Assembly (NCBI RefSeq): GCF_004799325.1 | Contig: NZ_SSMD01000010.1 | Location: 62,001 to 126,000, forward strand | Direction: 5' to 3' | DNA length: 64,000 nt | Source: Thalassobius vesicularis | GTDB taxonomy: Bacteria > Pseudomonadota > Alphaproteobacteria > Rhodobacterales > Rhodobacteraceae | In this document: positions 1 to 64,000 of the stretch, piece by piece | How positions within the stretch are numbered: the first letter of the stretch is position 1 | Layout: each line of letters opens with the position of its first letter | The notes under the pieces: generated by a model | What the model was told of the DNA's origin: nothing | What the model saw: only the letters and a program-made list of their open reading frames with translations | Databases searched by the model: none | Made by a program: the position numbers and the translations under genes

Positions 1-603
1 ACCCGAGCCGGTGGCGTTCACCAGCAGGTTGGAATGCGACAGCATCACCCCCTTCGGCACCCCGGTCGTCCCCGAGGTGTAGAACAGGATCATCGTGTCA
101 TCCGACTGACTGGCCCGGTCACGGAACGCGTCGTTCGGCACCGGCGGCATCGCCTCGATCACCGCGTCATAGGACATGGTCCCGGCTGGCAGATCGTCGC
201 CCGGCGCGTCCCAATCGGCCAGAATCAAGTGCTTCAGCGAGGGGCACAGCTCCATCAGCGCCGCCGCCCGTTCGGTGAAATGGCGGTCCACGATCAGCAC
301 CTCGGGGGTGCAATCGGCGATCACCTCGACCATTTCCGCTTCGGACAGGCGGAAGTTGATGGGGGCGGCAATCGCCCCGATCATGCACGGTGTAAAATAG
401 GTCTCGACCAGCCAGTGAGAGTTCTGCCCCAGGTACGCCACCCGGTCGCCCACGCCCACGCCCAGCCCGATCAGCGCCTGCGCCATGCGGTGAACGCGGT
501 CGTTGAACTGCGCCCAGCTGTAATCGCGCCCCTCGAAATGCAGCGCCTTTCGGTCGGGCGTGGCGGCCGCGTATTTGCGGATCAGATCCGGAAACTGGAT
601 CAT
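1..603 (-). CDS. Acyl-CoA synthetase (AMP-forming), N-terminal part, cut by window edge
   Basis: This is the first 201 residues of an adenylate-forming CoA ligase; the rest lies left of the window. Near its visible end it has the P-loop-like motif YTSGTTGVPKG that binds ATP, and the family activates carboxylic acids to acyl-CoA through acyl-AMP. The start ATG overlaps the stop of the upstream acyl-CoA dehydrogenase (ATGA), so the two are translationally coupled in one leftward operon. The substrate cannot be read from this fragment; the neighbours suggest a branched or cyclic acid. Confidence 0.88.
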   Translation of the reverse strand, partial: MIQFPDLIRKYAAATPDRKALHFEGRDYSWAQFNDRVHRMAQALIGLGVGVGDRVAYLGQNSHWLVETYFTPCMIGAIAAPINFRLSEAEMVEVIADCTPEVLIVDRHFTERAAALMELCPSLKHLILADWDAPGDDLPAGTMSYDAVIEAMPPVPNDAFRDRASQSDDTMILFYTSGTTGVPKGVMLSHSNLLVNATGSG

Positions 604-1751
604 TTCGCCCCCCCGGTGACCGCGCGGCCGATGATCTCGCGCATGATTTCCCCGGTGCCGCCTGCGATCCGTCCCACGCGCGCATCCGCCCAGGCCCGTG
701 CGACGGGATATTCCCACATGTAGCCGTAGCCGCCGAACATCTGCAGGCAGTCATCCAGGCATTTGCACAGCGTTTCCGAGGTCACCATCTTCGCCAGCGC
801 CGCATCCACCGCGTCCAGCTTCTTCTCCAGGTGCATTTCCAGGCACTTGTCGGTGAAGACGCGCATGACCACGGCCTGCGCCTTGATCTCGGCCAGCTTG
901 AAGCGCGTGTTCTGGAAATCCGCGATCGAGCGGCCAAACGCCTTGCGCTGGCTGGTGTGATCGACGGTCCATTCCAGCGCCGCCTCCAGCGCGGCACTCG
1001 CACGCACCGCCTGAATCAGACGTTCCTGCGGCAGCTGTTCCATCAGCTGGTAGAACCCGCGCCCTTCGGCACCCAGCAGGTTGCCCACCGGCACCCGCAC
1101 GTTGTCAAAGAACAGCTCGGCCGTGTCCTGCGCCTTCCAGCCGACCTTTTCCAGCAGCTTGCCCTTGGTGAACCCGGCGCGATCCGCCTCGACCAGGATC
1201 AGGCTGGTGCCTTTCGCGCCCTGCGACGGGTCGGTCTTGCAGGCCAGCACCAGGATGTCGCAATTGCCGCCATTGGTGATGAACACCTTCTGGCCGTTGA
1301 TGACGAACTCGTCACCGTCGCGCACGGCGGTCGTCTTGATTCCCTGCACGTCCGAGCCCGCCGCCGGTTCCGTCATGGCAATCGCGCCGATCACCTCGCC
1401 CGCGGCCATCTTGGGCAGCCATTTCGCCTTCAGCTCGTCCGAGCCGTAATGCAGGATATAAGGTGCCACGATATCCGAATGCAGCGAGAACCCCGGCCCC
1501 ATCGCCCCGGCGCGCGCCAGCTCCTCCATCACGATCATCGAGAACACGAAATCCGCGCCCGCACCGCCGTATTCCTCGGGCATGGCCGCACACAGCAGCC
1601 CGTTCTCCCCCGCCTTACGCCAGGCTTCGCGGCTGACACGGCCGTCTTTTTCCCACTCGGCATGGTAGGGGCTGATTTCCTTCTCCACGAATCGGCGAAC
1701 CATCTCGCGGAACATGTCATGTTCTTCGTTGAACAAAGTGCGTTCGAACAT
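600..1751 (-). CDS. Acyl-CoA dehydrogenase, LCAD/isovaleryl type
   Basis: This 383-residue flavoprotein would perform alpha,beta-dehydrogenation of an acyl-CoA and pass electrons to ETF. The motif MTEPAAGSDVQG marks the FAD/substrate region. The C-terminal position that carries the catalytic Glu in medium-chain enzymes reads AGGTGEIM, with Gly instead of Glu. A Glu is present in QLPQERL, where LCAD and isovaleryl-CoA dehydrogenases keep their base, so I place it in that class. I chose the start at 1751 because GGGAGGAG lies about 9 bases upstream; an in-frame extension to 1832 has no such site. It is first in an operon with the ligase at 1-603 and divergent from the SDR at 1885. Confidence 0.9.
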   Translation of the reverse strand: MFERTLFNEEHDMFREMVRRFVEKEISPYHAEWEKDGRVSREAWRKAGENGLLCAAMPEEYGGAGADFVFSMIVMEELARAGAMGPGFSLHSDIVAPYILHYGSDELKAKWLPKMAAGEVIGAIAMTEPAAGSDVQGIKTTAVRDGDEFVINGQKVFITNGGNCDILVLACKTDPSQGAKGTSLILVEADRAGFTKGKLLEKVGWKAQDTAELFFDNVRVPVGNLLGAEGRGFYQLMEQLPQERLIQAVRASAALEAALEWTVDHTSQRKAFGRSIADFQNTRFKLAEIKAQAVVMRVFTDKCLEMHLEKKLDAVDAALAKMVTSETLCKCLDDCLQMFGGYGYMWEYPVARAWADARVGRIAGGTGEIMREIIGRAVTGGAK

Positions 1752-1884
1752 CTGGGTTTTCTCCTCCCTCGCAATGGCGGCGGGCACCAGATCGCCCATC
1801 GCCGTTCTGTTCGCATCATAATTATCTTGCAAACTGTCAGCAAGCTAATTAAATAGGTTTCAACAATTCGGAGGGAGGACCAGC
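1752..1884. promoter_or_regulatory. Divergent promoter region with short dyad
   Basis: This gap separates the leftward dehydrogenase operon from the rightward SDR-MarR-racemase genes. An inverted repeat CTTGC (1826-1830) / GCAAG (1840-1844) lies in an AT-rich stretch and is followed by AGCTAAT. A related AGCTAAT with the palindrome GCTAGC occurs at 4573-4582 before the TRAP genes. MarR-type operators are often short AT-flanked palindromes, and a MarR gene lies at 2888, so it is a plausible regulator. No footprint is implied. Confidence 0.35.
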
Positions 1885-2787
1885 ATGCTGGACGGTAAAG
1901 TAGTAGTAGTCACCGGCGCAGGCCGTGGCATTGGGCGCGACATCGCGCTGATGATGGCAGCCAAGGGTGGCCGCGTCATCGTGAACGACCTGGGCGGCGC
2001 CGCTGACGGCGCGGGCGCGGATGCGACCCCGGCACAGGAAGTGGTGAATGAAATCCGTGCCGCGGGCGGAGAAGCGGTCGCCAACTTCGGCAACGTCGCC
2101 AAGCCCGAGGACGCGCGCGGCATGTACGAACAGGCGATGGACGAATTCGGCGCCATCGACGTCGTGGTGAACAACGCCGGTATCCTGCGCGACGTGATCT
2201 TCCACAAGATGACCGAATCCGACTGGGATTCCGTGATCGCCGTGCACCTGAAGGGCAGCTTCAACATGGCGCAGGCCGTTGCGCAGCAGTTCAAGATGCA
2301 GGCCTCGGGCTGTTTTCTGAACTTCACCTCGACCTCGGGTCTGATCGGCAACTTCGGGCAGGCCAACTACTCGGCCGCCAAGATGGGCATCGTCGGCCTG
2401 TCGAAATCGCTGGCGCTGGACATGGCGCGCTTCAACGTGCGCTCGAACTGCATTGCACCCTTCGCATGGTCGCGCCTGATCGGCACCATCCCCGCCAAGA
2501 CCGACGCCGAAAAGGCCCGGGTCGAGCGGATCAAGGAAATGACCCCCGCCAAGATCGCGCCGCTGTGCGTGGCGCTGGCCGCCCCCGATTGCGACGTCAC
2601 CGGTCAGATCTTCTGCATCCGCAACAACGAGATCTTCCTGATGAGCCAGCCGCGCCCGATCCGCTCGGTGCACCGCTCCGAAGGCTGGACCCCGGAAACC
2701 GTGCGCGAACACGCTTTGCCCGCGATGAAGGCCAGCTTCTACGATCTGGATCGCTCGGCTGACGTGTTCAGCTGGGATCCGATCTGA
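1885..2787 (+). CDS. SDR dehydrogenase, 3-hydroxyacyl-CoA dehydrogenase-like
   Basis: This 300-residue short-chain dehydrogenase has the cofactor motif TGAGRGIG near residue 10 and the catalytic YSAAK. It resembles the dehydrogenase part of peroxisomal multifunctional enzyme type 2: the loop VNDLGGAADG follows the second beta strand, and a C-terminal tail extends about 50 residues past the Rossmann fold. The likely role is oxidation of a 3-hydroxyacyl-CoA with NAD, inferred from the fold and from the CoA genes around it. GGAGGGAGGA lies just upstream of the ATG. It is divergent from the acyl-CoA dehydrogenase operon. Confidence 0.85.
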   Translation: MLDGKVVVVTGAGRGIGRDIALMMAAKGGRVIVNDLGGAADGAGADATPAQEVVNEIRAAGGEAVANFGNVAKPEDARGMYEQAMDEFGAIDVVVNNAGILRDVIFHKMTESDWDSVIAVHLKGSFNMAQAVAQQFKMQASGCFLNFTSTSGLIGNFGQANYSAAKMGIVGLSKSLALDMARFNVRSNCIAPFAWSRLIGTIPAKTDAEKARVERIKEMTPAKIAPLCVALAAPDCDVTGQIFCIRNNEIFLMSQPRPIRSVHRSEGWTPETVREHALPAMKASFYDLDRSADVFSWDPI

Positions 2788-2887
2788 TCCGATGCGCCAA
2801 TCCGCCCCGGTGCGCGAACTTGTTTCGCGGCCGGGTGCGGGCTAAACACCAACGATCCGGCGCACGGACCGGAACAGGACATTCGGC

Positions 2888-3337
2888 ATGGGCAAAGAGA
2901 CTTCTCTCAGCGACGATCACAACCCGATCTATCAGGATATCGCACGGTTCCGCGCGATCATCTTTGACGCCCTGCTGAAACCCCACGACATGACCATGTC
3001 GCAAGGCTGGGTTCTGGTACATCTGGTCCGCGAAAACGGGCTGCGGCAGGCCGATCTGGCCGCCCGCCTGGAAATCGCCACTGTCACCACCTCCAAACTC
3101 ATCGACCGACTGGAGGCGCGCGGCTATGTCGAGCGCCGCTCGGACCCCGAGGATCGCCGCTCGAACCGCATCTACGCGACGGGTCAGGCCAAAGAGCTGG
3201 TCAAGGTGATGACGCGCACCATCTTCGAGGTGGACAAGATCGCGAACGAGGGCATCTCGGACGCGGAACTGGCGACCACCCTGACGGTGCTGCACCGGAT
3301 GCGCGACAACCTGAAAACGGCCATCGCGCGCCGCTAA
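2888..3337 (+). CDS. MarR-family transcriptional regulator
   Basis: This 149-residue winged-helix regulator has a central segment (QADLAARLEIATVTTSKLID) that is the recognition region, followed by the wing with ERRSDPEDRRSNRIYAT. MarR proteins usually repress neighbouring catabolic genes and are released by aromatic or acyl-CoA ligands. It sits between the SDR and the racemase-like gene on the same strand, so it probably controls this acyl-CoA module and itself. The AT-rich dyads at 1826-1844 and 4573-4582 are candidate targets. The ligand is unknown. Confidence 0.88.
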   Translation: MGKETSLSDDHNPIYQDIARFRAIIFDALLKPHDMTMSQGWVLVHLVRENGLRQADLAARLEIATVTTSKLIDRLEARGYVERRSDPEDRRSNRIYATGQAKELVKVMTRTIFEVDKIANEGISDAELATTLTVLHRMRDNLKTAIARR

Positions 3338-3376
3338 GGCGCGCGCGGGCACCGCTTTCACCGAAAGGACTGAACA

Positions 3377-4531
3377 GTGCAGGACAGCGCTTTCGCGCCC
3401 CCATTGGCGGGGGTGCGCGTGATAGAATTTGCCGGAATCGGGCCGGGCCCCTTCGCTGGCATGATGCTTGCCGACATGGGCGCCGAGGTGATCCGGATCG
3501 ACCGGGCCGGTGCCACCGATCCGCAGATCGCACAGGAATTCATGGCGCGGGGCCGTCGCTCGATCGCGCTGGACCTGAAAAACCCTCAGGCCGTCGCCGT
3601 CGCCCTGCGGCTGATCGAAACCGCCGACGCCCTGATCGAAGGTTTCCGCCCCGGCGTGATGGAGCGTCTGGGCCTTGGCCCCGATGTGGCGCTCGCCGCC
3701 AATCCGCGCCTTGTTTACGGCCGCATGACCGGCTGGGGCCAGACCGGCCCGATTTCCCACACGGCCGGGCATGACCTGAACTATATCGCGCTGTCCGGCG
3801 CGCTCTGGGCCTCGGGTCCGGGCGACGGCAAACCCGCCTTTCCGCTGAACCTGCTGGGTGATTTCGGCGGCGGCGGCATGATGCTGGCCTTTGGTATCGC
3901 CTCGGGTCTGCTCAAGGCCGCCCGCACCGGCCGCGGCGACGTGGTTGACGCCGCCATCAGCGACGGCACCACCACGCTGATGAGCATGATCTACAGCCGC
4001 ATCGCCATGGGCCGCTGGTCGGACCGGCGTCAGGACAATTACCTGGACGGCGGCGCACCGTGGTACGACGTTTACGAATGCGCCGACGGGCACTGGATCA
4101 CCATCGGCGCGCTGGAGCCGAAGTTCTGGCAGGTGCTGCTGGACCGTCTGGGCCTCGATGCCACCCAACTGGGCGACCGCGCCGACCGCAGCACATGGCC
4201 CGCCACGCGGCAGCTGCTGACCGCGCTGTTCCTCAGCCAGCCCCGCGCCCACTGGACCGAGTTGCTGGAGGGGACGGACGCCTGCTTTGCCCCCGTCCTG
4301 TCCCCGGCCGAGGCGCCCTCGCATCCGCATAATCAGGCCCGCGCCGTGTTCGCGCCCGACGGCCCGACCCAGCCGATGCCCGCCCCGCGATTCCGTGACG
4401 CTGCGCAACCCCTGCCCGCTCCGGCCTCGCAGCCGGGGACGGACAGCCGCGCCGTGTTGGAGCAGGCAGGCTATGCGCCTGACAAGATTGCAGAACTTTT
4501 CGCCGCAGGTGCCGTTAGCGACGCTCGCTAG
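3377..4531 (+). CDS. CaiB/BaiF family protein, alpha-methylacyl-CoA racemase-like
   Basis: This 384-residue class III CoA-transferase-fold protein carries the two residues used by alpha-methylacyl-CoA racemases: the His of AGHDLNY and the Asp of NLLGDFGGGG. Racemases of this type interconvert 2R and 2S methyl-branched acyl-CoAs so that beta-oxidation can proceed; true CoA transferases of the family use a different Asp. The assignment as a racemase is therefore fairly specific. It implies that the module handles 2-methyl-branched or side-chain acids. It lies about 40 bp after the MarR gene. Confidence 0.85.
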   Translation: MQDSAFAPPLAGVRVIEFAGIGPGPFAGMMLADMGAEVIRIDRAGATDPQIAQEFMARGRRSIALDLKNPQAVAVALRLIETADALIEGFRPGVMERLGLGPDVALAANPRLVYGRMTGWGQTGPISHTAGHDLNYIALSGALWASGPGDGKPAFPLNLLGDFGGGGMMLAFGIASGLLKAARTGRGDVVDAAISDGTTTLMSMIYSRIAMGRWSDRRQDNYLDGGAPWYDVYECADGHWITIGALEPKFWQVLLDRLGLDATQLGDRADRSTWPATRQLLTALFLSQPRAHWTELLEGTDACFAPVLSPAEAPSHPHNQARAVFAPDGPTQPMPAPRFRDAAQPLPAPASQPGTDSRAVLEQAGYAPDKIAELFAAGAVSDAR

Positions 4532-4652
4532 GGATTTAGTTTCCATGCTGGCAAATTGCACCCTTATATGTTGCTAGCTAATGATTACCATGCTATCTTT
4601 TTAACGGAGGAGGACCGGGCACCAAAGCCCGGCATGTAATGGGAGGAACCAC
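4532..4652. promoter_or_regulatory. AT-rich upstream region of TRAP operon 1
   Basis: The stretch is much more AT-rich than its surroundings. It contains GCTAGC (4573-4578) inside TTGCTAGCTAA, a near-palindrome of the kind bound by MarR proteins, and AGCTAAT shared with the 1752-1884 region. A ribosome binding site (GGGAGG) precedes the ATG at 4653. I infer a regulated promoter; no -35/-10 pair is convincing. Confidence 0.35.
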
Positions 4653-5708
4653 ATGTCCAAATTCGCTCTGACGGCCATTCTGGCCGGTACCCTGGCTCTG
4701 TCGGCCGCTGCCGCACAGGCAGAGATCAAGCTGATCGCCAACGAACCCGGCCCGAACCGCGGCGTCCGCGCCAAGGCCGTGGAATACATCGCCGAACAGA
4801 TCGGCGAACGCACCGGCGGTGCCGTCATCGTCGAACAGAACTGGGGCGGCGCCCTGTTCAAGGCCAACACCGCGCTGACCTCGATCACCAATGGCGTGGC
4901 CGATCTGGGCCTGATCATCGGCTCGTACCACCAGTCGGAATTCCCCGAACTGGCGATGGGCGACCTGCCGTTTGAAAACGCCGATCCGTGGGTGATGATG
5001 ATGGCCATGGCCGACATGTTCACCAACAACGCCCAGATCCAGACCCGTCTTGAGGAACTGAACCTGGTCTACGTCGCACCCTTCGCCACCTCGCAGGGGA
5101 TGCTGGCCTGCAAGGGCCCGTCGATCCAGAAGGTCGAGGATTTCAAGGGCGTGAAAACCCGCTATGCCGGTGCCTTTGGCGAGATCTTCTCGAACCTGGG
5201 CGGCAACATGGTCGACATGTCGATCTACGCGGCGTTCCAGGGCATGGAAACCGGCCTGCTGGAATGCACGCTGAACTACCCCTACTTCGCCGTCGCCACC
5301 AAGATGGATGACATGCTGACCTCGATCACCAAGCTGAACTTCTCGGGCGCATCCAGCCTGGGCACGTTCATGAACAAGGACAGCTTCGACGCGCTGTCGG
5401 CCGAACAACAGGCCGCCGTCAAAGGCCTGCGTGACGACGTGGTCAACTTCTACTCCGAGCGTCTGTTCGTCGCTGACGACAAGGCCTGGGTGACCATGAT
5501 CGAGGACAAGAAAATCCCCGTCTACGAGCTGTCGGCCGAGGACTACGCCAAGATGGACGAAGCCGCCAAGCCGATGCTGGCCAAGTGGAAAGCCAACGCC
5601 ACCGACAAGGGCTTTGACGCCGACGCGCTGCTGGCCGAGATGCAGGCCACCGTCGACAAGTACAACCAGATCAAGGCCAGCCAGGGCTATCCCTGGACCC
5701 GCAAGTGA
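4653..5708 (+). CDS. TRAP transporter substrate-binding protein (DctP family)
   Basis: This 351-residue periplasmic protein has a signal peptide (cleavage after AAAAQA, about residue 23) and a DctP fold. It would bind an organic anion and deliver it to the DctQ/DctM membrane pair that follows. The segment MLACKGPSIQKVEDFKGVKTR matches the family's interdomain region, and the Arg there is the usual carboxylate ligand. It is first of three TRAP genes and is surrounded by CoA-ligase and racemase genes, so a hydrophobic or branched carboxylate is likely. The exact ligand cannot be read from sequence. Confidence 0.9.
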   Translation: MSKFALTAILAGTLALSAAAAQAEIKLIANEPGPNRGVRAKAVEYIAEQIGERTGGAVIVEQNWGGALFKANTALTSITNGVADLGLIIGSYHQSEFPELAMGDLPFENADPWVMMMAMADMFTNNAQIQTRLEELNLVYVAPFATSQGMLACKGPSIQKVEDFKGVKTRYAGAFGEIFSNLGGNMVDMSIYAAFQGMETGLLECTLNYPYFAVATKMDDMLTSITKLNFSGASSLGTFMNKDSFDALSAEQQAAVKGLRDDVVNFYSERLFVADDKAWVTMIEDKKIPVYELSAEDYAKMDEAAKPMLAKWKANATDKGFDADALLAEMQATVDKYNQIKASQGYPWTRK

Positions 5709-5810
5709 TCCACGCGGCAGGGCGCGCGCAGCGCCCTGCCCCTTTCCCCACACCGCATCCCTGCGCCGCCGGCCTGACGCTGTTGCCGCCAGGGCTGCCG
5801 ACCCGTACCG

Positions 5811-6314
5811 GTGACCCCCATGCTCAATCGTATCGAGCAGGCTCTGAACACCGTGGCCGCATTGGCCATCGTTGCCCTGTGCCTGCTGATCGTCGCGAAC
5901 GTCCTGTCGCGGCAATTCCTGCAATCCGGCGTTCCTGACGTCATCGTGCTGGTGCGCGAACTGATGGTGCCCGCAATCCTGTTCCCGCTGGCCTCGGCCA
6001 CCTCGCAACGCGCTCATGTGGCGATTGAATTCATCGCCCAGCATTTCCCCGATGGCCTGAACCGTTGGATCGCCGTTCTGGCCGCCCTGACCGGGCTGAT
6101 CGTCTCGACGACGCTGCTCTGGGCGGGCTGGAACGAGTTTGCCAAGACCTTCCAGTCGGGCTCCCATTATGCGGGGGATTTCCAGCTGCCCAAATGGCCC
6201 AGCCGCGCGATGTTCGTGCTGGCGATCGCCATGTTCGAACTGCGCCTGATTCAGACCCTTATCGTGGATCTGAAGGCCGCACTCACCGGCCGCCCGGCCC
6301 CGAAAACCCTTTAA
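5811..6314 (+). CDS. TRAP transporter small permease (DctQ family)
   Basis: This is a protein of about 165 residues with four predicted membrane helices, the small subunit of a TRAP transporter. It pairs with the DctM protein 16 bp downstream and the binding protein upstream. The start is uncertain: a GTG at 5811 and an ATG at 5820 are in frame three codons apart, and neither has a clear ribosome binding site. The 100-bp gap after the binding-protein gene is GC-rich and shows no strong terminator. Confidence 0.87.
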   Translation: MTPMLNRIEQALNTVAALAIVALCLLIVANVLSRQFLQSGVPDVIVLVRELMVPAILFPLASATSQRAHVAIEFIAQHFPDGLNRWIAVLAALTGLIVSTTLLWAGWNEFAKTFQSGSHYAGDFQLPKWPSRAMFVLAIAMFELRLIQTLIVDLKAALTGRPAPKTL

Positions 6315-6330
6315 GAAACAGGAGTTACCC

Positions 6331-7671
6331 ATGGACCTGACGACCGTCGGCTACGTCGCCTGTTTCGCCGTGCTGCTGCTGCTTGCGATCCGCGTGCCCA
6401 TTGCCTTTGCCATCGGTGGCGTGGCCGTGACCGCCATTTTCATCGTGTTCGCCTTCCGCACCGGCACCTTCCTGCCCGAGCGCGCCATCCGCACCACCCT
6501 GTCGCTGGCCTTTTCCTCGGGCTTCGACCTGGTGCATTCCTATGACCTGTCGATGATCCCGCTGTTCATCGCGCTTGGCCACATCGCCTACAAGGCCGGC
6601 ATCACTACCGAGATCTACGAGGCCGCCCGCGTCTGGCTGGTCCGTCTGCCCGGTGGCGTCGCCATTGCCTCGGTGGCGGGCTGCGGCGGGTTCGCGGCCA
6701 TCTCCGGCAGCTCCATCGCCTGCGCCTCGACCATGGGCCGCATCTGCACGCCCGAGATGCTGCGCCTGAACTACGACCCGCGCCTCGCCACGGCCTCGGT
6801 TGCGGCCGGTGGTACGCTGGGTTCGCTGATCCCGCCCTCGGTGCTGTTCATAATCTACGGCATCTTCACCGAAAGCTCGATCAGCCAGCTGTTCCTGGCC
6901 GGGTTCTTTCCGGGCATCCTGTCGCTGCTGGGCTATGCGCTGGTGATCCTGCTGTGGGTCCGCGCCCGCCCCGAGGTCGCCCCCATCCCGGACGTGACCT
7001 TCTCGGCGCGCGACAAGATGATGGCCGCGCTGCGCTCCTGGCCTGCCGTGACGCTGTTCTTCGTGGTGCTGGTCGGCATCTACGGCGGCTTCTTCACCGC
7101 GACCGAGGCCGCCGCCATCTCGCTGCTGTTCGCCACGCTGCTGGGCATCTTCCGCGGTCACATCCGCTGGGCCGAGGTCATCCCCCTGCTGCGTGAAACC
7201 ATGGCCACCACCGGCGCGATCTTCTTCATCGCCGCCTGCGCCAAGATCTTCGTGGCGCTGATCGCGCTGACCGGTCTGTCGGGCGATCTGGTGACGCTGC
7301 TGGACGCCTCGAACATCGGGCCCTGGACCTTTGTGGCGATGGTCTGCGTGATCTACCTGGTGCTGGGCATGTTCCTGGACCCGGTCGGCATCATGGTGCT
7401 GACCCTGCCGCTGATGATCCCGATGGCCGAAACCTATGGCCTGAACCTGATCTGGTTCGGCGTGGTGATCGTGAAACTGCTGGAAATCGGCTTGATTACG
7501 CCCCCGGTTGGCCTGAACGTGTTCGTGCTGGCAGCGGCAATCGAGGACCGCGTCGAGATCGGCCAGATCTTCTCGGGTCTGTGGCGCTTCTTGGGCATCG
7601 ACCTGGTTGTGCTGCTGATCCTGATCGCGGTGCCGGCCATCTCGTTGTTCCTGCCCATGTCGATGAACTGA
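6331..7671 (+). CDS. TRAP transporter large permease (DctM family)
   Basis: This 446-residue membrane protein of about 12-13 helices is the ion-coupled transport subunit. It shows typical DctM signatures: GTLGSLIPPSVLFIIYGIFT in the middle, LGMFLDPVGIMVLTLP and LLEIGLITPPVGLNVFV near the C-terminus. AGGAG precedes the ATG. The next gene, a CoA ligase, begins 15 bp later, so imported substrate is probably activated at once. Confidence 0.92.
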   Translation: MDLTTVGYVACFAVLLLLAIRVPIAFAIGGVAVTAIFIVFAFRTGTFLPERAIRTTLSLAFSSGFDLVHSYDLSMIPLFIALGHIAYKAGITTEIYEAARVWLVRLPGGVAIASVAGCGGFAAISGSSIACASTMGRICTPEMLRLNYDPRLATASVAAGGTLGSLIPPSVLFIIYGIFTESSISQLFLAGFFPGILSLLGYALVILLWVRARPEVAPIPDVTFSARDKMMAALRSWPAVTLFFVVLVGIYGGFFTATEAAAISLLFATLLGIFRGHIRWAEVIPLLRETMATTGAIFFIAACAKIFVALIALTGLSGDLVTLLDASNIGPWTFVAMVCVIYLVLGMFLDPVGIMVLTLPLMIPMAETYGLNLIWFGVVIVKLLEIGLITPPVGLNVFVLAAAIEDRVEIGQIFSGLWRFLGIDLVVLLILIAVPAISLFLPMSMN

Positions 7672-7686
7672 TCCCGGAGAGATTTC

Positions 7687-9214
7687 ATGCACATCTTCAC
7701 CCCACCCCCCGTGCAGGATGAAACCCTGATCCAGTTCGGGCAGGTCATCCAGGCCAACGCCGCGCAGATGGGCGACAAGCCCGCCCTGATCTGCAACGGA
7801 GAGGTGCTCAGCTGGTCACAGCTGGGCAACCGCGTGGCCCGCACCACCGGCGCGCTGCGCGAACGCGGCATCGGGCGCGGCGATTTCGTCGCCGCCCTGG
7901 GCGAAAACTCGGTTTCGCATCTGGTGCTGATCCTGGCCACCCTGGCCGCCGGTGCCTGCATCGTGCCGCTGCCGTTCTCGGCGACCGAGGACGCCCTGCG
8001 CCACATGTTGCAAGACAGCGGCGCGCGCGTGCTGTTCAGCACCTCCGCCTACGCCGACACCGCCGCCCGCCTTGGCGCCCCCGAGGTGCTGGACATGAGC
8101 GTTGTCGACGACTGGTCGCGTAACGTCACCCCCGCCGATCCGGTCGAAATCCATGCCAATGATCTGTTCAACCTGATCTATTCCTCCGGCACCACCGGCA
8201 CGCCCAAGGGCATCGTGCACGACCACCGCTTCCGCTCGCGTCAGCTGGCCCGGATCACACGGTTCGGCCTGACCCCGGACTCGCGCATGGTGATGTCCAC
8301 GCCGCTCTACTCCAACACCACGATGTTCGGCGTGCTGCCGACGCTGATCCTTGGCGCGACCCTGATCCTGATGCCGAAATTCGACATCACGACCTTCCTG
8401 TCGCTCAGCCAGACCTGGAAAGCGACCCACGCGGTGCTGGTGCCGGTGCAATACATGCGCCTTTTGCGTGCCCCCGAGTTTGCCAGCGCCGATCTCACGT
8501 CCTACCGCTGCAAATTCTCGGCCTCGGCCCCCCTGCCCGGCAGCCTGATCGCCCAGATCATGGAGCGCTGGCCCGGCAACCTGATCGAGGTCTACGGCAT
8601 GACCGAGGGCGGCGTCTCGACCGCGCTCAACTGCGCCGAATTCCCCGACAAATGGGACACGGTGGGCCGCCCCCCCCGAAGGCTCGGACGTGCGCGTGAT
8701 CGACGATCAGGGCAACGAACTGCCCCGCGGCGAAATGGGTGAAATCGTCGGCCGCGCGCCCTCGATGATGCCCTACTACCACAACAAGCCCGACAAGACG
8801 GTCGAGCTGCTGTGGCGCGCCCCCGACGGGACCGAGTTCATCCGCACCGGCGACATGGGCCGCATCGACGCGGACGGCTTCATCCAACTGCTGGACCGCA
8901 AGAAGGACATGATCATCTCGGGCGGCTTCAACATCTACGCCGCCGATCTAGAGGCCGTCCTGCGCCAGCACCCCGAGGTCGCCGACACCGCCGTGATCGC
9001 GATCCCGTCGGCCGATTGGGGCGAAACCCCGCTGGGCTTTGTCGTGCTCACCCCCGGCTCTAGCGCCACCGCGCAGGACATCCGCGACTGGGCCAACGCG
9101 CAGCTGGGCAAGACCCAGCGCCTCTCTGCGATCGAGCTGCGCGACGACCTGCCCCGCAGCGAAATCGGCAAAGTCCTGAAAAAGGACCTCCGCGCGCCTT
9201 ACTGGCCCGCCTGA
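7687..9214 (+). pseudogene. Acyl-CoA synthetase (AMP-forming) with a +1 frameshift
   Basis: Two reading frames together encode one ligase of about 508 residues. The first frame runs from ATG 7687 and carries YSSGTTGTPKG and VYGMTEGG. It is lost after a run of eight C bases (8670-8677), where one extra C shifts VGRPP into a wrong tail ending at 8742. The second frame resumes at once with EGSDVRVIDDQG and carries the hinge region IRTGDMGRIDADG and the C-terminal Lys motif RSEIGKVLKKDL. Everything else is intact, so this is either a sequencing error in a homopolymer, a recent mutation or a slippage switch. It would activate the acid imported by the preceding TRAP system. Confidence 0.85.
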
Positions 9215-9630
9215 ACCAGCCCCTTCACGTGCCCGGCCACCCAGTCGGGCACGCTGATCTTGCGCATCGTCGCCTTTTCCACGAACACGCAGACGAACCG
9301 CCCCGCGAAACACGCGCGCCCCTGCTGCACCCCCTCCACCTCGAACGTGACCGAGCTGTCGCCCATCCGCGCGAACCGCACCCGCGTTTCCAGCGGCGCG
9401 CGCGGCGTGATCGGGCCGGTGAAGTCCAGCTCCAGATGCACGAACGGCGTGCCGATCCCCAGATCGACATTCATCTGAAACCAGCCCGTGCCGTTCAGCC
9501 GCCCGCGCCAGAATGCGTCGATCGCCTCCAGCGCGAAATCGACGATCTTGCCGGTGTAGACGATGCCCGCCGGGTCGCAGTCGCCAAAGGCCACCTCGCG
9601 GGTGTGGGTCAGGTGAAACGGGGTGCTCAT
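9199..9630 (-). CDS. Acyl-CoA thioesterase, hotdog fold (4-hydroxybenzoyl-CoA type)
   Basis: This 143-residue single hotdog-domain protein has the N-terminal signature FGDCDPAGIVYTGKIVDFALEA, where the Asp of DPAGIVY is the catalytic residue in the 4-hydroxybenzoyl-CoA thioesterase branch. It hydrolyses acyl- or aryl-CoA, perhaps to release CoA from dead-end intermediates. It converges with the frameshifted ligase and overlaps its 3' end by 16 bp. The start is at 9630. Confidence 0.88.
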   Translation of the reverse strand: MSTPFHLTHTREVAFGDCDPAGIVYTGKIVDFALEAIDAFWRGRLNGTGWFQMNVDLGIGTPFVHLELDFTGPITPRAPLETRVRFARMGDSSVTFEVEGVQQGRACFAGRFVCVFVEKATMRKISVPDWVAGHVKGLVQAGQ

Positions 9631-9732
9631 GGGGTCTGTCCGGGGTCTGAAATCAACGTACGAAAATCGGCCGAAACCTTACGATTCTGCGGGTGAACGG
9701 ATCGTGTGCGGGCCGGTCCTTTGCGTAATACG

Positions 9733-9790
9733 GGCGCGAAGACGGGGGAGTGCCGCCTTCGCGCCGCGTTCCGCCGAGGGAAGGCGGAAC
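9733..9790. terminator. Two tandem GC-rich hairpins after the bad/ali operon
   Basis: Perfect inverted repeats GGCGCGAAG (9733-9741) / CTTCGCGCC (9757-9765) and GTTCCGCC (9768-9775) / GGCGGAAC (9783-9790) follow one another in the 211-bp gap between the SDR stop (9842) and the thioesterase start (9630). Both flanking genes run leftward, so the hairpins could end or attenuate the operon. No T-run follows, so they are not classic intrinsic terminators. Confidence 0.4.
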
Positions 9791-9841
9791 ACCGAGGGGA
9801 CGGGAGGATCGCCCTCTGGATTCTTGTTTTTCCTCAAACGG

Positions 9842-10600
9842 TTACAGCGACGGGATGATCCCGCCAGAGACCGAGATGATATCGCCAGTGATGAATCGCG
9901 CCCGGTCGCTGGCCAGAAAGGCAACGGCGTCCGCGATCTCCTCGGGCTCGGCCATCCGCTGGATAAAAGCCTTTGAGGTCAGTCGCTTGGCATGATCCTC
10001 GGGCATATTTTCGGTGATCGAGGTGCGCGTTAACCCTGGCGCGACCGCATTGACGGTCACGTAAGGGGCGAATTCCTCGGCCAGAGATTTCGTCAAAGAC
10101 GCCACCCCCGCCTTCGCCGCAGCATAGTCCGCCTGCCCCGCTTCGCCGCCGAAGACGATGCTTACAACGTTGATAATACGTCCTTTTTTCCGCGCAATCA
10201 TCCCCGGTGCGACGCGCTGGGTCAGGTGAAATGTGCCGATCAGGTTCAGATCCATGGTCGCCCGGAACTGCGCCTCGGTCATCTCCAGAAACGGGGTGTA
10301 GAGCCGTTTGGACCGGATGCCGCCCACCAGATTTAGCAGGATATCCACGCCGCCCAACGACATCTGGGCCAGATTGCAGAAGGCATCCGCCTCGTCCGCG
10401 CGGGTGACGTCGGCGCGCAGGCTGGCCACCCTGACGCCCCGCGCCTCGGCCCAGTCCACCGCCTCCGCCAACCGATTGGCCGAGATATCCGTCAGCGCCA
10501 ACCCCGTCACACCCGCGTCCACAAGGGCTGCGGCGACGGCCCGCCCCATCGGCCCGCCCGCCCCGCTGATCATCGCGACCTGACCGGACAGATCCGTCAT
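9842..10600 (-). CDS. SDR oxidoreductase at end of cyclohexanecarboxylate operon
   Basis: This 252-residue short-chain dehydrogenase has ISGAGGPMG in the cofactor loop and catalytic YAAAK. Its start codon overlaps the stop of the aliA-like ligase (ATGA), so it is translated with it. Known badHI-aliAB sets do not need a second SDR. It could oxidise a hydroxylated ring intermediate or feed a related alicyclic acid into the pathway. It differs clearly from the BadH-type SDR at 14320. Confidence 0.85.
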   Translation of the reverse strand: MTDLSGQVAMISGAGGPMGRAVAAALVDAGVTGLALTDISANRLAEAVDWAEARGVRVASLRADVTRADEADAFCNLAQMSLGGVDILLNLVGGIRSKRLYTPFLEMTEAQFRATMDLNLIGTFHLTQRVAPGMIARKKGRIINVVSIVFGGEAGQADYAAAKAGVASLTKSLAEEFAPYVTVNAVAPGLTRTSITENMPEDHAKRLTSKAFIQRMAEPEEIADAVAFLASDRARFITGDIISVSGGIIPSL

Positions 10601-12240
10601 TTTGCGCCTTCTTTCAACATGTTACGCAAAGCGAACTTCTGGATTTTCCCCGAGGCGGTCGCCGGCAAGGCACTGCGCACCTCCAGCCGTTCGGGCCAAT
10701 ATTGCTTGGCCAGATGCTGTTCGCCCAGGAACGCCTGCATGTCCGCAAAGCTAAACTCCGCCCCCGGTTTCGGCACCACGAAGGCGCAGGCTCGCTCGCC
10801 CAACCGCTCGTCCGGATAGCCCACGATCGCCACCGTAGCGACGCTGGGATGCTTGAACAGCAGCGATTCCACCTCGATCACCGGGATATTTTCCGCCCCG
10901 CGAATGATGATGTCCTTAGAACGCCCGCAAATCCGGATGTACCCCGCCGCGTCCGCCCGCGCGATGTCGCCCGTGTCGAACCAGCCCTCGGCATCAATGT
11001 TGTTCCACTGCGGCCGCTTCAGGTAGCCCCCGAAATTCGAGCACCCGCGCACGAACAGCTCGCCCTCATGCCCTGCCGGAACCGGCTTGCCATCTGTGCC
11101 GCGGATTTGCAGCTCCATCCCCTCCAACGGGTAGCCGTCGGTGTGCACGGCGCGCTCGTCTGGGTCGTCGAGGTTGATCAGCGTGACCGCCCCGTTTTCC
11201 GTCATGCCCCAGGCCGAGACGATCTTGGTTCCCAGCACCGCATGGGCGCGCTCCACGACCGGACCGGGGATCGCCGTACCCGCGCACAGGAAGGTGCGCA
11301 GCGAGGAACTGTCGGTCCCGTTCACCTCGACCGCGTTCGCCAAATCCATCAAGAACGGCGTAGAAGCCATTGTAAACGAGCAGTTTTCCTGCTCGACCAC
11401 ACGCGCAGCCAAGTCCTTGTCCCACATGTCCAACAGCACCGCACTGGCCTGCAATTGCACCGGCATCAGCAGCCCGTACATGAACCCCGTCTGGTGCGCC
11501 ATCGGCGAGGCCATCAGGATCACGTCCTCAGCACCCAACCGCAACCGCGCCGCATAGGGCACCAGATTGGCGTACATCGTGTTGGCCGTGTGCATCACGC
11601 CCTTGGGTTCACCCGTGGTGCCCGAGGTATAGATCAGCTGGCACACCTCGTTCGGCCCACCCCGGTTTTCGCTGCAAATCCGCGCGCGGTCGGGGTCGGT
11701 GTCAAAGGCCGGGTCCATCAGCAGCGCGTCAAAGCTGTTCGGCCCCTCGCCGTCCAGAACGACGATGTGTTGCAGATCCGGCAGGTTGGGTTTCATGCCC
11801 TCGGCCATCGCCTCATGATCGAAGCCACGGAACAGTTTGGGGATGACGAAAACCTTCGCCTCGCCGTGTTTGAGCATGAAATTCAGCTCGTGTTCACGGA
11901 AGATATGCATCACCGGATTGAACACGGCGCCCAATCGGGCGCAGCCCAGATAGGTCGCCACGAACTGCCAGCTGTTGGGCAACTGGCAACAGACCACATC
12001 GTCCTTGCCCACGCCCAACCGGTGCAAACCGATCGCCGCGCGGTCGGCCAGCTTGTCCAGCTCGGCATAGGTCAGGTCCGTCCGCGCGCCCGTCCCGACG
12101 CTGATCGAGGTCAGCGCCCGTTTATCGGAGCACGTCGCCAGACAGGCGTCGAAATAGTCGTTGACGGTCTTGTTCTTCCACAATCCACGCGCGGTCATCT
12201 CCTCCTGACGGGGCGCGATCAATACGGCATCGAATTTCAT
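10597..12240 (-). CDS. aliA: Cyclohexanecarboxylate-CoA ligase-like AMP-forming ligase
   Basis: This 547-residue adenylate-forming ligase carries YTSGTTGEPKG, SAWGMTENG, the hinge segment DTGDIARADAAGYIRICGR and a C-terminal SGKIQKFALR Lys motif. Length and gene context (next to BadI, BadH and an AliB-like dehydrogenase) match AliA, which makes cyclohexanecarboxyl-CoA. The name rests mainly on that context. AGGAGG lies before the ATG at 12240. The ORF is intact, in contrast to the ligase at 7687. Confidence 0.82.
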   Translation of the reverse strand: MKFDAVLIAPRQEEMTARGLWKNKTVNDYFDACLATCSDKRALTSISVGTGARTDLTYAELDKLADRAAIGLHRLGVGKDDVVCCQLPNSWQFVATYLGCARLGAVFNPVMHIFREHELNFMLKHGEAKVFVIPKLFRGFDHEAMAEGMKPNLPDLQHIVVLDGEGPNSFDALLMDPAFDTDPDRARICSENRGGPNEVCQLIYTSGTTGEPKGVMHTANTMYANLVPYAARLRLGAEDVILMASPMAHQTGFMYGLLMPVQLQASAVLLDMWDKDLAARVVEQENCSFTMASTPFLMDLANAVEVNGTDSSSLRTFLCAGTAIPGPVVERAHAVLGTKIVSAWGMTENGAVTLINLDDPDERAVHTDGYPLEGMELQIRGTDGKPVPAGHEGELFVRGCSNFGGYLKRPQWNNIDAEGWFDTGDIARADAAGYIRICGRSKDIIIRGAENIPVIEVESLLFKHPSVATVAIVGYPDERLGERACAFVVPKPGAEFSFADMQAFLGEQHLAKQYWPERLEVRSALPATASGKIQKFALRNMLKEGAK

Positions 12241-12267
12241 TTGGGTCCTCCTCCCGGTGATTTCGGC

Positions 12268-13425
12268 TTAGTTGCCGACGGCTTTGCGGCCGGCGCGGTC
12301 GCGCGCGATGATGGTTTTCATGATGTTCGCGGTGCCGTCGCCGATCTGCAGGCCCAGCACGTCGCGCAGGCGCTGCTCGAACGGCAATTCGTTGGAATAG
12401 GCGTAGTGACCATGCATCAGCAGGCAGCAATGCACGGTTTCATAGGCCAGAAGCGGCGGCCACCACTTGGTCATCGCGGCCTCGGCGGTGTGGGGCAGGC
12501 CCTGATCCTTCAGCCACAGCGCGTGCATGGACAGCAGCCGCGCCGCCTGCACCTGCGTGTCGAAATTCGCCAGCTGGTGCGACACCCCCTGGAACGAGGC
12601 CAGCGGCTGGCCGAACGCCTTGTGTTCAGCGACATGGGCCCAGGTTTCATCCAGGCTTTGTTGCGCCAGGCCAATGCACTGCAACCCGATCAGAGAGCGC
12701 GAGAAATCGAAGCCCTGCATGACCTGCACGAAGCCCTTGTTTTCCGTCCCCAACAGGTGGTCGGCAGGTACGCGCACATTGTCGAAAAAGATCGAGCCAC
12801 GCCCGATCGCCCGCTGCCCCAGGCAGCTGAACCGCGTGGTGGAAATGCCCGGCAGGTCCATCGGCACCAGAATGGCCGAGACGCCATGCGCCTTATCCTC
12901 GGGCTTGCCGGTGCGGGCGAAAACGATGGTCGCCGCGGCCTGATCGGCGGCCGAGATCGAGGTCTTTTCGCCGTTCAGCACGTAGTAATCGCCGTCCCGC
13001 TCCATCTTCAGGCCCAGATTGCCCGCATCCGAGCCGCCCCGCGGTTCGGTCAGCGCGATGGCCAGCATGATTTCCCCGGCAGTGACGCGGGGCAGCCATT
13101 TGGCGGCGATTTCGGGCTTGGCGAAATTCTTCAGCACCTGCCCGTTCAGCGAGGCCAGAAGCGGGATGTAGCCAAAGCTGAAATCGGCGCGAGCGATTTC
13201 CTCGATGATGACACCGGAATAGATCGCGCCCACGCCCATGCCGCCGAATTCCTCGGGCAGTTCGGGGGCGATCAGGCCCAGCTCGCCCATCTCGCGGATC
13301 AGTTCGGGTTCAAACCGGCCCGATTTTTCGCGCGCCTGGTAGCCCGGCGCCAGTTTCTCCAGCGCGAATTTGCGCGCCATGTCACGGACGGCGGCGATCT
13401 CGTCTGTCTCGTAAATGCTCATCAT
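12268..13425 (-). CDS. aliB: Cyclohexanecarboxyl-CoA dehydrogenase-like acyl-CoA dehydrogenase
   Basis: This 385-residue acyl-CoA dehydrogenase has ALTEPRGGSDAG in the FAD region. It is unusual at the active site. The canonical C-terminal catalytic Glu position reads IGDGTANIM, with Asp (about residue 363) in place of Glu. The alternative LCAD-type position reads FDFSRSL, with no Glu. An Asp base would fit an enzyme specialised for cyclic acyl-CoA. I chose ATG 13425 because AGGAGGAG is 7 bases upstream; ATG 13431 is too close and ATG 13422 is also possible. It lies between badI and aliA in one leftward operon. Confidence 0.82.
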   Translation of the reverse strand: MMSIYETDEIAAVRDMARKFALEKLAPGYQAREKSGRFEPELIREMGELGLIAPELPEEFGGMGVGAIYSGVIIEEIARADFSFGYIPLLASLNGQVLKNFAKPEIAAKWLPRVTAGEIMLAIALTEPRGGSDAGNLGLKMERDGDYYVLNGEKTSISAADQAAATIVFARTGKPEDKAHGVSAILVPMDLPGISTTRFSCLGQRAIGRGSIFFDNVRVPADHLLGTENKGFVQVMQGFDFSRSLIGLQCIGLAQQSLDETWAHVAEHKAFGQPLASFQGVSHQLANFDTQVQAARLLSMHALWLKDQGLPHTAEAAMTKWWPPLLAYETVHCCLLMHGHYAYSNELPFEQRLRDVLGLQIGDGTANIMKTIIARDRAGRKAVGN

Positions 13426-13525
13426 GTGCATTCTCCTCCTGAATGCGGGCAAACCCGGTCCGGTCCGCCAGGGCGGTCGATTATGTGGTGGATTGGCCGG
13501 GCGGGTGCGCCGCCCGGCGGGCGCG

Positions 13526-14308
13526 TCAGCCCTTGAACTTGCGGAAGTCCGGCTTGCGCTTTTCCTTGAAGGCGATACCGCCTTCCTTGCTTTCGTCGGT
13601 GTCATAATACAGCGACAGGCCCAGCATCCCGAGGCCGGCGATACCGCGCTGATGCTCGGTGTCCATGTTGAAGCTGCGCTTGGCCAGCGCGATAGCGGTG
13701 GGCGATTTCTCCATGATCTCGGCGCACCAGCGATCAACCTCGGCGTCCAGCTCGTCATGCGGGACGACCTTGTTGACCAAGCCCATCTCCAGCGCCTCCT
13801 GAGCGTTGTAGCGGCGGCACATGTACCAGATTTCACGGGCTTTTTTCTCGCCCACGACGCGGGCCAGGAAGGCGGTTCCATAGCCCGGATCGACCGAGCC
13901 GACCTTGGGCCCGACCTGCCCGAACTGCGCGCGGTCGCCTGCGATGGTCATGTCGCAGATCGTCGCCAGCACGTTGCCGCCACCGATGGCAAAGCCCTGC
14001 ACCTTGGCGATCACCGGCTTGGGCACGTCGCGGATGATCGAGTGCAGATCCTCCATCGGAAGGCCGATAGTGCCGCGCCCGTCATACTGGCCCTCGTGGG
14101 CCGACTGGTCGCCACCGGTGCAAAACGCCTTGTCGCCCGCGCCCGACAGCACGATGACACCAACCGATTTGTCCCATCCGGCCTTGTTGAAGGCGTGGAT
14201 CAATTCCTCGCAGGTTTGGCCGCGAAAGGCGTTGTACTTGTCGGGGCGGTTGATGGTGATGTGCGCCGCGCCGTCTTTGACGGTGTAAAGAATGTCCTGG
14301 TATTCCAT
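13526..14308 (-). CDS. badI: 2-ketocyclohexanecarboxyl-CoA hydrolase
   Basis: This 260-residue crotonase-fold protein closely follows the remembered Rhodopseudomonas palustris BadI sequence. Shared blocks include INRPDKYNAFRG, GAGDKAFCTGGDQS, GQVGPKVGSVDPGYGTAFLA and KKAREIWYMC. BadI opens the ring of 2-ketocyclohexanecarboxyl-CoA by hydrolytic C-C cleavage to pimelyl-CoA. The SVDPGYG segment matches the MenB-like active-site Asp region. It sits 12 bp after the BadH-type gene and about 100 bp before the AliB-type gene. This is the most specific identification in the left half. Confidence 0.93.
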   Translation of the reverse strand: MEYQDILYTVKDGAAHITINRPDKYNAFRGQTCEELIHAFNKAGWDKSVGVIVLSGAGDKAFCTGGDQSAHEGQYDGRGTIGLPMEDLHSIIRDVPKPVIAKVQGFAIGGGNVLATICDMTIAGDRAQFGQVGPKVGSVDPGYGTAFLARVVGEKKAREIWYMCRRYNAQEALEMGLVNKVVPHDELDAEVDRWCAEIMEKSPTAIALAKRSFNMDTEHQRGIAGLGMLGLSLYYDTDESKEGGIAFKEKRKPDFRKFKG

Positions 14309-14319
14309 TTTCGGCCTCC

Positions 14320-15087
14320 TCAGCCGTGCATTGTCAGACCGCCCGAGACAGAGATGACCTGCCCGGTGATGAAGCCCGCGTCGTCGCTGGCGAAGAACAG
14401 GATGGCACCCGGCAGGTCCTCGGGCCGACCAAGGCGGCCCATCGGAACGGCGCGGGTAAAGGCGACGCGCAGCTTTTCGGGGTCGCCAGCGGATTCCATG
14501 AACGCCTCCAGCATCCCGGTTTCTGTCACGCCGGGGCAGACCACGTTGACGCTGATGCCGTGGCGGGCGTGTTCACGCGCGATGGTTTTGGAAAAGGCGA
14601 TGACGCCCGCCTTGCAGGCCGCGTAAACCGATTCACCGGACGAGCCGACCCGCGCCGCGTCCGACGCAACCGAGATGATCCGGCCCGAGCGCCGCTCGGC
14701 CATCTTCGCCAGCACGGGATGGGTGATGTTCAGCACCGAGCGCAGGTTGATGTCGATGATCTTGGTCCAGAAGGTCGGGTCGGATTTCAGGAAGGGCGTG
14801 AACACGTCCCAGCCTGCGACATTGGCCAGCACGTCGATTGCGCCGAACTCGGCCTCGATCTTTGCGACGGCTTCCTGCACCGCGTCGAAGTCGGTCAGAT
14901 CGCAGGCCAGTGCCAGCGCATCGCCGCCTTGCGCGGTGATCTTCTCGGCCACGACCTGTGCGGCCGCGGCGTTCAGATCAGTGACAACGACACGCGCGCC
15001 TTCTTCGGCAAAGCGCAGGCAAGTTGCCGCACCAATTCCACCCGCGCCGCCCGTTACGACAACTGTTTTACCTTTCAGGCCCTTCAC
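14320..15087 (-). CDS. badH: 2-hydroxycyclohexanecarboxyl-CoA dehydrogenase
   Basis: This 255-residue SDR has TGGAGGIGAAT and YAACKAG and strong similarity to the remembered BadH sequence at its start (GLKGKTVVVTGG). It oxidises 2-hydroxycyclohexanecarboxyl-CoA to the 2-keto form, the BadI substrate. I chose the GTG at 15087 over longer starts because GAGGAGGG lies 5-6 bases upstream and the length then equals the known 255 residues. It is first of the operon badH-badI-aliB-aliA-SDR, divergent from the MarR gene. Confidence 0.88.
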   Translation of the reverse strand: MKGLKGKTVVVTGGAGGIGAATCLRFAEEGARVVVTDLNAAAAQVVAEKITAQGGDALALACDLTDFDAVQEAVAKIEAEFGAIDVLANVAGWDVFTPFLKSDPTFWTKIIDINLRSVLNITHPVLAKMAERRSGRIISVASDAARVGSSGESVYAACKAGVIAFSKTIAREHARHGISVNVVCPGVTETGMLEAFMESAGDPEKLRVAFTRAVPMGRLGRPEDLPGAILFFASDDAGFITGQVISVSGGLTMHG

Positions 15088-15297
15088 CGGAACCCTCCTC
15101 TTCATCAAATCTTTCTGGGGAACGACGCCTGCATGGCGTTTTTGCGGCACGTTATGCGTAATCGCTTGCCGCACCAACGTCTCGTCCTCCCTGCAGCAAT
15201 ATCAGCCGAGTCGGGTTTTTATGTCAATATCTTTCCATTTATCTCAAATTCCACATCCCGCGCCCCCATTGACCATGACCCGAAAATTGCGCAACGT
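15088..15297. promoter_or_regulatory. Divergent control region between badH and badR-like gene
   Basis: This 210-bp gap separates the leftward bad/ali operon from the rightward MarR gene and must hold both promoters. It is AT-rich between about 15220 and 15260. I see no long palindrome. Control by the adjacent MarR protein is inferred from the known BadR arrangement. Confidence 0.4.
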
Positions 15298-15795
15298 ATG
15301 GCAATGGAAGACGTTGAAAGCACACGCGATTTGGACATTGACGATCTGGGGAACCGCCTGTTCTTCCGGCTGTATCAATCCGCGAACATGATGCACAAAA
15401 CCGGCACCCGCGCGCTGGAAGAGACCCGCGTGACCACCCAGCAATGGGCGATCATCGGCGCCTTGGCACGTGACGGTGTCGAAGAGGGAATCGCCGTGGG
15501 CGACCTGACGCGCTTCCTGTTGGTCAGCCGTCAGAACCTGACGGGCGTTCTGTCACGGCTCGAGGCGCTGGGACTGGTGGAGCGTGCCGTCTCGCCCACT
15601 GACAGCCGCAGCCGCCTGATCCGCCTGACCGAGCAAGGCCGGACCCTGTGGCGCAACGACATGCGCCAGAAAATCGCCAACTTCTACGCGGCGGCGCTGG
15701 ACGGGTTTTCGACCACCGACAAGATCCACGTCATCCACTATTTCGACAAGCTGCTTCAGAACATGAAGCGGATCGACCCCGACTCAGGGTCCTGA
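15298..15795 (+). CDS. badR: MarR-family regulator, BadR-like
   Basis: This is a winged-helix protein of 165 residues with the recognition region VGDLTRFLLVSRQNLTGVLS and wing ERAVSPTDSRSRLIRLT. In Rhodopseudomonas BadR represses the cyclohexanecarboxylate genes and is adjacent to badH; the same placement is seen here, divergent from badH. I use the ATG at 15298 (15304 is equally possible); a longer upstream reading frame runs antisense through badH and is not real. The symbol rests on context more than on sequence. Confidence 0.8.
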   Translation: MAMEDVESTRDLDIDDLGNRLFFRLYQSANMMHKTGTRALEETRVTTQQWAIIGALARDGVEEGIAVGDLTRFLLVSRQNLTGVLSRLEALGLVERAVSPTDSRSRLIRLTEQGRTLWRNDMRQKIANFYAAALDGFSTTDKIHVIHYFDKLLQNMKRIDPDSGS

Positions 15796-15865
15796 ATCAC
15801 GCGGACGCAGGTCGTTTCGGACGACCGCGCCAGCCGCGATCACCAGTAAACATATTGCCATTTAA

Positions 15866-15899
15866 AACGCACCGCGGCTTTTTGCAGACGCGGTGCGTT
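15866..15899 (+). terminator. 11-bp stem hairpin after badR-like gene
   Basis: A perfect 11-bp inverted repeat, AACGCACCGCG (15866-15876) and CGCGGTGCGTT (15889-15899), encloses a 12-base loop about 70 bp after the MarR stop codon. An A-run precedes it but no strong T-run follows. It probably ends badR transcription and insulates the next promoter. Confidence 0.5.
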
Positions 15900-16012
15900 C
15901 GGCTGCCCCCTACGAATTGTCCATAAATTTCCACCCGTTCATCCATTTTTTACAAGGCGGAAGATTGCTTTACTGCAGCGGAACAGGACGGACCCGCAAA
16001 TAGCACTTATGC

Positions 16013-16030
16013 AATTATGTTGTCATAATT
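16013..16030 (+). promoter_or_regulatory. AATTATG-N4-CATAATT palindrome upstream of dehydrogenase gene
   Basis: A perfect 7-bp dyad, AATTATG (16013-16019) and CATAATT (16024-16030), lies about 40 bp before the ATG at 16068 in an AT-rich tract. CATAATTAT also occurs at 1816-1824 in the first divergent promoter. This looks like a regulator site, plausibly for one of the two MarR proteins. No experimental support is implied. Confidence 0.4.
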
Positions 16031-16067
16031 ATAAAAACATGTTTACATATGTGCAGGAGGAAACCAG

Positions 16068-17090
16068 ATGCGTGCATTGCTTTTGACAGCGCGCGGCTCA
16101 CAGGGGGCTGCGCTCAGCGACGTGCCTCGGCCGGTGCCGGCACAGGGGCAGGTTCTGGTCCGGATGCTGGCCGCGTCCGTGAACCGGGTTGACCTGTACA
16201 TGCGGGATAACGGGGCGGGGATTACCCATTCCTTGCCGCAGATCATGGGAATTGACGGGGTCGGCGAGGTGGCCGAAGCCCCCGAGGGATCGCGGTTCAC
16301 GCCGGGTGACCGGGTGATCCTGTACCCGTACGAATTTTGCGGGAAATGTCGCTATTGCCTGGAGGGGGATCAGCCGCTGTGCACCTCGGCCAAGATCTTT
16401 GGCGAGCATCGCGACGGCACCATCGCCGACTATATCGCCGTGCCGGAAACCGCGTTGCTGCCGATCTCGGACAGCGTGGATGTCGAGGCGGCAGCAACCA
16501 TCGGCGTGGCCTATCTGACCGCTTGGCGCATGGTGTTTGGCAAGGTGCCCCTGGCCCCCGGCGCGACCGTTCTGGTGCAGGGCGCGGGCGGCGGGGTCAG
16601 CTATGCGGCGGCGCAATTGGCACGTGTGGCGGGCGCTCGGGTGATCCTGACGACCACCGGCGCGGCCAAGCTGGTGCATTTCCGCGATCAGGGGTTCGAG
16701 GTGATCGACTATGCCGACGGCCCCTCCTCCAAGTCCGTTCTGGCCCTGACCGGGGGCGAAGGCGTGGATCTGGTCGTCGATAACGTCGGTGCGGCGACTT
16801 GGGATCAATCCCTGCGCAGCCTGCGGCGTGGCGGGGCTATCGTGACCTGCGGGGCAACGACGGGCAGCGCGCCCTCGGCTGATTTGCAGCGCATGTTCAT
16901 TCGGCAGCTTTCCGTCCATGGCTCGACCATGGGCAGCGTGGGCGAGTTCCGCCAGCTGATCGCAACCTTCGAATCCGGGGCGATCCGCCCGCCCATCGAC
17001 AGCGTCTACCCTCTGGAACGCGCCGCCGAGGCGCTCGACCGCCTCTCTGCCCCCGACCGGCTGGGCAAAGTCGTCATTCAGATCGCGTGA
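16068..17090 (+). CDS. Zinc-binding MDR-family alcohol dehydrogenase / quinone oxidoreductase
   Basis: This 340-residue medium-chain dehydrogenase has four Cys of the structural zinc lobe in FCGKCRYCLEGDQPLC (about residues 87-102) and the cofactor loop VQGAGGGVSYAAAQLA. The first catalytic-zinc Cys position reads NRVDLY, as in quinone oxidoreductases. It is therefore an NAD(P)H-dependent enoyl reductase or oxidoreductase rather than a classic alcohol dehydrogenase. AGGAGG lies before the ATG and an AT-rich dyad lies upstream. The hydratase at 17107 follows closely. Confidence 0.85.
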   Translation: MRALLLTARGSQGAALSDVPRPVPAQGQVLVRMLAASVNRVDLYMRDNGAGITHSLPQIMGIDGVGEVAEAPEGSRFTPGDRVILYPYEFCGKCRYCLEGDQPLCTSAKIFGEHRDGTIADYIAVPETALLPISDSVDVEAAATIGVAYLTAWRMVFGKVPLAPGATVLVQGAGGGVSYAAAQLARVAGARVILTTTGAAKLVHFRDQGFEVIDYADGPSSKSVLALTGGEGVDLVVDNVGAATWDQSLRSLRRGGAIVTCGATTGSAPSADLQRMFIRQLSVHGSTMGSVGEFRQLIATFESGAIRPPIDSVYPLERAAEALDRLSAPDRLGKVVIQIA

Positions 17091-17106
17091 CATGGACGGA
17101 AACTCA

Positions 17107-17883
17107 ATGACTTACGCCACCATTCTCACCTCGATCGAGGGGCCCGTCGGCCTGATCCGGCTGAACCGCCCCGAGGCGCTGAACGCGCTGAACACCCAGA
17201 TCACTACCGAGTTGGGCCAGGCGCTGAGCGCCTTTGAAGAGGACGACGCCATCGGCGCCATCGTGATCACCGGCTCGGACGCGGCCTTTGCCGCCGGGGC
17301 CGATATCAAGGAGCTGAAGGACAAGACCTTTGCCGATGTCTATGCCGAACAACTGATCACCAAGACCTGGGAACGCGCCGCGTCCTGCCGCAAGCCGGTG
17401 ATCGCCGCCGTGTCGGGCCATGCGGTGGGCGGCGGCTGCGAATTGGCGCTGATGTGCGATATCGTCATCGCGTCCGAAACCGCGCGCTTTGCCCTGCCGG
17501 AAACGCTGATCGGCGTCATCCCCGGCGCGGGCGGCACGCAGCGGCTGACACGCATCGTCGGCAAGGCCATCGCGATGGACATGATCCTGTCAGGTCGCGC
17601 GCTGGGGGCTGAGGAGGCCCTGGCGCATGGTCTGGTCAGCCGCGTCGCCCCGCTGGACAGCTACCTGCCCGACGCGCTGGCGCTGGCGGCGAAAATCGCG
17701 GCCTCGTCCCGGCCCATCGTCATGCTGGCGAAAGAGGCGGTGAACCACGCCTACGAAACCCACCTGGCCGAGGGCATCTACCTCGAGCGCCGGCTGCTCT
17801 ATTCCACTTTCGCCACCGAGGACCGGCGGGAGGGGATGACCGCGTTTTCAGAGAAACGCAAACCCGTCTTCACCAACCGCTGA
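17107..17883 (+). CDS. Enoyl-CoA hydratase
   Basis: This crotonase-fold protein of 258 residues has the oxyanion-hole segment AFAAGADIKEL and the two catalytic Glu positions, IVIASE and FALPETLIG. It hydrates 2-enoyl-CoA to 3-hydroxyacyl-CoA. I prefer ATG 17107 to ATG 17092 because it gives the family's usual 258 residues and has GGACGGA upstream. It probably acts after the acyl-CoA dehydrogenases in ring or chain beta-oxidation, and precedes the second TRAP operon by 63 bp. Confidence 0.9.
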   Translation: MTYATILTSIEGPVGLIRLNRPEALNALNTQITTELGQALSAFEEDDAIGAIVITGSDAAFAAGADIKELKDKTFADVYAEQLITKTWERAASCRKPVIAAVSGHAVGGGCELALMCDIVIASETARFALPETLIGVIPGAGGTQRLTRIVGKAIAMDMILSGRALGAEEALAHGLVSRVAPLDSYLPDALALAAKIAASSRPIVMLAKEAVNHAYETHLAEGIYLERRLLYSTFATEDRREGMTAFSEKRKPVFTNR

Positions 17884-17946
17884 CCCCGCGCGGGCAGCGG
17901 TCATCCAACAGCCGGGCCAACCCGGCATTCTCTCAGGGAGGAGAAT

Positions 17947-19011
17947 ATGTTCATGAAGAAAACCATCACCGGGCTGACCGCCTCGGCCGTTCTGGCCGGT
18001 GTGATCTCGACCGCAACCGTTCTGACCGCGCCCGCCGTCCAGGCGGCCGAGGTCGACGGCCCCAAGGTCAAGTGGCTGGTCTCGCTGTGGGGCGCGCGTC
18101 GCGGCTTCACCGAGGGCACCGAGGGGCTGAAGGAATACCTGGCCGCCAAGACTGACGGCAATTTCGAGCTGGACCTGCAATATGGCGGCGTGCTGTCGGA
18201 CCCCAAGGAAAACATCGACGGCCTGCAACTGGGCGCGTTCGAAATGGCGACCGTGTGCTCGTTCTACCACCCCGACAAGACCCCGGCGACCACCGGCCTG
18301 AACCTGGCTTTCCTGCCGCTGCCCAGCTTTGAGGTGCAGTACAAGGTCTATGCCGAATACATGAAGCACCCCGCCGTGCAGGCTGAATGGGCCAAGTGGA
18401 ACGCCACGCCGCTGATGTCGGCGCTGATGCCGAACTATGAAATCATGGGCAAGGGCGATGCACCGGCGGCTCTGGCCGATTGGTCGGGCAAGCGCCTGAA
18501 CGCTTCGGGCGGCCATGCGGAATTGGTGGGCGCGATCGGCGCCATCGCCTCGACCGTACCGGCGCCGGATCTGTATTCCTCGCTGGAGCGCGGCGCGGTG
18601 GACGGGATCGTCTATCCCTACACCTACGCCTTCACCGCCTACCGTTTCCACGAGCTGTCGAACTGGGTCACCGATCACTGGAACCTGGGCACCGTGCAGT
18701 GCAACATCGCGGCCAATACCGACGCGTACAATTCCCTGCCCGATCAGTACAAAGCCCTGCTGAGCGAAGCCATCCCCGCTGCCTATGCCTACCAGATCGA
18801 GAAATACGCCGAGATCGACAAGGCCAGCGAGGAAGAATTCGCCAAGCGCAATCTGACCCGCATCCCGCTGACCGACGAGATCAGCGCAGCGCTGAAGGCC
18901 GCTGTTGCCCCCAGCTGGCAGAAATGGGTGGACGAGGCCAACGCCAAGGGCCTGCCCGGTCAGGAACTGCTGGACCTGATCCTGTCGTCCGCTGACGCGG
19001 CTGCCAAGTAA
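17947..19011 (+). CDS. TRAP transporter substrate-binding protein
   Basis: This 354-residue secreted binding protein has a long signal peptide (cleavage near VQAAEV, about residue 34). It belongs to a DctP branch different from the one at 4653. The segment WGARRGFTEGTEGLKEYLA and the SLERGAVDGIVYP block, with an Asp/Glu-rich pocket edge, are typical of the family. GGGAGGAG lies just before the ATG. It feeds the DctQ/DctM pair that follows. Position beside bad/ali genes suggests an alicyclic or aromatic carboxylate, but this is inference. Confidence 0.9.
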   Translation: MFMKKTITGLTASAVLAGVISTATVLTAPAVQAAEVDGPKVKWLVSLWGARRGFTEGTEGLKEYLAAKTDGNFELDLQYGGVLSDPKENIDGLQLGAFEMATVCSFYHPDKTPATTGLNLAFLPLPSFEVQYKVYAEYMKHPAVQAEWAKWNATPLMSALMPNYEIMGKGDAPAALADWSGKRLNASGGHAELVGAIGAIASTVPAPDLYSSLERGAVDGIVYPYTYAFTAYRFHELSNWVTDHWNLGTVQCNIAANTDAYNSLPDQYKALLSEAIPAAYAYQIEKYAEIDKASEEEFAKRNLTRIPLTDEISAALKAAVAPSWQKWVDEANAKGLPGQELLDLILSSADAAAK

Positions 19012-19072
19012 ACCCTCTCGATCACCGCTGGCGGGGTGCGCCCCGCCAGCCTCACCCTCGGGGGAGTATTCA

Positions 19073-19636
19073 ATGCAAAACCTGATTGCGGCCCTGGACA
19101 GGGGCCTGTCTCCGATCGAGCGCGGCTTTGCCCTGCTCGCTGGCCTGTGCGCGATGCTGGTCATGGCGATGGTCTGCGCCGAAGTGCTGGGCCGCAGCCT
19201 GTTCAATCATCCGTTCCGCGGCACCATCGATATCGTTGAACAGTTGATGGCCATCATCGTCGCGATGGGCATCGCCTATTGCCAAAGCCATTTCGGCAAC
19301 GTCCGCATGACCCTGCTGTCGAACCGCCTGAACGGCCGCGCGCAATGGCTGTCCGAGACCTTCGCCCTGCTGATCGCCTGGCTGGTTGCGCTGGCATTGA
19401 CCAAGGGCAGCTACCTGAACCTGATGCGCGCCTTGCGCAACGGAGGCGACACGCCGGAAATCCGCATCCCTTTGTGGATCGGCATCGCCGTCGTCACCTG
19501 CGCGCTGGGTCTGCTGCTGATCCGCATCTCGATCCAGCTGGCCGAGGCCCTGCGCCTGGTCGCACAGCCGAAATCCGGCTCCAGCGTCTTTGCGCATATG
19601 ACCGACGACGCCATCGAAACCAACCCCTATGAATGA
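19073..19636 (+). CDS. TRAP transporter small permease (DctQ family)
   Basis: This 187-residue protein has four hydrophobic helices and is the small membrane subunit of the second TRAP system. The segment SLFNHPFRGTIDIVEQLMA between helices 1 and 2 is typical of DctQ. GGGGAG precedes the ATG by 6 bases. The binding-protein gene lies 61 bp upstream and the large permease 10 bp downstream. Confidence 0.9.
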   Translation: MQNLIAALDRGLSPIERGFALLAGLCAMLVMAMVCAEVLGRSLFNHPFRGTIDIVEQLMAIIVAMGIAYCQSHFGNVRMTLLSNRLNGRAQWLSETFALLIAWLVALALTKGSYLNLMRALRNGGDTPEIRIPLWIGIAVVTCALGLLLIRISIQLAEALRLVAQPKSGSSVFAHMTDDAIETNPYE

Positions 19637-19646
19637 GAGCTGAGCC

Positions 19647-20945
19647 ATGGATCCGATCACACTGGGAATTCTGGGCGTCGCCTGCCTGATCGTGCTGGTG
19701 GTGCTGGGCGTGCCGGTGGCCTTTGCCTCGGCCTTTACCGGCATCGCCGGGATGATGATCATCCGCGGGGAAACCGTCGGCATCGGCCTGTCGGGTATCA
19801 TCCCCTACGCCAACTCGGCCAGCTATGCGCTGAGCGTGCTGCCGCTGTTCGTCGCCATCGGCTTTCTGGCCATGCATGCGGGCATCACCACCGCCGCCTA
19901 TGACGCCGCCCGCAAATGGGTGGGCCGCGCGCCGGGTGGGCTGGCCACTGCCACCATCTTTGCCAGCGCGGGCTTTGCCGCCGTGTCTGGTGCCTCGACC
20001 GCATCAACCGCCGTGTTCACCCGTCTGGCCCTGCCCGAGATGGAGGCGCGCGGCTATGACAAGACCCTTGCCGCGGGCGTCGTCGCCGTGGGCGGCACGC
20101 TGGCCGCGCTGATCCCGCCCTCTGCCATTCTGGTCATCTACGGCATCATCGTCGAGCAATCCGTCGCGCAATTGCTGCTGGCGGGCCTGCTGCCGGGGCT
20201 GCTGTCGATGGGGGTCTATGTGGCCGTCATCTGGATCGTGGTGAAACTGAACCCCAACCTGGCGCCGGTCGAACCCTCGACCAGCTTTGCCGAGAAACTG
20301 GCGGCCTTGCCCAAGGTCTCGGGCGTGTTCGCGGTGGTCGGCGTGATCCTGGGCGGCATCTATTTCGGCTGGATGACCCCGACCGAATCCGCCGGTGTCG
20401 CAACCGCAATCATCCTGGTGATGGCCCTGTTCAAACGGCTCAGCCTGCGCGACATGGGCAACGGGTTGCTGGACACGATCCGCACCACGGCGATGATCTT
20501 CATGGTGATCTGGGGCGTCATGATCTTTGTGCGCTTCCTGGCTTTCACCGGCCTGCCTGCCCATGTCACCGATCTGGTGATCGGCCTAGACGTGCCGCGC
20601 TTTGTGATCCTGCTGGGCATCATCGTGATGTACCTGCTTATGGGCATGATCCTGGACGGTCTGGGCATGATGATGCTGACGCTGCCGGTGGTGTTTCCCG
20701 CCATCGTCGGCCTTGGCTACGATCCGATCTGGTTCGGCATCCTGCTGGTCAAGCTGATCGAGATCGGCGTGGTGACCCCGCCTGTTGGCCTCAATTGCTA
20801 CGTCGTCAACGGCATCCGTCCCGACATCCCGCTGGAAAGCGTGTTCAAGGGCGTCACCCCCTTCCTGATCGGAGAGATCTTCATCATCGCGGTGATCATC
20901 CTCTTCCCCGATTTCATCCTGCTGCTGCCGCGCATGATGAACTGA
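19647..20945 (+). CDS. TRAP transporter large permease (DctM family)
   Basis: This 432-residue membrane protein has about 12 helices. Signatures are GGTLAALIPPSAILVIYGII and LIEIGVVTPPVGLNCYVVNG, matching DctM subunits that couple Na+ flow to uptake. It ends the second TRAP operon: an intrinsic-terminator-like hairpin lies 5 bp after the stop. Confidence 0.92.
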   Translation: MDPITLGILGVACLIVLVVLGVPVAFASAFTGIAGMMIIRGETVGIGLSGIIPYANSASYALSVLPLFVAIGFLAMHAGITTAAYDAARKWVGRAPGGLATATIFASAGFAAVSGASTASTAVFTRLALPEMEARGYDKTLAAGVVAVGGTLAALIPPSAILVIYGIIVEQSVAQLLLAGLLPGLLSMGVYVAVIWIVVKLNPNLAPVEPSTSFAEKLAALPKVSGVFAVVGVILGGIYFGWMTPTESAGVATAIILVMALFKRLSLRDMGNGLLDTIRTTAMIFMVIWGVMIFVRFLAFTGLPAHVTDLVIGLDVPRFVILLGIIVMYLLMGMILDGLGMMMLTLPVVFPAIVGLGYDPIWFGILLVKLIEIGVVTPPVGLNCYVVNGIRPDIPLESVFKGVTPFLIGEIFIIAVIILFPDFILLLPRMMN

Positions 20946-20949
20946 CTCA

Positions 20950-20976
20950 AACGGCCCCCACGCGAGGCCGTTTTTT
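20950..20976 (+). terminator. Intrinsic terminator after TRAP operon 2
   Basis: The stem AACGGCC (20950-20956) / GGCCGTT (20966-20972) with a 9-base loop is followed by a T-run to 20976. It sits between the dctM-type stop (20945) and the ribosome binding site of the SDR gene (start 20989). Transcripts may therefore be attenuated before the SDR. Confidence 0.7.
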
Positions 20977-20988
20977 CCCGGAGGATCC

Positions 20989-21732
20989 ATGACAGAAACC
21001 GCTTTCATCACCGGAGCCGCCGACGGGATCGGCTGGCAACTGGCGCAACTCTTTGCCGCGCGGGGATACTCCGTCGCGCTGGCCGATCTGGATGGTGAGA
21101 AGGCCGCGCAGCGCGCCGCCAGCCTGGGGCCAACCCATCTGGGCCTGGCCTGCAACGTCACTGATGAGGAGGCCGTCACGGCCGCCATCGCCGAGACCGT
21201 CGCGCGCTTTGGCCGTCTGGACGTCGCCGTCAACAATGCCGGGATCGGCGACACCAGCGCCCCGACGTTGGAACAAACTGCCGCCCATTTTCGCCGCGTC
21301 ACCGATGTGCACCTGACCGGCACCTTCCTTGTCTCGCAAGCAGCGGCGCGGGTGATGGGGCCGGGCGGCGCCATCGTCAACTTCGCCTCGATTGCCGGGC
21401 TGGTCGGCCTGCCGCGGCGCAACGCCTATGGCGCGGCCAAGGCCGGGATCATCGCGATGACCAAGTCGATGGGGGCCGAATGGGCGCCGCAGGGCATCCG
21501 GGTGAACGCCGTGGCCCCCGGCTACGTGCGCACCGCCCTGGTCGAGAAACTGATCGCCGAAGGGCTGCTGGACGCCGATGCCATCACCCGGCGCACCCCG
21601 ATCGGGCGGATGTTGACTCCGCTGGAGGTGGCCGAGGCGGTGTATTTCCTCGCCTCCCCCGCGGCGTCGGGCATCACCGGAACCACCCTGTCCGTTGATG
21701 GCGGCTGGACCGCGATGGGCGCCGCTATCTGA
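20989..21732 (+). CDS. SDR oxidoreductase
   Basis: This 247-residue short-chain dehydrogenase has TGAADGIGWQLA as cofactor loop, VNNAGIGD and catalytic YGAAKAG. CGGAGG precedes the ATG. It is read in the same direction as the TRAP genes but behind a terminator, so its expression may be lower. The substrate is unknown; a hydroxy intermediate of the imported acid is likely. Its last 8 bp overlap the convergent NIPSNAP gene. Confidence 0.85.
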   Translation: MTETAFITGAADGIGWQLAQLFAARGYSVALADLDGEKAAQRAASLGPTHLGLACNVTDEEAVTAAIAETVARFGRLDVAVNNAGIGDTSAPTLEQTAAHFRRVTDVHLTGTFLVSQAAARVMGPGGAIVNFASIAGLVGLPRRNAYGAAKAGIIAMTKSMGAEWAPQGIRVNAVAPGYVRTALVEKLIAEGLLDADAITRRTPIGRMLTPLEVAEAVYFLASPAASGITGTTLSVDGGWTAMGAAI

Positions 21733-22300
21733 GCGGCGAGCAACTGACCGCGCGCAGCAATTCATGCCGCTGCGCGCCCGCAGCCGAGACCATCGGATCG
21801 CCCGCCCCATGCCGGTAGAGCGTCACCACCTGCCCCGGATCTTCGCCCGAAACCACGCGCCAACGGCCCAGCATCTCGGCCTCACTTCGCGCGGTGCCCA
21901 GCGTCAGCGCCAGATACCCGTCGGCGAACAGCGGCACGCCGACGCCATGCGCCGGATGGGTCTGCCGACGCGCCGAAACCACCGCGCTGAGCGTCTCAGA
22001 CCCCTCCTCCAGCGCCATCAGCCGGTTGGCCTGCGCCACGATCAGCGGAAATCCTTTCGGCACGAAGCCCTTGTTCCAGTCGGCATCACCCGCCAGACCG
22101 GCGCGACAGGCCAGCCGCTCGGACAGGCTTTCATAGACCCACAGGTGATACAGCCGGTTCAACGCCCCGCTGTCAGTCAGCCAATAGCCCGCCATCGGCA
22201 AATGCCGCGTCACGTATTGCACGCCGTCGCGGCAGAACCTGTCCAGATAGGCCGGCCCCTGCCCGGGCATCAGGTCATAGGCGCGTAGCTCGTAGATCAT
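21725..22300 (-). CDS. NIPSNAP-family protein
   Basis: This 191-residue protein starts with MIYELRAYDLMPGQGPAYLDRF, the typical opening of the NIPSNAP ferredoxin-like fold, and has the repeated RLYHLWVYESLSERLACRA pattern. These small alpha/beta-barrel proteins are often found with catabolic genes; their biochemical function is not settled. It is convergent with the SDR and upstream of the AraC gene. Confidence 0.8.
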   Translation of the reverse strand: MIYELRAYDLMPGQGPAYLDRFCRDGVQYVTRHLPMAGYWLTDSGALNRLYHLWVYESLSERLACRAGLAGDADWNKGFVPKGFPLIVAQANRLMALEEGSETLSAVVSARRQTHPAHGVGVPLFADGYLALTLGTARSEAEMLGRWRVVSGEDPGQVVTLYRHGAGDPMVSAAGAQRHELLRAVSCSPLR

Positions 22301-22376
22301 GGGAACCCTCCGTTTCGGGCCACCTTGCCCCGCGCCTGTCCGGGCGCCAATGGACGATCCGACCGAAGGCTTGCAC

Positions 22377-23288
22377 TCAGGGTGTCGCCACCTGCCGCAG
22401 CGCGCTGTTTTCGTCGCGATACGCCCCCGGCGGCCGCCCGACGCGCTGCGAGAAGAAGCGGCTGAAATAAGCCGGATCTTCGAAACCCAGCTCGTAGCCG
22501 ATCTCGGCCACGGTCATTTCCATGTAGATCAGGTAGCGCTTGGCCTCGATGATCAGGCGCTCATGCAACAACTCGGACGAGGTTTTCCCCGCCCGCGCCT
22601 TGCACGCCTGATTGAGCCGCTGCGTGCTGACCCCCAGCGCGCGGGCGTAGAACTCCAGCCCTTTTTCCTCGCGGAAATGGTTCTCCAGCGCTTCGCGATA
22701 GCGGCACAGCAGATCGTAATCGCGATCCCCGACCGAGGGCATGTTCGGCGCGCGGGCATTGCGCAGTCGCATCAGTGCAACCAGAACCCGCAGGAAGTGA
22801 GCCTGGATCGCCACCCGCCGCCCCGGCGCGGACCAGACATATTCACGGTTCAGCCAGCCAAACGCGTCGATCACCCCCTCGACCGAAACACCGCTGCCCT
22901 CCAACGGGTAAACCTGCGGCGCGGCCAGCACCTCCAACAGCCGTGCATCACCTTGCGAAACCGACGTGGCAAAGGTCGAGGCCGCGGTGATGACTGTGCC
23001 ATCCGTGCCCGGGCTGAACTGGATTTCGTGCACCATCGCCGAAGGGATCACCATGATCGACAGCGTGGGAATCTCGAATTCCTGCATCTCGACGATCAGC
23101 TTGCCGCCACCGCGTTCCACCAACAGGATTTGCACATGATCGGGGTGAGCATGGGCACGAATTGTCCAATCATGCGCGCCGCTACGCTCGCGGATCGGCT
23201 CGACATGCAGGAAATTCAACTCGACATCGCTGAGTTGGTCTCCGTACAGATAATAACGCGGAATAGCGATTTTGCGTGTTGCGGTCAT
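22377..23288 (-). CDS. AraC-family transcriptional regulator, cupin plus HTH
   Basis: This 303-residue regulator has an N-terminal cupin ligand domain (HAHPDHVQILLVERGGGKL, about residues 42-60) and a C-terminal double HTH with AEIGYELGFEDPAYFSRFFS. It resembles PobR/HpaA-type activators of aromatic-acid genes. I chose ATG 23288 because a purine-rich GGGGAGGGGG lies upstream; the longer frame to 23420 crosses the promoter. It is divergent from the flavoprotein operon at 23432, its likely target. Confidence 0.87.
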   Translation of the reverse strand: MTATRKIAIPRYYLYGDQLSDVELNFLHVEPIRERSGAHDWTIRAHAHPDHVQILLVERGGGKLIVEMQEFEIPTLSIMVIPSAMVHEIQFSPGTDGTVITAASTFATSVSQGDARLLEVLAAPQVYPLEGSGVSVEGVIDAFGWLNREYVWSAPGRRVAIQAHFLRVLVALMRLRNARAPNMPSVGDRDYDLLCRYREALENHFREEKGLEFYARALGVSTQRLNQACKARAGKTSSELLHERLIIEAKRYLIYMEMTVAEIGYELGFEDPAYFSRFFSQRVGRPPGAYRDENSALRQVATP

Positions 23289-23431
23289 GGCGGCCCCCTC
23301 CCCTTGGGGCGGTGCGCAGGGGCATAGCCTGACGCCACCGAATTGTGCAACAAAAATCCACGGTCGTCCATTCGCCTGAACGCCTGCCCCTGCGATACCG
23401 ATCCCACAATCGCGGGACATGGGAGGAGCGA
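23289..23431. promoter_or_regulatory. Divergent promoter region, AraC gene and flavoprotein operon
   Basis: This 143-bp gap lies between the divergent starts at 23288 and 23432. It should hold the operator of the AraC-type activator. I see a good ribosome binding site (GGGAGGAG) for the right gene but no clear direct repeat that I could name as the binding site. Confidence 0.35.
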
Positions 23432-25117
23432 ATGACGGCGAAAATGGAATGCGACGTGCTGGTGATCGGCTCGGGCGCGGGCGGGCTGTCCACGGCAGTG
23501 ACGGCCGCCAAGCACGGGCTGAAAGTAATCGTGGTCGAAAAGGCGCCCGTCTTCGGGGGCACCACGGCCTTTTCCGGCGGCGTGCTGTGGATCCCGTGCA
23601 ATGCGCATGGCGGTGCCAAGGACACGCGCGAGGCGGCCATCACCTACATGAAGGCCGAGACCGGCAACTTCTATCAGGCCGATGCGGTCGAGGCGTTTCT
23701 GGACGCTGGCCCCAAGATGCTGAAGTTCTTCGAGGCCGAAACGGCCGTGAAATTCATCCCCACGCTGTACCCCGATTACCACCCCGATCAGCCAGGCGGG
23801 GTCGAAATCGGACGCTCGGTTCTGGCCGCGCCGTTTGATACCTCGGTGCTGGGCAAGGACCTGAAACGCCTGCGACCGCCACTGGCGACGATCACGTTCA
23901 TGGGGATGATGTTCAACTCGTCCAATGCCGACATCAAACACTTCTTCAACGCCACCAAGTCCCTTAAATCATTCACTTATGTGACCCGTCGGCTGCTGGC
24001 GCATTTCCTGGAGGTCGCCCGCTACGGACGCGGCACCAAGGTTACCTCGGGCAACGCATTGGCCGCGCGGCTGGCCAAAAGCTGCTTTGATCTGGGCATC
24101 CCGATCCACACCGACACCCCCGCCGAAGAGCTGCTGAGCGACGCCGGTCGCATCACGGGCGCACGGGTTCGGATGGACGACCAGCCCGTCACGATCACCG
24201 CCCGCAAGGGTGTCGTGCTGGCCGCCGGTGGCTTTGCTCAGGATCTGGAGCGTATCCGCCGCGCCTACCCGCATCTGGCCCGAGGGGGCGAGCATTTTTC
24301 TCCGGTGCCCGACGCCAATACCGGCGACGGCATCACGCTGGGCCAGTCGGTGGGCGGCAAGTTCGACACGCATTTCGCGGCCACATCGGCCTGGATGCCG
24401 GTCAGCAAGGTGCCCACGGGCGGCGGCAAATACACGCCGTTCCCGCACCTGCTGGACCGCTACAAACCCGGTATCATCGCCGTTCTGGCCAACGGTCGCC
24501 GCTTCACCAACGAAAGCGAAAGCTATCACGACGTCGGCGCGGCCCTGATCGCCGCCTGCGATGGGCAGACCGAGACCGCCTGCTGGCTGATCGCCGATCG
24601 CCCCACCATCCGCAAATACGGGTTGGGTTTCGCCAAGCCCGCGCCGGTGCCGCTGGGGACCTATCTGCGCAATGGCTACCTGAAATCCGGCAAGACTCTC
24701 GCCGATCTGGCCCGCGCCTGCGGCATCGACGCGGCCAGGCTGGAGGCCACCATCGCCGCCTACAACAAGGACGCGGTGAACGGACAGGACCCGGCGTTCC
24801 ACAAGGGCTCAACCGCTTTCAACCGTTATCTGGCCGATCCCGAGCACAAACCCAACCCCTGCGTCGGCCCGGTGGCCGAGGGGCCGTTCTATGCCGTAAA
24901 GGTCGTCATGGGCGATCTGGGCACGTTCGACGGGCTGGAAACCACGGTCGAGGGGCAGGTTCTGGACGCGCAAAACCAACCCATCGCGGGGCTTTATGCC
25001 GTGGGAAATGACCGTGCCTCGATCATGGGGGGGAACTACCCCGGCGCGGGCATCACCTTGGGCCCGGCCATGACATTCGGCTACATCACCGGCCGCCATC
25101 TGGCAGGTGTGAAATGA
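23432..25117 (+). CDS. FAD-dependent oxidoreductase, 3-ketosteroid delta1-dehydrogenase-like
   Basis: This 561-residue flavoprotein has the Rossmann FAD motif VLVIGSGAGGLSTAV near residue 10, the loop GGTTAFSGG, and the C-terminal FAD segment GLYAVGNDRASIMGGNYPGAG, all typical of the KstD / fumarate-reductase flavoprotein branch. Such enzymes insert a double bond next to a ring ketone, or reduce one. It would fit the alicyclic theme of the region. The ATG follows GGGAGGAG. Its stop overlaps the next SDR start (ATGA). Confidence 0.85.
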   Translation: MTAKMECDVLVIGSGAGGLSTAVTAAKHGLKVIVVEKAPVFGGTTAFSGGVLWIPCNAHGGAKDTREAAITYMKAETGNFYQADAVEAFLDAGPKMLKFFEAETAVKFIPTLYPDYHPDQPGGVEIGRSVLAAPFDTSVLGKDLKRLRPPLATITFMGMMFNSSNADIKHFFNATKSLKSFTYVTRRLLAHFLEVARYGRGTKVTSGNALAARLAKSCFDLGIPIHTDTPAEELLSDAGRITGARVRMDDQPVTITARKGVVLAAGGFAQDLERIRRAYPHLARGGEHFSPVPDANTGDGITLGQSVGGKFDTHFAATSAWMPVSKVPTGGGKYTPFPHLLDRYKPGIIAVLANGRRFTNESESYHDVGAALIAACDGQTETACWLIADRPTIRKYGLGFAKPAPVPLGTYLRNGYLKSGKTLADLARACGIDAARLEATIAAYNKDAVNGQDPAFHKGSTAFNRYLADPEHKPNPCVGPVAEGPFYAVKVVMGDLGTFDGLETTVEGQVLDAQNQPIAGLYAVGNDRASIMGGNYPGAGITLGPAMTFGYITGRHLAGVK

Positions 25118-25917
25118 GCGGCGCGGGCATGGACTGGCTGGGCCTGAACGGCAAGATCGTCGTCATCACGGGCGGCTCTGGCGGGATCGGGCGTGCCTGC
25201 ATGCGCGGCTTTCACGCTGCCGGGGCGCGGGTCGTTGCGCTGGATTACGACCCGGCAGATGCCGAGGCCGCAGCACGCGAAACCGACCGCTCGACCGAGC
25301 GCGCGATGGGCATCGGATGCGACGTGTCCAACCCGGCCAGCGTGGCCAAGGCAGGGCAAGTGGTCGCCGACTGGGGCGGTGCGGACGTTCTGATCAACAA
25401 CGCCGGAATCCTGCGGCCCGGGCATCTGGACATGCTGGCCTTGGGCGACTGGCAACGGATGCTGGAGGTGAACCTGAACGGTTGCCTGCTGGCCGCGCAA
25501 AGCTTTGGCCAGCAGATGATGGCCAAGGGCGGCGGTGCCATCGTGCATGTCGCCTCGATCGCTGCGACGCAGCCGCAACCGTTTTCGGGCGCCTACAGCT
25601 CGGGCAAGGCGGCGGTGTCGATGCTGTCGCGGCAACTGGCGTTTGAATGGGGGCCAAAGGGCATCCGTTCGAACTGCGTCAGCCCGGGGTTGGTGGTCAC
25701 GCCCATGTCTCAAGCGTTCTACGCCGACGAAATGGTCAAACAAGCACGCGAGGCTTGCGTGCCGCTGGGCCGCATCGGCCGCCCCGAGGATATCGCAAAC
25801 GCCGCGATCTACCTGGCCAGCGCGGGGGCAAGCTATGTCAACGGGCAAGAGATCGTCGTCGACGGCGGCCTGTCGCAAACACTGATGTCACACGTCCCGC
25901 GCCCGGGGTTCGGCTGA
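25114..25917 (+). CDS. SDR oxidoreductase coupled to the flavoprotein
   Basis: This 267-residue short-chain dehydrogenase has TGGSGGIGRAC, INNAGILRPG and catalytic YSSGKAA. Its start overlaps the flavoprotein stop by 4 bp, so both belong to the AraC-controlled operon. The pair could interconvert ring alcohol, ketone and enone. The substrate is unknown. Confidence 0.86.
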   Translation: MSGAGMDWLGLNGKIVVITGGSGGIGRACMRGFHAAGARVVALDYDPADAEAAARETDRSTERAMGIGCDVSNPASVAKAGQVVADWGGADVLINNAGILRPGHLDMLALGDWQRMLEVNLNGCLLAAQSFGQQMMAKGGGAIVHVASIAATQPQPFSGAYSSGKAAVSMLSRQLAFEWGPKGIRSNCVSPGLVVTPMSQAFYADEMVKQAREACVPLGRIGRPEDIANAAIYLASAGASYVNGQEIVVDGGLSQTLMSHVPRPGFG

Positions 25918-26001
25918 CCGATTGCACCGCCGCGTCCCCCGCAGTCAGGCTTGACTCTTGCGGGCGCGGCGGCTCCTCTTTGCCCGAAAGGCAGGGACGC
26001 G

Positions 26002-27249
26002 ATGCAAGACAAATTTGACTCCGAGCTGGAGGACCGCCTGGTCCGCTATGCAGCAATCGACAGCCAGAGCGACGAGGATGCCCCCTCCTCGCCCAGCACC
26101 GACATTCAGTTCGACATCCTGCGCCTGCTACAGGCCGAGCTGACCGAGATCGGCGCGGCGGATGTTCAGCTGACCGACTACGGCGTCGTGCTGGCAACGA
26201 TCCCGGCCACCGCCGCAGGGCCGGCCATCGGCCTGCTGGCCCATGTCGACACCGCCCCGCAGTTCAACGCAACCGGGGTGAAGCCGCGTGTGATCCGTGG
26301 CTATAACGGCGGCGACATCACCTATCCCGATGATCCGGCGCTGGTTCTGTCGCCGACCGAATATCCCTATCTGGCACAGAAACAGGGGCATGACATCATC
26401 ACCGCCTCTGGAACCACGCTGCTGGGCGCCGATGACAAGGCGGGCGTCGCGATCATCATGACGGCGGCGCGGCACTTGCTGGCGCATCCCGAAATCCCCC
26501 ACGGCCCGATCCGCATCGCCTTTACCCCGGACGAGGAAATCGGCCGCGGCGTGGGTCCGGCCCTTCCGGCGGATCTGAAGGCCGATTTCGCCTATACCTT
26601 CGACGGCGGCGCGGTCGGGGAGTTGGAGTACGAGACCTTCTCGGCGGATGGCGCCGAAGTCCGGATCACCGGTGTCTCCATCCATCCGGGGCTGGCAAAG
26701 GACAAGATGGTGAACGCGATCCATCTGGCCTCGAAAATCATCCAGACCCTGCCGCAGGCGACCATGACGCCTGAGGTCACGGACGGCACCGAGGGCTTCA
26801 TCCACGCCACCGAAATGACCGGCGGCTCCTCCGAGATGAAGATCAAGCTGATACTGCGCGATTTCGAGCGTGACGGGCTGGCGGCCAAGGGCGAGCTGCT
26901 GCGACAGGTCTGCGCCGCCGTTCAGGCGACCGAGCCGCGCGCGGCCATCACCTGCGAGATCCGCCCGCAATACCGCAACATGCGCTATTGGCTGGAAAAG
27001 GACATGACCCCGGTCGATCTGGCCCGCGACGCCTGTCGCAAGATCGGGATCGAGCCGGTCTCGGTCCCGATCCGCGGCGGCACCGATGGGTCGCGCCTGA
27101 CGGAACTGGGCGTGCCAACACCCAACCTGTTCACCGGGATGCAGAACATCCACGGCCCGCTGGAATGGGTGTCGGTTCAGGACATGGCCGTCGCCACGCA
27201 GCTATGCCTGACCTTGGTGCAAGAGGCCGTCCAGCCGCAGGAAAAGTGA
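26002..27249 (+). CDS. pepT: Peptidase T, tripeptide aminopeptidase
   Basis: This 415-residue M20B metallopeptidase removes the N-terminal residue from tripeptides. Motifs are AHVDTAP (first metal ligand), TLLGADDKAGVAI (bridging Asp), TPDEEIGRG (catalytic and metal Glu) and RGGTDGSRL near the C-terminus. I chose ATG 26002 with AGGGACG upstream; the longer frame from 25951 adds a non-homologous tail. It is a housekeeping gene unrelated to the catabolic modules. Confidence 0.92.
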   Translation: MQDKFDSELEDRLVRYAAIDSQSDEDAPSSPSTDIQFDILRLLQAELTEIGAADVQLTDYGVVLATIPATAAGPAIGLLAHVDTAPQFNATGVKPRVIRGYNGGDITYPDDPALVLSPTEYPYLAQKQGHDIITASGTTLLGADDKAGVAIIMTAARHLLAHPEIPHGPIRIAFTPDEEIGRGVGPALPADLKADFAYTFDGGAVGELEYETFSADGAEVRITGVSIHPGLAKDKMVNAIHLASKIIQTLPQATMTPEVTDGTEGFIHATEMTGGSSEMKIKLILRDFERDGLAAKGELLRQVCAAVQATEPRAAITCEIRPQYRNMRYWLEKDMTPVDLARDACRKIGIEPVSVPIRGGTDGSRLTELGVPTPNLFTGMQNIHGPLEWVSVQDMAVATQLCLTLVQEAVQPQEK

Positions 27250-27319
27250 GCGCCTGAACAACTGCTTCGCCGGAAAATCAACCTGCGCTGGCGGACCGCC
27301 GCGACCAATGGCGCGGGTG

Positions 27320-29236
27320 TCACACCGCCACCTGCGCCCCCATCTCGACCACGCGACCGCGCGGCAGGTGATAGAAATCGCTGGGGTCCGCAGCCAGGCG
27401 CGACATCAGGATAAAGATGCGGTCCTGCCAGCCCGGCATACCGATGTCGGGGTTTGACACCAGCTTGCGCCGCCCTAGGAAGAACGAGGTCTTCATGCCC
27501 TCGAAATCCAGCCCCTGACGCCGGCACGCCACCAGCGCACGGTTGACGTTGGGCGTCTCCATGAACCCAAAGCGCAGCCACACCCGTTCGAACCGGTCGC
27601 TCAGATGTTCGATGCGGGCGCGGTCGCTGTCGGGCACGTGGGGCTCCTCGGCGGTTTCCACGGTCACGATGACGATGTGTTCGTGCAGCACGCCGTTGTG
27701 CTTGAGGTTATGCAGCAGCGCGGGCGGAGTCGCGTTGGCGTCGCTGGTCAGAAACACCGCGACACCCGGTGTCCGCAGGGCCGAGCCCTTCTCGATCCGC
27801 GGAATGAACTGGTCCAGCGGCACGGCCTCTCTGTGGCTGCGATCGAACAGTTGCTTGGTGCCGACACTCCATGTCCACATCATCACGACCAAGATTGCGC
27901 CCAGCAACAGCGGCACATACCCGCCATCGGGCACTTTCAACAGGTTGGCGGCAAAGAACGCCGTCTCGATCACCACGAAGGGCAGGATGACGGCAGCGGC
28001 CAGCGGGGCATACCAGCCCCAGACCCGGTGCAACATGCGATAGGCCAGCAGCGTGGTCACGATCATCGTGCCGCTGACCGCGATGCCATAGGCCGCGGCC
28101 AGCGCGCTGGAGGTCTGGAACTCGTTCACCAGGATCAGAACACCGGCCAGCAGCAGGAAGTTGATCACCGGCAGGTAGATCTGGCCGGTCTCGGTCTCTG
28201 ACGTATGCCGGATTTCAAACCGCGGCAGCAGGCCCAGCTGGATCGCCTGCCGGGTCATCGAGAACGCGCCGGTGATGACGGCCTGGCTGGCGATCACAGT
28301 GGCCAAGGTCGCCAGAAACACCATGCCGGGCAGTGCCCAGGACGGCACCAGCAGGAAAAACGGGTCGGAAATCGCTGCGGGATTGGTCAGAACCAGCGCC
28401 CCCTGCCCCAGATAGTTCAGCCCCAGCGCGGGGAACACCACCACAAACCAGGCGATCTGGATGGGCCTACGACCAAAGTGGCCAAGGTCGGCATAAAGCG
28501 CCTCGGCCCCGGTGACGGCCAGGAAAACCGCGCCCATCACGATAAAGGCGACCAGCCCGTGATGGATCAGAAAGCTCAGCGCATAGGTGGGGCTGAACGC
28601 TGACAGCACCTCGGGTGCGGCGGCGATCTGGACGGCCCCTGCGACGCCCATCGCAACGAACCACAGCGCAGTAATCGGCCCGAACCAGCGCGCCAAACTG
28701 CCGGTCCCGCGCCGCTGAACCACGAACAAGGCCACGAGGATGGCAATCGAAATCGGTAGCACGACCGGCTTGAACACCGGGGTGATCAATTTCAGCCCCT
28801 CAACGGCCGAAAGCACCGAAATGGCGGGCGTGATGATCGCATCCCCAAAGAACAGCGCCGCCCCCGCAATCCCCAGCAAAAACACCATGCCAGAGCGTTT
28901 CGGAAACGACTGCACCAGCGCGAAAAGCGCCAGAATCCCGCCCTCGCCCCGGTTGTCGGCGCGCAGCAGGAACAGCACGTATTTCAGCGCCACGATCAGG
29001 ATCAGCGCCCACAGCAGCAGCGAGACGACCCCCAGCACCTCGGCCTGCGTCAGCCCGTCCTTGGCGGCGGGCCTGAGCGCCTCGCGGAAGGCATAGAGCG
29101 GGCTGGTGCCCAGATCCCCGTAGACCACACCGACGGCACCGACGGTCAGCCCGGCCGTGCGCAGATAGCCTGGTTTATCCGACGCAGAAGGGGTTGAGCC
29201 GTCAGGGCGCAGCTCATCGAACAGCGAAGTTGTCAT
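27320..29236 (-). CDS. kup: Low-affinity potassium transporter Kup
   Basis: This 638-residue K+/H+ symporter has about 12 membrane helices in the first 430 residues and a soluble C-terminal domain. The start region has VGVVYGDLGTSPLYAFREAL, the hallmark of Kup/HAK proteins, followed by GEGGILALFAL. I chose the ATG at 29236, which overlaps the stop of the ExoD-like gene (ATGA). A longer reading frame to 29908 is antisense noise. Confidence 0.95.
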   Translation of the reverse strand: MTTSLFDELRPDGSTPSASDKPGYLRTAGLTVGAVGVVYGDLGTSPLYAFREALRPAAKDGLTQAEVLGVVSLLLWALILIVALKYVLFLLRADNRGEGGILALFALVQSFPKRSGMVFLLGIAGAALFFGDAIITPAISVLSAVEGLKLITPVFKPVVLPISIAILVALFVVQRRGTGSLARWFGPITALWFVAMGVAGAVQIAAAPEVLSAFSPTYALSFLIHHGLVAFIVMGAVFLAVTGAEALYADLGHFGRRPIQIAWFVVVFPALGLNYLGQGALVLTNPAAISDPFFLLVPSWALPGMVFLATLATVIASQAVITGAFSMTRQAIQLGLLPRFEIRHTSETETGQIYLPVINFLLLAGVLILVNEFQTSSALAAAYGIAVSGTMIVTTLLAYRMLHRVWGWYAPLAAAVILPFVVIETAFFAANLLKVPDGGYVPLLLGAILVVMMWTWSVGTKQLFDRSHREAVPLDQFIPRIEKGSALRTPGVAVFLTSDANATPPALLHNLKHNGVLHEHIVIVTVETAEEPHVPDSDRARIEHLSDRFERVWLRFGFMETPNVNRALVACRRQGLDFEGMKTSFFLGRRKLVSNPDIGMPGWQDRIFILMSRLAADPSDFYHLPRGRVVEMGAQVAV

Positions 29237-29868
29237 TTCAACACAAGTTCCAGTACCGCGTACCCGCCCAGAAAAACCAGACCGGTGACTATGGCGATTG
29301 AGATAAGAGTAAGTGCCAGCCCGCCGGCAAACCAGAACCCGTCGCGTTCGCTCAGACCAAGGGCCAGCATGATGATAGACAACGCAGGCAGACCATTCGC
29401 GAAGGGGATCGGCAGGAACAGAAAGATGGCCAGGATCAGCGTCGCGACACCGACCAGCCGTTCGGCCCACACGAACGAGGCAGGCCACCAGCGCGGCCTG
29501 GCCAGTCGTTCGACACGTTCGACCCACGGCACCGCGACACTGACGATGCGCTCGAACGACGCGCGCTCGATGGCCCGGTCGGCTATGAGGCGCGGCAACC
29601 ACACATCGGGCCGCCCCAGGATCAGCTGCACCGCCAGAAGCATCAACGGCACCGCCGTGAATACCGACGACCCCGGGATAAACAAAAGGACGTTCGGAGC
29701 CGCGAAAATCACCATCAACGGCGCGAAACTGCGGTCGCGCAGGGCTGTGACGATCTCCCCCACCGATATCCGCGTCCCATCCCCGGTCGACAGGTCGCGC
29801 AGTACAGCGGATAATCTTCGTCCCGGACTTTGGTTCAGTAGCGGCACAGATTTGGCCATGACAGTCAT
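29233..29868 (-). CDS. ExoD-family membrane protein
   Basis: This 211-residue protein of the ExoD family has about five membrane helices. LSAVLRDLSTGDGTRISVGE opens the domain, and the paired segments IFAAPNVLLFIPGSSV and LPIPFANGLPALSIIMLALG are typical. ExoD was first linked to exopolysaccharide and alkaline tolerance in rhizobia; its biochemical role is unclear. Start and stop each overlap a neighbour by ATGA, between terC-type and kup genes. Confidence 0.85.
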   Translation of the reverse strand: MTVMAKSVPLLNQSPGRRLSAVLRDLSTGDGTRISVGEIVTALRDRSFAPLMVIFAAPNVLLFIPGSSVFTAVPLMLLAVQLILGRPDVWLPRLIADRAIERASFERIVSVAVPWVERVERLARPRWWPASFVWAERLVGVATLILAIFLFLPIPFANGLPALSIIMLALGLSERDGFWFAGGLALTLISIAIVTGLVFLGGYAVLELVLK

Positions 29869-30872
29869 TTCGGCTGAACCGGTCCATCCGCGGCAGGCGC
29901 CACCGCACCGGTTTTGCGCGTCTGCCACAGCGACAGCGCGATGCCCCCGATCAGCAACGTCACCGTCACCCCCAGAGAGATCACCGCCGGCACCTTTTCG
30001 ATGCCCAACAGTTCCGCCCCGATCACCTTGGCGCCGATGAACACCAGCACCAGCGAGACCGCGGTCTTCAGGTGCACAAAGCGATGCATCATCGCGGACA
30101 AAGCGAAATACAGCGCGCGCAGGCCCAGAATGGCGAAAATATTCGAGGTGAAGACGATGTAGGGGTCGGTCGTAATCGCGAAAATCGCGGGGATCGAGTC
30201 GACCGCAAAGATCACGTCGGCCAGCTCGACCATGACCAGCGCCAGGAACAACGGCGTGACGAACAGCGCCGTGCCCTTGCCCCGGCAGACCGGTTGGCGC
30301 ACCACGAACCGCTCTCCGCGCAGGCCGTCGGTAACACGGAAACGCTGCCGCATGAAGCGCAGGACCGGGTTATGCGCCACGTCATACTCGGCTTCCCCGT
30401 CGCGCAGCATTTTCAGACCGGTGAAGATCAGGAAGGCCGCAAAAATCAGCAATACCCATTCGAAATGTTCGACGACCGCCGCCCCGACGCCGATCATGAT
30501 GCCACGCAGCAGGATGACGCCGATAATGCCATAGACCAGAACCCGGTGCTGATAGGCGCGTGGCACTCCGAAATAACCAAAGATCATCGCGATGACAAAG
30601 ATGTTGTCCATCGCAAGGCTTTTTTCGACGACAAAGCCCGTCAGGTACAACAGCGCCGCGCGCTCGCCCATGTACTGCCAGATCCAGGCCGAAAACAGCA
30701 GTCCGATGCTGATGTAAAAGGCCGACAAGGCCAGACTTTCCCGCACACCGATTTCATGGGATTTGCGGTGCAGAACGCCCAGGTCGAAGACCAGCAAAGC
30801 AAGAACAATCACCAGAAAAAGCATCCAACTCCAAAGGGGTTGGCCGAGAAAGTCGAGCGTCACAAGATCCAA
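29865..30872 (-). CDS. TerC-family membrane protein
   Basis: This 335-residue protein has about nine membrane helices and the TerC motifs FVVEKSLAMDNIFVIAMIFG and ELADVIFAVDSIPAIFA, with conserved acidic residues in the membrane. Members (Alx, MeeY/MeeF type) are linked to Mn2+ export to metalate secreted proteins. The start is taken as TTG 30872 with GGAG upstream; GTG 30863 is possible. It leads a coupled operon terC-exoD-kup. Confidence 0.87.
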   Translation of the reverse strand: MDLVTLDFLGQPLWSWMLFLVIVLALLVFDLGVLHRKSHEIGVRESLALSAFYISIGLLFSAWIWQYMGERAALLYLTGFVVEKSLAMDNIFVIAMIFGYFGVPRAYQHRVLVYGIIGVILLRGIMIGVGAAVVEHFEWVLLIFAAFLIFTGLKMLRDGEAEYDVAHNPVLRFMRQRFRVTDGLRGERFVVRQPVCRGKGTALFVTPLFLALVMVELADVIFAVDSIPAIFAITTDPYIVFTSNIFAILGLRALYFALSAMMHRFVHLKTAVSLVLVFIGAKVIGAELLGIEKVPAVISLGVTVTLLIGGIALSLWQTRKTGAVAPAADGPVQPK

Positions 30873-31377
30873 GATCCGGCTCCAGAAATGACCCGCCCGC
30901 AGAGGCGGTCAGAGACGGCGGCCATTTGGCCGACGCAAGATCGTAACCCGAGCCAGTCTCAGATGGGAATTTCCGCAAAGCCGGCAAGCCCGTCCGTGAA
31001 AATATATTTTTCGCGCCCCCCATTGAACCGGCGCTTGCGCATGCAGATTTCATTAGGGCCCGCCGCAGACAACCCACGGCCGCCTTGCGCGCCCGCGTCT
31101 TGCACACTTCGACGGACGGTCGTCGTGCCCCCGGCCATGCGGGGCATCAGAGGCTCAATCGTGAAGACACCCGTCTGGCGGTTCGTCCCATTGTCCATCG
31201 TGATCCCGGTCAGGATCGTGATCACCTTTTTGTGCTGGCTAACTGGCTGGCCTCATCCGTTTCCGGCACCTGGCGGTCGCGCGCGTCCGTCAGCACCACG
31301 TCAGCTCCGGCGCAAGTCCGCGCCGACGGGCCGGTCCGACACGCGCCATCGCACCCCCTTTCAGAAAGGTTTCTGAC
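30873..31377. other. 505-bp region without a convincing gene
   Basis: This is the leader of the leftward terC gene and of the rightward membrane-protein gene. Short reading frames on both strands have no recognisable domain or good ribosome binding site. A leftward 88-codon frame at 30959-31225 is possible but unsupported. The minus-strand leader of terC contains several GC-rich stem candidates. I looked for a yybP-ykoY Mn2+ riboswitch because of TerC and could not recognise its conserved core. Confidence 0.5.
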
Positions 31378-31773
31378 ATGCACAATACCGTCGCAATCGC
31401 CGCCAGCCTGGCCTCTCTGGGCCTGATCTGCGCGATCTACTACAGCAACATCCTTGCCCGCCCCAACAGCCCGATGCGCAGCGAGATGCTGGCCATGATC
31501 TTTCTGTCGGTGCTCACGGGTCTGTTCCCGCTGGCCGTCACAGCGACGATCTCCGCGCTCTGGCAGGCATTGACGGGCGGCATCTCGGTGGGTGCGGTGA
31601 TATCGGCTGGCGCAGATCTGGTAGCCGTTGCTGCGATCCTAGCCAGCGTTTGGGTGTTCCGCGCCTTGGTCAAGGCAACCTACCGAACCAAGTCAACGCC
31701 CGACACCACGAACCCGCTGTCGCCGAAACCGGTCAACCTGAACGGGGCGCCCGCAAGGAAGATGGCCGCCTGA
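31378..31773 (+). CDS. Small membrane protein of unknown function
   Basis: This 131-residue protein has three hydrophobic stretches (about residues 5-25, 38-60 and 70-95) and a polar C-terminal tail rich in Thr, Pro and Lys. AAAGG lies upstream of the ATG. I do not recognise a family. The membrane layout and the hairpin after the gene support a real gene. Confidence 0.6.
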   Translation: MHNTVAIAASLASLGLICAIYYSNILARPNSPMRSEMLAMIFLSVLTGLFPLAVTATISALWQALTGGISVGAVISAGADLVAVAAILASVWVFRALVKATYRTKSTPDTTNPLSPKPVNLNGAPARKMAA

Positions 31774-31810
31774 TCGCTAGGCCCCAAGCCCGGATCTGGA
31801 CTATTTGCCT

Positions 31811-31847
31811 GCCCCCTGATCGCCCAATTACCCAATTGTCAGGGGGC
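31811..31847. terminator. Bidirectional hairpin between convergent genes
   Basis: A perfect 9-bp stem, GCCCCCTGA (31811-31819) / TCAGGGGGC (31839-31847), encloses a loop that contains two AATT motifs. It lies between the rightward membrane-protein gene and the leftward chimeric fragment, the right place for a shared terminator. Confidence 0.5.
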
Positions 31848-31863
31848 AATCATTCAGGCCGTT

Positions 31864-32124
31864 TCAGCCCGGATCGGCCACGAACCCTGCTGCGGTGATA
31901 GCAGTCACCGCACAGGTTTCGTCGTTGTCCGACGTGTCGCCTGTGATCCCTACCGCACCGACAATGACTCCGTCAGCCTTTGACTTGCGACATGCCAGCT
32001 CATAGCTGTCCGTAAACAAGCACAGCTGCACAATTGTCCGCTCTTCGACCGACGCATAGCGACTCGGCACGCGACGCCGGATGTAATAATGACCGGATCG
32101 CATGATAGGTTTGACGGGTTTCAT
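31864..32124 (-). pseudogene. Chimeric fragment: DUF6538 integrase N-terminus fused to HbpS/GlcG-type C-terminus
   Basis: This 86-residue open frame is made of two unrelated pieces. Residues about 1-48 (HYYIRRRVPSRYASVEERTI, then LFTDSYELACRKS) match the N-terminal DUF6538 region of tyrosine recombinases. Residues about 52-86 (VGAVGITGDTSDNDETCAV and AAGFVADPG) match the end of HbpS/GlcG-like heme-binding proteins. The catalytic recombinase domain and the first part of HbpS are missing. The junction, near 31980, is best read as a deletion scar where a mobile element had integrated. It may still be translated, from ATG 32124 or an upstream start at 32223. Confidence 0.75.
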
Positions 32125-32281
32125 AGCCGGCTGGCGCTCCTGTTGCAGCGCCTCCTCAGATATCATTTTGTGGCACAAAATGTGAACCAAAATGTGAACC
32201 TGAAAATCAATTTCGGCGCACACAAACAGGCGGACAAGTCAATAACCCTAAGCAATCAATAGGTTAAGAAAAAAACATCGG

Positions 32282-32327
32282 AAAAAATGGCGGAGGGGAT
32301 GGGTCTGGCAACGAACCCTCTCCACCA
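32282..32327 (-). terminator. Terminator-like hairpin with T-run after CDF gene
   Basis: On the minus strand an imperfect stem (32327-32288, arms TGGTGGAGAGGG and CCCCTCCGCCA) is followed by six T bases (complement of the A-run 32282-32287). It lies 80 bp after the CDF stop. The end CTCCGCCA resembles a tRNA 3' end, but no T-arm or tRNA body is present, so I call it a terminator. Confidence 0.5.
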
Positions 32328-32405
32328 AGCTGACACTGCCTGCCCTGCGCTTAAGTGTATGAAGGTGCAAGATAATATCGTTCTTCCGTCAATTCGTCCT
32401 CCTGA

Positions 32406-33272
32406 TCATTCATGGCCATTACTACCGTGACCGTAGAGGTTGGCGTTGGTGTGGGCGTTCCTTTCATTCTCGAATTCGAGGCTGGAATGAGCGATGCCGA
32501 AGCGTTCGCTCAGTCGTGCTTTGATCTTGCCCTTGATGGCCTCAATTCTCGTCCATCCATCTTCGGCGACGACCACGTGGCAGTCGAGCGCCGCCTCGTG
32601 TTCCTGCATCTGCCATAGGTGCACGCGGTGGACATCCGTAACGCCGTCCACGTCCCGCATCGCGGCGATCACGGCCGAGTTGTCGATATCCGGCGGGCTG
32701 CCCAGCATCAGTGTCCGGATCGGGCCGCCGATCTCGGTCAGTGCGAGATACAGTATGTACAGCGCGATTCCGATGGTGGTTGCGGGATCGACCCAGCGCA
32801 GGTCGTAGAGAATGATCAGCGTGCCGCCGACGATCACGGCGACCGAGGCTAGCGCATCCGAGAGGTTGTGCAGGAAGAGCGCGCAGATGTTCACGCTGCC
32901 CTTCTGCATGGACCAGGTGAGCGCCGCAGTCAGAGCGTCGACCACGAGCGCCACGCCGCCGAGGATCACGACGGTCCAACCCTGAATCTCGGGCGGATCG
33001 ATAATGCGCATACCGCCCTCGTAGATCAGATAAACGCCGACGAGGATGAGTGTCGTGTAGTTGATCAGTGCCGCGACAATCTCGATCCGGCCGTATCCGA
33101 AGGTCATCCGCTCGTCCGCAGGCCTCCGCGCGATCTTGCGCGCTGCGAAAGCGATCACCAGCGACGCCATATCCGAGAAGTTGTGCAGCTCATCCGCGAT
33201 CAGCGCGAGACTGCCCGAAACGATCCCGCCTGCGATCTGCGCGACGGTCAGAAGGGCGTTCGCTGGCTCTGA
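32406..33272 (-). pseudogene. CDF cation-efflux transporter, 5' end lost next to IS110-type element
   Basis: About 290 residues of a cation diffusion facilitator remain. The two metal-site helices are intact: LHNFSD in TM2 and LHNLSD in TM5, the HxxxD pairs of Zn2+-type transporters. A soluble C-terminal domain and a His-rich tail (HTNANLYGHGSNGHE) follow. The family normally starts about 20-30 residues before NALLTVAQIAGG. Here that sequence is replaced by the end of the IS element, so promoter and start are lost. The open frame can still begin inside the IS (to 33329), so a modified protein might be made. Confidence 0.82.
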
Positions 33273-33275
33273 TGA

Positions 33276-34632
33276 TGTGACCGCCCCCCGACGGCATCGA
33301 TGTGCCAAGGTGGGTCTGCGAGGATCCACATAGGAGGACGGTCATGTTTGAGATTACCACGGTCGGGCTCGACCTTGCGAAGAATGTGTTTCAGGCGCAT
33401 GGCGCTGATGTTTCGGGGCGGGTAGTTCTGCGCAAGAAGCTGAGACGGGATCAGGTTCTGGCCTTCTTCAGTCAGCTGCGACCCTGCGTCGTTGCCATGG
33501 AAGCATGTGGGGGCGCCCACTTCTGGGGCCGCGAGATCGGGAAGCTCGGGCATGAGGTGCGGTTGATCCCGCCCGCCTATGTCAAGCCGTTCGTCAAGCG
33601 GCAGAAGAACGACGCAGCCGATGCCGAGGCGATCTGCGAGGCTGCCCAGCGTCCCACGATGCGGTTCGTGCCTGTGAAGAGTGAAGAGACACAGGGGGCT
33701 GCGATGGTCTTCCGGATCCGCGAGCTGCTGATCCGGCAGCGCACGCAGATGATCAACGCGCTGCGCAGCCATATGGGCGAGTTCGGGCAGACCGTGCCGC
33801 AAGGCGCAGCCAACACCGCGCGGCTGATCTCCATCGTGGAGGACCTGGAAAGCGGATTGCCCGCCGATGCCACCGCGACCTTGAAGGTTCTGGTCGGTGC
33901 CCTCACCCATGTGGAGACGGAGATCAGCAAGCTTGATGCCGAGATCGCCCGGCGTGCCAAAGAGAACGAAATTGCGCGCCGGTTGATGACGGTGCCCGGC
34001 ATCGGTCCCTTGATCGCCACGGCCATCGCCGTCTTGGCTCCGCCGCCGGAGACATTCCGCAAGGCGCGCGACTTCGCCGCGTGGCTCGGCCTGACGCCGA
34101 GACAGCATTCCACCGGCGGCAAGCAGAGGCTCGGGGCTACGACGAAGATGGGTGAGCGATCCCTCAGACGGCTGCTGATCATTGGAGCCAACAGCGTCAT
34201 CATCGAACGGCATGTCCATGCCGCGGCCCAGCCCGGCACTTGGCTGGGAGAGATGCTCAAGCGCAAGCCACCGATTCTGGTTCGAGTGGCCCTCGCGAAC
34301 AAGATGGCGCGGATCGTCTGGGCCTTGATGGCCAAGGGCGGCGTCTACCGGTCTCCGGCCGCGGCGGCATAAGCCGGTCGTCGGTCGCGAGGACGTCGGA
34401 GCGAAAGAGGGCAAGGACAAGTTTGGCGCAACGGTCGTGAGACGGGATCGGGAAACCCAGGGTGCAACAGAGTGCCTTCGAGCACGCGGCTTTGATCTGG
34501 ACCCGACCTGCAAACACCATACGGGCCCGCGGCATATACATGGCCGCAACAGAGGCCGGACACATGTCAGCACCCAATGACGCGCCAGAACCAGCTCCGA
34601 AAAACCCCTCTTGCGCATGGGGCGGTTACACA
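33276..34632 (+). mobile_element. IS110-family (IS1111-type) insertion sequence
   Basis: The element is about 1.36 kb. Its subterminal ends match as an inverted repeat: TGTGACCGCCCC (33276-33287) and the complement of GGGGCGGTTACACA (34619-34632), one base different in spacing. It encodes one transposase at 33344. On the left it abuts the truncated CDF gene; on the right it abuts the first bases of an IS5-family remnant, so it probably inserted into or beside that element. About 260 bp after the transposase gene are non-coding, as usual for this group. Confidence 0.85.
33344..34372 (+). CDS. IS110-family transposase
   Basis: This 342-residue DEDD transposase starts with VGLDLAKNVFQAHGAD, the first Asp of the N-terminal RuvC-like domain. 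It has KNDAADAEAICEA in the middle and the C-terminal transposase_20 block LMTVPGIGPLIATAI and TPRQHSTGGKQRLGATTK, with its conserved Ser/Thr region. AGGAGGA lies just before the ATG. It appears full-length, so the element may be active. Such elements are now known to use element-encoded RNA; none is identified here. Confidence 0.93.
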   Translation: MFEITTVGLDLAKNVFQAHGADVSGRVVLRKKLRRDQVLAFFSQLRPCVVAMEACGGAHFWGREIGKLGHEVRLIPPAYVKPFVKRQKNDAADAEAICEAAQRPTMRFVPVKSEETQGAAMVFRIRELLIRQRTQMINALRSHMGEFGQTVPQGAANTARLISIVEDLESGLPADATATLKVLVGALTHVETEISKLDAEIARRAKENEIARRLMTVPGIGPLIATAIAVLAPPPETFRKARDFAAWLGLTPRQHSTGGKQRLGATTKMGERSLRRLLIIGANSVIIERHVHAAAQPGTWLGEMLKRKPPILVRVALANKMARIVWALMAKGGVYRSPAAAA

Positions 34633-35016
34633 TGTTGCACAAATGGTCTGAGGGGATTCATCTTGTGAATCCAGCGTGGTAGCTGGGCTGCATGAGCAGA
34701 CCGATACCCCCGACCTACAAGACCCGGAACTGGCCAGCCTACAACGAGGCGCTCAAGCGCCGGGGCTCGCTGACGATCTGGTTCGATCCCGCCATGATGT
34801 GGGGAGCCGCGCCCACCGGCAAGCGCGGGCGCCAGCCAGACGACAGCGACGCCGCCATCCAGACCTGCCTGACGATGAAGGTGCTGTTCGGCATGGCCCT
34901 GCGCCATATAACCGGGTTCGTCGAGAGCCTGCTGCGCCTGATCGGCCTGGACTGGGCTGTGCCCGACTTCAGCACGCTGTCGCGGCGCCAGAAGACGGCT
35001 TTATTGCAACAGAGCC
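34633..35016 (+). mobile_element. IS5-family element, internally deleted
   Basis: The left part (GTTGCACAAATGGTCTGAGG from about 34634) is the usual start of a rhodobacterial IS5-group element. The right end reads GGCTTTATTGCAACAGAGCCC (34997-35016 is its last part), whose complement pairs with the left end. Only the first third of the transposase remains, so the copy is a deletion derivative of about 380 bp. Its right edge touches the 3' end of the MerR gene. Confidence 0.75.
34692..34999 (+). pseudogene. IS5-family transposase, N-terminal third only
   Basis: The frame encodes about 100 residues of an IS5/IS427-like transposase (YKTRNWPAYNEALKRRGSL, then TCLTMKVLFGMALRHITGF and FSTLSRRQKT). 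After QKT the sequence jumps to the right terminal repeat. The catalytic DDE domain is absent, so no activity is expected. Confidence 0.85.
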
Positions 35017-35019
35017 CAA

Positions 35020-35448
35020 TCAGGCCCCAATCTCGTCGTGCTCGGTCAGACATTCAGAATGGTCCCGCAATACCTCCAGCACCCGGCAATCCGCTGTCCG
35101 CCCGCCGCTGCATTCGTGAACCATGCGTTTCAGTTCCGTGCGCAGCGCCTTCAGGCGGGCCATGCGCTGCTCCACCTGTTTGAGCTGGCGACGCGCGATG
35201 GCATCAGCTTCATCACAGGGCCGATTGGGATGATCGCTGAGGTCGAGCAGCTCGCGGATCGCATCGAGCGAGAAGCCGAGTTGCCGCGAGTGGCGGATGA
35301 AGGACAGTCGATCAAGCTGTGCATTGTCGTAGCGCCTCTGTCCGCCTCCGGTCCTGCCAGGATCGGGCATGAGTCCGATCTGTTCGTAGTACCGGATGGT
35401 CTGCACTTTTGTGCCAGTCTTCTTTGACAGAGTACCGATCGTGAGCAT
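35020..35448 (-). CDS. MerR-family metal-responsive regulator, Zn/Cd/Pb type
   Basis: This 142-residue MerR activator has an N-terminal HTH (TKVQTIRYYEQIGLM) and a dimerisation helix. Its three metal Cys are Cys78, Cys113 and Cys121, with a further Cys133; the HECSGGRTADC loop matches ZntR/CadR/PbrR proteins. ATG 35448 follows GGAGG. It would act at MerR-type promoters with 19-bp spacers: one is at 35554-35584 beside it and one before the P-type ATPase at 46045-46075. The IS5 remnant starts 4 bp after its stop without damaging it. Confidence 0.9.
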   Translation of the reverse strand: MLTIGTLSKKTGTKVQTIRYYEQIGLMPDPGRTGGGQRRYDNAQLDRLSFIRHSRQLGFSLDAIRELLDLSDHPNRPCDEADAIARRQLKQVEQRMARLKALRTELKRMVHECSGGRTADCRVLEVLRDHSECLTEHDEIGA

Positions 35449-35553
35449 TTTCGCCTCCATGAAAAAGATACAGTTTATGTAGGTTTTGCCATCGGAATAA
35501 ACAAGTGTCGGATTCACAGACGCGTGAGCTCAAGCCATACCATGATTTCGTGC

Positions 35554-35584
35554 TTGAACCTCTAGCAGCTAGAGGATGTATCCG
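35554..35584 (+). promoter_or_regulatory. MerR-type promoter/operator for the SCO-to-Lnt cluster
   Basis: TTGAAC (35554-35559) and TATCCG (35579-35584) are 19 bp apart, the long spacing that MerR proteins correct. The spacer contains a perfect 8+1+8 dyad, CCTCTAGC-A-GCTAGAGG (35559-35575), of the ZntR/CadR/PbrR operator type. It points toward the SCO gene at 35620. Confidence 0.8.
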
Positions 35585-35619
35585 CACAGGCAATAAGAAT
35601 CAAAATCAGGCGAACAGGA

Positions 35620-36222
35620 TTGTCCCTTACATCGGCACAGAAGTTTCTTTGGGTTTTGGCAGGCGTGGCAGCGCTTGCCTTCGTATGGCTTTTGCTATGG
35701 TCCGATTATCGTGCCGATAGCGCCCGAACCGACGCCGAACCGCCTTTTTTCGCTGAGTTCGAACTGACGGACCACCAGGGTATGGTTCGAACCGAGGAGG
35801 ACTTTGCGGGGCGCTGGATGCTGGTTTTTTTCGGCTTTACCAACTGCCCCGACGTCTGCCCGACGACCCTATCCGAGGTCGCGGCGGTGATGGACGGTCT
35901 GGGCGACGATGTCGCCAAGGTCCAGCCGATTTTCATAACAATCGACCCCGAACGAGACACGCCCGCAGCACTCGCCGAATACGTCCCGCTGTTCGATGCG
36001 GGCATCATCGGGCTGACCGGCACGCCGGAACAGATCGCCGCCACATCCGAGACCTTTCCGATCTTCTTCGAACGCGTCGAAGAGGCTGCGGCGCCGGACG
36101 GTTACACGATGGGCCACACGTCGCATCTGTTCCTCTTCGATCCCGACGCGGGCTTCGCCGACTCGTGGCCCTACGGCACCTCCGCCGAAGAGATCCTCGC
36201 CGATCTGGAAGAGAGGATCTGA
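35620..36222 (+). CDS. SCO1/SenC-family copper chaperone, first copy
   Basis: This 200-residue protein is membrane-anchored by an N-terminal helix (FLWVLAGVAALAFVWLLLW). It has the Cu ligands of SCO proteins: CPDVCP (CxxxC) and the His of HTSHLFLF. SCO proteins deliver Cu to the CuA centre of cytochrome oxidase or act as thiol reductants. The start is a TTG with weak AGGA upstream; no better start fits. It is first of a rightward run DsbB-DsbA-PCuAC-SCO under a MerR-type promoter. Confidence 0.87.
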   Translation: MSLTSAQKFLWVLAGVAALAFVWLLLWSDYRADSARTDAEPPFFAEFELTDHQGMVRTEEDFAGRWMLVFFGFTNCPDVCPTTLSEVAAVMDGLGDDVAKVQPIFITIDPERDTPAALAEYVPLFDAGIIGLTGTPEQIAATSETFPIFFERVEEAAAPDGYTMGHTSHLFLFDPDAGFADSWPYGTSAEEILADLEERI

Positions 36223-36227
36223 CCGAA

Positions 36228-36650
36228 ATGAACCGCATATCCGGAGAAACAGCCCTCGGGCTGGCGTGGATCATCGCACTCGTCGCCTCGCTTGCCGTGC
36301 TTTTCATCGGCGAGGTGCTGGGGCAGACGCCCTGTTTGCTGTGCTGGTTCCAGCGCGCCTTCATGTTTCCCTTGGCCATTGTCCTCGGGCTCGGCCTTTG
36401 GTGGCGGGACGGCCGCGTGGGGCGCTACGGCATCGCATTGGCGCTTGGCGGCGGCGCAGTCGCCCTGTGGCACATGGGGCTGTACGTCGGTCTTGTTCCC
36501 GAACGCATCCAGCCTTGCACAGCCACCGGCCCCTCTTGCACCGATGACAACCAACTGGTCTTCGGCGTCCCTATCCCGCTGATGGCGCTCGTCGCCTTCG
36601 CGCTGATCGGGGCGCTGTCGGCCCTTTCATTGAAGGACACACGAACATGA
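36228..36650 (+). CDS. dsbB: Disulfide bond formation protein B (DsbB)
   Basis: This 140-residue four-helix membrane protein has the first redox pair in GQTPCLLCWFQRA and the second in QPCTATGPSC. It reoxidises DsbA and passes electrons to quinone. ATG 36228 lies 5 bp after the SCO stop; its stop overlaps the DsbA start (ATGA), so the two are a coupled pair. Confidence 0.9.
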   Translation: MNRISGETALGLAWIIALVASLAVLFIGEVLGQTPCLLCWFQRAFMFPLAIVLGLGLWWRDGRVGRYGIALALGGGAVALWHMGLYVGLVPERIQPCTATGPSCTDDNQLVFGVPIPLMALVAFALIGALSALSLKDTRT

Positions 36651-37306
36651 ACCGACGCGGCCTGATCCTGTCCGTTCTCGCCCTCGGCGTCGCCGGTTTC
36701 GGCGGAGCCACCTGGTTTGCAACCCGCCCCGGCCCGGTGGTCGAAGCGGAGCCTGTTGCTCCGGAACTCGCGGAGGCGATGATCCGCCCCTACTCGCCCA
36801 TCCTCGGACCTGCGCAGGCGCCCGTCACGATCGTCGAATTCTTCGATCCGGCCTGCGAGGCCTGTCGCGCCTTTCATCCCATCGTGAAGGACATCATGGC
36901 CGAGCATGGGGATGCTGTCCGCGTCGTGATCCGCTACACGCCCTTCCACGGCGTGGCATCCGAGGAAGCGATCCGCGTGCTCGAGGCGGCGCGCATGCAG
37001 GACATTTACGTGCCGGTGCTCGAGGCTGTTTTGCGGGAACAGCCGAGATGGGCGTCGCACGGTGCCCCGGCGCCCGGCCTGATCCTTCAGATCGCCGCCA
37101 CGGCCGGACTCGATGCCGAGGCCGCGCGCACGCAAATGCTGGCACCCGATGTCGTGGCGATCCTGAACCAGGATCGTGCTGACGTCGAGACCGTGGGAAT
37201 TCGCCAGACGCCCACATTCTTCGTGAACGGCAAGCCGCTCGATCCATTCGGAGAGGCAGAATTGCGTCGTCTGGTGGCCGCCGAAGTCGCTGCCGCGCAA
37301 AGCTGA
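36647..37306 (+). CDS. DsbA-family thiol:disulfide interchange protein
   Basis: This 219-residue periplasmic thioredoxin-fold protein has an N-terminal membrane/signal helix, active-site CEAC in FFDPACEACRAFHP and the cis-Pro loop RQTPTFFVNGKPL. The unusual CEAC dipeptide resembles the DsbA/G-like proteins found with DsbB pairs in metal islands. With DsbB it could keep the Cys pairs of the neighbouring SCO proteins in the right state. Confidence 0.9.
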   Translation: MNRRGLILSVLALGVAGFGGATWFATRPGPVVEAEPVAPELAEAMIRPYSPILGPAQAPVTIVEFFDPACEACRAFHPIVKDIMAEHGDAVRVVIRYTPFHGVASEEAIRVLEAARMQDIYVPVLEAVLREQPRWASHGAPAPGLILQIAATAGLDAEAARTQMLAPDVVAILNQDRADVETVGIRQTPTFFVNGKPLDPFGEAELRRLVAAEVAAAQS

Positions 37307-37329
37307 ATAGAAAGGGCAGGATCAGAACG

Positions 37330-37797
37330 ATGAAAAAGTATATTTTGACTGGCACACTGGCCGCACTTTTGACCCTTGGAGGGCTCTCGGTGCCCGCGCT
37401 GGCCGGACCCGAGGATGTTGTCGTCGAGAATGCGTGGTCCCGCGCCTCCATCGGGATCAACCGTCCCGGGGCCGCTTACATGACGATCCGCAACACTGGC
37501 GACGAGCCAGTGACGCTGATCGGCCTTACAACACCGCTCGCGATGATGCCCGAAATTCACGAGACGAAGACAAATGCCGAAGGTGTGAGTTCCATGAGCC
37601 CGGCGGGGGAGATCGCGATCGCCCCGGGCGAGAGCGTCGCGCTCGAACCGGGGGGCCTGCACGCAATGCTGATGCGGCTACAAGAACCGATGACGGAAGG
37701 GGACACCTTTCCGCTGACCCTGCTTTTCGACGATGGAGGCGAAGTGACGGTCGAGGTGCCGATCCTCGGAATCGCCGCGCGGGGGCCAGAGGACTGA
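37330..37797 (+). CDS. Periplasmic copper chaperone PCu(A)C
   Basis: This 155-residue protein has a signal peptide (cleavage near ALAGPED). It carries the Cu(I) motif of the family: Met and His in MMPEIHETK, then Met in VSSMSP, and HAMLM after a spacer. PCuAC binds Cu in the periplasm and works with SCO to load the CuA site. It is followed directly by a second SCO gene, a common pairing. Confidence 0.92.
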   Translation: MKKYILTGTLAALLTLGGLSVPALAGPEDVVVENAWSRASIGINRPGAAYMTIRNTGDEPVTLIGLTTPLAMMPEIHETKTNAEGVSSMSPAGEIAIAPGESVALEPGGLHAMLMRLQEPMTEGDTFPLTLLFDDGGEVTVEVPILGIAARGPED

Positions 37798-38423
37798 TGC
37801 GGCGACGGGCGATCCTGGGGTACGGCGCGGCTGGTGTCGGGGCGGTCGCCCTGATGCTCTTCGTCGGTTGGTGGCAGGTCGATGGACCCGGTGGACCCGA
37901 ACCTGTCGGGCAGCGGCCTGTGGCCCTGACCGAGATGGATTTCCGTCTGACGGATCATGAGGGCAATGGGGTCGGGCCAGAAACCCTGATCGGTCGCCCG
38001 ACGATGGCGTTCTTCGGCTTCACCTACTGTCCCGATGTCTGCCCGACCACGCTCTCGGACATATCGGGATGGCTCGACGATCTGGGAGACGAGGCCGACG
38101 AGATGAACGTGGTTTTCATCACGGTCGATCCCGAGCGCGACACTGTCGAAACGATGGCCGAATATGTCGGCTACTTCCATCCTGCGATCCGTGGCTGGAC
38201 GGGGCCGGAGGAGCAGATAGCGCGCGTCGCGGACGGCTTCCGCGCCACCTACGAAAGGGTGCCGACGGAGAGCGGCGATTACACGATGAACCACAGCGCG
38301 AGCGTCTTCCTGTTCGCAGCCTCCGGGCGGTTCGTCACCATGATCGACTATCACGAAGCCAGAGAATTCGCGGTGCCGAAGATCCGTCGCGCGCTGGCAG
38401 AAGAAATGGAGGGGGCGACATGA
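37797..38423 (+). CDS. SCO1/SenC-family copper chaperone, second copy
   Basis: This 208-residue protein has an N-terminal anchor helix and both Cu-site elements: YCPDVCP and the His in MNHSASVFLF. It shares the SCO fold with the first copy but is clearly divergent, so the two are not a recent duplication. Its start overlaps the PCuAC stop (TGATG) and its stop overlaps the M23 peptidase start (ATGA). Confidence 0.9.
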   Translation: MRRRAILGYGAAGVGAVALMLFVGWWQVDGPGGPEPVGQRPVALTEMDFRLTDHEGNGVGPETLIGRPTMAFFGFTYCPDVCPTTLSDISGWLDDLGDEADEMNVVFITVDPERDTVETMAEYVGYFHPAIRGWTGPEEQIARVADGFRATYERVPTESGDYTMNHSASVFLFAASGRFVTMIDYHEAREFAVPKIRRALAEEMEGAT

Positions 38424-39793
38424 GGCTCAGAACTCTGGCGGCTTGTGTTGCAATTGCGGGGACGGTTTCGGGTGCGGCTATCGCCATCTCCGATCTTTTG
38501 TCGAAAGAACCCGTGCCGCCGGAACTTGCCCAGGCAGGTAGCTGGATGCCCCAAAGTCTTGAAGCCCCCCTGAACGTTGACATTCCCGTGACGCTGCCCG
38601 CGACGGCATGGGCAGAAGATGCATCCGACCTCGGCCCGCTGCCCCTTCTGCAGGTCGCTGTTGCCGACGTGCCGGTACGGGCGATCGAGCCACCGCTGTC
38701 GACGTGGTCGCGCGACATTGCACCCGGCGAGACGCTCGATTTCTTGCTGTCCGAAGCCGGTCTTGCGGCACCTGACAGAGCGGAAGTTGCCCTCGCGCTC
38801 GGTGCCGAATACGATCTGCGACGGCTGCGGCCGGGGCACTCGGTCACTGTTGCTTCGACCATGGACGGCAGCCCCCGCACCGTCGCACTTGCCGTCGAGG
38901 ACGGGGTTCGGATTGAGGTGGTTTTCGGCGAGCAGTTGTCCACACAGGTCGTGGCTCCGGATCCGGAGATCGTAACCCTCGCCGGCGAAGCCGTGATCGA
39001 CAGCTCCATCTTCGCGGCACTCGACGAAGCCGGCATACCCGCCCGTTTTTCCGTGGACCTTGCGCAGATGCTGGGTGGGACCGTGGATTTCCGCCGCGAG
39101 ATGGCTGGTGGCGAAACACTAAGGCTTCTCTGGCGTGAGGCGCGGGTCGGCGAGGACAGGATAGGACAGCCCGAACTCGCCTTCGCCGCACTGGAGATCG
39201 GCGGTTCGCTCTACGAGATCGTATGGCCTGACGACGGCAGCGGTCAGGCGACGATCTACGTCGATGGCGAGGTGCTGCGCGTCTTCGCACAGCCGGTCGA
39301 GGGTGCGCGCCTCAGCTCGGTGTTCGGGCGCCGCACGCATCCGGTCTTTGGCAACGTTCGGATGCACACCGGCGTCGATTTCGCAGCGGCACGTGGGACA
39401 CCGGTTCAAGCGACGGCACCGGGGCGGGTCAATTTCATCGGCTGGCGCGGCGGATATGGTCGCGTGGTCGAAATCTCGCACGGCTCCGACACCATGACGC
39501 GCTACGCGCATCTGAGCGCCGTGCCGGAAGACCTGGCACAAGGCCAACGCGTTGCGGCGGGAGACGTGATCGGCCGCGTCGGCGCGACTGGCACGGCGAC
39601 AGGTCCGAACCTGCACTATGAGGTGCTCGTGGATGGGCGCCCGACTGACCCCCTCTCTGACGACCGGCTCGCCGAAGCGGCCGAGAGCGATGCGGATGAT
39701 ACCGCCGCGCTCTCGAGTCTGGCCGAGGCGCGGACGCTTCTGAATGAAAACCTCGGCAGCGAGATTGCCGAAACGACAACCGAAAGGCTCTGA
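38420..39793 (+). CDS. M23-family metalloendopeptidase
   Basis: This 457-residue envelope protein has an N-terminal signal helix, a middle OapA/LysM-like region (about residues 100-290, SWSRDIAPGETLDFLLSEA) and a C-terminal M23 domain. Zn ligands are visible in RMHTGVDFAA and NLHYEV, with the catalytic His in YAHLS. Such enzymes cut peptide cross-links of peptidoglycan. Placement in a copper/metal operon is unusual and may support insertion of envelope complexes. Confidence 0.87.
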   Translation: MRLRTLAACVAIAGTVSGAAIAISDLLSKEPVPPELAQAGSWMPQSLEAPLNVDIPVTLPATAWAEDASDLGPLPLLQVAVADVPVRAIEPPLSTWSRDIAPGETLDFLLSEAGLAAPDRAEVALALGAEYDLRRLRPGHSVTVASTMDGSPRTVALAVEDGVRIEVVFGEQLSTQVVAPDPEIVTLAGEAVIDSSIFAALDEAGIPARFSVDLAQMLGGTVDFRREMAGGETLRLLWREARVGEDRIGQPELAFAALEIGGSLYEIVWPDDGSGQATIYVDGEVLRVFAQPVEGARLSSVFGRRTHPVFGNVRMHTGVDFAAARGTPVQATAPGRVNFIGWRGGYGRVVEISHGSDTMTRYAHLSAVPEDLAQGQRVAAGDVIGRVGATGTATGPNLHYEVLVDGRPTDPLSDDRLAEAAESDADDTAALSSLAEARTLLNENLGSEIAETTTERL

Positions 39794-39796
39794 CCC

Positions 39797-40252
39797 ATGA
39801 AACGCATGACCCAAGCTCTTGCCATCACGCTCGCCCTTTTCCCGGCGGCCCAGGCCCTCGCAGAGACGACGGCGATCGACGTCCGCAAGACGAACGGATG
39901 CGGCTGCTGCCTCTCGTGGATGAACCACCTCGAAGAGAACGGTTTTGTGCCGACCGGCCAGGACATGTTCGGTGGGTCGCTGGTTCGCTTCAAGCTCGAC
40001 AATGGCGTGCCGCAGCGCATGGTCTCCTGCCACACCGCGCTAATCGAGGGCTACGTGATCGAAGGCCATGTCCCGGCCGCTGACATCCGCCGCCTTCTCG
40101 ATGAGCGCCCGGACGCAGTCGGTCTCGCCGTGCCTGGGATGCCCTATGGCTCGCCCGGCATGGGGCCAGAAGACGACCGCGAGGCCTATGATGTCTTCCT
40201 CATCCGCAAGGACGGGTCGACGGAAGTCTTTTCGAGCTACGCCGAAGGATAA
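39797..40252 (+). CDS. DUF411 metal-binding protein
   Basis: This 151-residue secreted protein has a signal peptide (cleavage near ALAETT) and the DUF411 signatures NGCGCCLSWM (CxCC) and SCHTALIEGYVIEGHVPA. The family is found in copper and silver resistance loci and is thought to bind Cu in the periplasm. It starts 3 bp after the M23 stop. Confidence 0.88.
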   Translation: MKRMTQALAITLALFPAAQALAETTAIDVRKTNGCGCCLSWMNHLEENGFVPTGQDMFGGSLVRFKLDNGVPQRMVSCHTALIEGYVIEGHVPAADIRRLLDERPDAVGLAVPGMPYGSPGMGPEDDREAYDVFLIRKDGSTEVFSSYAEG

Positions 40253-40264
40253 TCTGGCCCGCCC

Positions 40265-41047
40265 ATGGAAAATCTGTCTCCGATAATGCTCGGCTTTCTC
40301 GGAAGTCTCGCCGCCGGTTCGCTCACGGCAGTCGGAGCAGCTCCCGTGCTGTTCGGGCGCATCCCGTCCCGGGCCACGCGCGACCTGTCGCTCGGCTTCG
40401 CTGCCGGTGTCATGCTGTCAGCCTCGTTCTTTTCGCTGATCATCCCCGCATTGGATGCGGCCGAGCCGATGTTCGAAAACGGCGCGATGCCTGCGGCCAT
40501 CGTATGCGTCTCGATCCTTCTGGGCATGGGGGCTGTCGCACTGATGAACGAAAAGCTGCCGCACGAGCATTTCAAGACGGGACGCGAAGGGCCCGAAGCG
40601 GCGTCATTGCGGCGGGTCTGGCTGTTCATCATCGCGATCACGATCCACAACTTTCCCGAGGGTCTCGCGGTCGGGGTCGGGTTCGGTTCCGGTGGCATGG
40701 AAGGTGGCCTCCCACTCGCCATCGGCATCGGCTTGCAGAACGCGCCCGAAGGATTGGCCGTCGCGGTGTCGCTGCTGGGCGAGGGATATCCGAAGCTGCG
40801 CGCCTGGGGCATTGCGGCGCTGACTGGCATGGTCGAGCCGATTGGCGGTCTGCTCGGGGCCGGCATCATCACACTGTCGGAACCGCTGCTTCCATGGGGT
40901 CTGGCCTTTGCCGCGGGCGCAATGCTCTACGTCATTAGCCACGAAATCATCCCCGAAACCCATCGCAGCGGCCATCAGAACAGGGCGACGCTCGGTCTCG
41001 CAGTCGGGCTCGTTCTGATGCTGTTTCTCGATGTCTGGTTGGGTTGA
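40265..41047 (+). CDS. ZIP-family metal transporter
   Basis: This 260-residue protein has about eight helices and the two metal-binding helices of ZIP proteins, AITIHNFPEGLAVGVGFG and LQNAPEGLAVAV. ZIP proteins move Zn2+ or other divalent ions into the cytoplasm, opposite to the CDF and P-type ATPase nearby. In bacteria some work as low-selectivity channels. It starts 12 bp after DUF411. Confidence 0.9.
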   Translation: MENLSPIMLGFLGSLAAGSLTAVGAAPVLFGRIPSRATRDLSLGFAAGVMLSASFFSLIIPALDAAEPMFENGAMPAAIVCVSILLGMGAVALMNEKLPHEHFKTGREGPEAASLRRVWLFIIAITIHNFPEGLAVGVGFGSGGMEGGLPLAIGIGLQNAPEGLAVAVSLLGEGYPKLRAWGIAALTGMVEPIGGLLGAGIITLSEPLLPWGLAFAAGAMLYVISHEIIPETHRSGHQNRATLGLAVGLVLMLFLDVWLG

Positions 41048-41051
41048 GGCA

Positions 41052-41534
41052 ATGTCACTAAACAAGGTATCTCCGGTGATCGGCGTCTTCGCGGCGCTTG
41101 CTGCGTTCGCGATTGATCAGATCACCAAAGCCATTGTTGTTGCGAATGCCGCCACTTTAAGCGCCGGGATTTCCGTGTTTCCGGGATTCAACCTCGTCTT
41201 TTATCGTAATGACGGCGTGACTTTCGGGATGTTGGGCGGCGCGCCGTGGTGGAGCCTCATCGCTCTCGCTCTTGCCATCTGTGTTTGGCTAGGGGTTATG
41301 CTGTTTCGCGCCGAAAATGCTGTCGAAACACTTGCCTATGGCGCGATCATTGGCGGAGCCCTGGGCAATGTCATCGATCGTGTGCGGTATCGGGCTGTAA
41401 CAGACTTTCTCGATTTCTACATTGGCACAACACATTGGCCTGCCTTCAACTTGGCCGATGTATTTGTCGTCAGTGGCGTGGGGCTCTTGCTCGCCGCGCC
41501 ATGGATCAGCGCGCGGCGTTCGATCAAGTCGTGA
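41052..41534 (+). CDS. lspA: Lipoprotein signal peptidase (LspA), island copy
   Basis: This 160-residue four-helix aspartyl protease cuts prolipoprotein signal peptides. The two catalytic Asp are in GALGNVIDRVRY and FNLADVFVV. LspA homologues (PbrC) are part of lead-resistance operons with a PbrR-type regulator and a PbrA-type ATPase, so this is probably an accessory copy rather than the housekeeping gene. Its stop overlaps the Lnt start (GTGA). Confidence 0.9.
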   Translation: MSLNKVSPVIGVFAALAAFAIDQITKAIVVANAATLSAGISVFPGFNLVFYRNDGVTFGMLGGAPWWSLIALALAICVWLGVMLFRAENAVETLAYGAIIGGALGNVIDRVRYRAVTDFLDFYIGTTHWPAFNLADVFVVSGVGLLLAAPWISARRSIKS

Positions 41535-43108
41535 AGCCGGAAATTCTGAACCGCATCGCTCTGCGCCACCGTTTTCTTTCGCGGATGACGCTTGGTTTCG
41601 TCGCCGGGGCGCTGACCGTTCTGACTTTCCCGCCTTTCTCGCTTCTCTTGCTTGTTCCCATTGCCTATTCCGCGTTGTTTGTCGGTCTTCGCGATCTCTC
41701 CTTCGGGCGCGCTTTCCTCGTCGGCTGGGCGTTTGGTCTTGGCCAGTTCGGTTTCGGGATTTCGTGGATCGCGGAAAGTTTCGACGTCGAGGCCGAGCGG
41801 TTCGGGGCGATGGCGATCCCGGCCGTCGCAGGATTGTCCGCAGGTCTCGCGATTTTCCCAGCCATTGCCGCCGCGCTTTTTGCCGAAATCGCGCGGCGCG
41901 GAGCCATGGGCAGTCTCTTAGCCTGCCTCCTGTTCGCGACCTCCTGGACCGCTGCCGAGTGGTTGCGTGGTCACGTTCTGACAGGATTTCCGTGGAACCT
42001 CGCCAGCTACGCTCTGGTCGATTACGCCGCTTTTCGCCAGCCCGCCGCCTGGGTCGGAAGCTATGGGTTAAGCTTTCTCACCGTGTTCGTCGCGGTACTC
42101 CCTGGCGCGGCTGCTATGGCGTCCGGGCGGCAACGATTGACCATCTCGCTCATGGCGCTGGCCGGAATCGCGACGATGTGGGCTGTCGGCACGCTGCGCC
42201 TCCAGTCGGATGCACAACAGCCACCCGGTGTCGACCTGCGCATCGTCCAGGGCAACATTCCACAAGAGGAGAAATGGGCGCCCGAGAACCGCGAGGCGAC
42301 ATTCGCGCGCTATCTTGAGCTTTCAACCCGGCCCGGCGATTTCGACGTTCTTCTTTGGCCGGAAACCGCCTTTCCGGGTTTCCTCGATGAGGATACGGAG
42401 GCACGGGATCGCATTGCCGCTGCGCTACCAGACGGCAGGGTGCTGCTCACCGGTGTGCCGGACCGTGTACCGAGCGAAGATGGCACCCGATATTTCAACA
42501 CGGTCCAGGCTTTTGGCGCGACCGGCAGAATCCTGACCGGATACGCGAAACACCATCTCGTACCCTTCGGCGAATATGTGCCATTCCGCGGCTGGTCGCC
42601 CATCGAGCGGCTCACGGCGGGGCTCGGCGACTTTACGCCCGGACCAGGCCCTCGAACGCTTGCGCTTCCGGGTTTGCCGCTGGTCGCCCTGGCGATCTGC
42701 TATGAGATCATCTTCCCAGGCCATGTGGTCGACGACCTGTTCCGACCTGACTGGATTTTCAACGCGACGAACGACGCCTGGTTCGGCACCAGCATCGGAC
42801 CGGAGCAGCATCTGGCTTCCGCACGGATGCGCGCCGTAGAGGAAGGCCTTCCTGTCATCCGAGCCGCGAATACGGGCATCTCCGCGGTCATCGACGCGAA
42901 CGGAGAGATCGTTGCGCGGCTTGATACCGGCGAAACGGGCATCATCGACGCTAGGATGCCCTCCGCGCGACCGCCGACCCTCTACGCGAGCTTCGGGGAC
43001 TGGATGCTGTTGGCGCTCATCTTGGCTTCGTGGAGCTGGGCAATGGCGGCGAATGCGACGGCTCGCTACCGCCGCATGAGAAAGACCGTCATGCAAAGAT
43101 GTGGATAG
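41531..43108 (+). CDS. lnt: Apolipoprotein N-acyltransferase (Lnt), island copy
   Basis: This is a protein of about 525 residues with an N-terminal membrane part (7-8 helices) and a nitrilase-like catalytic domain. The triad is visible: Glu in LWPETAFPG, Lys in GYAKHHLVPFGEY and Cys in AICYEIIFPG. It adds the third acyl chain to lipoproteins after LspA. The start is GTG 41531, coupled to lspA; an in-frame ATG at 41501 is an alternative. The 3' end overlaps the convergent YkuD gene by 20 bp. Confidence 0.9.
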   Translation: MKPEILNRIALRHRFLSRMTLGFVAGALTVLTFPPFSLLLLVPIAYSALFVGLRDLSFGRAFLVGWAFGLGQFGFGISWIAESFDVEAERFGAMAIPAVAGLSAGLAIFPAIAAALFAEIARRGAMGSLLACLLFATSWTAAEWLRGHVLTGFPWNLASYALVDYAAFRQPAAWVGSYGLSFLTVFVAVLPGAAAMASGRQRLTISLMALAGIATMWAVGTLRLQSDAQQPPGVDLRIVQGNIPQEEKWAPENREATFARYLELSTRPGDFDVLLWPETAFPGFLDEDTEARDRIAAALPDGRVLLTGVPDRVPSEDGTRYFNTVQAFGATGRILTGYAKHHLVPFGEYVPFRGWSPIERLTAGLGDFTPGPGPRTLALPGLPLVALAICYEIIFPGHVVDDLFRPDWIFNATNDAWFGTSIGPEQHLASARMRAVEEGLPVIRAANTGISAVIDANGEIVARLDTGETGIIDARMPSARPPTLYASFGDWMLLALILASWSWAMAANATARYRRMRKTVMQRCG

Positions 43109-43601
43109 GTGTTCCGTCCTTCACCATTGCATAGATGTCCTCGATCTGCCGATCTGTGACCGCGATGCACCCAGCTGTCCAGTCGCGGACGGCCGTTGGG
43201 TCGATGCCCGGGCGTGGACCACCATGAATGAAGATGTCGCCGCCGGGGGAAAGGCCCTGCGCTTCGGCAAAGGCGATGTCGGCCTCATTCGGATAAGAGA
43301 TGCCAACCGAAAGATGATAAGTGCTTTCAGGGTTGCGCTTATCGACTACGTAGTCGCCCTCCGGGGTCCGACCGTCTCCCTCGAATTGCTTGTGACCTTC
43401 GGGCGCGAAACCCAGCCCGACCGGATAGGTTTGCAATACCCGGTCGACTCCGTCGAGAACAAGCAAGCGCTGCCCCTTGTAAAGCCGAACACGGGTCACC
43501 TCGGGTCCGCCATAGCTGCGGAACTTGCTGGCACAGCCGGACAAAAACGCTGCGAACCCGCCCAACAGGACGGCGCGGCGGGGAAATCGGATGGTTTTCA
43601 C
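43089..43601 (-). CDS. L,D-transpeptidase (YkuD) lipoprotein
   Basis: This 170-residue protein has a Tat-like and lipobox signal (FPRRAVLLGG, then LSGCAS) and a YkuD domain. The catalytic region reads HGGPRPG and DWTAGCIAV, with the nucleophile Cys. It cross-links peptidoglycan or attaches proteins to it. As a lipoprotein it is itself a substrate for the adjacent LspA and Lnt. It is leftward, convergent with lnt. Confidence 0.9.
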   Translation of the reverse strand: MKTIRFPRRAVLLGGFAAFLSGCASKFRSYGGPEVTRVRLYKGQRLLVLDGVDRVLQTYPVGLGFAPEGHKQFEGDGRTPEGDYVVDKRNPESTYHLSVGISYPNEADIAFAEAQGLSPGGDIFIHGGPRPGIDPTAVRDWTAGCIAVTDRQIEDIYAMVKDGTPIHIFA

Positions 43602-43663
43602 TCCTCATGCCTCTTTGGTGAGGTCTGATATGGATATTACGGTACCTTGCAAATGCTGCGTGA

Positions 43664-46012
43664 TCAATTTGCATGGGCAAGCGCGGCCTTTGTCATCTGT
43701 GGACCAACCTGTTCACCGCCGGACGGAGGCGCCTTGGCCTCTTGGCTGTTCAGCAGGCGCAGGGCGTTGGCCACCACCAGCAATGACACTCCTACGTCGG
43801 CTGCAATAGCGCCCCACATCGATGCCACTCCAAACGCGGTAGCGACAACGAAAACGCCCTTGGTCACCAAGGAAATACCGATGTTCTGATGGATAATCGA
43901 CATTGTCCGGCGCGAATGACGGATCAGCCAAGGCACCTTGCCGAGGTCGTCGGTCATCAGGGCAATATCCGCAGTCTCGATTGCCGCGTCCGAACCAACA
44001 GCACCCATCGCGATGGCGTAATGCGCCCGCGCCATGGCGGGGGCGTCGTTCACCCCGTCGCCGATCATGGCCACCATGTCATGCGTTTCGACCAGTTCTT
44101 CGATGGCTGTCACCTTGTCTTCGGGCAGAAGCTCGGCACGGACCTCGTCGATGCCGACCTCGGCTGCAACAGCGCGCGCTGTCCGCTCGTTGTCGCCCGT
44201 CAGCATGACGATGGTCTTCACGCCCTGCGCGTGGAGCTGTGCCACGATGCCCTTGGCATCGGGGCGGATACGGTCGCGCAATTCCAGGATGCCGGTGACG
44301 CCGGTGTCGTCGCCCACGGCAACAAGGGTGCTGCCAGCCCCTTCGATGCGGTCGCGCAAATCCTTCGGAATGGCGTCGCCGAAACCCTTCTCCTCGGCAA
44401 ACCGGTCCGACCCTAGCCAGATCGACCGGCCGTCAGTGCGTCCTTCAAGTCCCCTACCAGGAACGGTTCGGGTATCTTCTGCGGCGCACACCTTGATGCC
44501 GTCGGCTTCTGCCCGTGCGAGAATGGCGCGCGCCAGGGGATGCGAGGAACGTGCCTCGAGCCCCGCGGCGCGGGTCATCAGATCCTGCGCCGATGCTCTA
44601 CCCAGCGGATGCACCGCCGCCACCTCGGGCTCGCCCATGGTGATCGTGCCGGTCTTGTCCATGGCCAGTGCAGTGGTCTTGCCCGGTGCCTCAACATATG
44701 CACCGCCCTTGATCAGCACTCCGGCCCGCGCTGAGGCGGTGAGTGCGGCGACGATGGAGACCGGTGTCGAGATGACCAGAGCACACGGGCAGGCGATCAC
44801 CAGCAGCACGAGTGCATTGTAGAACCAATAATCCCAGGCTCCACCGAAAATGAGCGGCGGCAGCAGGGCAATTGCAATGGCGAGAGCCATGACGATAGGC
44901 GTGTAGATGCGGGCGAACTTCGCCACCCATTGCTCCACCGGCGCGCGGCGGGCATGGGCGTCGCCGACCATGCGGATGATCTTGGCCAAGACGGTGTCCG
45001 AGGCGGCCTTCGTGGCGCGCACCGTCAATGTGCCTTCGCCGTTGATCGTGCCAGCATAGACTTCGTCGCCTCGTTCCTTTGGGACCAGCGCACTCTCTCC
45101 GGTGATTGGCGCCTGATCGACCGCGCCCGCGCCGTCCGTCACCTCACCATCGAGCGGGATACGGTCGCCACCGCGTACTATGAAGCTTGAGCCTACGGCG
45201 ACTTGAGCCGCCGGAACGTCGGCCTCGCTTCCGTCTTCGCGGATCATGCGCGCCGTCGGTGGTGCAAGATCCAAGAGCGCCGAGACCGCATTCCTCGCAC
45301 GCCCGACGCTCCAGCTTTCGAGGTAGAGCGAGAGCGAGAAGAAGAACGCGACCGTCGCCGCCTCGAAGAATTCGCCAAGCCCGATGGCACCGGCCACGGC
45401 GACAACCATGAGCAGGTTCATGTCCGGCGACAGCCGCCGAGCGGACGACCATGCCTTGGGTGCCACGAGCCAGACACCGAACAGGATCGCAACCGCGAAC
45501 AGCCCTGCCTCGACCAGCGGCATCGGCGCTTCGCCGTGCCCCGCGAAAAGGCCGAACGCCCCGCCCATGCCCGTCTCGATGATGTGCCAAAGGAATCCCG
45601 CGGCCCAGAAGCCACCGCTGAGCGCCGTAAACAGCCGCTGTCGTGCAAGATGGGCCGCCTGGTCGACCGACGCGTTTTCGGCATCCCAGGGCTTGGCGGT
45701 CATGCCGGTGCTTGCCACCAGTTCTGCAACTTCGCCGTCCGATACCTTCATTGCGCTGTCGAGGATGGTCATCCGTCCATTGATCACGTCGAACGCGAGA
45801 TGCTCCGCCCCGCCGATCTTCGGGCCGACCACCTTGTTCAGGATCGCGACCTCTTCGGCGCAATCGAGGCCTGAAACCTGAAAGCTGCGCCCGGCATACG
45901 GCGCGGGCGTTACTGGAGCGACGTTGCCACAGCTTCGACTGCCTCCGCAGCAGCCGTCGCCGGATGCCTGCGGAGCGTCGGTATCATCATGGCGGTGGAT
46001 ATAAGACGGCAT
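43664..46012 (-). CDS. zntA: Zn/Cd/Pb-exporting P-type ATPase (ZntA/CadA/PbrA type)
   Basis: This 782-residue P1B ATPase starts with a Cys-rich leader (GDGCCGGSRSCGN), followed by an HMA domain with GLDCAEE, the CxxE type of Zn/Cd/Pb pumps. Eight membrane helices include the CPC motif (IACPCALVIS). DKTGTITMG holds the phosphorylated Asp, SSHPLARAI the HP motif and GDGVNDAPAM the hinge. ATG 46012 follows GAGG. A MerR-type promoter lies directly upstream, so the pump is probably induced by the MerR protein at 35020. Confidence 0.93.
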   Translation of the reverse strand: MPSYIHRHDDTDAPQASGDGCCGGSRSCGNVAPVTPAPYAGRSFQVSGLDCAEEVAILNKVVGPKIGGAEHLAFDVINGRMTILDSAMKVSDGEVAELVASTGMTAKPWDAENASVDQAAHLARQRLFTALSGGFWAAGFLWHIIETGMGGAFGLFAGHGEAPMPLVEAGLFAVAILFGVWLVAPKAWSSARRLSPDMNLLMVVAVAGAIGLGEFFEAATVAFFFSLSLYLESWSVGRARNAVSALLDLAPPTARMIREDGSEADVPAAQVAVGSSFIVRGGDRIPLDGEVTDGAGAVDQAPITGESALVPKERGDEVYAGTINGEGTLTVRATKAASDTVLAKIIRMVGDAHARRAPVEQWVAKFARIYTPIVMALAIAIALLPPLIFGGAWDYWFYNALVLLVIACPCALVISTPVSIVAALTASARAGVLIKGGAYVEAPGKTTALAMDKTGTITMGEPEVAAVHPLGRASAQDLMTRAAGLEARSSHPLARAILARAEADGIKVCAAEDTRTVPGRGLEGRTDGRSIWLGSDRFAEEKGFGDAIPKDLRDRIEGAGSTLVAVGDDTGVTGILELRDRIRPDAKGIVAQLHAQGVKTIVMLTGDNERTARAVAAEVGIDEVRAELLPEDKVTAIEELVETHDMVAMIGDGVNDAPAMARAHYAIAMGAVGSDAAIETADIALMTDDLGKVPWLIRHSRRTMSIIHQNIGISLVTKGVFVVATAFGVASMWGAIAADVGVSLLVVANALRLLNSQEAKAPPSGGEQVGPQMTKAALAHAN

Positions 46013-46044
46013 GAACGGACCTCGGGATTCGGACAGTTCAGATC

Positions 46045-46075
46045 GACATAGCACCTACAGCAACTAGAGCTTCAA
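46045..46075 (-). promoter_or_regulatory. MerR-type promoter/operator of the P-type ATPase
   Basis: On the minus strand TTGAAG (46075-46070) and TATGTC (46050-46045) are 19 bp apart. The spacer carries the dyad CTCTAG-TTG-CTGTAG, close to the operator at 35559-35575 and to known ZntR sites. The expected transcript starts about 25 bp before the ATPase ATG. Confidence 0.8.
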
Positions 46076-46174
46076 GTGAAAAATCGGTTGGTCTTCATGT
46101 TCTGTTTTTTGGTAGGACTGACAGCGGATTGCCCCGTTTTGGCGAGGCAGAAAGCAAATGCGAAAGGAAACTCA

Positions 46175-46459
46175 ATGCAATCGATCATGCAAAAACGTAA
46201 CATGATGGTCCTGCCCACGTTAATGCTCGCTGCCGGGTGTGCCATTTCACCGAGCGACAGCAGCGATACCGCAAACGCGATCGGGAACGTGCCCGAAAGC
46301 GTGGTGGCGATGGCGGCACCCGATCAAGACGTTTCGACCGCCCGCCTCAGGCCGGGAGACGGCTGTTATTGGTACGAGCACAACGGCCCGGTGGAGGTGA
46401 CCTTGCTCCCCCTGCGAACAGCGAACGGCAATCCGATCTGCGCCGCGCGCCCAACCTGA
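46175..46459 (+). CDS. Small lipoprotein of unknown function
   Basis: This 94-residue protein has a lipobox signal (PTLMLAAGCAIS, Cys about residue 19) and a short mature domain ending with YWYEHNGPVEVTLLPLRTANG. AAGGAAA precedes ATG 46175. I know similar small lipoproteins beside metal genes but no function. It could be a substrate of the island LspA/Lnt. Confidence 0.65.
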   Translation: MQSIMQKRNMMVLPTLMLAAGCAISPSDSSDTANAIGNVPESVVAMAAPDQDVSTARLRPGDGCYWYEHNGPVEVTLLPLRTANGNPICAARPT

Positions 46460-47059
46460 GATCGCTCGACCGACCGCAAGAAGCGTCACGGCTTACTGAT
46501 TGAGCGCGCGCTCATTTATGCAATCAATAAGCTGTCGCATTGGCAGGCCATGAAGGAACAGATCCCAGTCGCAGGAGGCAAGGCCCATCTCGACTGCCTT
46601 GCACTCAATACCAATTCCGGCAAGCTTTTCGTGTTTGAGTGCAAACGTGGTCACGGATCATTCGATGGTGACAAAATCAGCGCAATTGACCAGCGACTGG
46701 GCAGAATAAAAGCCTCGATCGGCGCGCATGCAAGGTCTAAAGGATGGGCCCCCGTTTCTATCGAGATATTCATTCTCAGTTTCTATGGGACGACGTGGAA
46801 TTCAGCCTATCCAATTTACGACAAGAACACCATATCTAGTTTATTCGAGCCTTGCATTGGCAGATTTACACTGGAGTTCATGGATCATTTGGAGACCATG
46901 GTGGCGAGTGCGTACGGCACTGAACTGCGTGACGCAGTCGATGTTGACCGGGGGCAAACCATCTTTGACATGCTGGATGAGCAGATGGATGCCCGTGGAC
47001 CGGATGTGTTGTTCACCAAAGATGGTGCCGATTTCGTGGCGGCGCAATATCAAGAATAA
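46460..47059 (+). pseudogene. PD-(D/E)xK nuclease-like protein, probably 5'-truncated
   Basis: The frame from ATG 46550 gives 169 residues. KAHLDCLALN and KLFVFECKRG form an Asp...Glu-x-Lys pattern as in the PD-(D/E)xK nuclease fold. Coding character continues upstream of the ATG without a stop to 46460 (KRHGLLIERALIYAINKLSH), but no start codon is present there; the previous stop is that of the lipoprotein, in the same frame. The original N-terminus therefore seems lost. The gene is less GC-rich than its neighbours, a sign of transfer. The family is not identified further. Confidence 0.5.
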
Positions 47060-47076
47060 AGCGTGCCTCGCGTGTA

Positions 47077-47292
47077 TCATGGGTCGCGGCAATCCCGAGC
47101 CTGCCCTCGCATCACGGCATAGTCGCCTGGCACGTTCGAGATCGCCGTTCCATTTGGCAGCATGCCAGGTTATGCACCGCCCGCGCCTGGAACTCCCGGC
47201 TGTACCCGACAACCGGTGAACATGCTGCAGCGCCGCCGTCCTCAGAACGGACCGTCGCGCAACCGGGCAACAAGCTCGTCGCGCTTACGGGG
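47077..47292 (-). pseudogene. Frameshifted phage Rz/spanin-like remnant
   Basis: Minus-strand translation gives LLPGCATVRSEDGG and PVVGYSREFQARAV. After a frameshift near 47150 it continues with LPNGTAISNVPGDYAVMRGQ, then ARDCRDP and stop (47077-47079). This pattern (lipobox, then VVxYSxEFQxRA, then DYAVMRxQARxC) is what I associate with small lysis-accessory proteins next to endolysins in rhodobacterial prophages. It lies directly downstream of the truncated radical SAM copy, as expected for a phage lysis region. Confidence 0.5.
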
Positions 47293-48433
47293 ACGGCAAT
47301 CTGCCACCTTCCAGCCCAACCACCACCATTCCCGTCAAATGCCAGATCGCCGCCATCATGATCCCCATGTTGAAGGCAAACTCGTTGGCGCAGCTCTGCT
47401 TGAAGAATTCCCCCTCGAGAAACATACAGGATCCCTTGCAGAGCTGAACGACCGGGCATGACATGCATTCCTCTCGGAAAGCAAAGTGTGTCGCGGTGTC
47501 GAGCGCGATGGCGTCAAAGTTGGCAACATGCCCGATCTTGTGCTCGCCCTTCGCGCCAGTGTTCTGACAGGTCATCACGTTCCCGCGCAGGTCGACGGCA
47601 ATGGCATGGGGGCTGTCCATTCCGCATTTTTGGCCGAGGGCCTCGATGGGCCTGCGGCGCTGGATAGCAGCATAGAACTCGTTGATGCGCTCCCCAAGGC
47701 CGAAGGCATTCGGGTCCTCGACCAGCGCCTCGAAGATCGACCGGGTCAGGCTGTTCAGCTCCGCGGGCTCAAACCGTCCCGTTCCGATGGCGGTCGCGGC
47801 GTCATAGACATTCACGACGCCTTCGAGCCCAACGAAGATGTCCGGCCCCACCTTCTCGGCGAACCAGGCCTTGAGCGCTCGCAGGTCGTGATGCTGGCGG
47901 GTCAGCACCGCATTGAAACCTGTCTTTTCGGGGCGCTCGGCCAGCAGGGTTTGGATCCTGTGGCTCTTGTCAGGATCGTCGAACGGATCCGGCCCGCGTA
48001 GATGCTGACCAGGCCCGTCATGTGAGATCGTGATTTCAATGTCGTATTTCGCGATGAAGTCGATCTTTTCACGGGAGAGGAGCGAGCCGTTAGTGACGAT
48101 CGAGAAGCGCGCCGCCGGAAAGCGTTCCGCCAGCGCCGGGATCAACCGCTTGATCTTGGCCCAGTAGAGGAACGGCTCCCCGCCCCATAGCTCGATCTTT
48201 TCTGGGGCGTCGGTGATCCAACTGTCGAGCTGGGTCAGGAAGTGCTCGACATCGGCCAGCTTCGAGACCGTGGCATCGGCGATCTGGAAGGCCTGGCTGC
48301 AATAGCTGCAGGCATAGTTGCACGAGAGCCCAAGCTGGATTTTCAAAACGCGAGGTACGCGAGATTTTCCGATGGGCTTGTCTTTGGCCACGCGCGGCAC
48401 TGGCGCGAATATCCCCGGCTCGACCGGCAGCGG
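47285..48433 (-). pseudogene. Radical SAM/SPASM protein, copy 1, N-terminus lost
   Basis: About 380 residues match copy 2 (57830-59074) with roughly 18 substitutions. The 4Fe-4S SAM motif CNYACSYC and the SPASM Cys set (NVMTCQNTG, CMSCPVVQLCKGSC, KQSCANEF) are intact. The first 28 residues of copy 2 are missing. Homology stops at LPLPVEPG, exactly where the sequence becomes the Walker A codons of the opposite-strand ABC gene. A GTG at 48442 inside the ABC sequence leaves an open 385-codon frame, so a shortened protein might still be made. The C-terminal end also differs from copy 2. Confidence 0.85.
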
Positions 48434-50249
48434 CAAGACCACGACGATGAAAATGATGACGGGGCTTCTGCCGCCAAGCGGGGGCGTGGTGCGGCTCTTC
48501 GGGGCGGAGGTAAATCCGCGTGATCTCGCGACCCGCCGGCGGGTCGGCTACATGTCGCAGAGCTTTTCGCTCTATACCGAACTGACGGTCGAGCAGAACC
48601 TTTCGCTGCACGCGCGGCTCTTCGCCATGCCTGAACCCGAGATCGCGCCGCGGGTCGAGGAGATGCTCGCGCGTTTCGATCTGGCCGAGGTGCGTGACAG
48701 CCTGCCCGAGCGTCTGCCGCTGGGGATGCGCCAGCGTCTGTCGCTCGCCGTCGCGCTGATCCACCGGCCCGAGATGCTGATCCTCGACGAGCCGACATCG
48801 GGCGTCGATCCGGTGGCGCGCGATGCCTTCTGGCGCATCCTGATCGCGCTGTCGCGCGACGAGGGCGTGACGATCTTCATCTCGACCCATTTCATGAACG
48901 AGGCGGAGCGCTGCGACCGGGTCTCGCTGATGCACGAGGGCAAGGTGCTGGCGACCGGCGCCCCGGCGGAGCTTGCGCGCGAGGTCGGGGGCGCGACGCT
49001 GGAAGAGGCCTTCATCCATCATCTGGAGGCGGCGGACGCCGGCGCTGCGGGCCATGCGGCGCCCATGTCCACGGAGGCAGTGCCGCAGGGCCACGGGCGG
49101 GCGCCGCGCGGTTGGCGACGCTGGTTCGACCCCCGCCGGATGGCCAGCCAGGCCCGGCGCGAGGCGCTGGAACTGTGGCGCGACCCGGTCCGGATGACCC
49201 TCGCGATCCTGGGCAGCGCGATCCTGATGTTCGTGATGGGCTATGGCATCAACCTCGATGTCGAGGATCTGACCTTTGCCGTTTACGACCACGACCAGAC
49301 CGCGATCAGCCGCGACTACGCGCTGACCCTGTCCGGCTCGCGCTATTTCATCGAGCGCCCGCCGATCGAAGGCGATGCCGACATGGACCGGCGGATGCGC
49401 GCGGCCGAGATCAGCCTGGCGCTGGAGATCCCGCCGGGTTTCGGGCGCGATGTCGCGCGCGGGCGCCCGGTCGCCATCGGGGCCTGGATCGACGGCGCCA
49501 TGCCCACCCGCGCCGAGACGGTGCAGGGCTATGTGCAGGGCATGCACCTGCACTGGCTGGGCCAGCGCGCCCGCGAGGCGGGCCTCGGCGATGCGCTGGC
49601 CGGGCCGGTCACGGTCGAGACCCGCTTTCGCTACAATCCCGACATGCGCAGCCTCGACGCCATGGTTCCGGCCGTCATTCCGCTTCTGTTGCTTCTCATT
49701 CCCGCGATGCTGAGCTCGCTCAGCGTCGTGCGCGAGAAGGAGCTCGGCTCGATCACCAATTTCTATGTCACGCCGACGACCCGGCTGGAATTCCTGCTGG
49801 GCAAGCAGATCCCCTATGTCGTGCTGTCGATGGGCAGTTTCCTGATGCTGACGGGTCTGGCGGTGACGGTCTTCGGCGTGCCGCTCACCGGCAGCTTTGC
49901 CACCCTGGCGCTGGCGGCGCTGCTCTACGTGACGGCGGCGACGGCCATCGGGCTGGTGTTTTCCGCCTTCACCCGCAGCCAGATCGCCGCGATGTTCGGC
50001 ACGGCGGTGCTGACGATCCTGCCGGCGGTCAGCTTCACCGGGCTGATCGACCCGGTCTCGTCCCTGCAAGGCGCAGGCCGCGCCATCGGCGAGATCTACC
50101 CGACCACCCATTTCCTGACCATCGCCCGCGGCACCTTTTCCAAGGCGCTCGGCTTCGCGGATCTGCGCGGCGCCTTCCTGCCGCTGGCGCTGTCTGTGCC
50201 GGTCCTGATCGCCGCGGCGGTTCTTTTCCTTCGCAAGCAGGAGACCTGA
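48423..50249 (+). pseudogene. RbbA-like ABC exporter (ATPase-permease), 5'-truncated
   Basis: The recognisable part begins at the Walker A motif itself ([14 protein letters not shown]). It then has the Q-loop [14 protein letters not shown], signature [12 protein letters not shown], Walker [14 protein letters not shown] and, after a linker, an ABC-2 permease half with six helices. RbbA/YhiH-type proteins normally have two ATPase domains before this point, and all of that is missing. The open frame extends left to 48318, but those codons are antisense radical SAM sequence. It is followed by an ABC-2 permease gene, so it was an efflux unit before the break. Confidence 0.85.
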
Positions 50250-50252
50250 GCG

Positions 50253-51374
50253 ATGCGTGCCGCCAATATCCTGCATCTCGGGATCAAGGAGTTGCGCAGC
50301 CTCCTGCGCGATCCGGTGATGCTGGTGCTGATCGTCTTTGCCTTCACCTTCTCGGTCTATTCCTCCGCGACGACCATGCCCGAGACGCTGAACCGCGCCC
50401 CCATCGCCATTGTGGACGAAGACCGCTCACCCCTGTCCGCCCGCATCGTGGATGCGTTCCAGCCGCCGTTCTTCCTGCCGCCCGACCTGATCGACTTCGG
50501 GCAGATGGATGCGCGCATGGATGCCGGCCGCGACACTTTCGCACTGGTGATCCCGGCCGGCTTTCAGCGCGACATCCTGAGCGGCCAGCCGGCGGTGGTC
50601 CAGCTCAATGTCGATGCCACGCGCATCACCCAGGCCTTCAGCGGCGGCGGTTATGTCCAGGCCATTGTCACGGCGGAGGTGCAGGAATTCGCCAACCGTC
50701 ACCGCGGCGACGCTAATCTGCCCGTCGATCTGGTGCTGCGGGCGCGCTTCAACCCGGAACTCGACAACGCGAGATTCGGCTCGGTGATGGAGATCATCAG
50801 CAATGTCACGATGCTGTCGATCATCCTGGCGGGTGCCGCGCTCATCCGCGAGCGCGAGCGCGGCACGATCGAGCACCTGCTGAGCATGCCCGTCACCCCG
50901 CTGGAAATCATGATCGCCAAGGTCTGGTCCATGGGGACCGTGGTCCTCCTCGCCTCGGCCGCCTCGCTGAGTGTCGTGGTGCAGGGATTGCTCGGCGTTC
51001 CGGTCGAGGGGTCGGTCCTTTTGTTCCTGAGCGGGGCGGCGCTGCACATGTTCGCCACCACGTCGCTCGGCATCATGCTGGCCACATTCGCCCGGTCCAT
51101 GCCGCAGTTCGGCTTGCTGCTCGTCCTCGTGCTCCTGCCGCTTCAGATGCTCTCGGGCGGCGTGACCCCGCGTGAGAGCATGCCCCTCGCCGTGCAGACC
51201 CTCATGCTGGCGGCACCCGACACGCATTTCGTGATGCTGGCCCAGGCGATCCTCTATCGCGGCGCGGGCATCGGCATCGTCTGGCCCCAGTTCCTCGCAC
51301 TTGCGGCGATCGGCGCGATCCTCTTTGCCATCGCGCTCGCGCGGTTCCGGCGGACGATCGGCGCCATGGTCTGA
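50253..51374 (+). CDS. ABC-2 type permease
   Basis: This 373-residue membrane protein has one N-terminal helix, a large periplasmic domain (about residues 45-170) and five C-terminal helices, as in YhhJ/YbhR permeases. The segment ERERGTIEHLLSMPVTPLEI is the coupling loop typical of these proteins. It starts 3 bp after the ABC gene and would pair with it to export drugs or amphipaths, but the ATPase partner is broken. Confidence 0.9.
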   Translation: MRAANILHLGIKELRSLLRDPVMLVLIVFAFTFSVYSSATTMPETLNRAPIAIVDEDRSPLSARIVDAFQPPFFLPPDLIDFGQMDARMDAGRDTFALVIPAGFQRDILSGQPAVVQLNVDATRITQAFSGGGYVQAIVTAEVQEFANRHRGDANLPVDLVLRARFNPELDNARFGSVMEIISNVTMLSIILAGAALIRERERGTIEHLLSMPVTPLEIMIAKVWSMGTVVLLASAASLSVVVQGLLGVPVEGSVLLFLSGAALHMFATTSLGIMLATFARSMPQFGLLLVLVLLPLQMLSGGVTPRESMPLAVQTLMLAAPDTHFVMLAQAILYRGAGIGIVWPQFLALAAIGAILFAIALARFRRTIGAMV

Positions 51375-51422
51375 TCTCTCCAACCTGGTTTGCCGTCGAC
51401 GTCGACGTCGACCGGGATCAGC

Positions 51423-51480
51423 TTGACTTCTGCGACGCAGCATCTATATGACCAATCGGTCGGTTTCCGACCAAATGGTC
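51423..51480 (+). promoter_or_regulatory. Promoter and palindromic operator before TetR gene
   Basis: TTGACT (51423-51428) and TATATG (51445-51450) are 16 bp apart. Just downstream is an imperfect palindrome with 14-bp arms: GACCAATCGGTCGG (51450-51463), TTT, CCGACCAAATGGTC (51467-51480). Its position over the start of transcription fits autorepression by the TetR protein at 51504. Confidence 0.75.
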
Positions 51481-51503
51481 GGAACGCCAGCCCCGGAGAT
51501 GAA

Positions 51504-52055
51504 ATGCGCGCGCGCAATGCCCATGACGAGATCCTAGACGCCGCCCGTGCCGTGGTCGCGCGTGACGGCCCGGGCTGTCTGACGATCGAGGCCGTCGCGC
51601 GCGAGGTTGGCATGTCGAAAGGCGGCGTTCTCTACAACTTTCCCTCCAAGCTGGCGCTGCTTGAAGGTCTCATGCACCAGATGATTGCTGCTTTCGAACA
51701 GAGTTTCTTCGAGTTCCGCGATGCCGCGTCCGGGCAGCCAAACCCGACGCTGCGCGCCCTCGTCGGCGCCTTCGGCCATTTCGAGCGTTTTGATCCCGAC
51801 ATCTCCATGGCGATCATGATTGCCGCGGCGGAAGCCCCCGCGCTGATGACGCCGGTGAACCGCCTGATCGAGGGTTATACCGGGCGTGTTCTGGAAGAGA
51901 CTGCCGACCCGGCAAGCGCGTTGGTCATTCTGGCGGCGCTGGACGGGCTGCGGTTCCAGCATCTGATGCGCCTGCCACCCGCCGATCCGGCCCTGCGCAA
52001 GGCGACCCTCACCCGTATTCAAACCATGATCGAAGATCTGGAGCCTGCCACATGA
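51504..52055 (+). CDS. TetR-family repressor of the efflux operon
   Basis: This 183-residue repressor has an N-terminal HTH (LTIEAVAREVGMSKGGVLYN) and a TetR_C ligand domain. I chose ATG 51504 with GGAG upstream; the longer frame from 51390 runs through the promoter. It probably controls itself and the RND genes, whose first start overlaps its stop (ATGA). Confidence 0.9.
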   Translation: MRARNAHDEILDAARAVVARDGPGCLTIEAVAREVGMSKGGVLYNFPSKLALLEGLMHQMIAAFEQSFFEFRDAASGQPNPTLRALVGAFGHFERFDPDISMAIMIAAAEAPALMTPVNRLIEGYTGRVLEETADPASALVILAALDGLRFQHLMRLPPADPALRKATLTRIQTMIEDLEPAT

Positions 52056-53131
52056 AACGCCTCTCTATCGCTCTCGCAGTCATCATCGCACTCATCGGGC
52101 TGGGCGGCACCGCGTGGTTCACCAACATGAACGCCCTGGCCCAGCAGGAAGACGCAGGTGCGCCCCCGACCGAGGCCGCCGTCGCGGTGCCCATGCAGGT
52201 GGTGCAGGCCGGCGATGGGCTTGCCGCGCGCAGCTTCATCGGCCGGGTCGAGGCGCAGCGGACCGTGGACATCGCCTTCCAGATCGGCGGACAGATCGTC
52301 GAGATCGGCCCCACCGAGGGGGAGCGCGTCGCAGCAGGCACACTTATCGCCACGCTGGACGACGTGAATTTCCGCCTCGCCCTGGAGAGGGCCGAAGCGG
52401 TGGTCGATCTGGCCCGCAGCGAGGAGGCCCGGGTGTCCGAGCTGGTCGAACGAGCGGCGGCGCCGCGCGCGCAGCTCGACCGGGCGCGCGCCGAGTTGCG
52501 GCAGGCCGAGGTCGCCGTCGCCGAGGCGCAGCGCGCACTCGAACAGACCCGCATCTCTGCCCCCTTCGAGGCCATCGTCGCCCGGCGCCTGATCGAGACT
52601 TATTCCAACGTGACCCCGGCAGTGCCGGTGTTGCGCCTGCAGGACGTCAGCACGCTGATGGTCGCGATTTCGCTGCCCGAGGATCTGGCGGTGTTAGCCA
52701 GCACTGCACCGGAAGACTACGAGGCGGTGGCGCGGTTCCCCGCCCTTCCCGACGCGGCGATGCCGCTGGATCTGGCGCGCTTCGTGACCGAGGCCGACCC
52801 GGTGGCGCAGACCTATGCCGTAAAATTCGCCCTGCGCGAGCCCGACCCGCGCATCCTGCCGGGCATGACCGCGACCGTCGAGCTTCGCCCGCGTCAGAGG
52901 GTCGATGCGGTCATGGTGCCGGTGTCGGCCGTCGACACCTTCAGCGGTGCGGCGCCGCGCGTCTGGGTCGTCGACGAGGAAAGCCGCGCCCATCCCCGCG
53001 AGGTGAGCCTGGGCCTGCCGCAGGGCGACCGCATCCCGGTCCTGTCCGGCGTGACGCCTGGTGCGCGGATCGTGGCTGCAGGCTGGTGGCAGATGCGCGA
53101 CGGGGTGCTGGTGCGCCCGGCCATGTTCTGA
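52052..53131 (+). CDS. RND efflux membrane-fusion protein (HlyD/AcrA family)
   Basis: This 359-residue periplasmic adaptor has an N-terminal anchor and lipoyl halves (GRVEAQRTVDIAFQIGGQI and RISAPFEAIVARRLI) flanking a coiled-coil hairpin (about residues 115-165). Beta-barrel and membrane-proximal domains follow. It links the inner-membrane pump encoded next to an outer-membrane channel, which is not encoded here. Confidence 0.92.
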   Translation: MKRLSIALAVIIALIGLGGTAWFTNMNALAQQEDAGAPPTEAAVAVPMQVVQAGDGLAARSFIGRVEAQRTVDIAFQIGGQIVEIGPTEGERVAAGTLIATLDDVNFRLALERAEAVVDLARSEEARVSELVERAAAPRAQLDRARAELRQAEVAVAEAQRALEQTRISAPFEAIVARRLIETYSNVTPAVPVLRLQDVSTLMVAISLPEDLAVLASTAPEDYEAVARFPALPDAAMPLDLARFVTEADPVAQTYAVKFALREPDPRILPGMTATVELRPRQRVDAVMVPVSAVDTFSGAAPRVWVVDEESRAHPREVSLGLPQGDRIPVLSGVTPGARIVAAGWWQMRDGVLVRPAMF

Positions 53132-53144
53132 TCGGGGTCGCGCC

Positions 53145-56100
53145 ATGAACCTTGCCGTCTGGTCCATTCGCCGCCCTGTTGCGATTTCCCTGCTCATCAT
53201 TGGCTGTCTGATCGGCGGTCTCTGGGGGCTTGCCAATGTCGGGCGTCTGGAAGACCCGGGCTTCACGCTCAAGACCGCGCTGGTCTTCACACCCTATCCG
53301 GGCGCTTCGGCAGAGGACGTCGAGCGCGAAGTGACCGAGGTGCTGGAAAGCGCGATCCAGCAGATGCCGCAGCTGCGCCGGGTGGAATCGAAATCCATGC
53401 CGGGCCTCAGCCAGATCACCGTGGAAATCAAGGATACCTATGGCCCCGACGAGATGCCGCAGGTCTGGGACGAGCTGCGCCGAAGGCTGGGCGACGCCGG
53501 GGGCGACCTACCGGACGGGGCGAGGGCGCCGCAGGTCAATGACGATTTCGGCGATGTCTTCGGGCTGTATTATGCCGTCACCGCCAGCGGCTACAGCCCG
53601 TCCGACCAGCGCGAGATCGCCCGTCGCCTGCGACGCGAGTTGTTGACGGTGCCAGGTGTGGCCAAGGTGGAAACGCTGGGCCTGCCCGAAGAGGTGGTGA
53701 TGGTCGAAGTGCCTTCGGCCCGGCTGTCCCGGCTGGGCCTGCCACCCGATCAGGTTCTGGGCCTTCTGAGTGGCGAAAACACGGTTCTGCAAGGGGGCGA
53801 GATCCGTGCCGACGATGCTCGGCTGCGCACCTTGCTTTTGCCCGGGTTCGACAGCGTCGCCGGGATCGAGGCGCTGCGCGTGGGGCGTGTGGGCGGCGTC
53901 GAGCAGATCTCGGTGCTCGATGTCGCGCATGTGGACCGCCGCGAAGCCGAGGCGCCGCAGCAGATCATCCGCCACGACGGCGTGCGGGCCTTTACGCTGG
54001 GCGTATCCGCGATCCAGACCGAGAATGTCGTCGCCGTAGGCGAACGGGTCGAGGCGCGTCTGCGCGACGTCGCCGAGGCGCTGCCCGCAGGCATCGAGAT
54101 CCTGCCGATCTACGAGCAGCACCGGGTGGTGGACGAGGCGGTATCCTCCTTCATCACCGGGCTGGCGCTGTCGGTCGCCATCGTGATCGGCGCGCTGATG
54201 CTGACGATGGGCTGGCGCGCGGGTCTGACGGTCGGGGCCACGCTGGGGCTGACCGTGCTGGGGACGGTGTTCTTCATGGCCACGTTCGGGATCGAGATGG
54301 AGCGGATCAGCCTTGGCGCGCTGATCATCGCCATGGGGATGCTGGTGGACAATGCCATCGTCATCGCCGAGGGCATGGTGATCGGCATGCAGCGCGGCAA
54401 ATCCGCCGAGGAGGCCGCGGGCGAGGCATCGGATGCGACCTCGGTGCCGCTTCTGGGGGCCACCGTGATCGGCATCATGGCCTTCTCGGGGATCGGGTTG
54501 TCGCCGGATGCCACGGGCGAATTCCTGTTCTCGCTTTTTGCCGTGATCGCGATATCGCTTTTGCTGTCGTGGGTTCTGGCGCTGACGGTCACGCCGCTGA
54601 TGGGGGCATGGCTGCTGCGCGGATCGGATGGGGACGCGGCGGGAAAAGACCCCTATCGCGGCGTCGTCTACCGGGCCTATGGCTGGCTTTTGCGCGGATC
54701 GTTGCGCGCGCGATGGCTTGTGGTGCTGATGATGGTCGGGATCACGGCAGGGTCCCTTGTCGCCTTCGGCAACGTGAAACAGGCGTTCTTTCCGGCCTCC
54801 ACCACGCCGCTTTTCTATGTGCATTACAACCTGCCGCGCGGGGCTGATATCCGCGCGACCGAACGCGACATGATCGCGCTGGAAGAAGCGGTCCTTGCCG
54901 ATCCGGACGTGGTGGGCGTGACCACGCTGGTCGGGCGCGGCGCCTTGCGCTTCATGCTGACATATGGCCCCGAACAGGCCGATTCGTCCTATGGCCAACT
55001 GATCGTGCGCGCGGCCGACGCCGCAATGATCCCGCAGATCATCGAGCGGCTGTCGGACCTGCCAGGACGCGTTCCGCAAGGTCAGGTCCGCTTCGAGCAA
55101 CTGGCCTTCGGCCCGCCGTCGGGTGCGGATGTTGCGGTGCGCTTCTCGGGACCGGACACGCAGGTGCTGCGTGATCTGGCCGCCGAGGCGCAGGAACGTT
55201 TTCGCAGGTCCGGCGCGTTGATGGACCTTCGCACCGACTGGCGCGAACGTGAACTGGTGATCGAGCCGGTGGTGGACGAAACGCGCGCCCGCGTCGCCGG
55301 TGTAACCCGTTCGGCCATTGCAGACACGATCCTTTATGCGACATCCGGGGTGCGTGCCGGAACCTTCCGCGAGGGCGATACCCAGCTTCCGATCATCTTG
55401 CGGGTGCCGGAGCACGAGCGCCGCAGCAGCGAGCAGTTGCACGACCAGCTGGTCTGGAGCGCGGCGGGCAACCAGTATGTGCCGCTCACCCAGGTCGTCG
55501 AGCGCATCGACGTCGTGGCGCAGGAGGCCGCCATTCATCGCCGCAACCGCGAGCGCACCATCACCGTGCTTGGCGGTTCCGTGCCGGACCTCAACGCCGA
55601 TCAGGCGTTCCGGGCCGTGCGCGCGGATATCGAGGCGATGGAGTTGCCGTCAGGCTACCGGATGGAATGGGGCGGTGAATACGAGGCGTCCTCGGACGCG
55701 CAAGCCTCGCTCGGCACGCAGTTGCCGCTGGGATTCCTCGTCATGGTGGTGATCTCGGTGCTGCTGTTCAACAAGGTGCGCCAGCCGCTGATCCTGTGGC
55801 TTGTGGTGCCAATGTCGATCACCGGCATGGCGCTGGGGTTGCTGGTCTCGGGCCTGCCGTTCACCTTCACAGCCCTTCTGGGCCTCCTGAGCCTGTCGGG
55901 AATGCTGATCAAGAACGCCATCATCCTGGTCGAGGAAATGGACGCCCGCATCGCCGAGGGCGGCGACCGGGCCGAGGCGATCATCGCCGGTTCGGTCAGC
56001 CGCTTCCGGCCGGTGGTGCTGGCCGCGGGAACGACGATCATGGGCATGATCCCGCTCCTGCCGGACGCCTTCTTCGCCTCGATGGCCGTCACCATCATGG

Positions 56101-56222
56101 GCGGGCTTGCCTTCGCGTCAGTGCTGACGCTGGTGGCGGTGCCGGTGATCTACGCGCTGATGTTCGGCATCAGGCCGGGATCGGGCGAAACGGCCCCTCA
56201 GCAAACGGCATCTGCGACCTGA
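53145..56222 (+). CDS. RND efflux pump, inner-membrane subunit (AcrB-like)
   Basis: This 1025-residue pump has the usual two halves, each with six helices and a large periplasmic loop. The proton-relay region of helix 4 reads GMLVDNAIVIAEG, and the second half has GLLSLSGMLIKNAIILVEEM. It exports drugs or amphipathic compounds using the proton gradient. I start at ATG 53145; the longer frame overlaps the adaptor gene. No outer-membrane partner follows, so it must borrow a TolC-type channel. Confidence 0.93.
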   Translation: MNLAVWSIRRPVAISLLIIGCLIGGLWGLANVGRLEDPGFTLKTALVFTPYPGASAEDVEREVTEVLESAIQQMPQLRRVESKSMPGLSQITVEIKDTYGPDEMPQVWDELRRRLGDAGGDLPDGARAPQVNDDFGDVFGLYYAVTASGYSPSDQREIARRLRRELLTVPGVAKVETLGLPEEVVMVEVPSARLSRLGLPPDQVLGLLSGENTVLQGGEIRADDARLRTLLLPGFDSVAGIEALRVGRVGGVEQISVLDVAHVDRREAEAPQQIIRHDGVRAFTLGVSAIQTENVVAVGERVEARLRDVAEALPAGIEILPIYEQHRVVDEAVSSFITGLALSVAIVIGALMLTMGWRAGLTVGATLGLTVLGTVFFMATFGIEMERISLGALIIAMGMLVDNAIVIAEGMVIGMQRGKSAEEAAGEASDATSVPLLGATVIGIMAFSGIGLSPDATGEFLFSLFAVIAISLLLSWVLALTVTPLMGAWLLRGSDGDAAGKDPYRGVVYRAYGWLLRGSLRARWLVVLMMVGITAGSLVAFGNVKQAFFPASTTPLFYVHYNLPRGADIRATERDMIALEEAVLADPDVVGVTTLVGRGALRFMLTYGPEQADSSYGQLIVRAADAAMIPQIIERLSDLPGRVPQGQVRFEQLAFGPPSGADVAVRFSGPDTQVLRDLAAEAQERFRRSGALMDLRTDWRERELVIEPVVDETRARVAGVTRSAIADTILYATSGVRAGTFREGDTQLPIILRVPEHERRSSEQLHDQLVWSAAGNQYVPLTQVVERIDVVAQEAAIHRRNRERTITVLGGSVPDLNADQAFRAVRADIEAMELPSGYRMEWGGEYEASSDAQASLGTQLPLGFLVMVVISVLLFNKVRQPLILWLVVPMSITGMALGLLVSGLPFTFTALLGLLSLSGMLIKNAIILVEEMDARIAEGGDRAEAIIAGSVSRFRPVVLAAGTTIMGMIPLLPDAFFASMAVTIMGGLAFASVLTLVAVPVIYALMFGIRPGSGETAPQQTASAT

Positions 56223-56312
56223 AGCGCGGGCAGTCCCGATCCCATGCCATGCGCGGCGCGAAAACTGGCCGATAGGCGCCCGGTGCCGCCCGTGATCGGC
56301 GCGGCGCTGTGG

Positions 56313-56996
56313 TCACGCCTCGAAGACCCGGCGCTGCGCTAGTTTAGGAAGCCGCCACATCATCAAGGCGAGATAAGCTGAGCTGATGGCGGCAAGGTAA
56401 CACCAGACCGACTTGAAGGCATAGCCCGCGAAGAGCATGGTAAGCAGCATCGAGGCGGCGACCAGGATTCCGAACGGTCGCACGCCGGGTGCCGAGGATG
56501 TCAGGAGCGGTAGGCAGACGACGCAGGCATAGATGGCTATCAGGACCGCGCTCGGAACCAGGCTGCCATAGATCAGGCGCGTCTCGTAGAGGAGCGAGCC
56601 GTGAACGACATCGACTCCGAGCCGGTCGGGGCTGGCCAGAAGCGGCAGGAACAGCGACAGGCCAAAGACCGCGCCGAACAGCAGGATTCCCAGAAAAGCC
56701 CGCCGCAGGTCTTTCCGGTGTTCGAGCGGGATCACCGCAAGCGGCGCCAGCACCAGCCAGACGACATAGGCGAAGAACAGGAAGACCATTGCGGCGCCGA
56801 GCGAAAAATGCCCGTCCGGATCATCCAGGCTCAACCAGACCAGACCCTCGGATATCTGTTGCACCCCGAACATGACGGGAAACGAGGCCAACACCAGATA
56901 ACGCCGGTCCGTCGTGCAGGCATGCCGCAGCGCAAGCCCGCCAAGCGGTATAAGGACGGCGGCAGCGCCGAAGCTCACGGTTGCCGATATGCACAT
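56313..56996 (-). CDS. DUF6629-like membrane protein
   Basis: This 227-residue protein has about seven helices. MCISATVSFGAAAVLIPLGG at the start and FGVQQISEGLVWLSL near residue 45 match what I remember of DUF6629. The function is unknown. It runs opposite to the RND operon and toward it, and lies between the efflux cluster and the phage lysis remnants. Confidence 0.7.
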   Translation of the reverse strand: MCISATVSFGAAAVLIPLGGLALRHACTTDRRYLVLASFPVMFGVQQISEGLVWLSLDDPDGHFSLGAAMVFLFFAYVVWLVLAPLAVIPLEHRKDLRRAFLGILLFGAVFGLSLFLPLLASPDRLGVDVVHGSLLYETRLIYGSLVPSAVLIAIYACVVCLPLLTSSAPGVRPFGILVAASMLLTMLFAGYAFKSVWCYLAAISSAYLALMMWRLPKLAQRRVFEA

Positions 56997-57177
56997 GGTT
57001 CACTCCCCTTGGCATGCTCCTGCGGCTTGTCGGGCACTGGTTTCCAAAGAGTTTGTGCCACCTGTTTGTTCGAGGCCCTTGCGCCGCTCGATCTTTTCAA
57101 AATTGGCGAACAACGTAAATACGCAGGAATTCGCGGGAAATCCCTTGCCGCAGAACTTGCCGATCCAACTCCTTATG
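56997..57177. other. Non-coding stretch between efflux island and phage remnant
   Basis: The sequence is a mixed, less GC-rich stretch upstream of the DUF6629 gene. The phage homology in the holin-like remnant stops near 57178, and what follows has no family I recognise. It probably contains the right edge of the efflux insertion. I see no terminal repeats. Confidence 0.4.
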
Positions 57178-57315
57178 GGGGAGATCGTGCTTCGCGCGCC
57201 GGACCGCCGGCGCGCGAGCAGGAACATGAGCCCGGCGAGAAGGAAGGCTCCGTAGCGCAGCGCCCCCCCACACCCACGGGCTGGCCGTGATCCTGCCTAG
57301 GAGGACGGCAGTCAC
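57178..57315 (-). pseudogene. Broken holin-like small membrane protein of phage lysis region
   Basis: A GTG at 57315 overlaps the M15 stop (GTGA) and begins VLLGRITASPWVWGGAA. In another frame the sequence goes on with LRYGAFLLAGLMFLLARRRSG, a membrane helix with a basic end. The frame change is close to a run of seven C (plus strand). Together this looks like a one-helix phage lysis protein, now frameshifted and cut off. Confidence 0.5.
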
Positions 57316-57833
57316 CGCCGCCCCCGGCGCCAGTCGTCGAGGCGGGCATAGATGGTGACTGCGATGCCACAGAGTGCCACCGCGATGAACACCCAGCGCA
57401 GAGTGTCGAGATACGGCACCAGCGGCAGGATGGCGGATTGCGTCTCGGCCAGGACGCCCTGTGCCACCTCGACGCCCGCCGCGCCCAGCGTCGCCACGCC
57501 CGCCGTGCCACCACCCTTCATCGTGCGGCTGTCGGCCAGCACCTCGCGGGCGGGCGGCGCCTCGGCTGCGAATGCGGTCGCTCGGACCGGGAAACGCTCG
57601 CCCCACTGGCGTGCGGGGCCGAGGTCCACATGGATGAACCCCGAGCGCGGATAGAAGCCGAAGCCGAGGAACCCGACCTCGCGCGCCGCGGCCTCGAAGG
57701 CCACTGGGTCGTGGTTCGCCATGGCGATGTCAAACGCCGCACCCTCCTTATGCTTCAAGCGGATTGAGCCGCCAACGTCACGTTTGTGCTCAGGGCTGCG
57801 ATAAGGGGAGAATCCGCTGGACCAACCAGTCAA
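57312..57833 (-). CDS. Peptidase M15-type phage endolysin with C-terminal membrane helix
   Basis: This 173-residue protein has a D-Ala-D-Ala-carboxypeptidase-like M15 core: YRSPEHKRDVGG, LKHKEGAAFDIAM (Zn His and Asp) and GFIHVDLGPARQW (Zn His). A helix near the C-terminus (WVFIAVALCGIAVTIY) would anchor it. Family members usually have about 50 more residues before YRSPEH, and the start here is a weak TTG overlapping the radical SAM stop. The N-terminus is thus short or damaged. It would cut peptidoglycan peptides for particle release. Confidence 0.72.
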   Translation of the reverse strand: MTGWSSGFSPYRSPEHKRDVGGSIRLKHKEGAAFDIAMANHDPVAFEAAAREVGFLGFGFYPRSGFIHVDLGPARQWGERFPVRATAFAAEAPPAREVLADSRTMKGGGTAGVATLGAAGVEVAQGVLAETQSAILPLVPYLDTLRWVFIAVALCGIAVTIYARLDDWRRGRR

Positions 57834-59074
57834 TGATCAGCAGCGCCGCAACCGGCAATCCCTTCCACCCCAACCACCCTCATCCCCGTCAAATGCCAGA
57901 CCGCCGCCATCATGACCCCCATGTTGAAGGCAAACTCGTTGGCGCAACTCTGCTTGAAGAACTCCCCCTCGAGGAACATGCAGGACCCTTTGCAGAGCTG
58001 AACGACGGGGCATGACATGCATTCGTCCCGGAAGGCAAAATGCGTCGCGGTATCGAGCGCGATGGCGTCAAAGTCGGCAACATGGCCAATCTTGTGCGCC
58101 CCCTTCGCACCGGTGTTTTGACAAGTCATGACGTTCCCGCGCAGGTCGACGGCAATGGCGTCGGGGCTGTCCATCCCGCATTTTTGGCCAAGCGCTTCGA
58201 TGGGCCGCCGACGCTGAATCGAAGAATAGAATTCGTTGATGCGCTCGCCGAGGCCAAAGGCGTTGGGGTCCTCTGCCAGCGCCTCGAAGATCGACCGCGT
58301 CAGGCTGTTCAGTTCGGCAGGCTCGAACCGCCCCGTCCCGATGGCGGTCGCTGCGTCATAGACATTTACGACGCCCTCGAGCCCGACGAAGATGTCCGGC
58401 CCGACTTTTTCGGCGAACCATGCCTTGAGGGCCCGAAGGTCATGATGCTGGCGCGTCAGAACCGCGTTAAACCCGGTCTTTTCGGGGCGCTCGGCCAGCA
58501 GGGTTTGGATCCAGTGGCTCTGGTCAGGATCGTCGAACGGATCCGGCCCGCGCAGATGCTGACCAGGCCCGTCGTGTGAGATCGTGATTTCAATGTCGTA
58601 TTGCGCGATGAAATCCAGCTTTTCGCGGGAGAGGAGCGAGCCGTTCGTGACGATCGAGAAGCGCGCCGCCGGAAAGCGCTCTGCCAGCGCCGGGATCAAC
58701 CGCTTGATCTTGGCCCAGTAAAGGAAGGGTTCACCGCCCCAGAGCTCGATCTTTTCCGGGGCGTCGGTGATCCAACTGTCGAGCTGGGTCAGGAAGTGCT
58801 CGACATCGGCCAGCTTGGAGACCGTGGCATCGGCGATCTGGAAGGCCTGACTGCAGTAGCTGCAGGAATAGTTGCAGGAGAGCCCAAGCTGGATTTTCAA
58901 AACGCGGGGTGCGCGAGATTTTCCGAGGGGCTTGTCCTTGGCCACGCGCGGCACTGGCGCGAAGATGCCAGGTTCGACCGGCAGCGGCAGCCCCTCACAT
59001 TCGGAGGTGTGCGGGTTGTAGCGCACGTGATGGCGGCTGCCGTCACGCGCTTCCAGTGTCAAATCGAACCACAT
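57830..59074 (-). CDS. Radical SAM/SPASM peptide-modifying enzyme, copy 2 (intact)
   Basis: This 414-residue enzyme has an N-terminal about 60-residue leader domain, the SAM 4Fe-4S motif CNYSCSYC (about residues 57-64), GGEPFLY, and a C-terminal SPASM domain with NVMTCQNTG, CMSCPVVQLCKGSC and KQSCANEF. SPASM enzymes modify peptides or proteins, for example by thioether or C-C links or by formylglycine formation. Its start overlaps the stop of the 2OG oxygenase-like gene (TGATG), and a 97-residue Cys-rich protein is two genes upstream. The natural substrate is inferred to be that protein. Confidence 0.9.
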   Translation of the reverse strand: MWFDLTLEARDGSRHHVRYNPHTSECEGLPLPVEPGIFAPVPRVAKDKPLGKSRAPRVLKIQLGLSCNYSCSYCSQAFQIADATVSKLADVEHFLTQLDSWITDAPEKIELWGGEPFLYWAKIKRLIPALAERFPAARFSIVTNGSLLSREKLDFIAQYDIEITISHDGPGQHLRGPDPFDDPDQSHWIQTLLAERPEKTGFNAVLTRQHHDLRALKAWFAEKVGPDIFVGLEGVVNVYDAATAIGTGRFEPAELNSLTRSIFEALAEDPNAFGLGERINEFYSSIQRRRPIEALGQKCGMDSPDAIAVDLRGNVMTCQNTGAKGAHKIGHVADFDAIALDTATHFAFRDECMSCPVVQLCKGSCMFLEGEFFKQSCANEFAFNMGVMMAAVWHLTGMRVVGVEGIAGCGAADH

Positions 59075-59706
59075 CAGTCGAACAGCCTTTCCTCGATTGC
59101 CACGGGGAGATTGACGCGAAAGTTCGCGACGACCTGCACATGCGGCGCGCTCCCCTCATAGGGGTGCTGGTTATGGGGGATATGAGAGGGGAAGAAGACC
59201 GAGAGACCCGGCCGCGGGTTGACCGCAAAGCCATGCCGCGCTTCGAAGGGCAGTCGTCCCTCGTCGAAGTAGCGCGATGGGTCCTCGATCACGAAGCGAG
59301 GGGTCCCCACGCTGTTCACCGCCTGTCCTGTCCCACTGCCAGTCAGGAAGTGGACGCAGGTCAGGTCGCCTTCGCGGCTGTCCTTGTGGGTCGAGATGAA
59401 GCCGCCGGGCTCGATGACGAGGGCGCGGTTTTCGCAATGATCGGAGTCAAGATATTGAGCCCAGGGGCCGAGGACGGCACGCGCGCAGGCGAAGAGATGG
59501 ACTTTCAGGGTCGGACCTGCAGCGCTTTTCTCAAGTATGCCGCGCACACGTCGCTTTGCTGCATTGGCCATCGACCCGCTGCCGGTTGCTTCGACGGCGG
59601 CGATGGCCTCGTCGGCCAGTTGCCTGTTTACCACCCAGTCGACTGGCGTCTCGAAGAACGTGACCCGCGTCGGCCAAAGGTCGATACTCGTGCTGCGGAT
59701 CTCCAT
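59074..59706 (-). CDS. 2OG-Fe(II) oxygenase-like protein, prolyl-hydroxylase type
   Basis: This 210-residue protein has the iron motif HxD in ISTHKDSREGD and a distal His region FPSHIPHNQHPYEG followed by an Arg in VANFRVNL, as in 2OG-Fe(II) dioxygenases of the prolyl 4-hydroxylase group. Such enzymes hydroxylate protein side chains with 2-oxoglutarate and O2. Start is ATG 59706 (GTG 59715 also possible), right after the stop of the Cys-rich protein. It is coupled to the radical SAM gene. Confidence 0.72.
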   Translation of the reverse strand: MEIRSTSIDLWPTRVTFFETPVDWVVNRQLADEAIAAVEATGSGSMANAAKRRVRGILEKSAAGPTLKVHLFACARAVLGPWAQYLDSDHCENRALVIEPGGFISTHKDSREGDLTCVHFLTGSGTGQAVNSVGTPRFVIEDPSRYFDEGRLPFEARHGFAVNPRPGLSVFFPSHIPHNQHPYEGSAPHVQVVANFRVNLPVAIEERLFD

Positions 59707-59708
59707 CG

Positions 59709-60002
59709 TCAGCACCGGCAGTTGCAGTTGCAGTTGAAGAATTGGCGGTTCCCTGTGATGGTGACCGCGCCGGTGCTACCGCCGCCCGAGAGTGAGCCGA
59801 CATAGCAGTTTGACGTGCAGGCACCGCCCCCGCAGGTTTGCCAAAGAAGCTGGCCAAGGCTTTGCCCTGATGTGGGCGTTGTATTGCTGACAGATACGGA
59901 GCTGATGTCGCCCGTGCCGATCGCGGGTTTGTTGGCAATGCGCGACCAGTCTACATTTCCGCTGTCGTCGATCACAATAGTGGTTCCGACCTTATAGGCC
60001 AT
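59709..60002 (-). CDS. 97-residue Cys-rich tail-tip-like protein, candidate modification substrate
   Basis: This small protein has two parts. Residues 1-55 (MAYKVGTTIVIDDSG, then VDWSRIANKPAIG) resemble the head-proximal part of phage tail fibres; W..I.NKP is a common fibre motif. Residues 56-97 are rich in Gly, Ser, Thr and Cys: CGGGACTSNC (Cys57, 62, 66) and an end NCNCNCRC (Cys91, 93, 95, 97). AAGGAGG lies 5 bases before the ATG; it overlaps the upstream oxygenase gene by 11 bp. Position next to a radical SAM/SPASM enzyme and two oxygenase-like proteins suggests a precursor modified after translation. I know no described family with this tail. Confidence 0.8.
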   Translation of the reverse strand: MAYKVGTTIVIDDSGNVDWSRIANKPAIGTGDISSVSVSNTTPTSGQSLGQLLWQTCGGGACTSNCYVGSLSGGGSTGAVTITGNRQFFNCNCNCRC

Positions 60003-60735
60003 GGGTGCCTCCTTGCGCCTGATGGGCCAGGATTTCTTTGAGCCCGGCCTTGCAGTGGGAATTCGGGAGTTCGAGTGAACAGAGGACCGGAATGCACATC
60101 CGCTCCTCGCCCTCGAAGTAGGTGCTGTCGTGGGGCACATGGCCCTCGAAGACGAGCATGGAGCCCGTGCGCGGCTCGACCGCATACCAGCCGCCGACAT
60201 AGGTGTCAGGATTGTTGCAGGGCCAGAGCCGTTTGCCGACATTGGCCGGATCGTAGAACCGCACCGCCCCACGATGGAGCGAGGTCTTGGGACAATCGGC
60301 GTCGAGCACGACCCGCGGGTAATAAGTGCATACGATGTCGGTTTGGATATGGGTGTGGGCGTTGATCCCGACGTTTTCTCGGGCGGCCCGCCGCTGCCAG
60401 AAGGTGTCCGACATCATCCGGATATCGCCGCTGTGGTCATAGCCATAGGCGAGCTGCAGATATTCCCTCACCCCGGCGGCAACCATCTGCGCCAGAACCG
60501 CAATCGCCGGGTCGCGCTGGGCCATCAGAAAGTTGTGACGCAGATGGCCGAGATGGTTGGTATCATCTCCGACATTGCGGAGGTCGCCGGCATCCTGAAT
60601 GCGGTTTGCGATCGCGTCCGCGGCCGCCAACGCGTGCAAACGGTTATTGAAGCCGTCGGGCATTTCCCAGTGCTTATGCATGACGAAGGCCGGGTAGATC
60701 AGCTGGAACTCGGTCGTGGTGGCAATTTCCATCAC
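59992..60735 (-). CDS. 2OG-Fe(II) oxygenase-like protein, 2OG-FeII_Oxy_5 type
   Basis: This 247-residue protein shows HTHIQTDIVCTYYP, a jelly-roll strand with the first iron His. It continues with MLVFEGHVPHDSTYFEGEER, the distal His and following Arg, and then VLCSLEL. The layout resembles putative 2OG-Fe(II) oxygenases found in phages and cyanophages. Its C-terminal region is similar in pattern to the oxygenase at 59074. Its start overlaps the unknown gene's stop (ATGA). Substrate unknown; the fibre proteins or the Cys-rich protein are likely. Confidence 0.65.
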   Translation of the reverse strand: MMEIATTTEFQLIYPAFVMHKHWEMPDGFNNRLHALAAADAIANRIQDAGDLRNVGDDTNHLGHLRHNFLMAQRDPAIAVLAQMVAAGVREYLQLAYGYDHSGDIRMMSDTFWQRRAARENVGINAHTHIQTDIVCTYYPRVVLDADCPKTSLHRGAVRFYDPANVGKRLWPCNNPDTYVGGWYAVEPRTGSMLVFEGHVPHDSTYFEGEERMCIPVLCSLELPNSHCKAGLKEILAHQAQGGTHGL

Positions 60736-61637
60736 ACGACCTCCAGGATGATCTTGCCGATCGCGGTATAATGCTCGGTGTTGATCTTGACCGCGATCTG
60801 GTCGCCCGGGCTGAGCCCCAGCGCCTCGACGGGAAAGCTGCCCGCTCCATTTATGTCCGTCACCAGCCGCCGTTTCGGCAGATAGCCGGCGTCGCTCTCG
60901 AGCTTCAGTGCCAGTTCATGGGCACAAGGCGAGCCATCCCTGTTCCAGCGCAGCGCGATCGGCACATGAGACCGCCCTCCCGCGGGCAGGATCACCGTCT
61001 CGGTCGCCACCGCGTGGAAATAGAACTGCTTGAACCACTGACCGTCATTCGGGATCGTTGCGTCATCAATCCGGCCCGCGACGGTGGTGCCGTTCAGCAG
61101 GATCGGTTCCTGATTGCAGAGGATCTCGATCCGGGCCGAAGATAGTGGCCCCTTGATTGGCATGAAGATAACCAGGGCGTTTGCAGCCTGTGTGCGCGCA
61201 CGATGGCGAAACGACAGGTCGACCTTCTCGCGCGCAGATTGGGCGAAGCGGTTGCGCCAAGGCTGTGGAAACCCCGCATTGTCGGTCATGATGTCGATCA
61301 GTGCGTGATCGGTGATTTCATCATGACCGCGCATCCCGTCTGGGAAAACGTAGGAGCGCCCCTTGTAGATCCCGCCATGCGGGCAGCCCGGCAGGTCCGG
61401 AACGAAGATCCCGTTGCCGCGCAGATCGACGAAACCCGCGCCATCGGCATAATCATATGGTGTCGCGAGGTCTGCCGCGAGGGTGGCCCAACTCATGACC
61501 CCGACGCCGTCTCGGACCCCCTCGCCGGCATCGCAGGGAGCAAATACCGCGATCCCCGCATAACTCTCTTGCACATCGACGGCGTAATGCAGCCGCGAGC
61601 CCGTATTGTATATCACATGCAGTCCGGTCTCGATCAC
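60732..61637 (-). CDS. Phage-region protein of unknown function
   Basis: This 301-residue protein starts [20 protein letters not shown] and has no domain I recognise. It appears to be mainly beta-structured: repeated short hydrophobic strands, and a C-terminal [20 protein letters not shown] that resembles carbohydrate-binding or receptor-binding domains. It overlaps both neighbours by ATGA. From position between fibre genes and oxygenase genes it may be a tail-tip or receptor-binding protein. Confidence 0.6.
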
Positions 61638-62530
61638 GGCGCGGTCCTTTTCAGCTGGTCGACCTGCTTAGCTAGGTCTTTGATGGCCTCGACGAGGAGG
61701 CCCACGAGATTGCCGTAGGCCAGACGCAGCACGCCCTCGGCCTCGACCACGGCCTCCGGCGCGACGGCCTGCACCTCTTGTGCGATGAGGCCCATCTGCC
61801 GCGCGTCACTGCCCGCCATGGTGAATGTGACGCCGTTGATCGCTCGCACCTTGGCCAGCGCATCCACGATGGTCTCGATGTCAGATTTGAGTCGCACATC
61901 TGAAGACGAGACGAAGTTCGGTGCTGTCACCGTGCCAGAGAAAGTCGCTCCGCTGAGAAGGGCGAAAGCGCTGGCATGGCTGCCATCGAGCAGATCGGCG
62001 TCAATTCCCGACCCAGACCCATCCACCGTCACCAGTTTGGCACGCACCTGTGCTGCGGTGTCTGGGGAGCCGTCTGCTCCTGCGGGGCCTTGTGGACCCG
62101 TAGGCCCGGTGGCACCCGTGGGACCCGCAGGTCCCTGGGGTCCTGTCGGGCCGGTGGCGCCAGTATCACCCTTGGCTCCCGTCGCACCTGTTGCCCCGGT
62201 GGCACCTTTCAGGTTGACGTAAGCCCCCCAAGCGGACCCGTTGTAAAATCGCAGGCTGGTGCCGGACCATTGATGCGCTGGTGTCGGTCCTGTGGCGCCC
62301 GTTGGACCCTGAGGACCTGTTGGCCCGGTCACGCCCTGAGGACCAGCCGGTCCTGCGGGTCCTTGCGGTCCAGTTTGTCCGAGCTCGATCACGGTTTCGG
62401 CGCCAGAGACACGCTTCAGGAACAGCTTGCCGTCGGGGACATTTACCGCCAACTCACCAGCAGCGAGTTGCGCCGCTGTCGGCACCCGGCCTGCAACGGT
62501 GGTGCGCTTTACCAATACGGTGTTTGCCAT
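61634..62530 (-). CDS. Collagen-like tail fibre with S74 intramolecular chaperone
   Basis: This 298-residue fibre has an N-terminal attachment part (1-50, [18 protein letters not shown]), a collagen-like Gly-X-Y block (51-83), a short globular part (84-108), a second Gly-X-Y block (109-153), and a C-terminal S74 domain (about 208-298). The S74 motif [12 protein letters not shown] contains the self-cleavage Ser. [15 protein letters not shown] and the final coiled coil are typical. The chaperone trimerises the fibre and is then cut off. Pro is in the X position of most repeats. Confidence 0.88.
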
Positions 62531-62532
62531 GA

Positions 62533-63516
62533 TCAGAAGGTCCCACCATCGAGAGTGATGCCGTTGATTGCGCCACCCGTGATCGCGACGGCATTTGCGT
62601 TTTGCGTAGCCATGGACCCCAGCCCAAGGTTTGAGCGCGCTGTCGTCTTGTTCGGCAGGTCAGAGAGGTTCGAGGCCGCGGCGAGTTTGCTCGCCAGCGC
62701 ATTGGTGACCGTGGTCGCGAAGTTCGGGTCATCTCCCAGAGCTGCGGCTAGCTCGTTCAGCGTGTCCATGGCACCGGGCGCGGCATCAATGAGCGCCCCG
62801 ATTGCCGCAGCGACAAAAGCGGTTGTGGCGATCTGGGTGGTGTTAGTGCCGGCAGTTGCAGTGGGGGCCGTCGGTGTCCCGCTGAGCGCAGGTGAGGCCA
62901 GCGGCGCTTTTGCATCCAGCGCTGCCTGAAGGCTCGTGACCTGCGCGATCGAATGGCTGTGGCTGGAGGGCGTAAAGCTCGTAGGCTTGCCGGTGATCCC
63001 GGCCCAGGGAGCGGCATCAGCAACTTCCGCGGCATCCACCTTGCCATCATTGTCGGTGTCATAGGTGGATTTTGCCATGTCGCCGGCGCCAAAGCCGGCA
63101 ATGGCCTGATTGACGAAGGCCGTCGTTGCAATCTGCGTCGAGTCCGTGCCCGCGACCGCCGTCGGCGCCGTGGGCGATCCTGTGAAGGTGGGTGACGCCA
63201 AGGGCGCTTTGGCTGATAGCAGACTGTCGACCTGCGACTTGCGGACAAGGTCGGTCCCGCCGCTGGCATCTTGGCTAGACTTCGGAGCGGTCGAGAATGT
63301 TTTCGCCCCACTTACAGTCTGCGTGCCCACCAGCGCCAGAAAGCCGCCCGACCCTGCAACGGGGACGATGGAGGTTGCATTGCCGCTGCCGTCGTCGCCC
63401 TTGCCGACATAGACCGTGTTGTCGACTTCGTTATGCGCCAGTTCGCCGGACTTAAGCGCTGCAGGAGCACCTGCCACGCCCGAAACACGGCGTTTGAGCT
63501 GGATCGTATTGGCCAT
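62533..63516 (-). CDS. Phage tail fibre protein with EF-hand-like loop
   Basis: This 327-residue protein starts [16 protein letters not shown], like the next fibre, so both probably attach to the same tail site. Two copies of a fibre repeat ([20 protein letters not shown] and [20 protein letters not shown]) are each followed by [10 protein letters not shown]. Between them lies [13 protein letters not shown], a complete 12-residue EF-hand loop (residues 153-164). The C-terminus has [17 protein letters not shown], typical of phage fibres. It begins in overlap with the stop of the collagen-like gene. Confidence 0.88.
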
Positions 63517-63722
63517 CAGAAAAATCCTCCATTGATGGGGGCGTCGGTGGGCAGGATCGTGATGCCCGGATCACCTTGATCGCCCTTGTCGCCTTGGGGG
63601 CCGGTCGCACCCTGCGGTCCAGGCTGTCCGCCGAGGCGTATGCGGAAAGGCCCGTTTACGACGCGCACCTTGATCGGCGCAGTGATGGCAATCGGGCCTG
63701 TTTGCCAGATCGCTTCACTCAT
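63516..63722 (-). CDS. Small collagen-like phage protein
   Basis: This 68-residue protein has a short N-terminal beta region and a Gly-X-Y run (GGQPGPQGATGPQGDKGDQG, residues about 31-52), then PINGGFF. It overlaps the tail protein upstream and the fibre downstream by ATGA/TGA contacts. It may be a connector or trimerisation piece of the tail fibre. Confidence 0.75.
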   Translation of the reverse strand: MSEAIWQTGPIAITAPIKVRVVNGPFRIRLGGQPGPQGATGPQGDKGDQGDPGITILPTDAPINGGFF

Positions 63723-64000
63723 GGGCTCAGCCCTCGCGTCACCGGCAGCATCACGGGGATTTCAAGAAAGAAACCCAAGTGCAGGTCTGGCTCGAGATCG
63801 GTGCGTACCAAGTCCAGCACCACGCGGCCGGGCGTGAGCGATGCTGTTTGGGAGGGTGTCAAAGACAGTTCCAACACAGTTGCTGTGACGTGCTGTATCC
63901 CGCCGTCAGCGCTTGTGAGTTCTGCCAGCAGCGTCGGATCACTGGGTTTAAGGCGGAGATGGCCGGCATAGCTTGCGCCTTCGACAAAGACCGGTGCCTC
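63719..64000 (-). CDS. Phage tail/baseplate protein, C-terminal part, cut by window edge
   Basis: The last 93 residues of a protein run off the right edge: EAPVFVEGASYAGHLRL near the visible start and LGFFLEIPVMLPVTRGLSP at the end. The beta-rich pattern resembles N-terminal BppU-like baseplate upper proteins. Its stop overlaps the start of the next gene (ATGA), so it is part of the same coupled operon. Confidence 0.6.
   Translation of the reverse strand, partial: EAPVFVEGASYAGHLRLKPSDPTLLAELTSADGGIQHVTATVLELSLTPSQTASLTPGRVVLDLVRTDLEPDLHLGFFLEIPVMLPVTRGLSP

Follow-up and report, generated by a model that had tools for sequence, protein, structure and literature searches.

Cysteine-run tail proteins and the nearby radical SAM/SPASM enzyme that very probably modifies their tips in many bacterial viruses

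The tail operon and its cysteine-tipped protein

Based on the map of open reading frames (ORFs) of the window, by which we mean the whole 64-kb stretch of DNA that was analysed, a prophage tail operon with overlapping genes runs leftward over positions 57312-62530 (Table 1). A preliminary description had placed four overlapping minus-strand genes in one leftward operon, and these were recovered with their coordinates; the operon is longer than described, however, as p301 upstream and an M15-type peptidase downstream are also members. The ORFs of 2OG-Fe(II)-like (2OG-like) protein A and the 97-aa protein overlap by 11 nt, those of the 97-aa protein and 2OG-like protein B by 7 nt, and those of 2OG-like protein B and the radical SAM (rSAM) enzyme by 1 nt. 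The four genes had also been said to lie directly after fibre genes. The collagen/S74 fibre is in the same operon, but p301 sits between it and 2OG-like protein A. The M15-type peptidase was not conserved with the system (matches in 4 of 200 loci), and no export gene was seen in the window operon.

Table 1. Features of the tail operon and its surroundings in the window
Feature	Positions	Strand	Basis
M15-type peptidase, last gene of operon	57312-57833	-	PF08291 1.4e-13; phrog_17373
rSAM/SPASM enzyme, 414 aa	57830-59074	-	Pfam, PHROG and NCBIfam matches; conservation in 40 relatives
2OG-Fe(II)-like protein B	59074-59715	-	HKD...H motif; kin of PF13759, phrog_81; under Pfam cut-off
97-aa fibre-type Cys protein, proposed substrate	59709-60002	-	ORF; alignment of 31 distinct homologues
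(Asn-Cys)n tip, FNCNCNCRC and stop	59709-59738	-	most conserved segment of 97-aa protein
2OG-Fe(II)-like protein A	59992-60735	-	HTH...H motif; kin of PF13759, phrog_81, TIGR02466; under Pfam and NCBIfam cut-offs
p301, 301-aa structural-type protein, no known family	60732-61637	-	between collagen/S74 fibre and 2OG-like protein A
Collagen-repeat fibre with C-terminal Peptidase_S74 intramolecular chaperone, without Cys run	61634-62530	-	PF13884 3.1e-15, PF01391 2.8e-13
Tail fibre protein	62533-63516	-	phrog_2631 1e-49, tail fiber protein

The ATG of the 97-aa protein is preceded at 5 nt by a ribosome-site sequence, AAGGAGG. As described before, the last 41 residues of the protein include seven Cys, and its end reads NCNCNCRC. 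The protein consists of a fibre-like anchor (MAYKVGTT...VDWSRIANKPAIG), a variable middle and a conserved tip (FNCNCNCRC). Anchor and tip were conserved and the middle varied across 31 distinct proteins of the window type, all of them from one group of Rhodobacterales-type phages. The tip was the most conserved segment, with a mean of 0.92 over the last 8 residues, and every one of the 26 uncut homologues kept it; of the 28 loci with homologues, 22 sit on contigs that were already in the forward set described below. The 97-aa protein gave no match in Pfam, and none by tblastn against named phages. Its fibre-like character, suggested earlier, is upheld by the alignment and by known fibre domains on a Cys-tailed relative, L067.

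The rSAM enzyme matched phrog_1802 (7.7e-55), Radical_SAM PF04055 (39.2 bits, cut-off 29.5) and SPASM TIGR04085 (31.2 bits, cut-off 27). In 40 relatives C67 and C71 of the radical SAM motif C67-x3-C71-x2-C74 were invariant and C74 was kept in at least 90%, and all seven Cys of the SPASM signature C299-x13-G313-x4-C318...C352-x2-C355-x5-C361-x3-C365...C377 were invariant, with zero invariant Cys beyond the cluster ligands. The enzyme also has the hallmark sequence SHDGPGQxxRGPDP. The curated families nearest to it are maturases of peptides and proteins; the models for the PapB ranthipeptide maturase and the quinohemoprotein amine dehydrogenase maturase each matched 40 of 40 family members at E<=1e-5. 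The window enzyme did not reach the equivalog cut-off of any named RiPP maturase, the best being NF047865 with 66.7 bits against 340. With regard to a RiPP recognition element on the enzyme, its best PDB relative aligns from residue 97 of that relative onward, and approximately 50 N-terminal residues of the phage rSAM family are unmatched.

Linkage of the cysteine run with the rSAM gene

The proposed linkage of the Cys tail with the rSAM gene across phages was checked in both directions and found to be conserved. The forward search covered the best 80 relatives per collection scan, of which the rSAM genes with 3 kb or more of upstream sequence were scored. A same-strand (Cys-X)n ORF was nearby in 58 of the 61 viral loci and in 54 of the 67 loci from genomes, and an opposite-strand one in 3/61 and 5/67, respectively. 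After collapsing the rSAMs at 80% identity, 57 of 70 loci had a Cys-run partner, or 55 of 70 without L030 and L032, which the rule missed and which were scored positive by eye solely in the rSAM tree and the collapsed-set counts. Among the loci scored, L211 and L222 are partial rSAMs that were counted as misses, and L031 has its run within a low-complexity stretch, possibly as an artefact. Plasmids gave no rSAM match at E<=1e-20.

The reverse search started from ORFs with a C-terminal CNCNCNC and at least 3 kb downstream. A same-strand rSAM gene lay downstream in 34 of 37 among the matches listed, one of the 37 (L125) being on a contig shared with the forward set, and in 30 of 33 among the matches listed when identical tails were counted once. 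With the pattern CDCNCDC an rSAM gene was found in 8 of 9 (the ninth has 107 nt downstream) and with the control pattern CWCWCWC in 0 of 18, both taken without a filter for downstream room. Based on the forward, reverse and control counts, we rejected a chance Cys-rich ORF as the explanation. The linkage of the Cys run with the rSAM gene is near obligatory.

Two small rSAM clades (L216-L220 with L223, and L258 with L269) and the loci L052, L226, L279 and L280 were without a Cys run. No phage genes around these clades were noticed by eye at the loci inspected, nor was a shared small substrate gene beside these sister rSAMs. As such relatives exist, membership of the family is by itself no proof of this substrate.

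Carriers of the run and accompanying proteins

The 179 runs in total comprised 131 distinct ones, a few of which may be spurious ORFs. The run ended 9 residues or fewer from the protein end in 107 of the 131 and exactly at the end in 49, with 85 of the 131 having been picked by a rule that favours the C terminus and that set aside internal runs in 1/61 and 3/67 loci. The X positions of (Cys-X)n were mostly Asn (298 of 509), followed by Ala (90), Asp (52) and Arg (28). The partner proteins were 55-726 aa long (median 204), the window partner having 97 aa. The same kind of run caps unrelated fibres, including ones of 300-700 aa, in contigs assigned to many hosts. A system peculiar to Rhodobacterales is ruled out by this spread, and the system is not confined to mini-proteins either; the window holds one compact example of it. 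Isolated carriers include the Achromobacter phages JWF and 2-1, and Thalassobacter stenotrophicus CECT 5294, a marine strain, has three copies (L208-L210). For example, the backbone of L067 combines a T7-type tail fibre N terminus (PF03906, 1.4e-20) with collagen (5.1e-24), and another weakly resembles long tail fibre subunits of the T4 type (1e-4 to 3e-4).

In 12 loci the run was directly followed by a Hint-type domain and in 3 loci by Peptidase_S74. A Pfam scan of 10 proteins for Hint gave three matches above the cut-off (L083, L082, L033), six weak ones and none for L068. On the rSAM tree, the Hint label changes at least 6 times. As these domains adjoin the run, self-cleavage would make the run the mature C terminus.

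The two 2OG-like proteins of the window scored 24.1 and 16.8 bits with PF13759, both under the cut-off of 27, and 24 of the 28 aligned family members, the window pair included, matched this model at E<=0.001. In the metal triad HxD/H...H, H127 and H202 were invariant in the 28 sequences, with HTH in A and HKD in B. The small protein had been thought to be modified by all three enzymes of the operon. This did not stand as a general rule, as 2OG genes were found in just 28 of 57 non-redundant representative systems, and therefore the 2OG enzymes look accessory. A third recurrent component, p301, was present in 41 of the 57. It has a conserved C-terminal segment, GYLPxxR...ALGLxxGDxxxVKxG. A known domain was ruled out, since in 25 members Pfam gave no family and PHROG a weak match for a single member (0.0039), and PDB gave no match. 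We take p301 to be a putative new structural family that accompanies the Cys run.

Proposed modification of the tip

Directly supported are the two-way linkage, the C-terminal position of the run, its unrelated fibre carriers, an anchor and a tip that are conserved around a variable middle, and a SPASM signature that is intact. We consider it probable that a phage tail fibre, or a fibre-like tail protein, has the alternating (Cys-X)n run as its C-terminal tip, and that the dedicated rSAM/SPASM enzyme encoded close by takes this run as its substrate, most likely yielding a thioether-stapled rigid tip. That the run is chemically modified at all is very likely. The enzyme would act during virion assembly in the host cytoplasm, and its most likely reaction would be to link Cys sulfurs to carbons of the adjacent Asn, Asp or Ala. 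The chances that the bond formed is a thioether are slightly below even in our estimate, and Ala, at 18% of X positions no obvious thioether acceptor, counts against it. The flexible run would thus become a stapled rigid tip at the point of contact between fibre and host, and whether this tip contacts the receptor we regard as evenly balanced. The 2OG oxygenases, present in about half of the systems, probably hydroxylate the same tip, and p301 probably caps or seats it.

Several rSAM/SPASM maturases of Cys-rich RiPPs were compared, i.e. those of PapB ranthipeptide (NF047865), SCIFF (TIGR03974), CcpM (TIGR04068) and CefB 'Cys-every-fifth' (NF038107), and TIGR04463. The phage enzyme resembles them in that SPASM is above the cut-off, the gene adjoins a regularly spaced Cys substrate and they are among its best curated matches. 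It differs in scoring far under their equivalog cut-offs, and its proposed substrate is no free peptide but a fibre of the virion type, with a C-terminal Cys run that is sometimes followed by a self-processing domain. The quinohemoprotein amine dehydrogenase maturase is an rSAM/SPASM enzyme that makes Cys thioethers on a protein subunit, its substrate being an enzyme subunit with few crosslinks. Its model (TIGR03906) was matched by the whole family as given above, and the window rSAM scored 46.3 bits with it, where the cut-off is 453.

Oxidation of the tip Cys to formylglycine, as by anaerobic sulfatase maturases, would instead give a multi-aldehyde tip that reacts with host-surface amines. 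Among PDB entries, a solved sulfatase maturase ranks second for the rSAM (3.2e-17), TIGR03942 was matched by 40 of 40 family members at E<=1e-5, and the rSAM of phage JWF is annotated as a sulfatase-maturating enzyme. However, the sulfatase motif is CxPxR, which is impossible inside an alternating Cys run; 8vpo, among the structures behind RiPP recognition-element models, outmatches the sulfatase maturase (4.4e-21), and the PapB model beats TIGR03942 on the window rSAM (66.7 versus 34.5 bits). We consider formylglycine very unlikely. Epimerisation of alternate residues into a D/L beta-helix as in proteusins, set aside as highly improbable, would fit the alternation of two residue types, and proteusin clusters are accompanied by 2OG-type hydroxylases. 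Against it, YydG, the sole solved relative that we take to be a peptide epimerase, matched the rSAM weakly (9.4e-8, 34.8 bits), and all invariant Cys are iron-sulfur ligands, which leaves none to serve as hydrogen donor.

It is also unlikely, and was set aside, that the 2OG oxygenases hydroxylate the neighbouring collagen-like fibre and are near the Cys protein incidentally. A collagen-repeat fibre does share the operon with the 2OG-like genes. Against this role, 2OG genes in the 57 non-redundant systems were not enriched with collagen-type ORFs of the locus (4/28 with versus 7/29 without 2OG, Fisher p=0.50). Their association with Asn-rich runs was only marginal (21/27 versus 14/28, p=0.0496, uncorrected). 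A metal needle, in which three chains turn their Cys inward like the His-x-His of T4 gp37 and bind Fe, Zn or an Fe-S cluster while the rSAM acts on a different protein or does no more than adjust the ligands, seems quite unlikely. Passages of PMC11705849 describe iron-binding HxH tips in T4 gp37 and propose such tips in marine phages, and the strict i, i+2 spacing would place the Cys on a single strand face. Yet plain metal binding needs no linked radical enzyme, and the linkage is near obligatory; the HxH fibre descriptions in those passages name no radical-enzyme partner (PMC11705849). The proposed stapled tip shares with T4 gp37 the i, i+2 ligand-type residues at the fibre end that meets the receptor (passages of PMC11705849). 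It differs in having Cys-x-Cys, not the His-x-His of the gp37-type metal tip, plus a dedicated radical enzyme.

This is apparently a virus-particle maturation system undescribed so far: we found no description of an rSAM-linked Cys-tipped fibre system in the open-access literature, and we know of no viral structural protein that is the substrate of an rSAM maturase. Many phage rSAMs are unexplained (a passage of PMC2853527), and host-recognition clusters of pelagimyophages hold radical SAM cassettes (a passage of PMC7029224). The present genes resemble the cassettes of pelagimyophages and Campylobacter phage CP220 in that the rSAM genes lie in or near host-recognition regions, but those accounts, in the passages concerned, name no Cys-run substrate (PMC7029224), and the cassettes may belong to another rSAM family. 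If true, our reading would offer a function for phage rSAM genes of open role (passages of PMC2853527 and PMC7029224). It would also mean a form of post-translational chemistry new to virions, located where the particle touches its host. Tentatively, a widespread class of virion maturation may exist in which the rSAM staples (Asn-Cys)n fibre ends into a polycyclic thioether knot, often hydroxylated, with the mature C terminus repeatedly secured by a plain stop, Hint or S74. Like the His-x-His 'Ferrojan' fibres but with Cys, such a tip may also bind a metal and dock onto receptors for metal or siderophore uptake. The run itself would be a portable C-terminal substrate tag, seemingly accepted by the rSAM on unrelated proteins.

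Operon layout and prophage setting

A prophage lies at the right end of the window. Upstream genes past the window edge match the tape measure, distal tail, hub (central fibre J type) and S74 fibre families, and these matches make its tail module siphovirus-like. The genes of the leftward tail operon overlap by 1 to 11 nt from position 62530 downwards, and AAGGAGG stands 5 nt ahead of the ATG of the Cys protein, a 97-aa fibre-type protein. The preliminary description had rendered this gene layout accurately, but it left out p301, a 301-aa structural-type protein, as a component.

Genes of the leftward operon in order of transcription
Gene	Position	Strand	Remark
Fibre	62533-63516	-	first gene
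Collagen/S74 fibre	61634-62530	-	
p301	60732-61637	-	
2OG-like A (2OG-Fe(II) oxygenase-like)	59992-60735	-	
Cys protein	59709-60002	-	
2OG-like B (2OG-Fe(II) oxygenase-like)	59074-59715	-	
rSAM (radical SAM/SPASM enzyme)	57830-59074	-	
M15-type peptidase	57312-57833	-	last gene

A second rSAM copy is present in the window (47285-48442, minus strand), with 90.6% DNA identity over 1129 nt and without the first 28 residues. Its start overlaps an ABC-transporter-like ORF of the opposite strand, so it seems to be left over from another, related prophage. No second copy of the Cys protein was found in the genome.

Linkage of the radical SAM enzyme and the Cys run

The linkage of the rSAM with an alternating (Cys-X)n run is well supported. 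Viral contigs were scanned with the rSAM, and the best 80 of 153 relatives gave 80 loci (loci carry L-numbers). A locus counted as positive if an ORF on the rSAM strand, 45 aa or longer and no further than 6.5 kb upstream or 3 kb downstream, carried three or more alternating Cys (CxCxC). These had to be at most 25 residues from the C terminus or be followed by either of two domain motifs. Among these best 80 relatives, such an ORF was found in 58 of the 61 loci whose upstream sequence reached 3 kb or more, compared to 3/61 when the same rule was put to the opposite strand, and in 67/80 regardless of room. The misses with room were L030, L032 and L052; Cys-rich runs with a Hint-type domain are present in L030 and L032, but were not caught by the rule. 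Species genomes scanned with the family alignment gave 80 further loci (best 80 of 115 relatives), where 54 of the 67 with room had a Cys-run ORF and 5/67 had one on the opposite strand. The 13 genome misses comprise two partial rSAMs (L211, L222), one clade among those placed on the rSAM tree (L216-L220 and L223), another clade (L258 and L269), and L226, L279 and L280. Both isolated phages with a full-length rSAM relative had the run (2/2). After collapsing the rSAMs at 80% identity it was found in 57/70 representatives, with L030 and L032 added by eye.

The two clades of rSAM relatives without a Cys run occur in Ramlibacter/Variovorax (plus a gammaproteobacterial MAG) and in Sulfuritalea/Sulfuricella, respectively. 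An upstream ORF common to L258 and L269 is ABC transporter-like by eye.

The reverse search started from viral contig DNA encoding CNCNCNC and ignored the enzyme. It gave at least 120 stretches, three of them already among the known loci. Among the matches listed, in 57/117 new loci the pattern was in frame and close to the C-terminal end of an ORF no shorter than 50 aa. Where 3 kb or more remained downstream, an rSAM followed on the same strand in 34/37 of these (30/33 with identical tails counted once), and where less remained in 7/20. The three misses were a 50-aa fragment at a contig end (L180) and two probably spurious ORFs (L183, L186). Of the 60 remaining loci listed, mostly with an out-of-frame pattern, only L103 had an rSAM; it encodes a Cys-rich phage protein of different architecture. 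Searching for CDCNCDC gave 79 loci, with an rSAM beside 8/9 C-terminal ORFs, the ninth having only 107 nt downstream, and in 4/70 of the rest. The CWCWCWC control (at least 120 stretches) gave 0/18 for C-terminal ORFs and 1/102 for others among the matches listed. Homologues of the window's 97-aa protein were found in 28 loci, 22 of them on contigs of the forward set; the Cys tip was terminal in all uncut homologues (26/26), and an rSAM was found in 23 of 28, the five without having at most 893 nt of sequence left.

In six loci (L095, L104, L171, L331, L350, L351) there are mini-proteins, 57-79 aa long, in which HTHxFYDDY is followed near the end by CNCNCNC or CDCNCDCNC. Four of these loci, L095, L171, L331 and L351, also have more distant rSAM-type ORFs, two to four in each.

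Within the available stretch, where some absences may reflect truncated loci, p301 relatives were found in 41/57 representative loci and 2OG genes in 28/57. In the reverse search p301 relatives were found in 0/60 listed loci without a C-terminal run. The p301 family shares a C-terminal motif, GYLPxxR...ALGLxxGD...VKxG, and has no name in any library searched. Across the 57 representatives, collagen-type ORFs were no more frequent where 2OG genes are present (Fisher p=0.50), and Asn-rich runs only marginally so (p=0.0496, uncorrected). In 16 of the loci examined there was more than one rSAM-type ORF. One locus, L035, combines a pair of p301 paralogues with three 2OG-like genes and two rSAM-type ORFs, which suggests stepwise growth of the module.

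Among the best 80 of 115 genome relatives, the named hosts include Thalassobacter, Thalassovita, Marivita, Nereida, Limnohabitans, Bradyrhizobium and Magnetospirillum, along with MAGs labelled Verrucomicrobia, Planctomycetaceae and Bacteroidetes, with possible misbinning of these contigs. The enzyme is rare in the window's own bacterial family (3/198 genomes at E<=1e-40, the window genome included).

The Cys run as a fibre tip

The position of the Cys run at the tip of fibre proteins is also well supported. Proteins capped by it range from 55 to 726 aa (median 204) and are unrelated, including mini-proteins, a MAVPSSG type and long fibres. The L067 fibre has a T7 tail fibre N terminus and collagen repeats, and collagen is present in those of L245 and L144. 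The L108 fibre is related across most of its length to that of JWF, an isolated Achromobacter phage (3e-23), and weakly matches T4-type long tail fibre subunits (1e-4 to 3e-4). The 131 distinct runs have 3-10 Cys each, the X residues being Asn (298), Ala (90), Asp (52) and Arg (28) out of 509, and Asn stands immediately ahead in 104/131. The run is the exact protein end in 49/131 and at most nine residues from it in 107/131, a share partly due to construction, as 85/131 were selected by the C-terminal rule. Internal runs passed over by this rule occurred in only 1/61 viral loci (L032, by eye one of the Hint loci) and 3/67 genome loci. Outside CxC runs, Cys made up 512/31103 residues.

A Hint-type domain directly follows the run in 12 loci (L030, L032, L033, L068, L075, L082, L083, L237, L255, L261, L266, L267), with L266 and L267 assigned by sequence alone. 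In a Pfam scan of ten of these proteins L083, L082 and L033 were above the cut-off, six were weak and L068 had no match. A Peptidase_S74 domain follows in L323, L333 and L342; L323, the sole one scanned, scored 22.5 bits (cut-off 22). Both domain types cleave themselves off at their own start, and therefore the run would be at or beside the mature C terminus. Hint is scattered over the rSAM tree, with at least six changes forced by well-supported branches, and the Hint-less L108 fibre is homologous to the Hint-bearing JWF fibre; for these reasons we read the pattern as several convergences on an exposed run at the C terminus. A different conserved domain follows the run in six loci of the L070 type. 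Viral contigs among L070-L081 show a Cys-rich segment ahead of a conserved domain, SKI-C-KLY...ADQxYG..., and the two proteins put through a Pfam scan gave no match for it.

Among 31 distinct window-type proteins, the commonest residue at a position had a mean share of 0.83 in the anchor (1-38), falling to 0.48 in the middle (39-66) and rising again to 0.68 in 67-88 and 0.92 over the last eight residues. The middle was wholly replaced in L007, L010, L012, L025 and L026. Such a constant anchor, variable middle and constant tip would be expected of a protein that contacts a receptor and has an end recognised by an enzyme. Since the fibre bodies differ among systems and the run is the only common feature found, the rSAM probably recognises the run.

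Probable enzyme chemistry and other phages

An alignment of 40 relatives shows conservation of the radical SAM ligands and of the seven-Cys SPASM ligands, with no other invariant Cys, and SHDGPGQxxRGPDP is a hallmark of the family. All 40 match models of PapB ranthipeptide, nif11 peptide, quinohemoprotein amine dehydrogenase and anaerobic sulfatase maturases (E<=1e-5), with the window rSAM scoring far under the equivalog cut-offs. Its PDB matches were 8vpo (4.4e-21), anaerobic sulfatase maturase (3.2e-17), 5wgg (2.3e-15) and YydG (9.4e-8). A passage of PMC12710340 lists 8vpo among structures validating RiPP recognition-element models. These model and PDB matches favour a peptide-maturase-like chemistry on Cys. 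We strongly infer that the run is modified, and thioether formation at its Cys by the rSAM is the leading choice, with formylglycine formation and epimerisation by the same enzyme as its rivals.

Full-text searches of open-access papers listed no description of Cys-run fibre tips with an rSAM, and passages of PMC3556154, PMC10783043 and PMC9959647 say nothing on the subject. Passages of PMC7029224 report radical SAM cassettes in pelagimyophage host-recognition clusters, those of PMC11705849 His-x-His iron sites and the Trojan Horse idea, and those of PMC2853527 the 11-12 radical SAM proteins of Campylobacter phages, termed highly unusual. These unexplained rSAM genes may likewise serve Cys-repeat proteins. 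In Campylobacter phage CP220 (L283), gp140 (L283:30933-32537; 534 aa) has six heptad repeats of the CDCNYCT type and is 2.2 kb upstream of the radical SAM gene gp136 (L283:34743-35912). By eye, CxN/CxD period-three repeats are also seen in gp032 and in gp166, the latter 0.8 kb upstream of the rSAM gene gp163.
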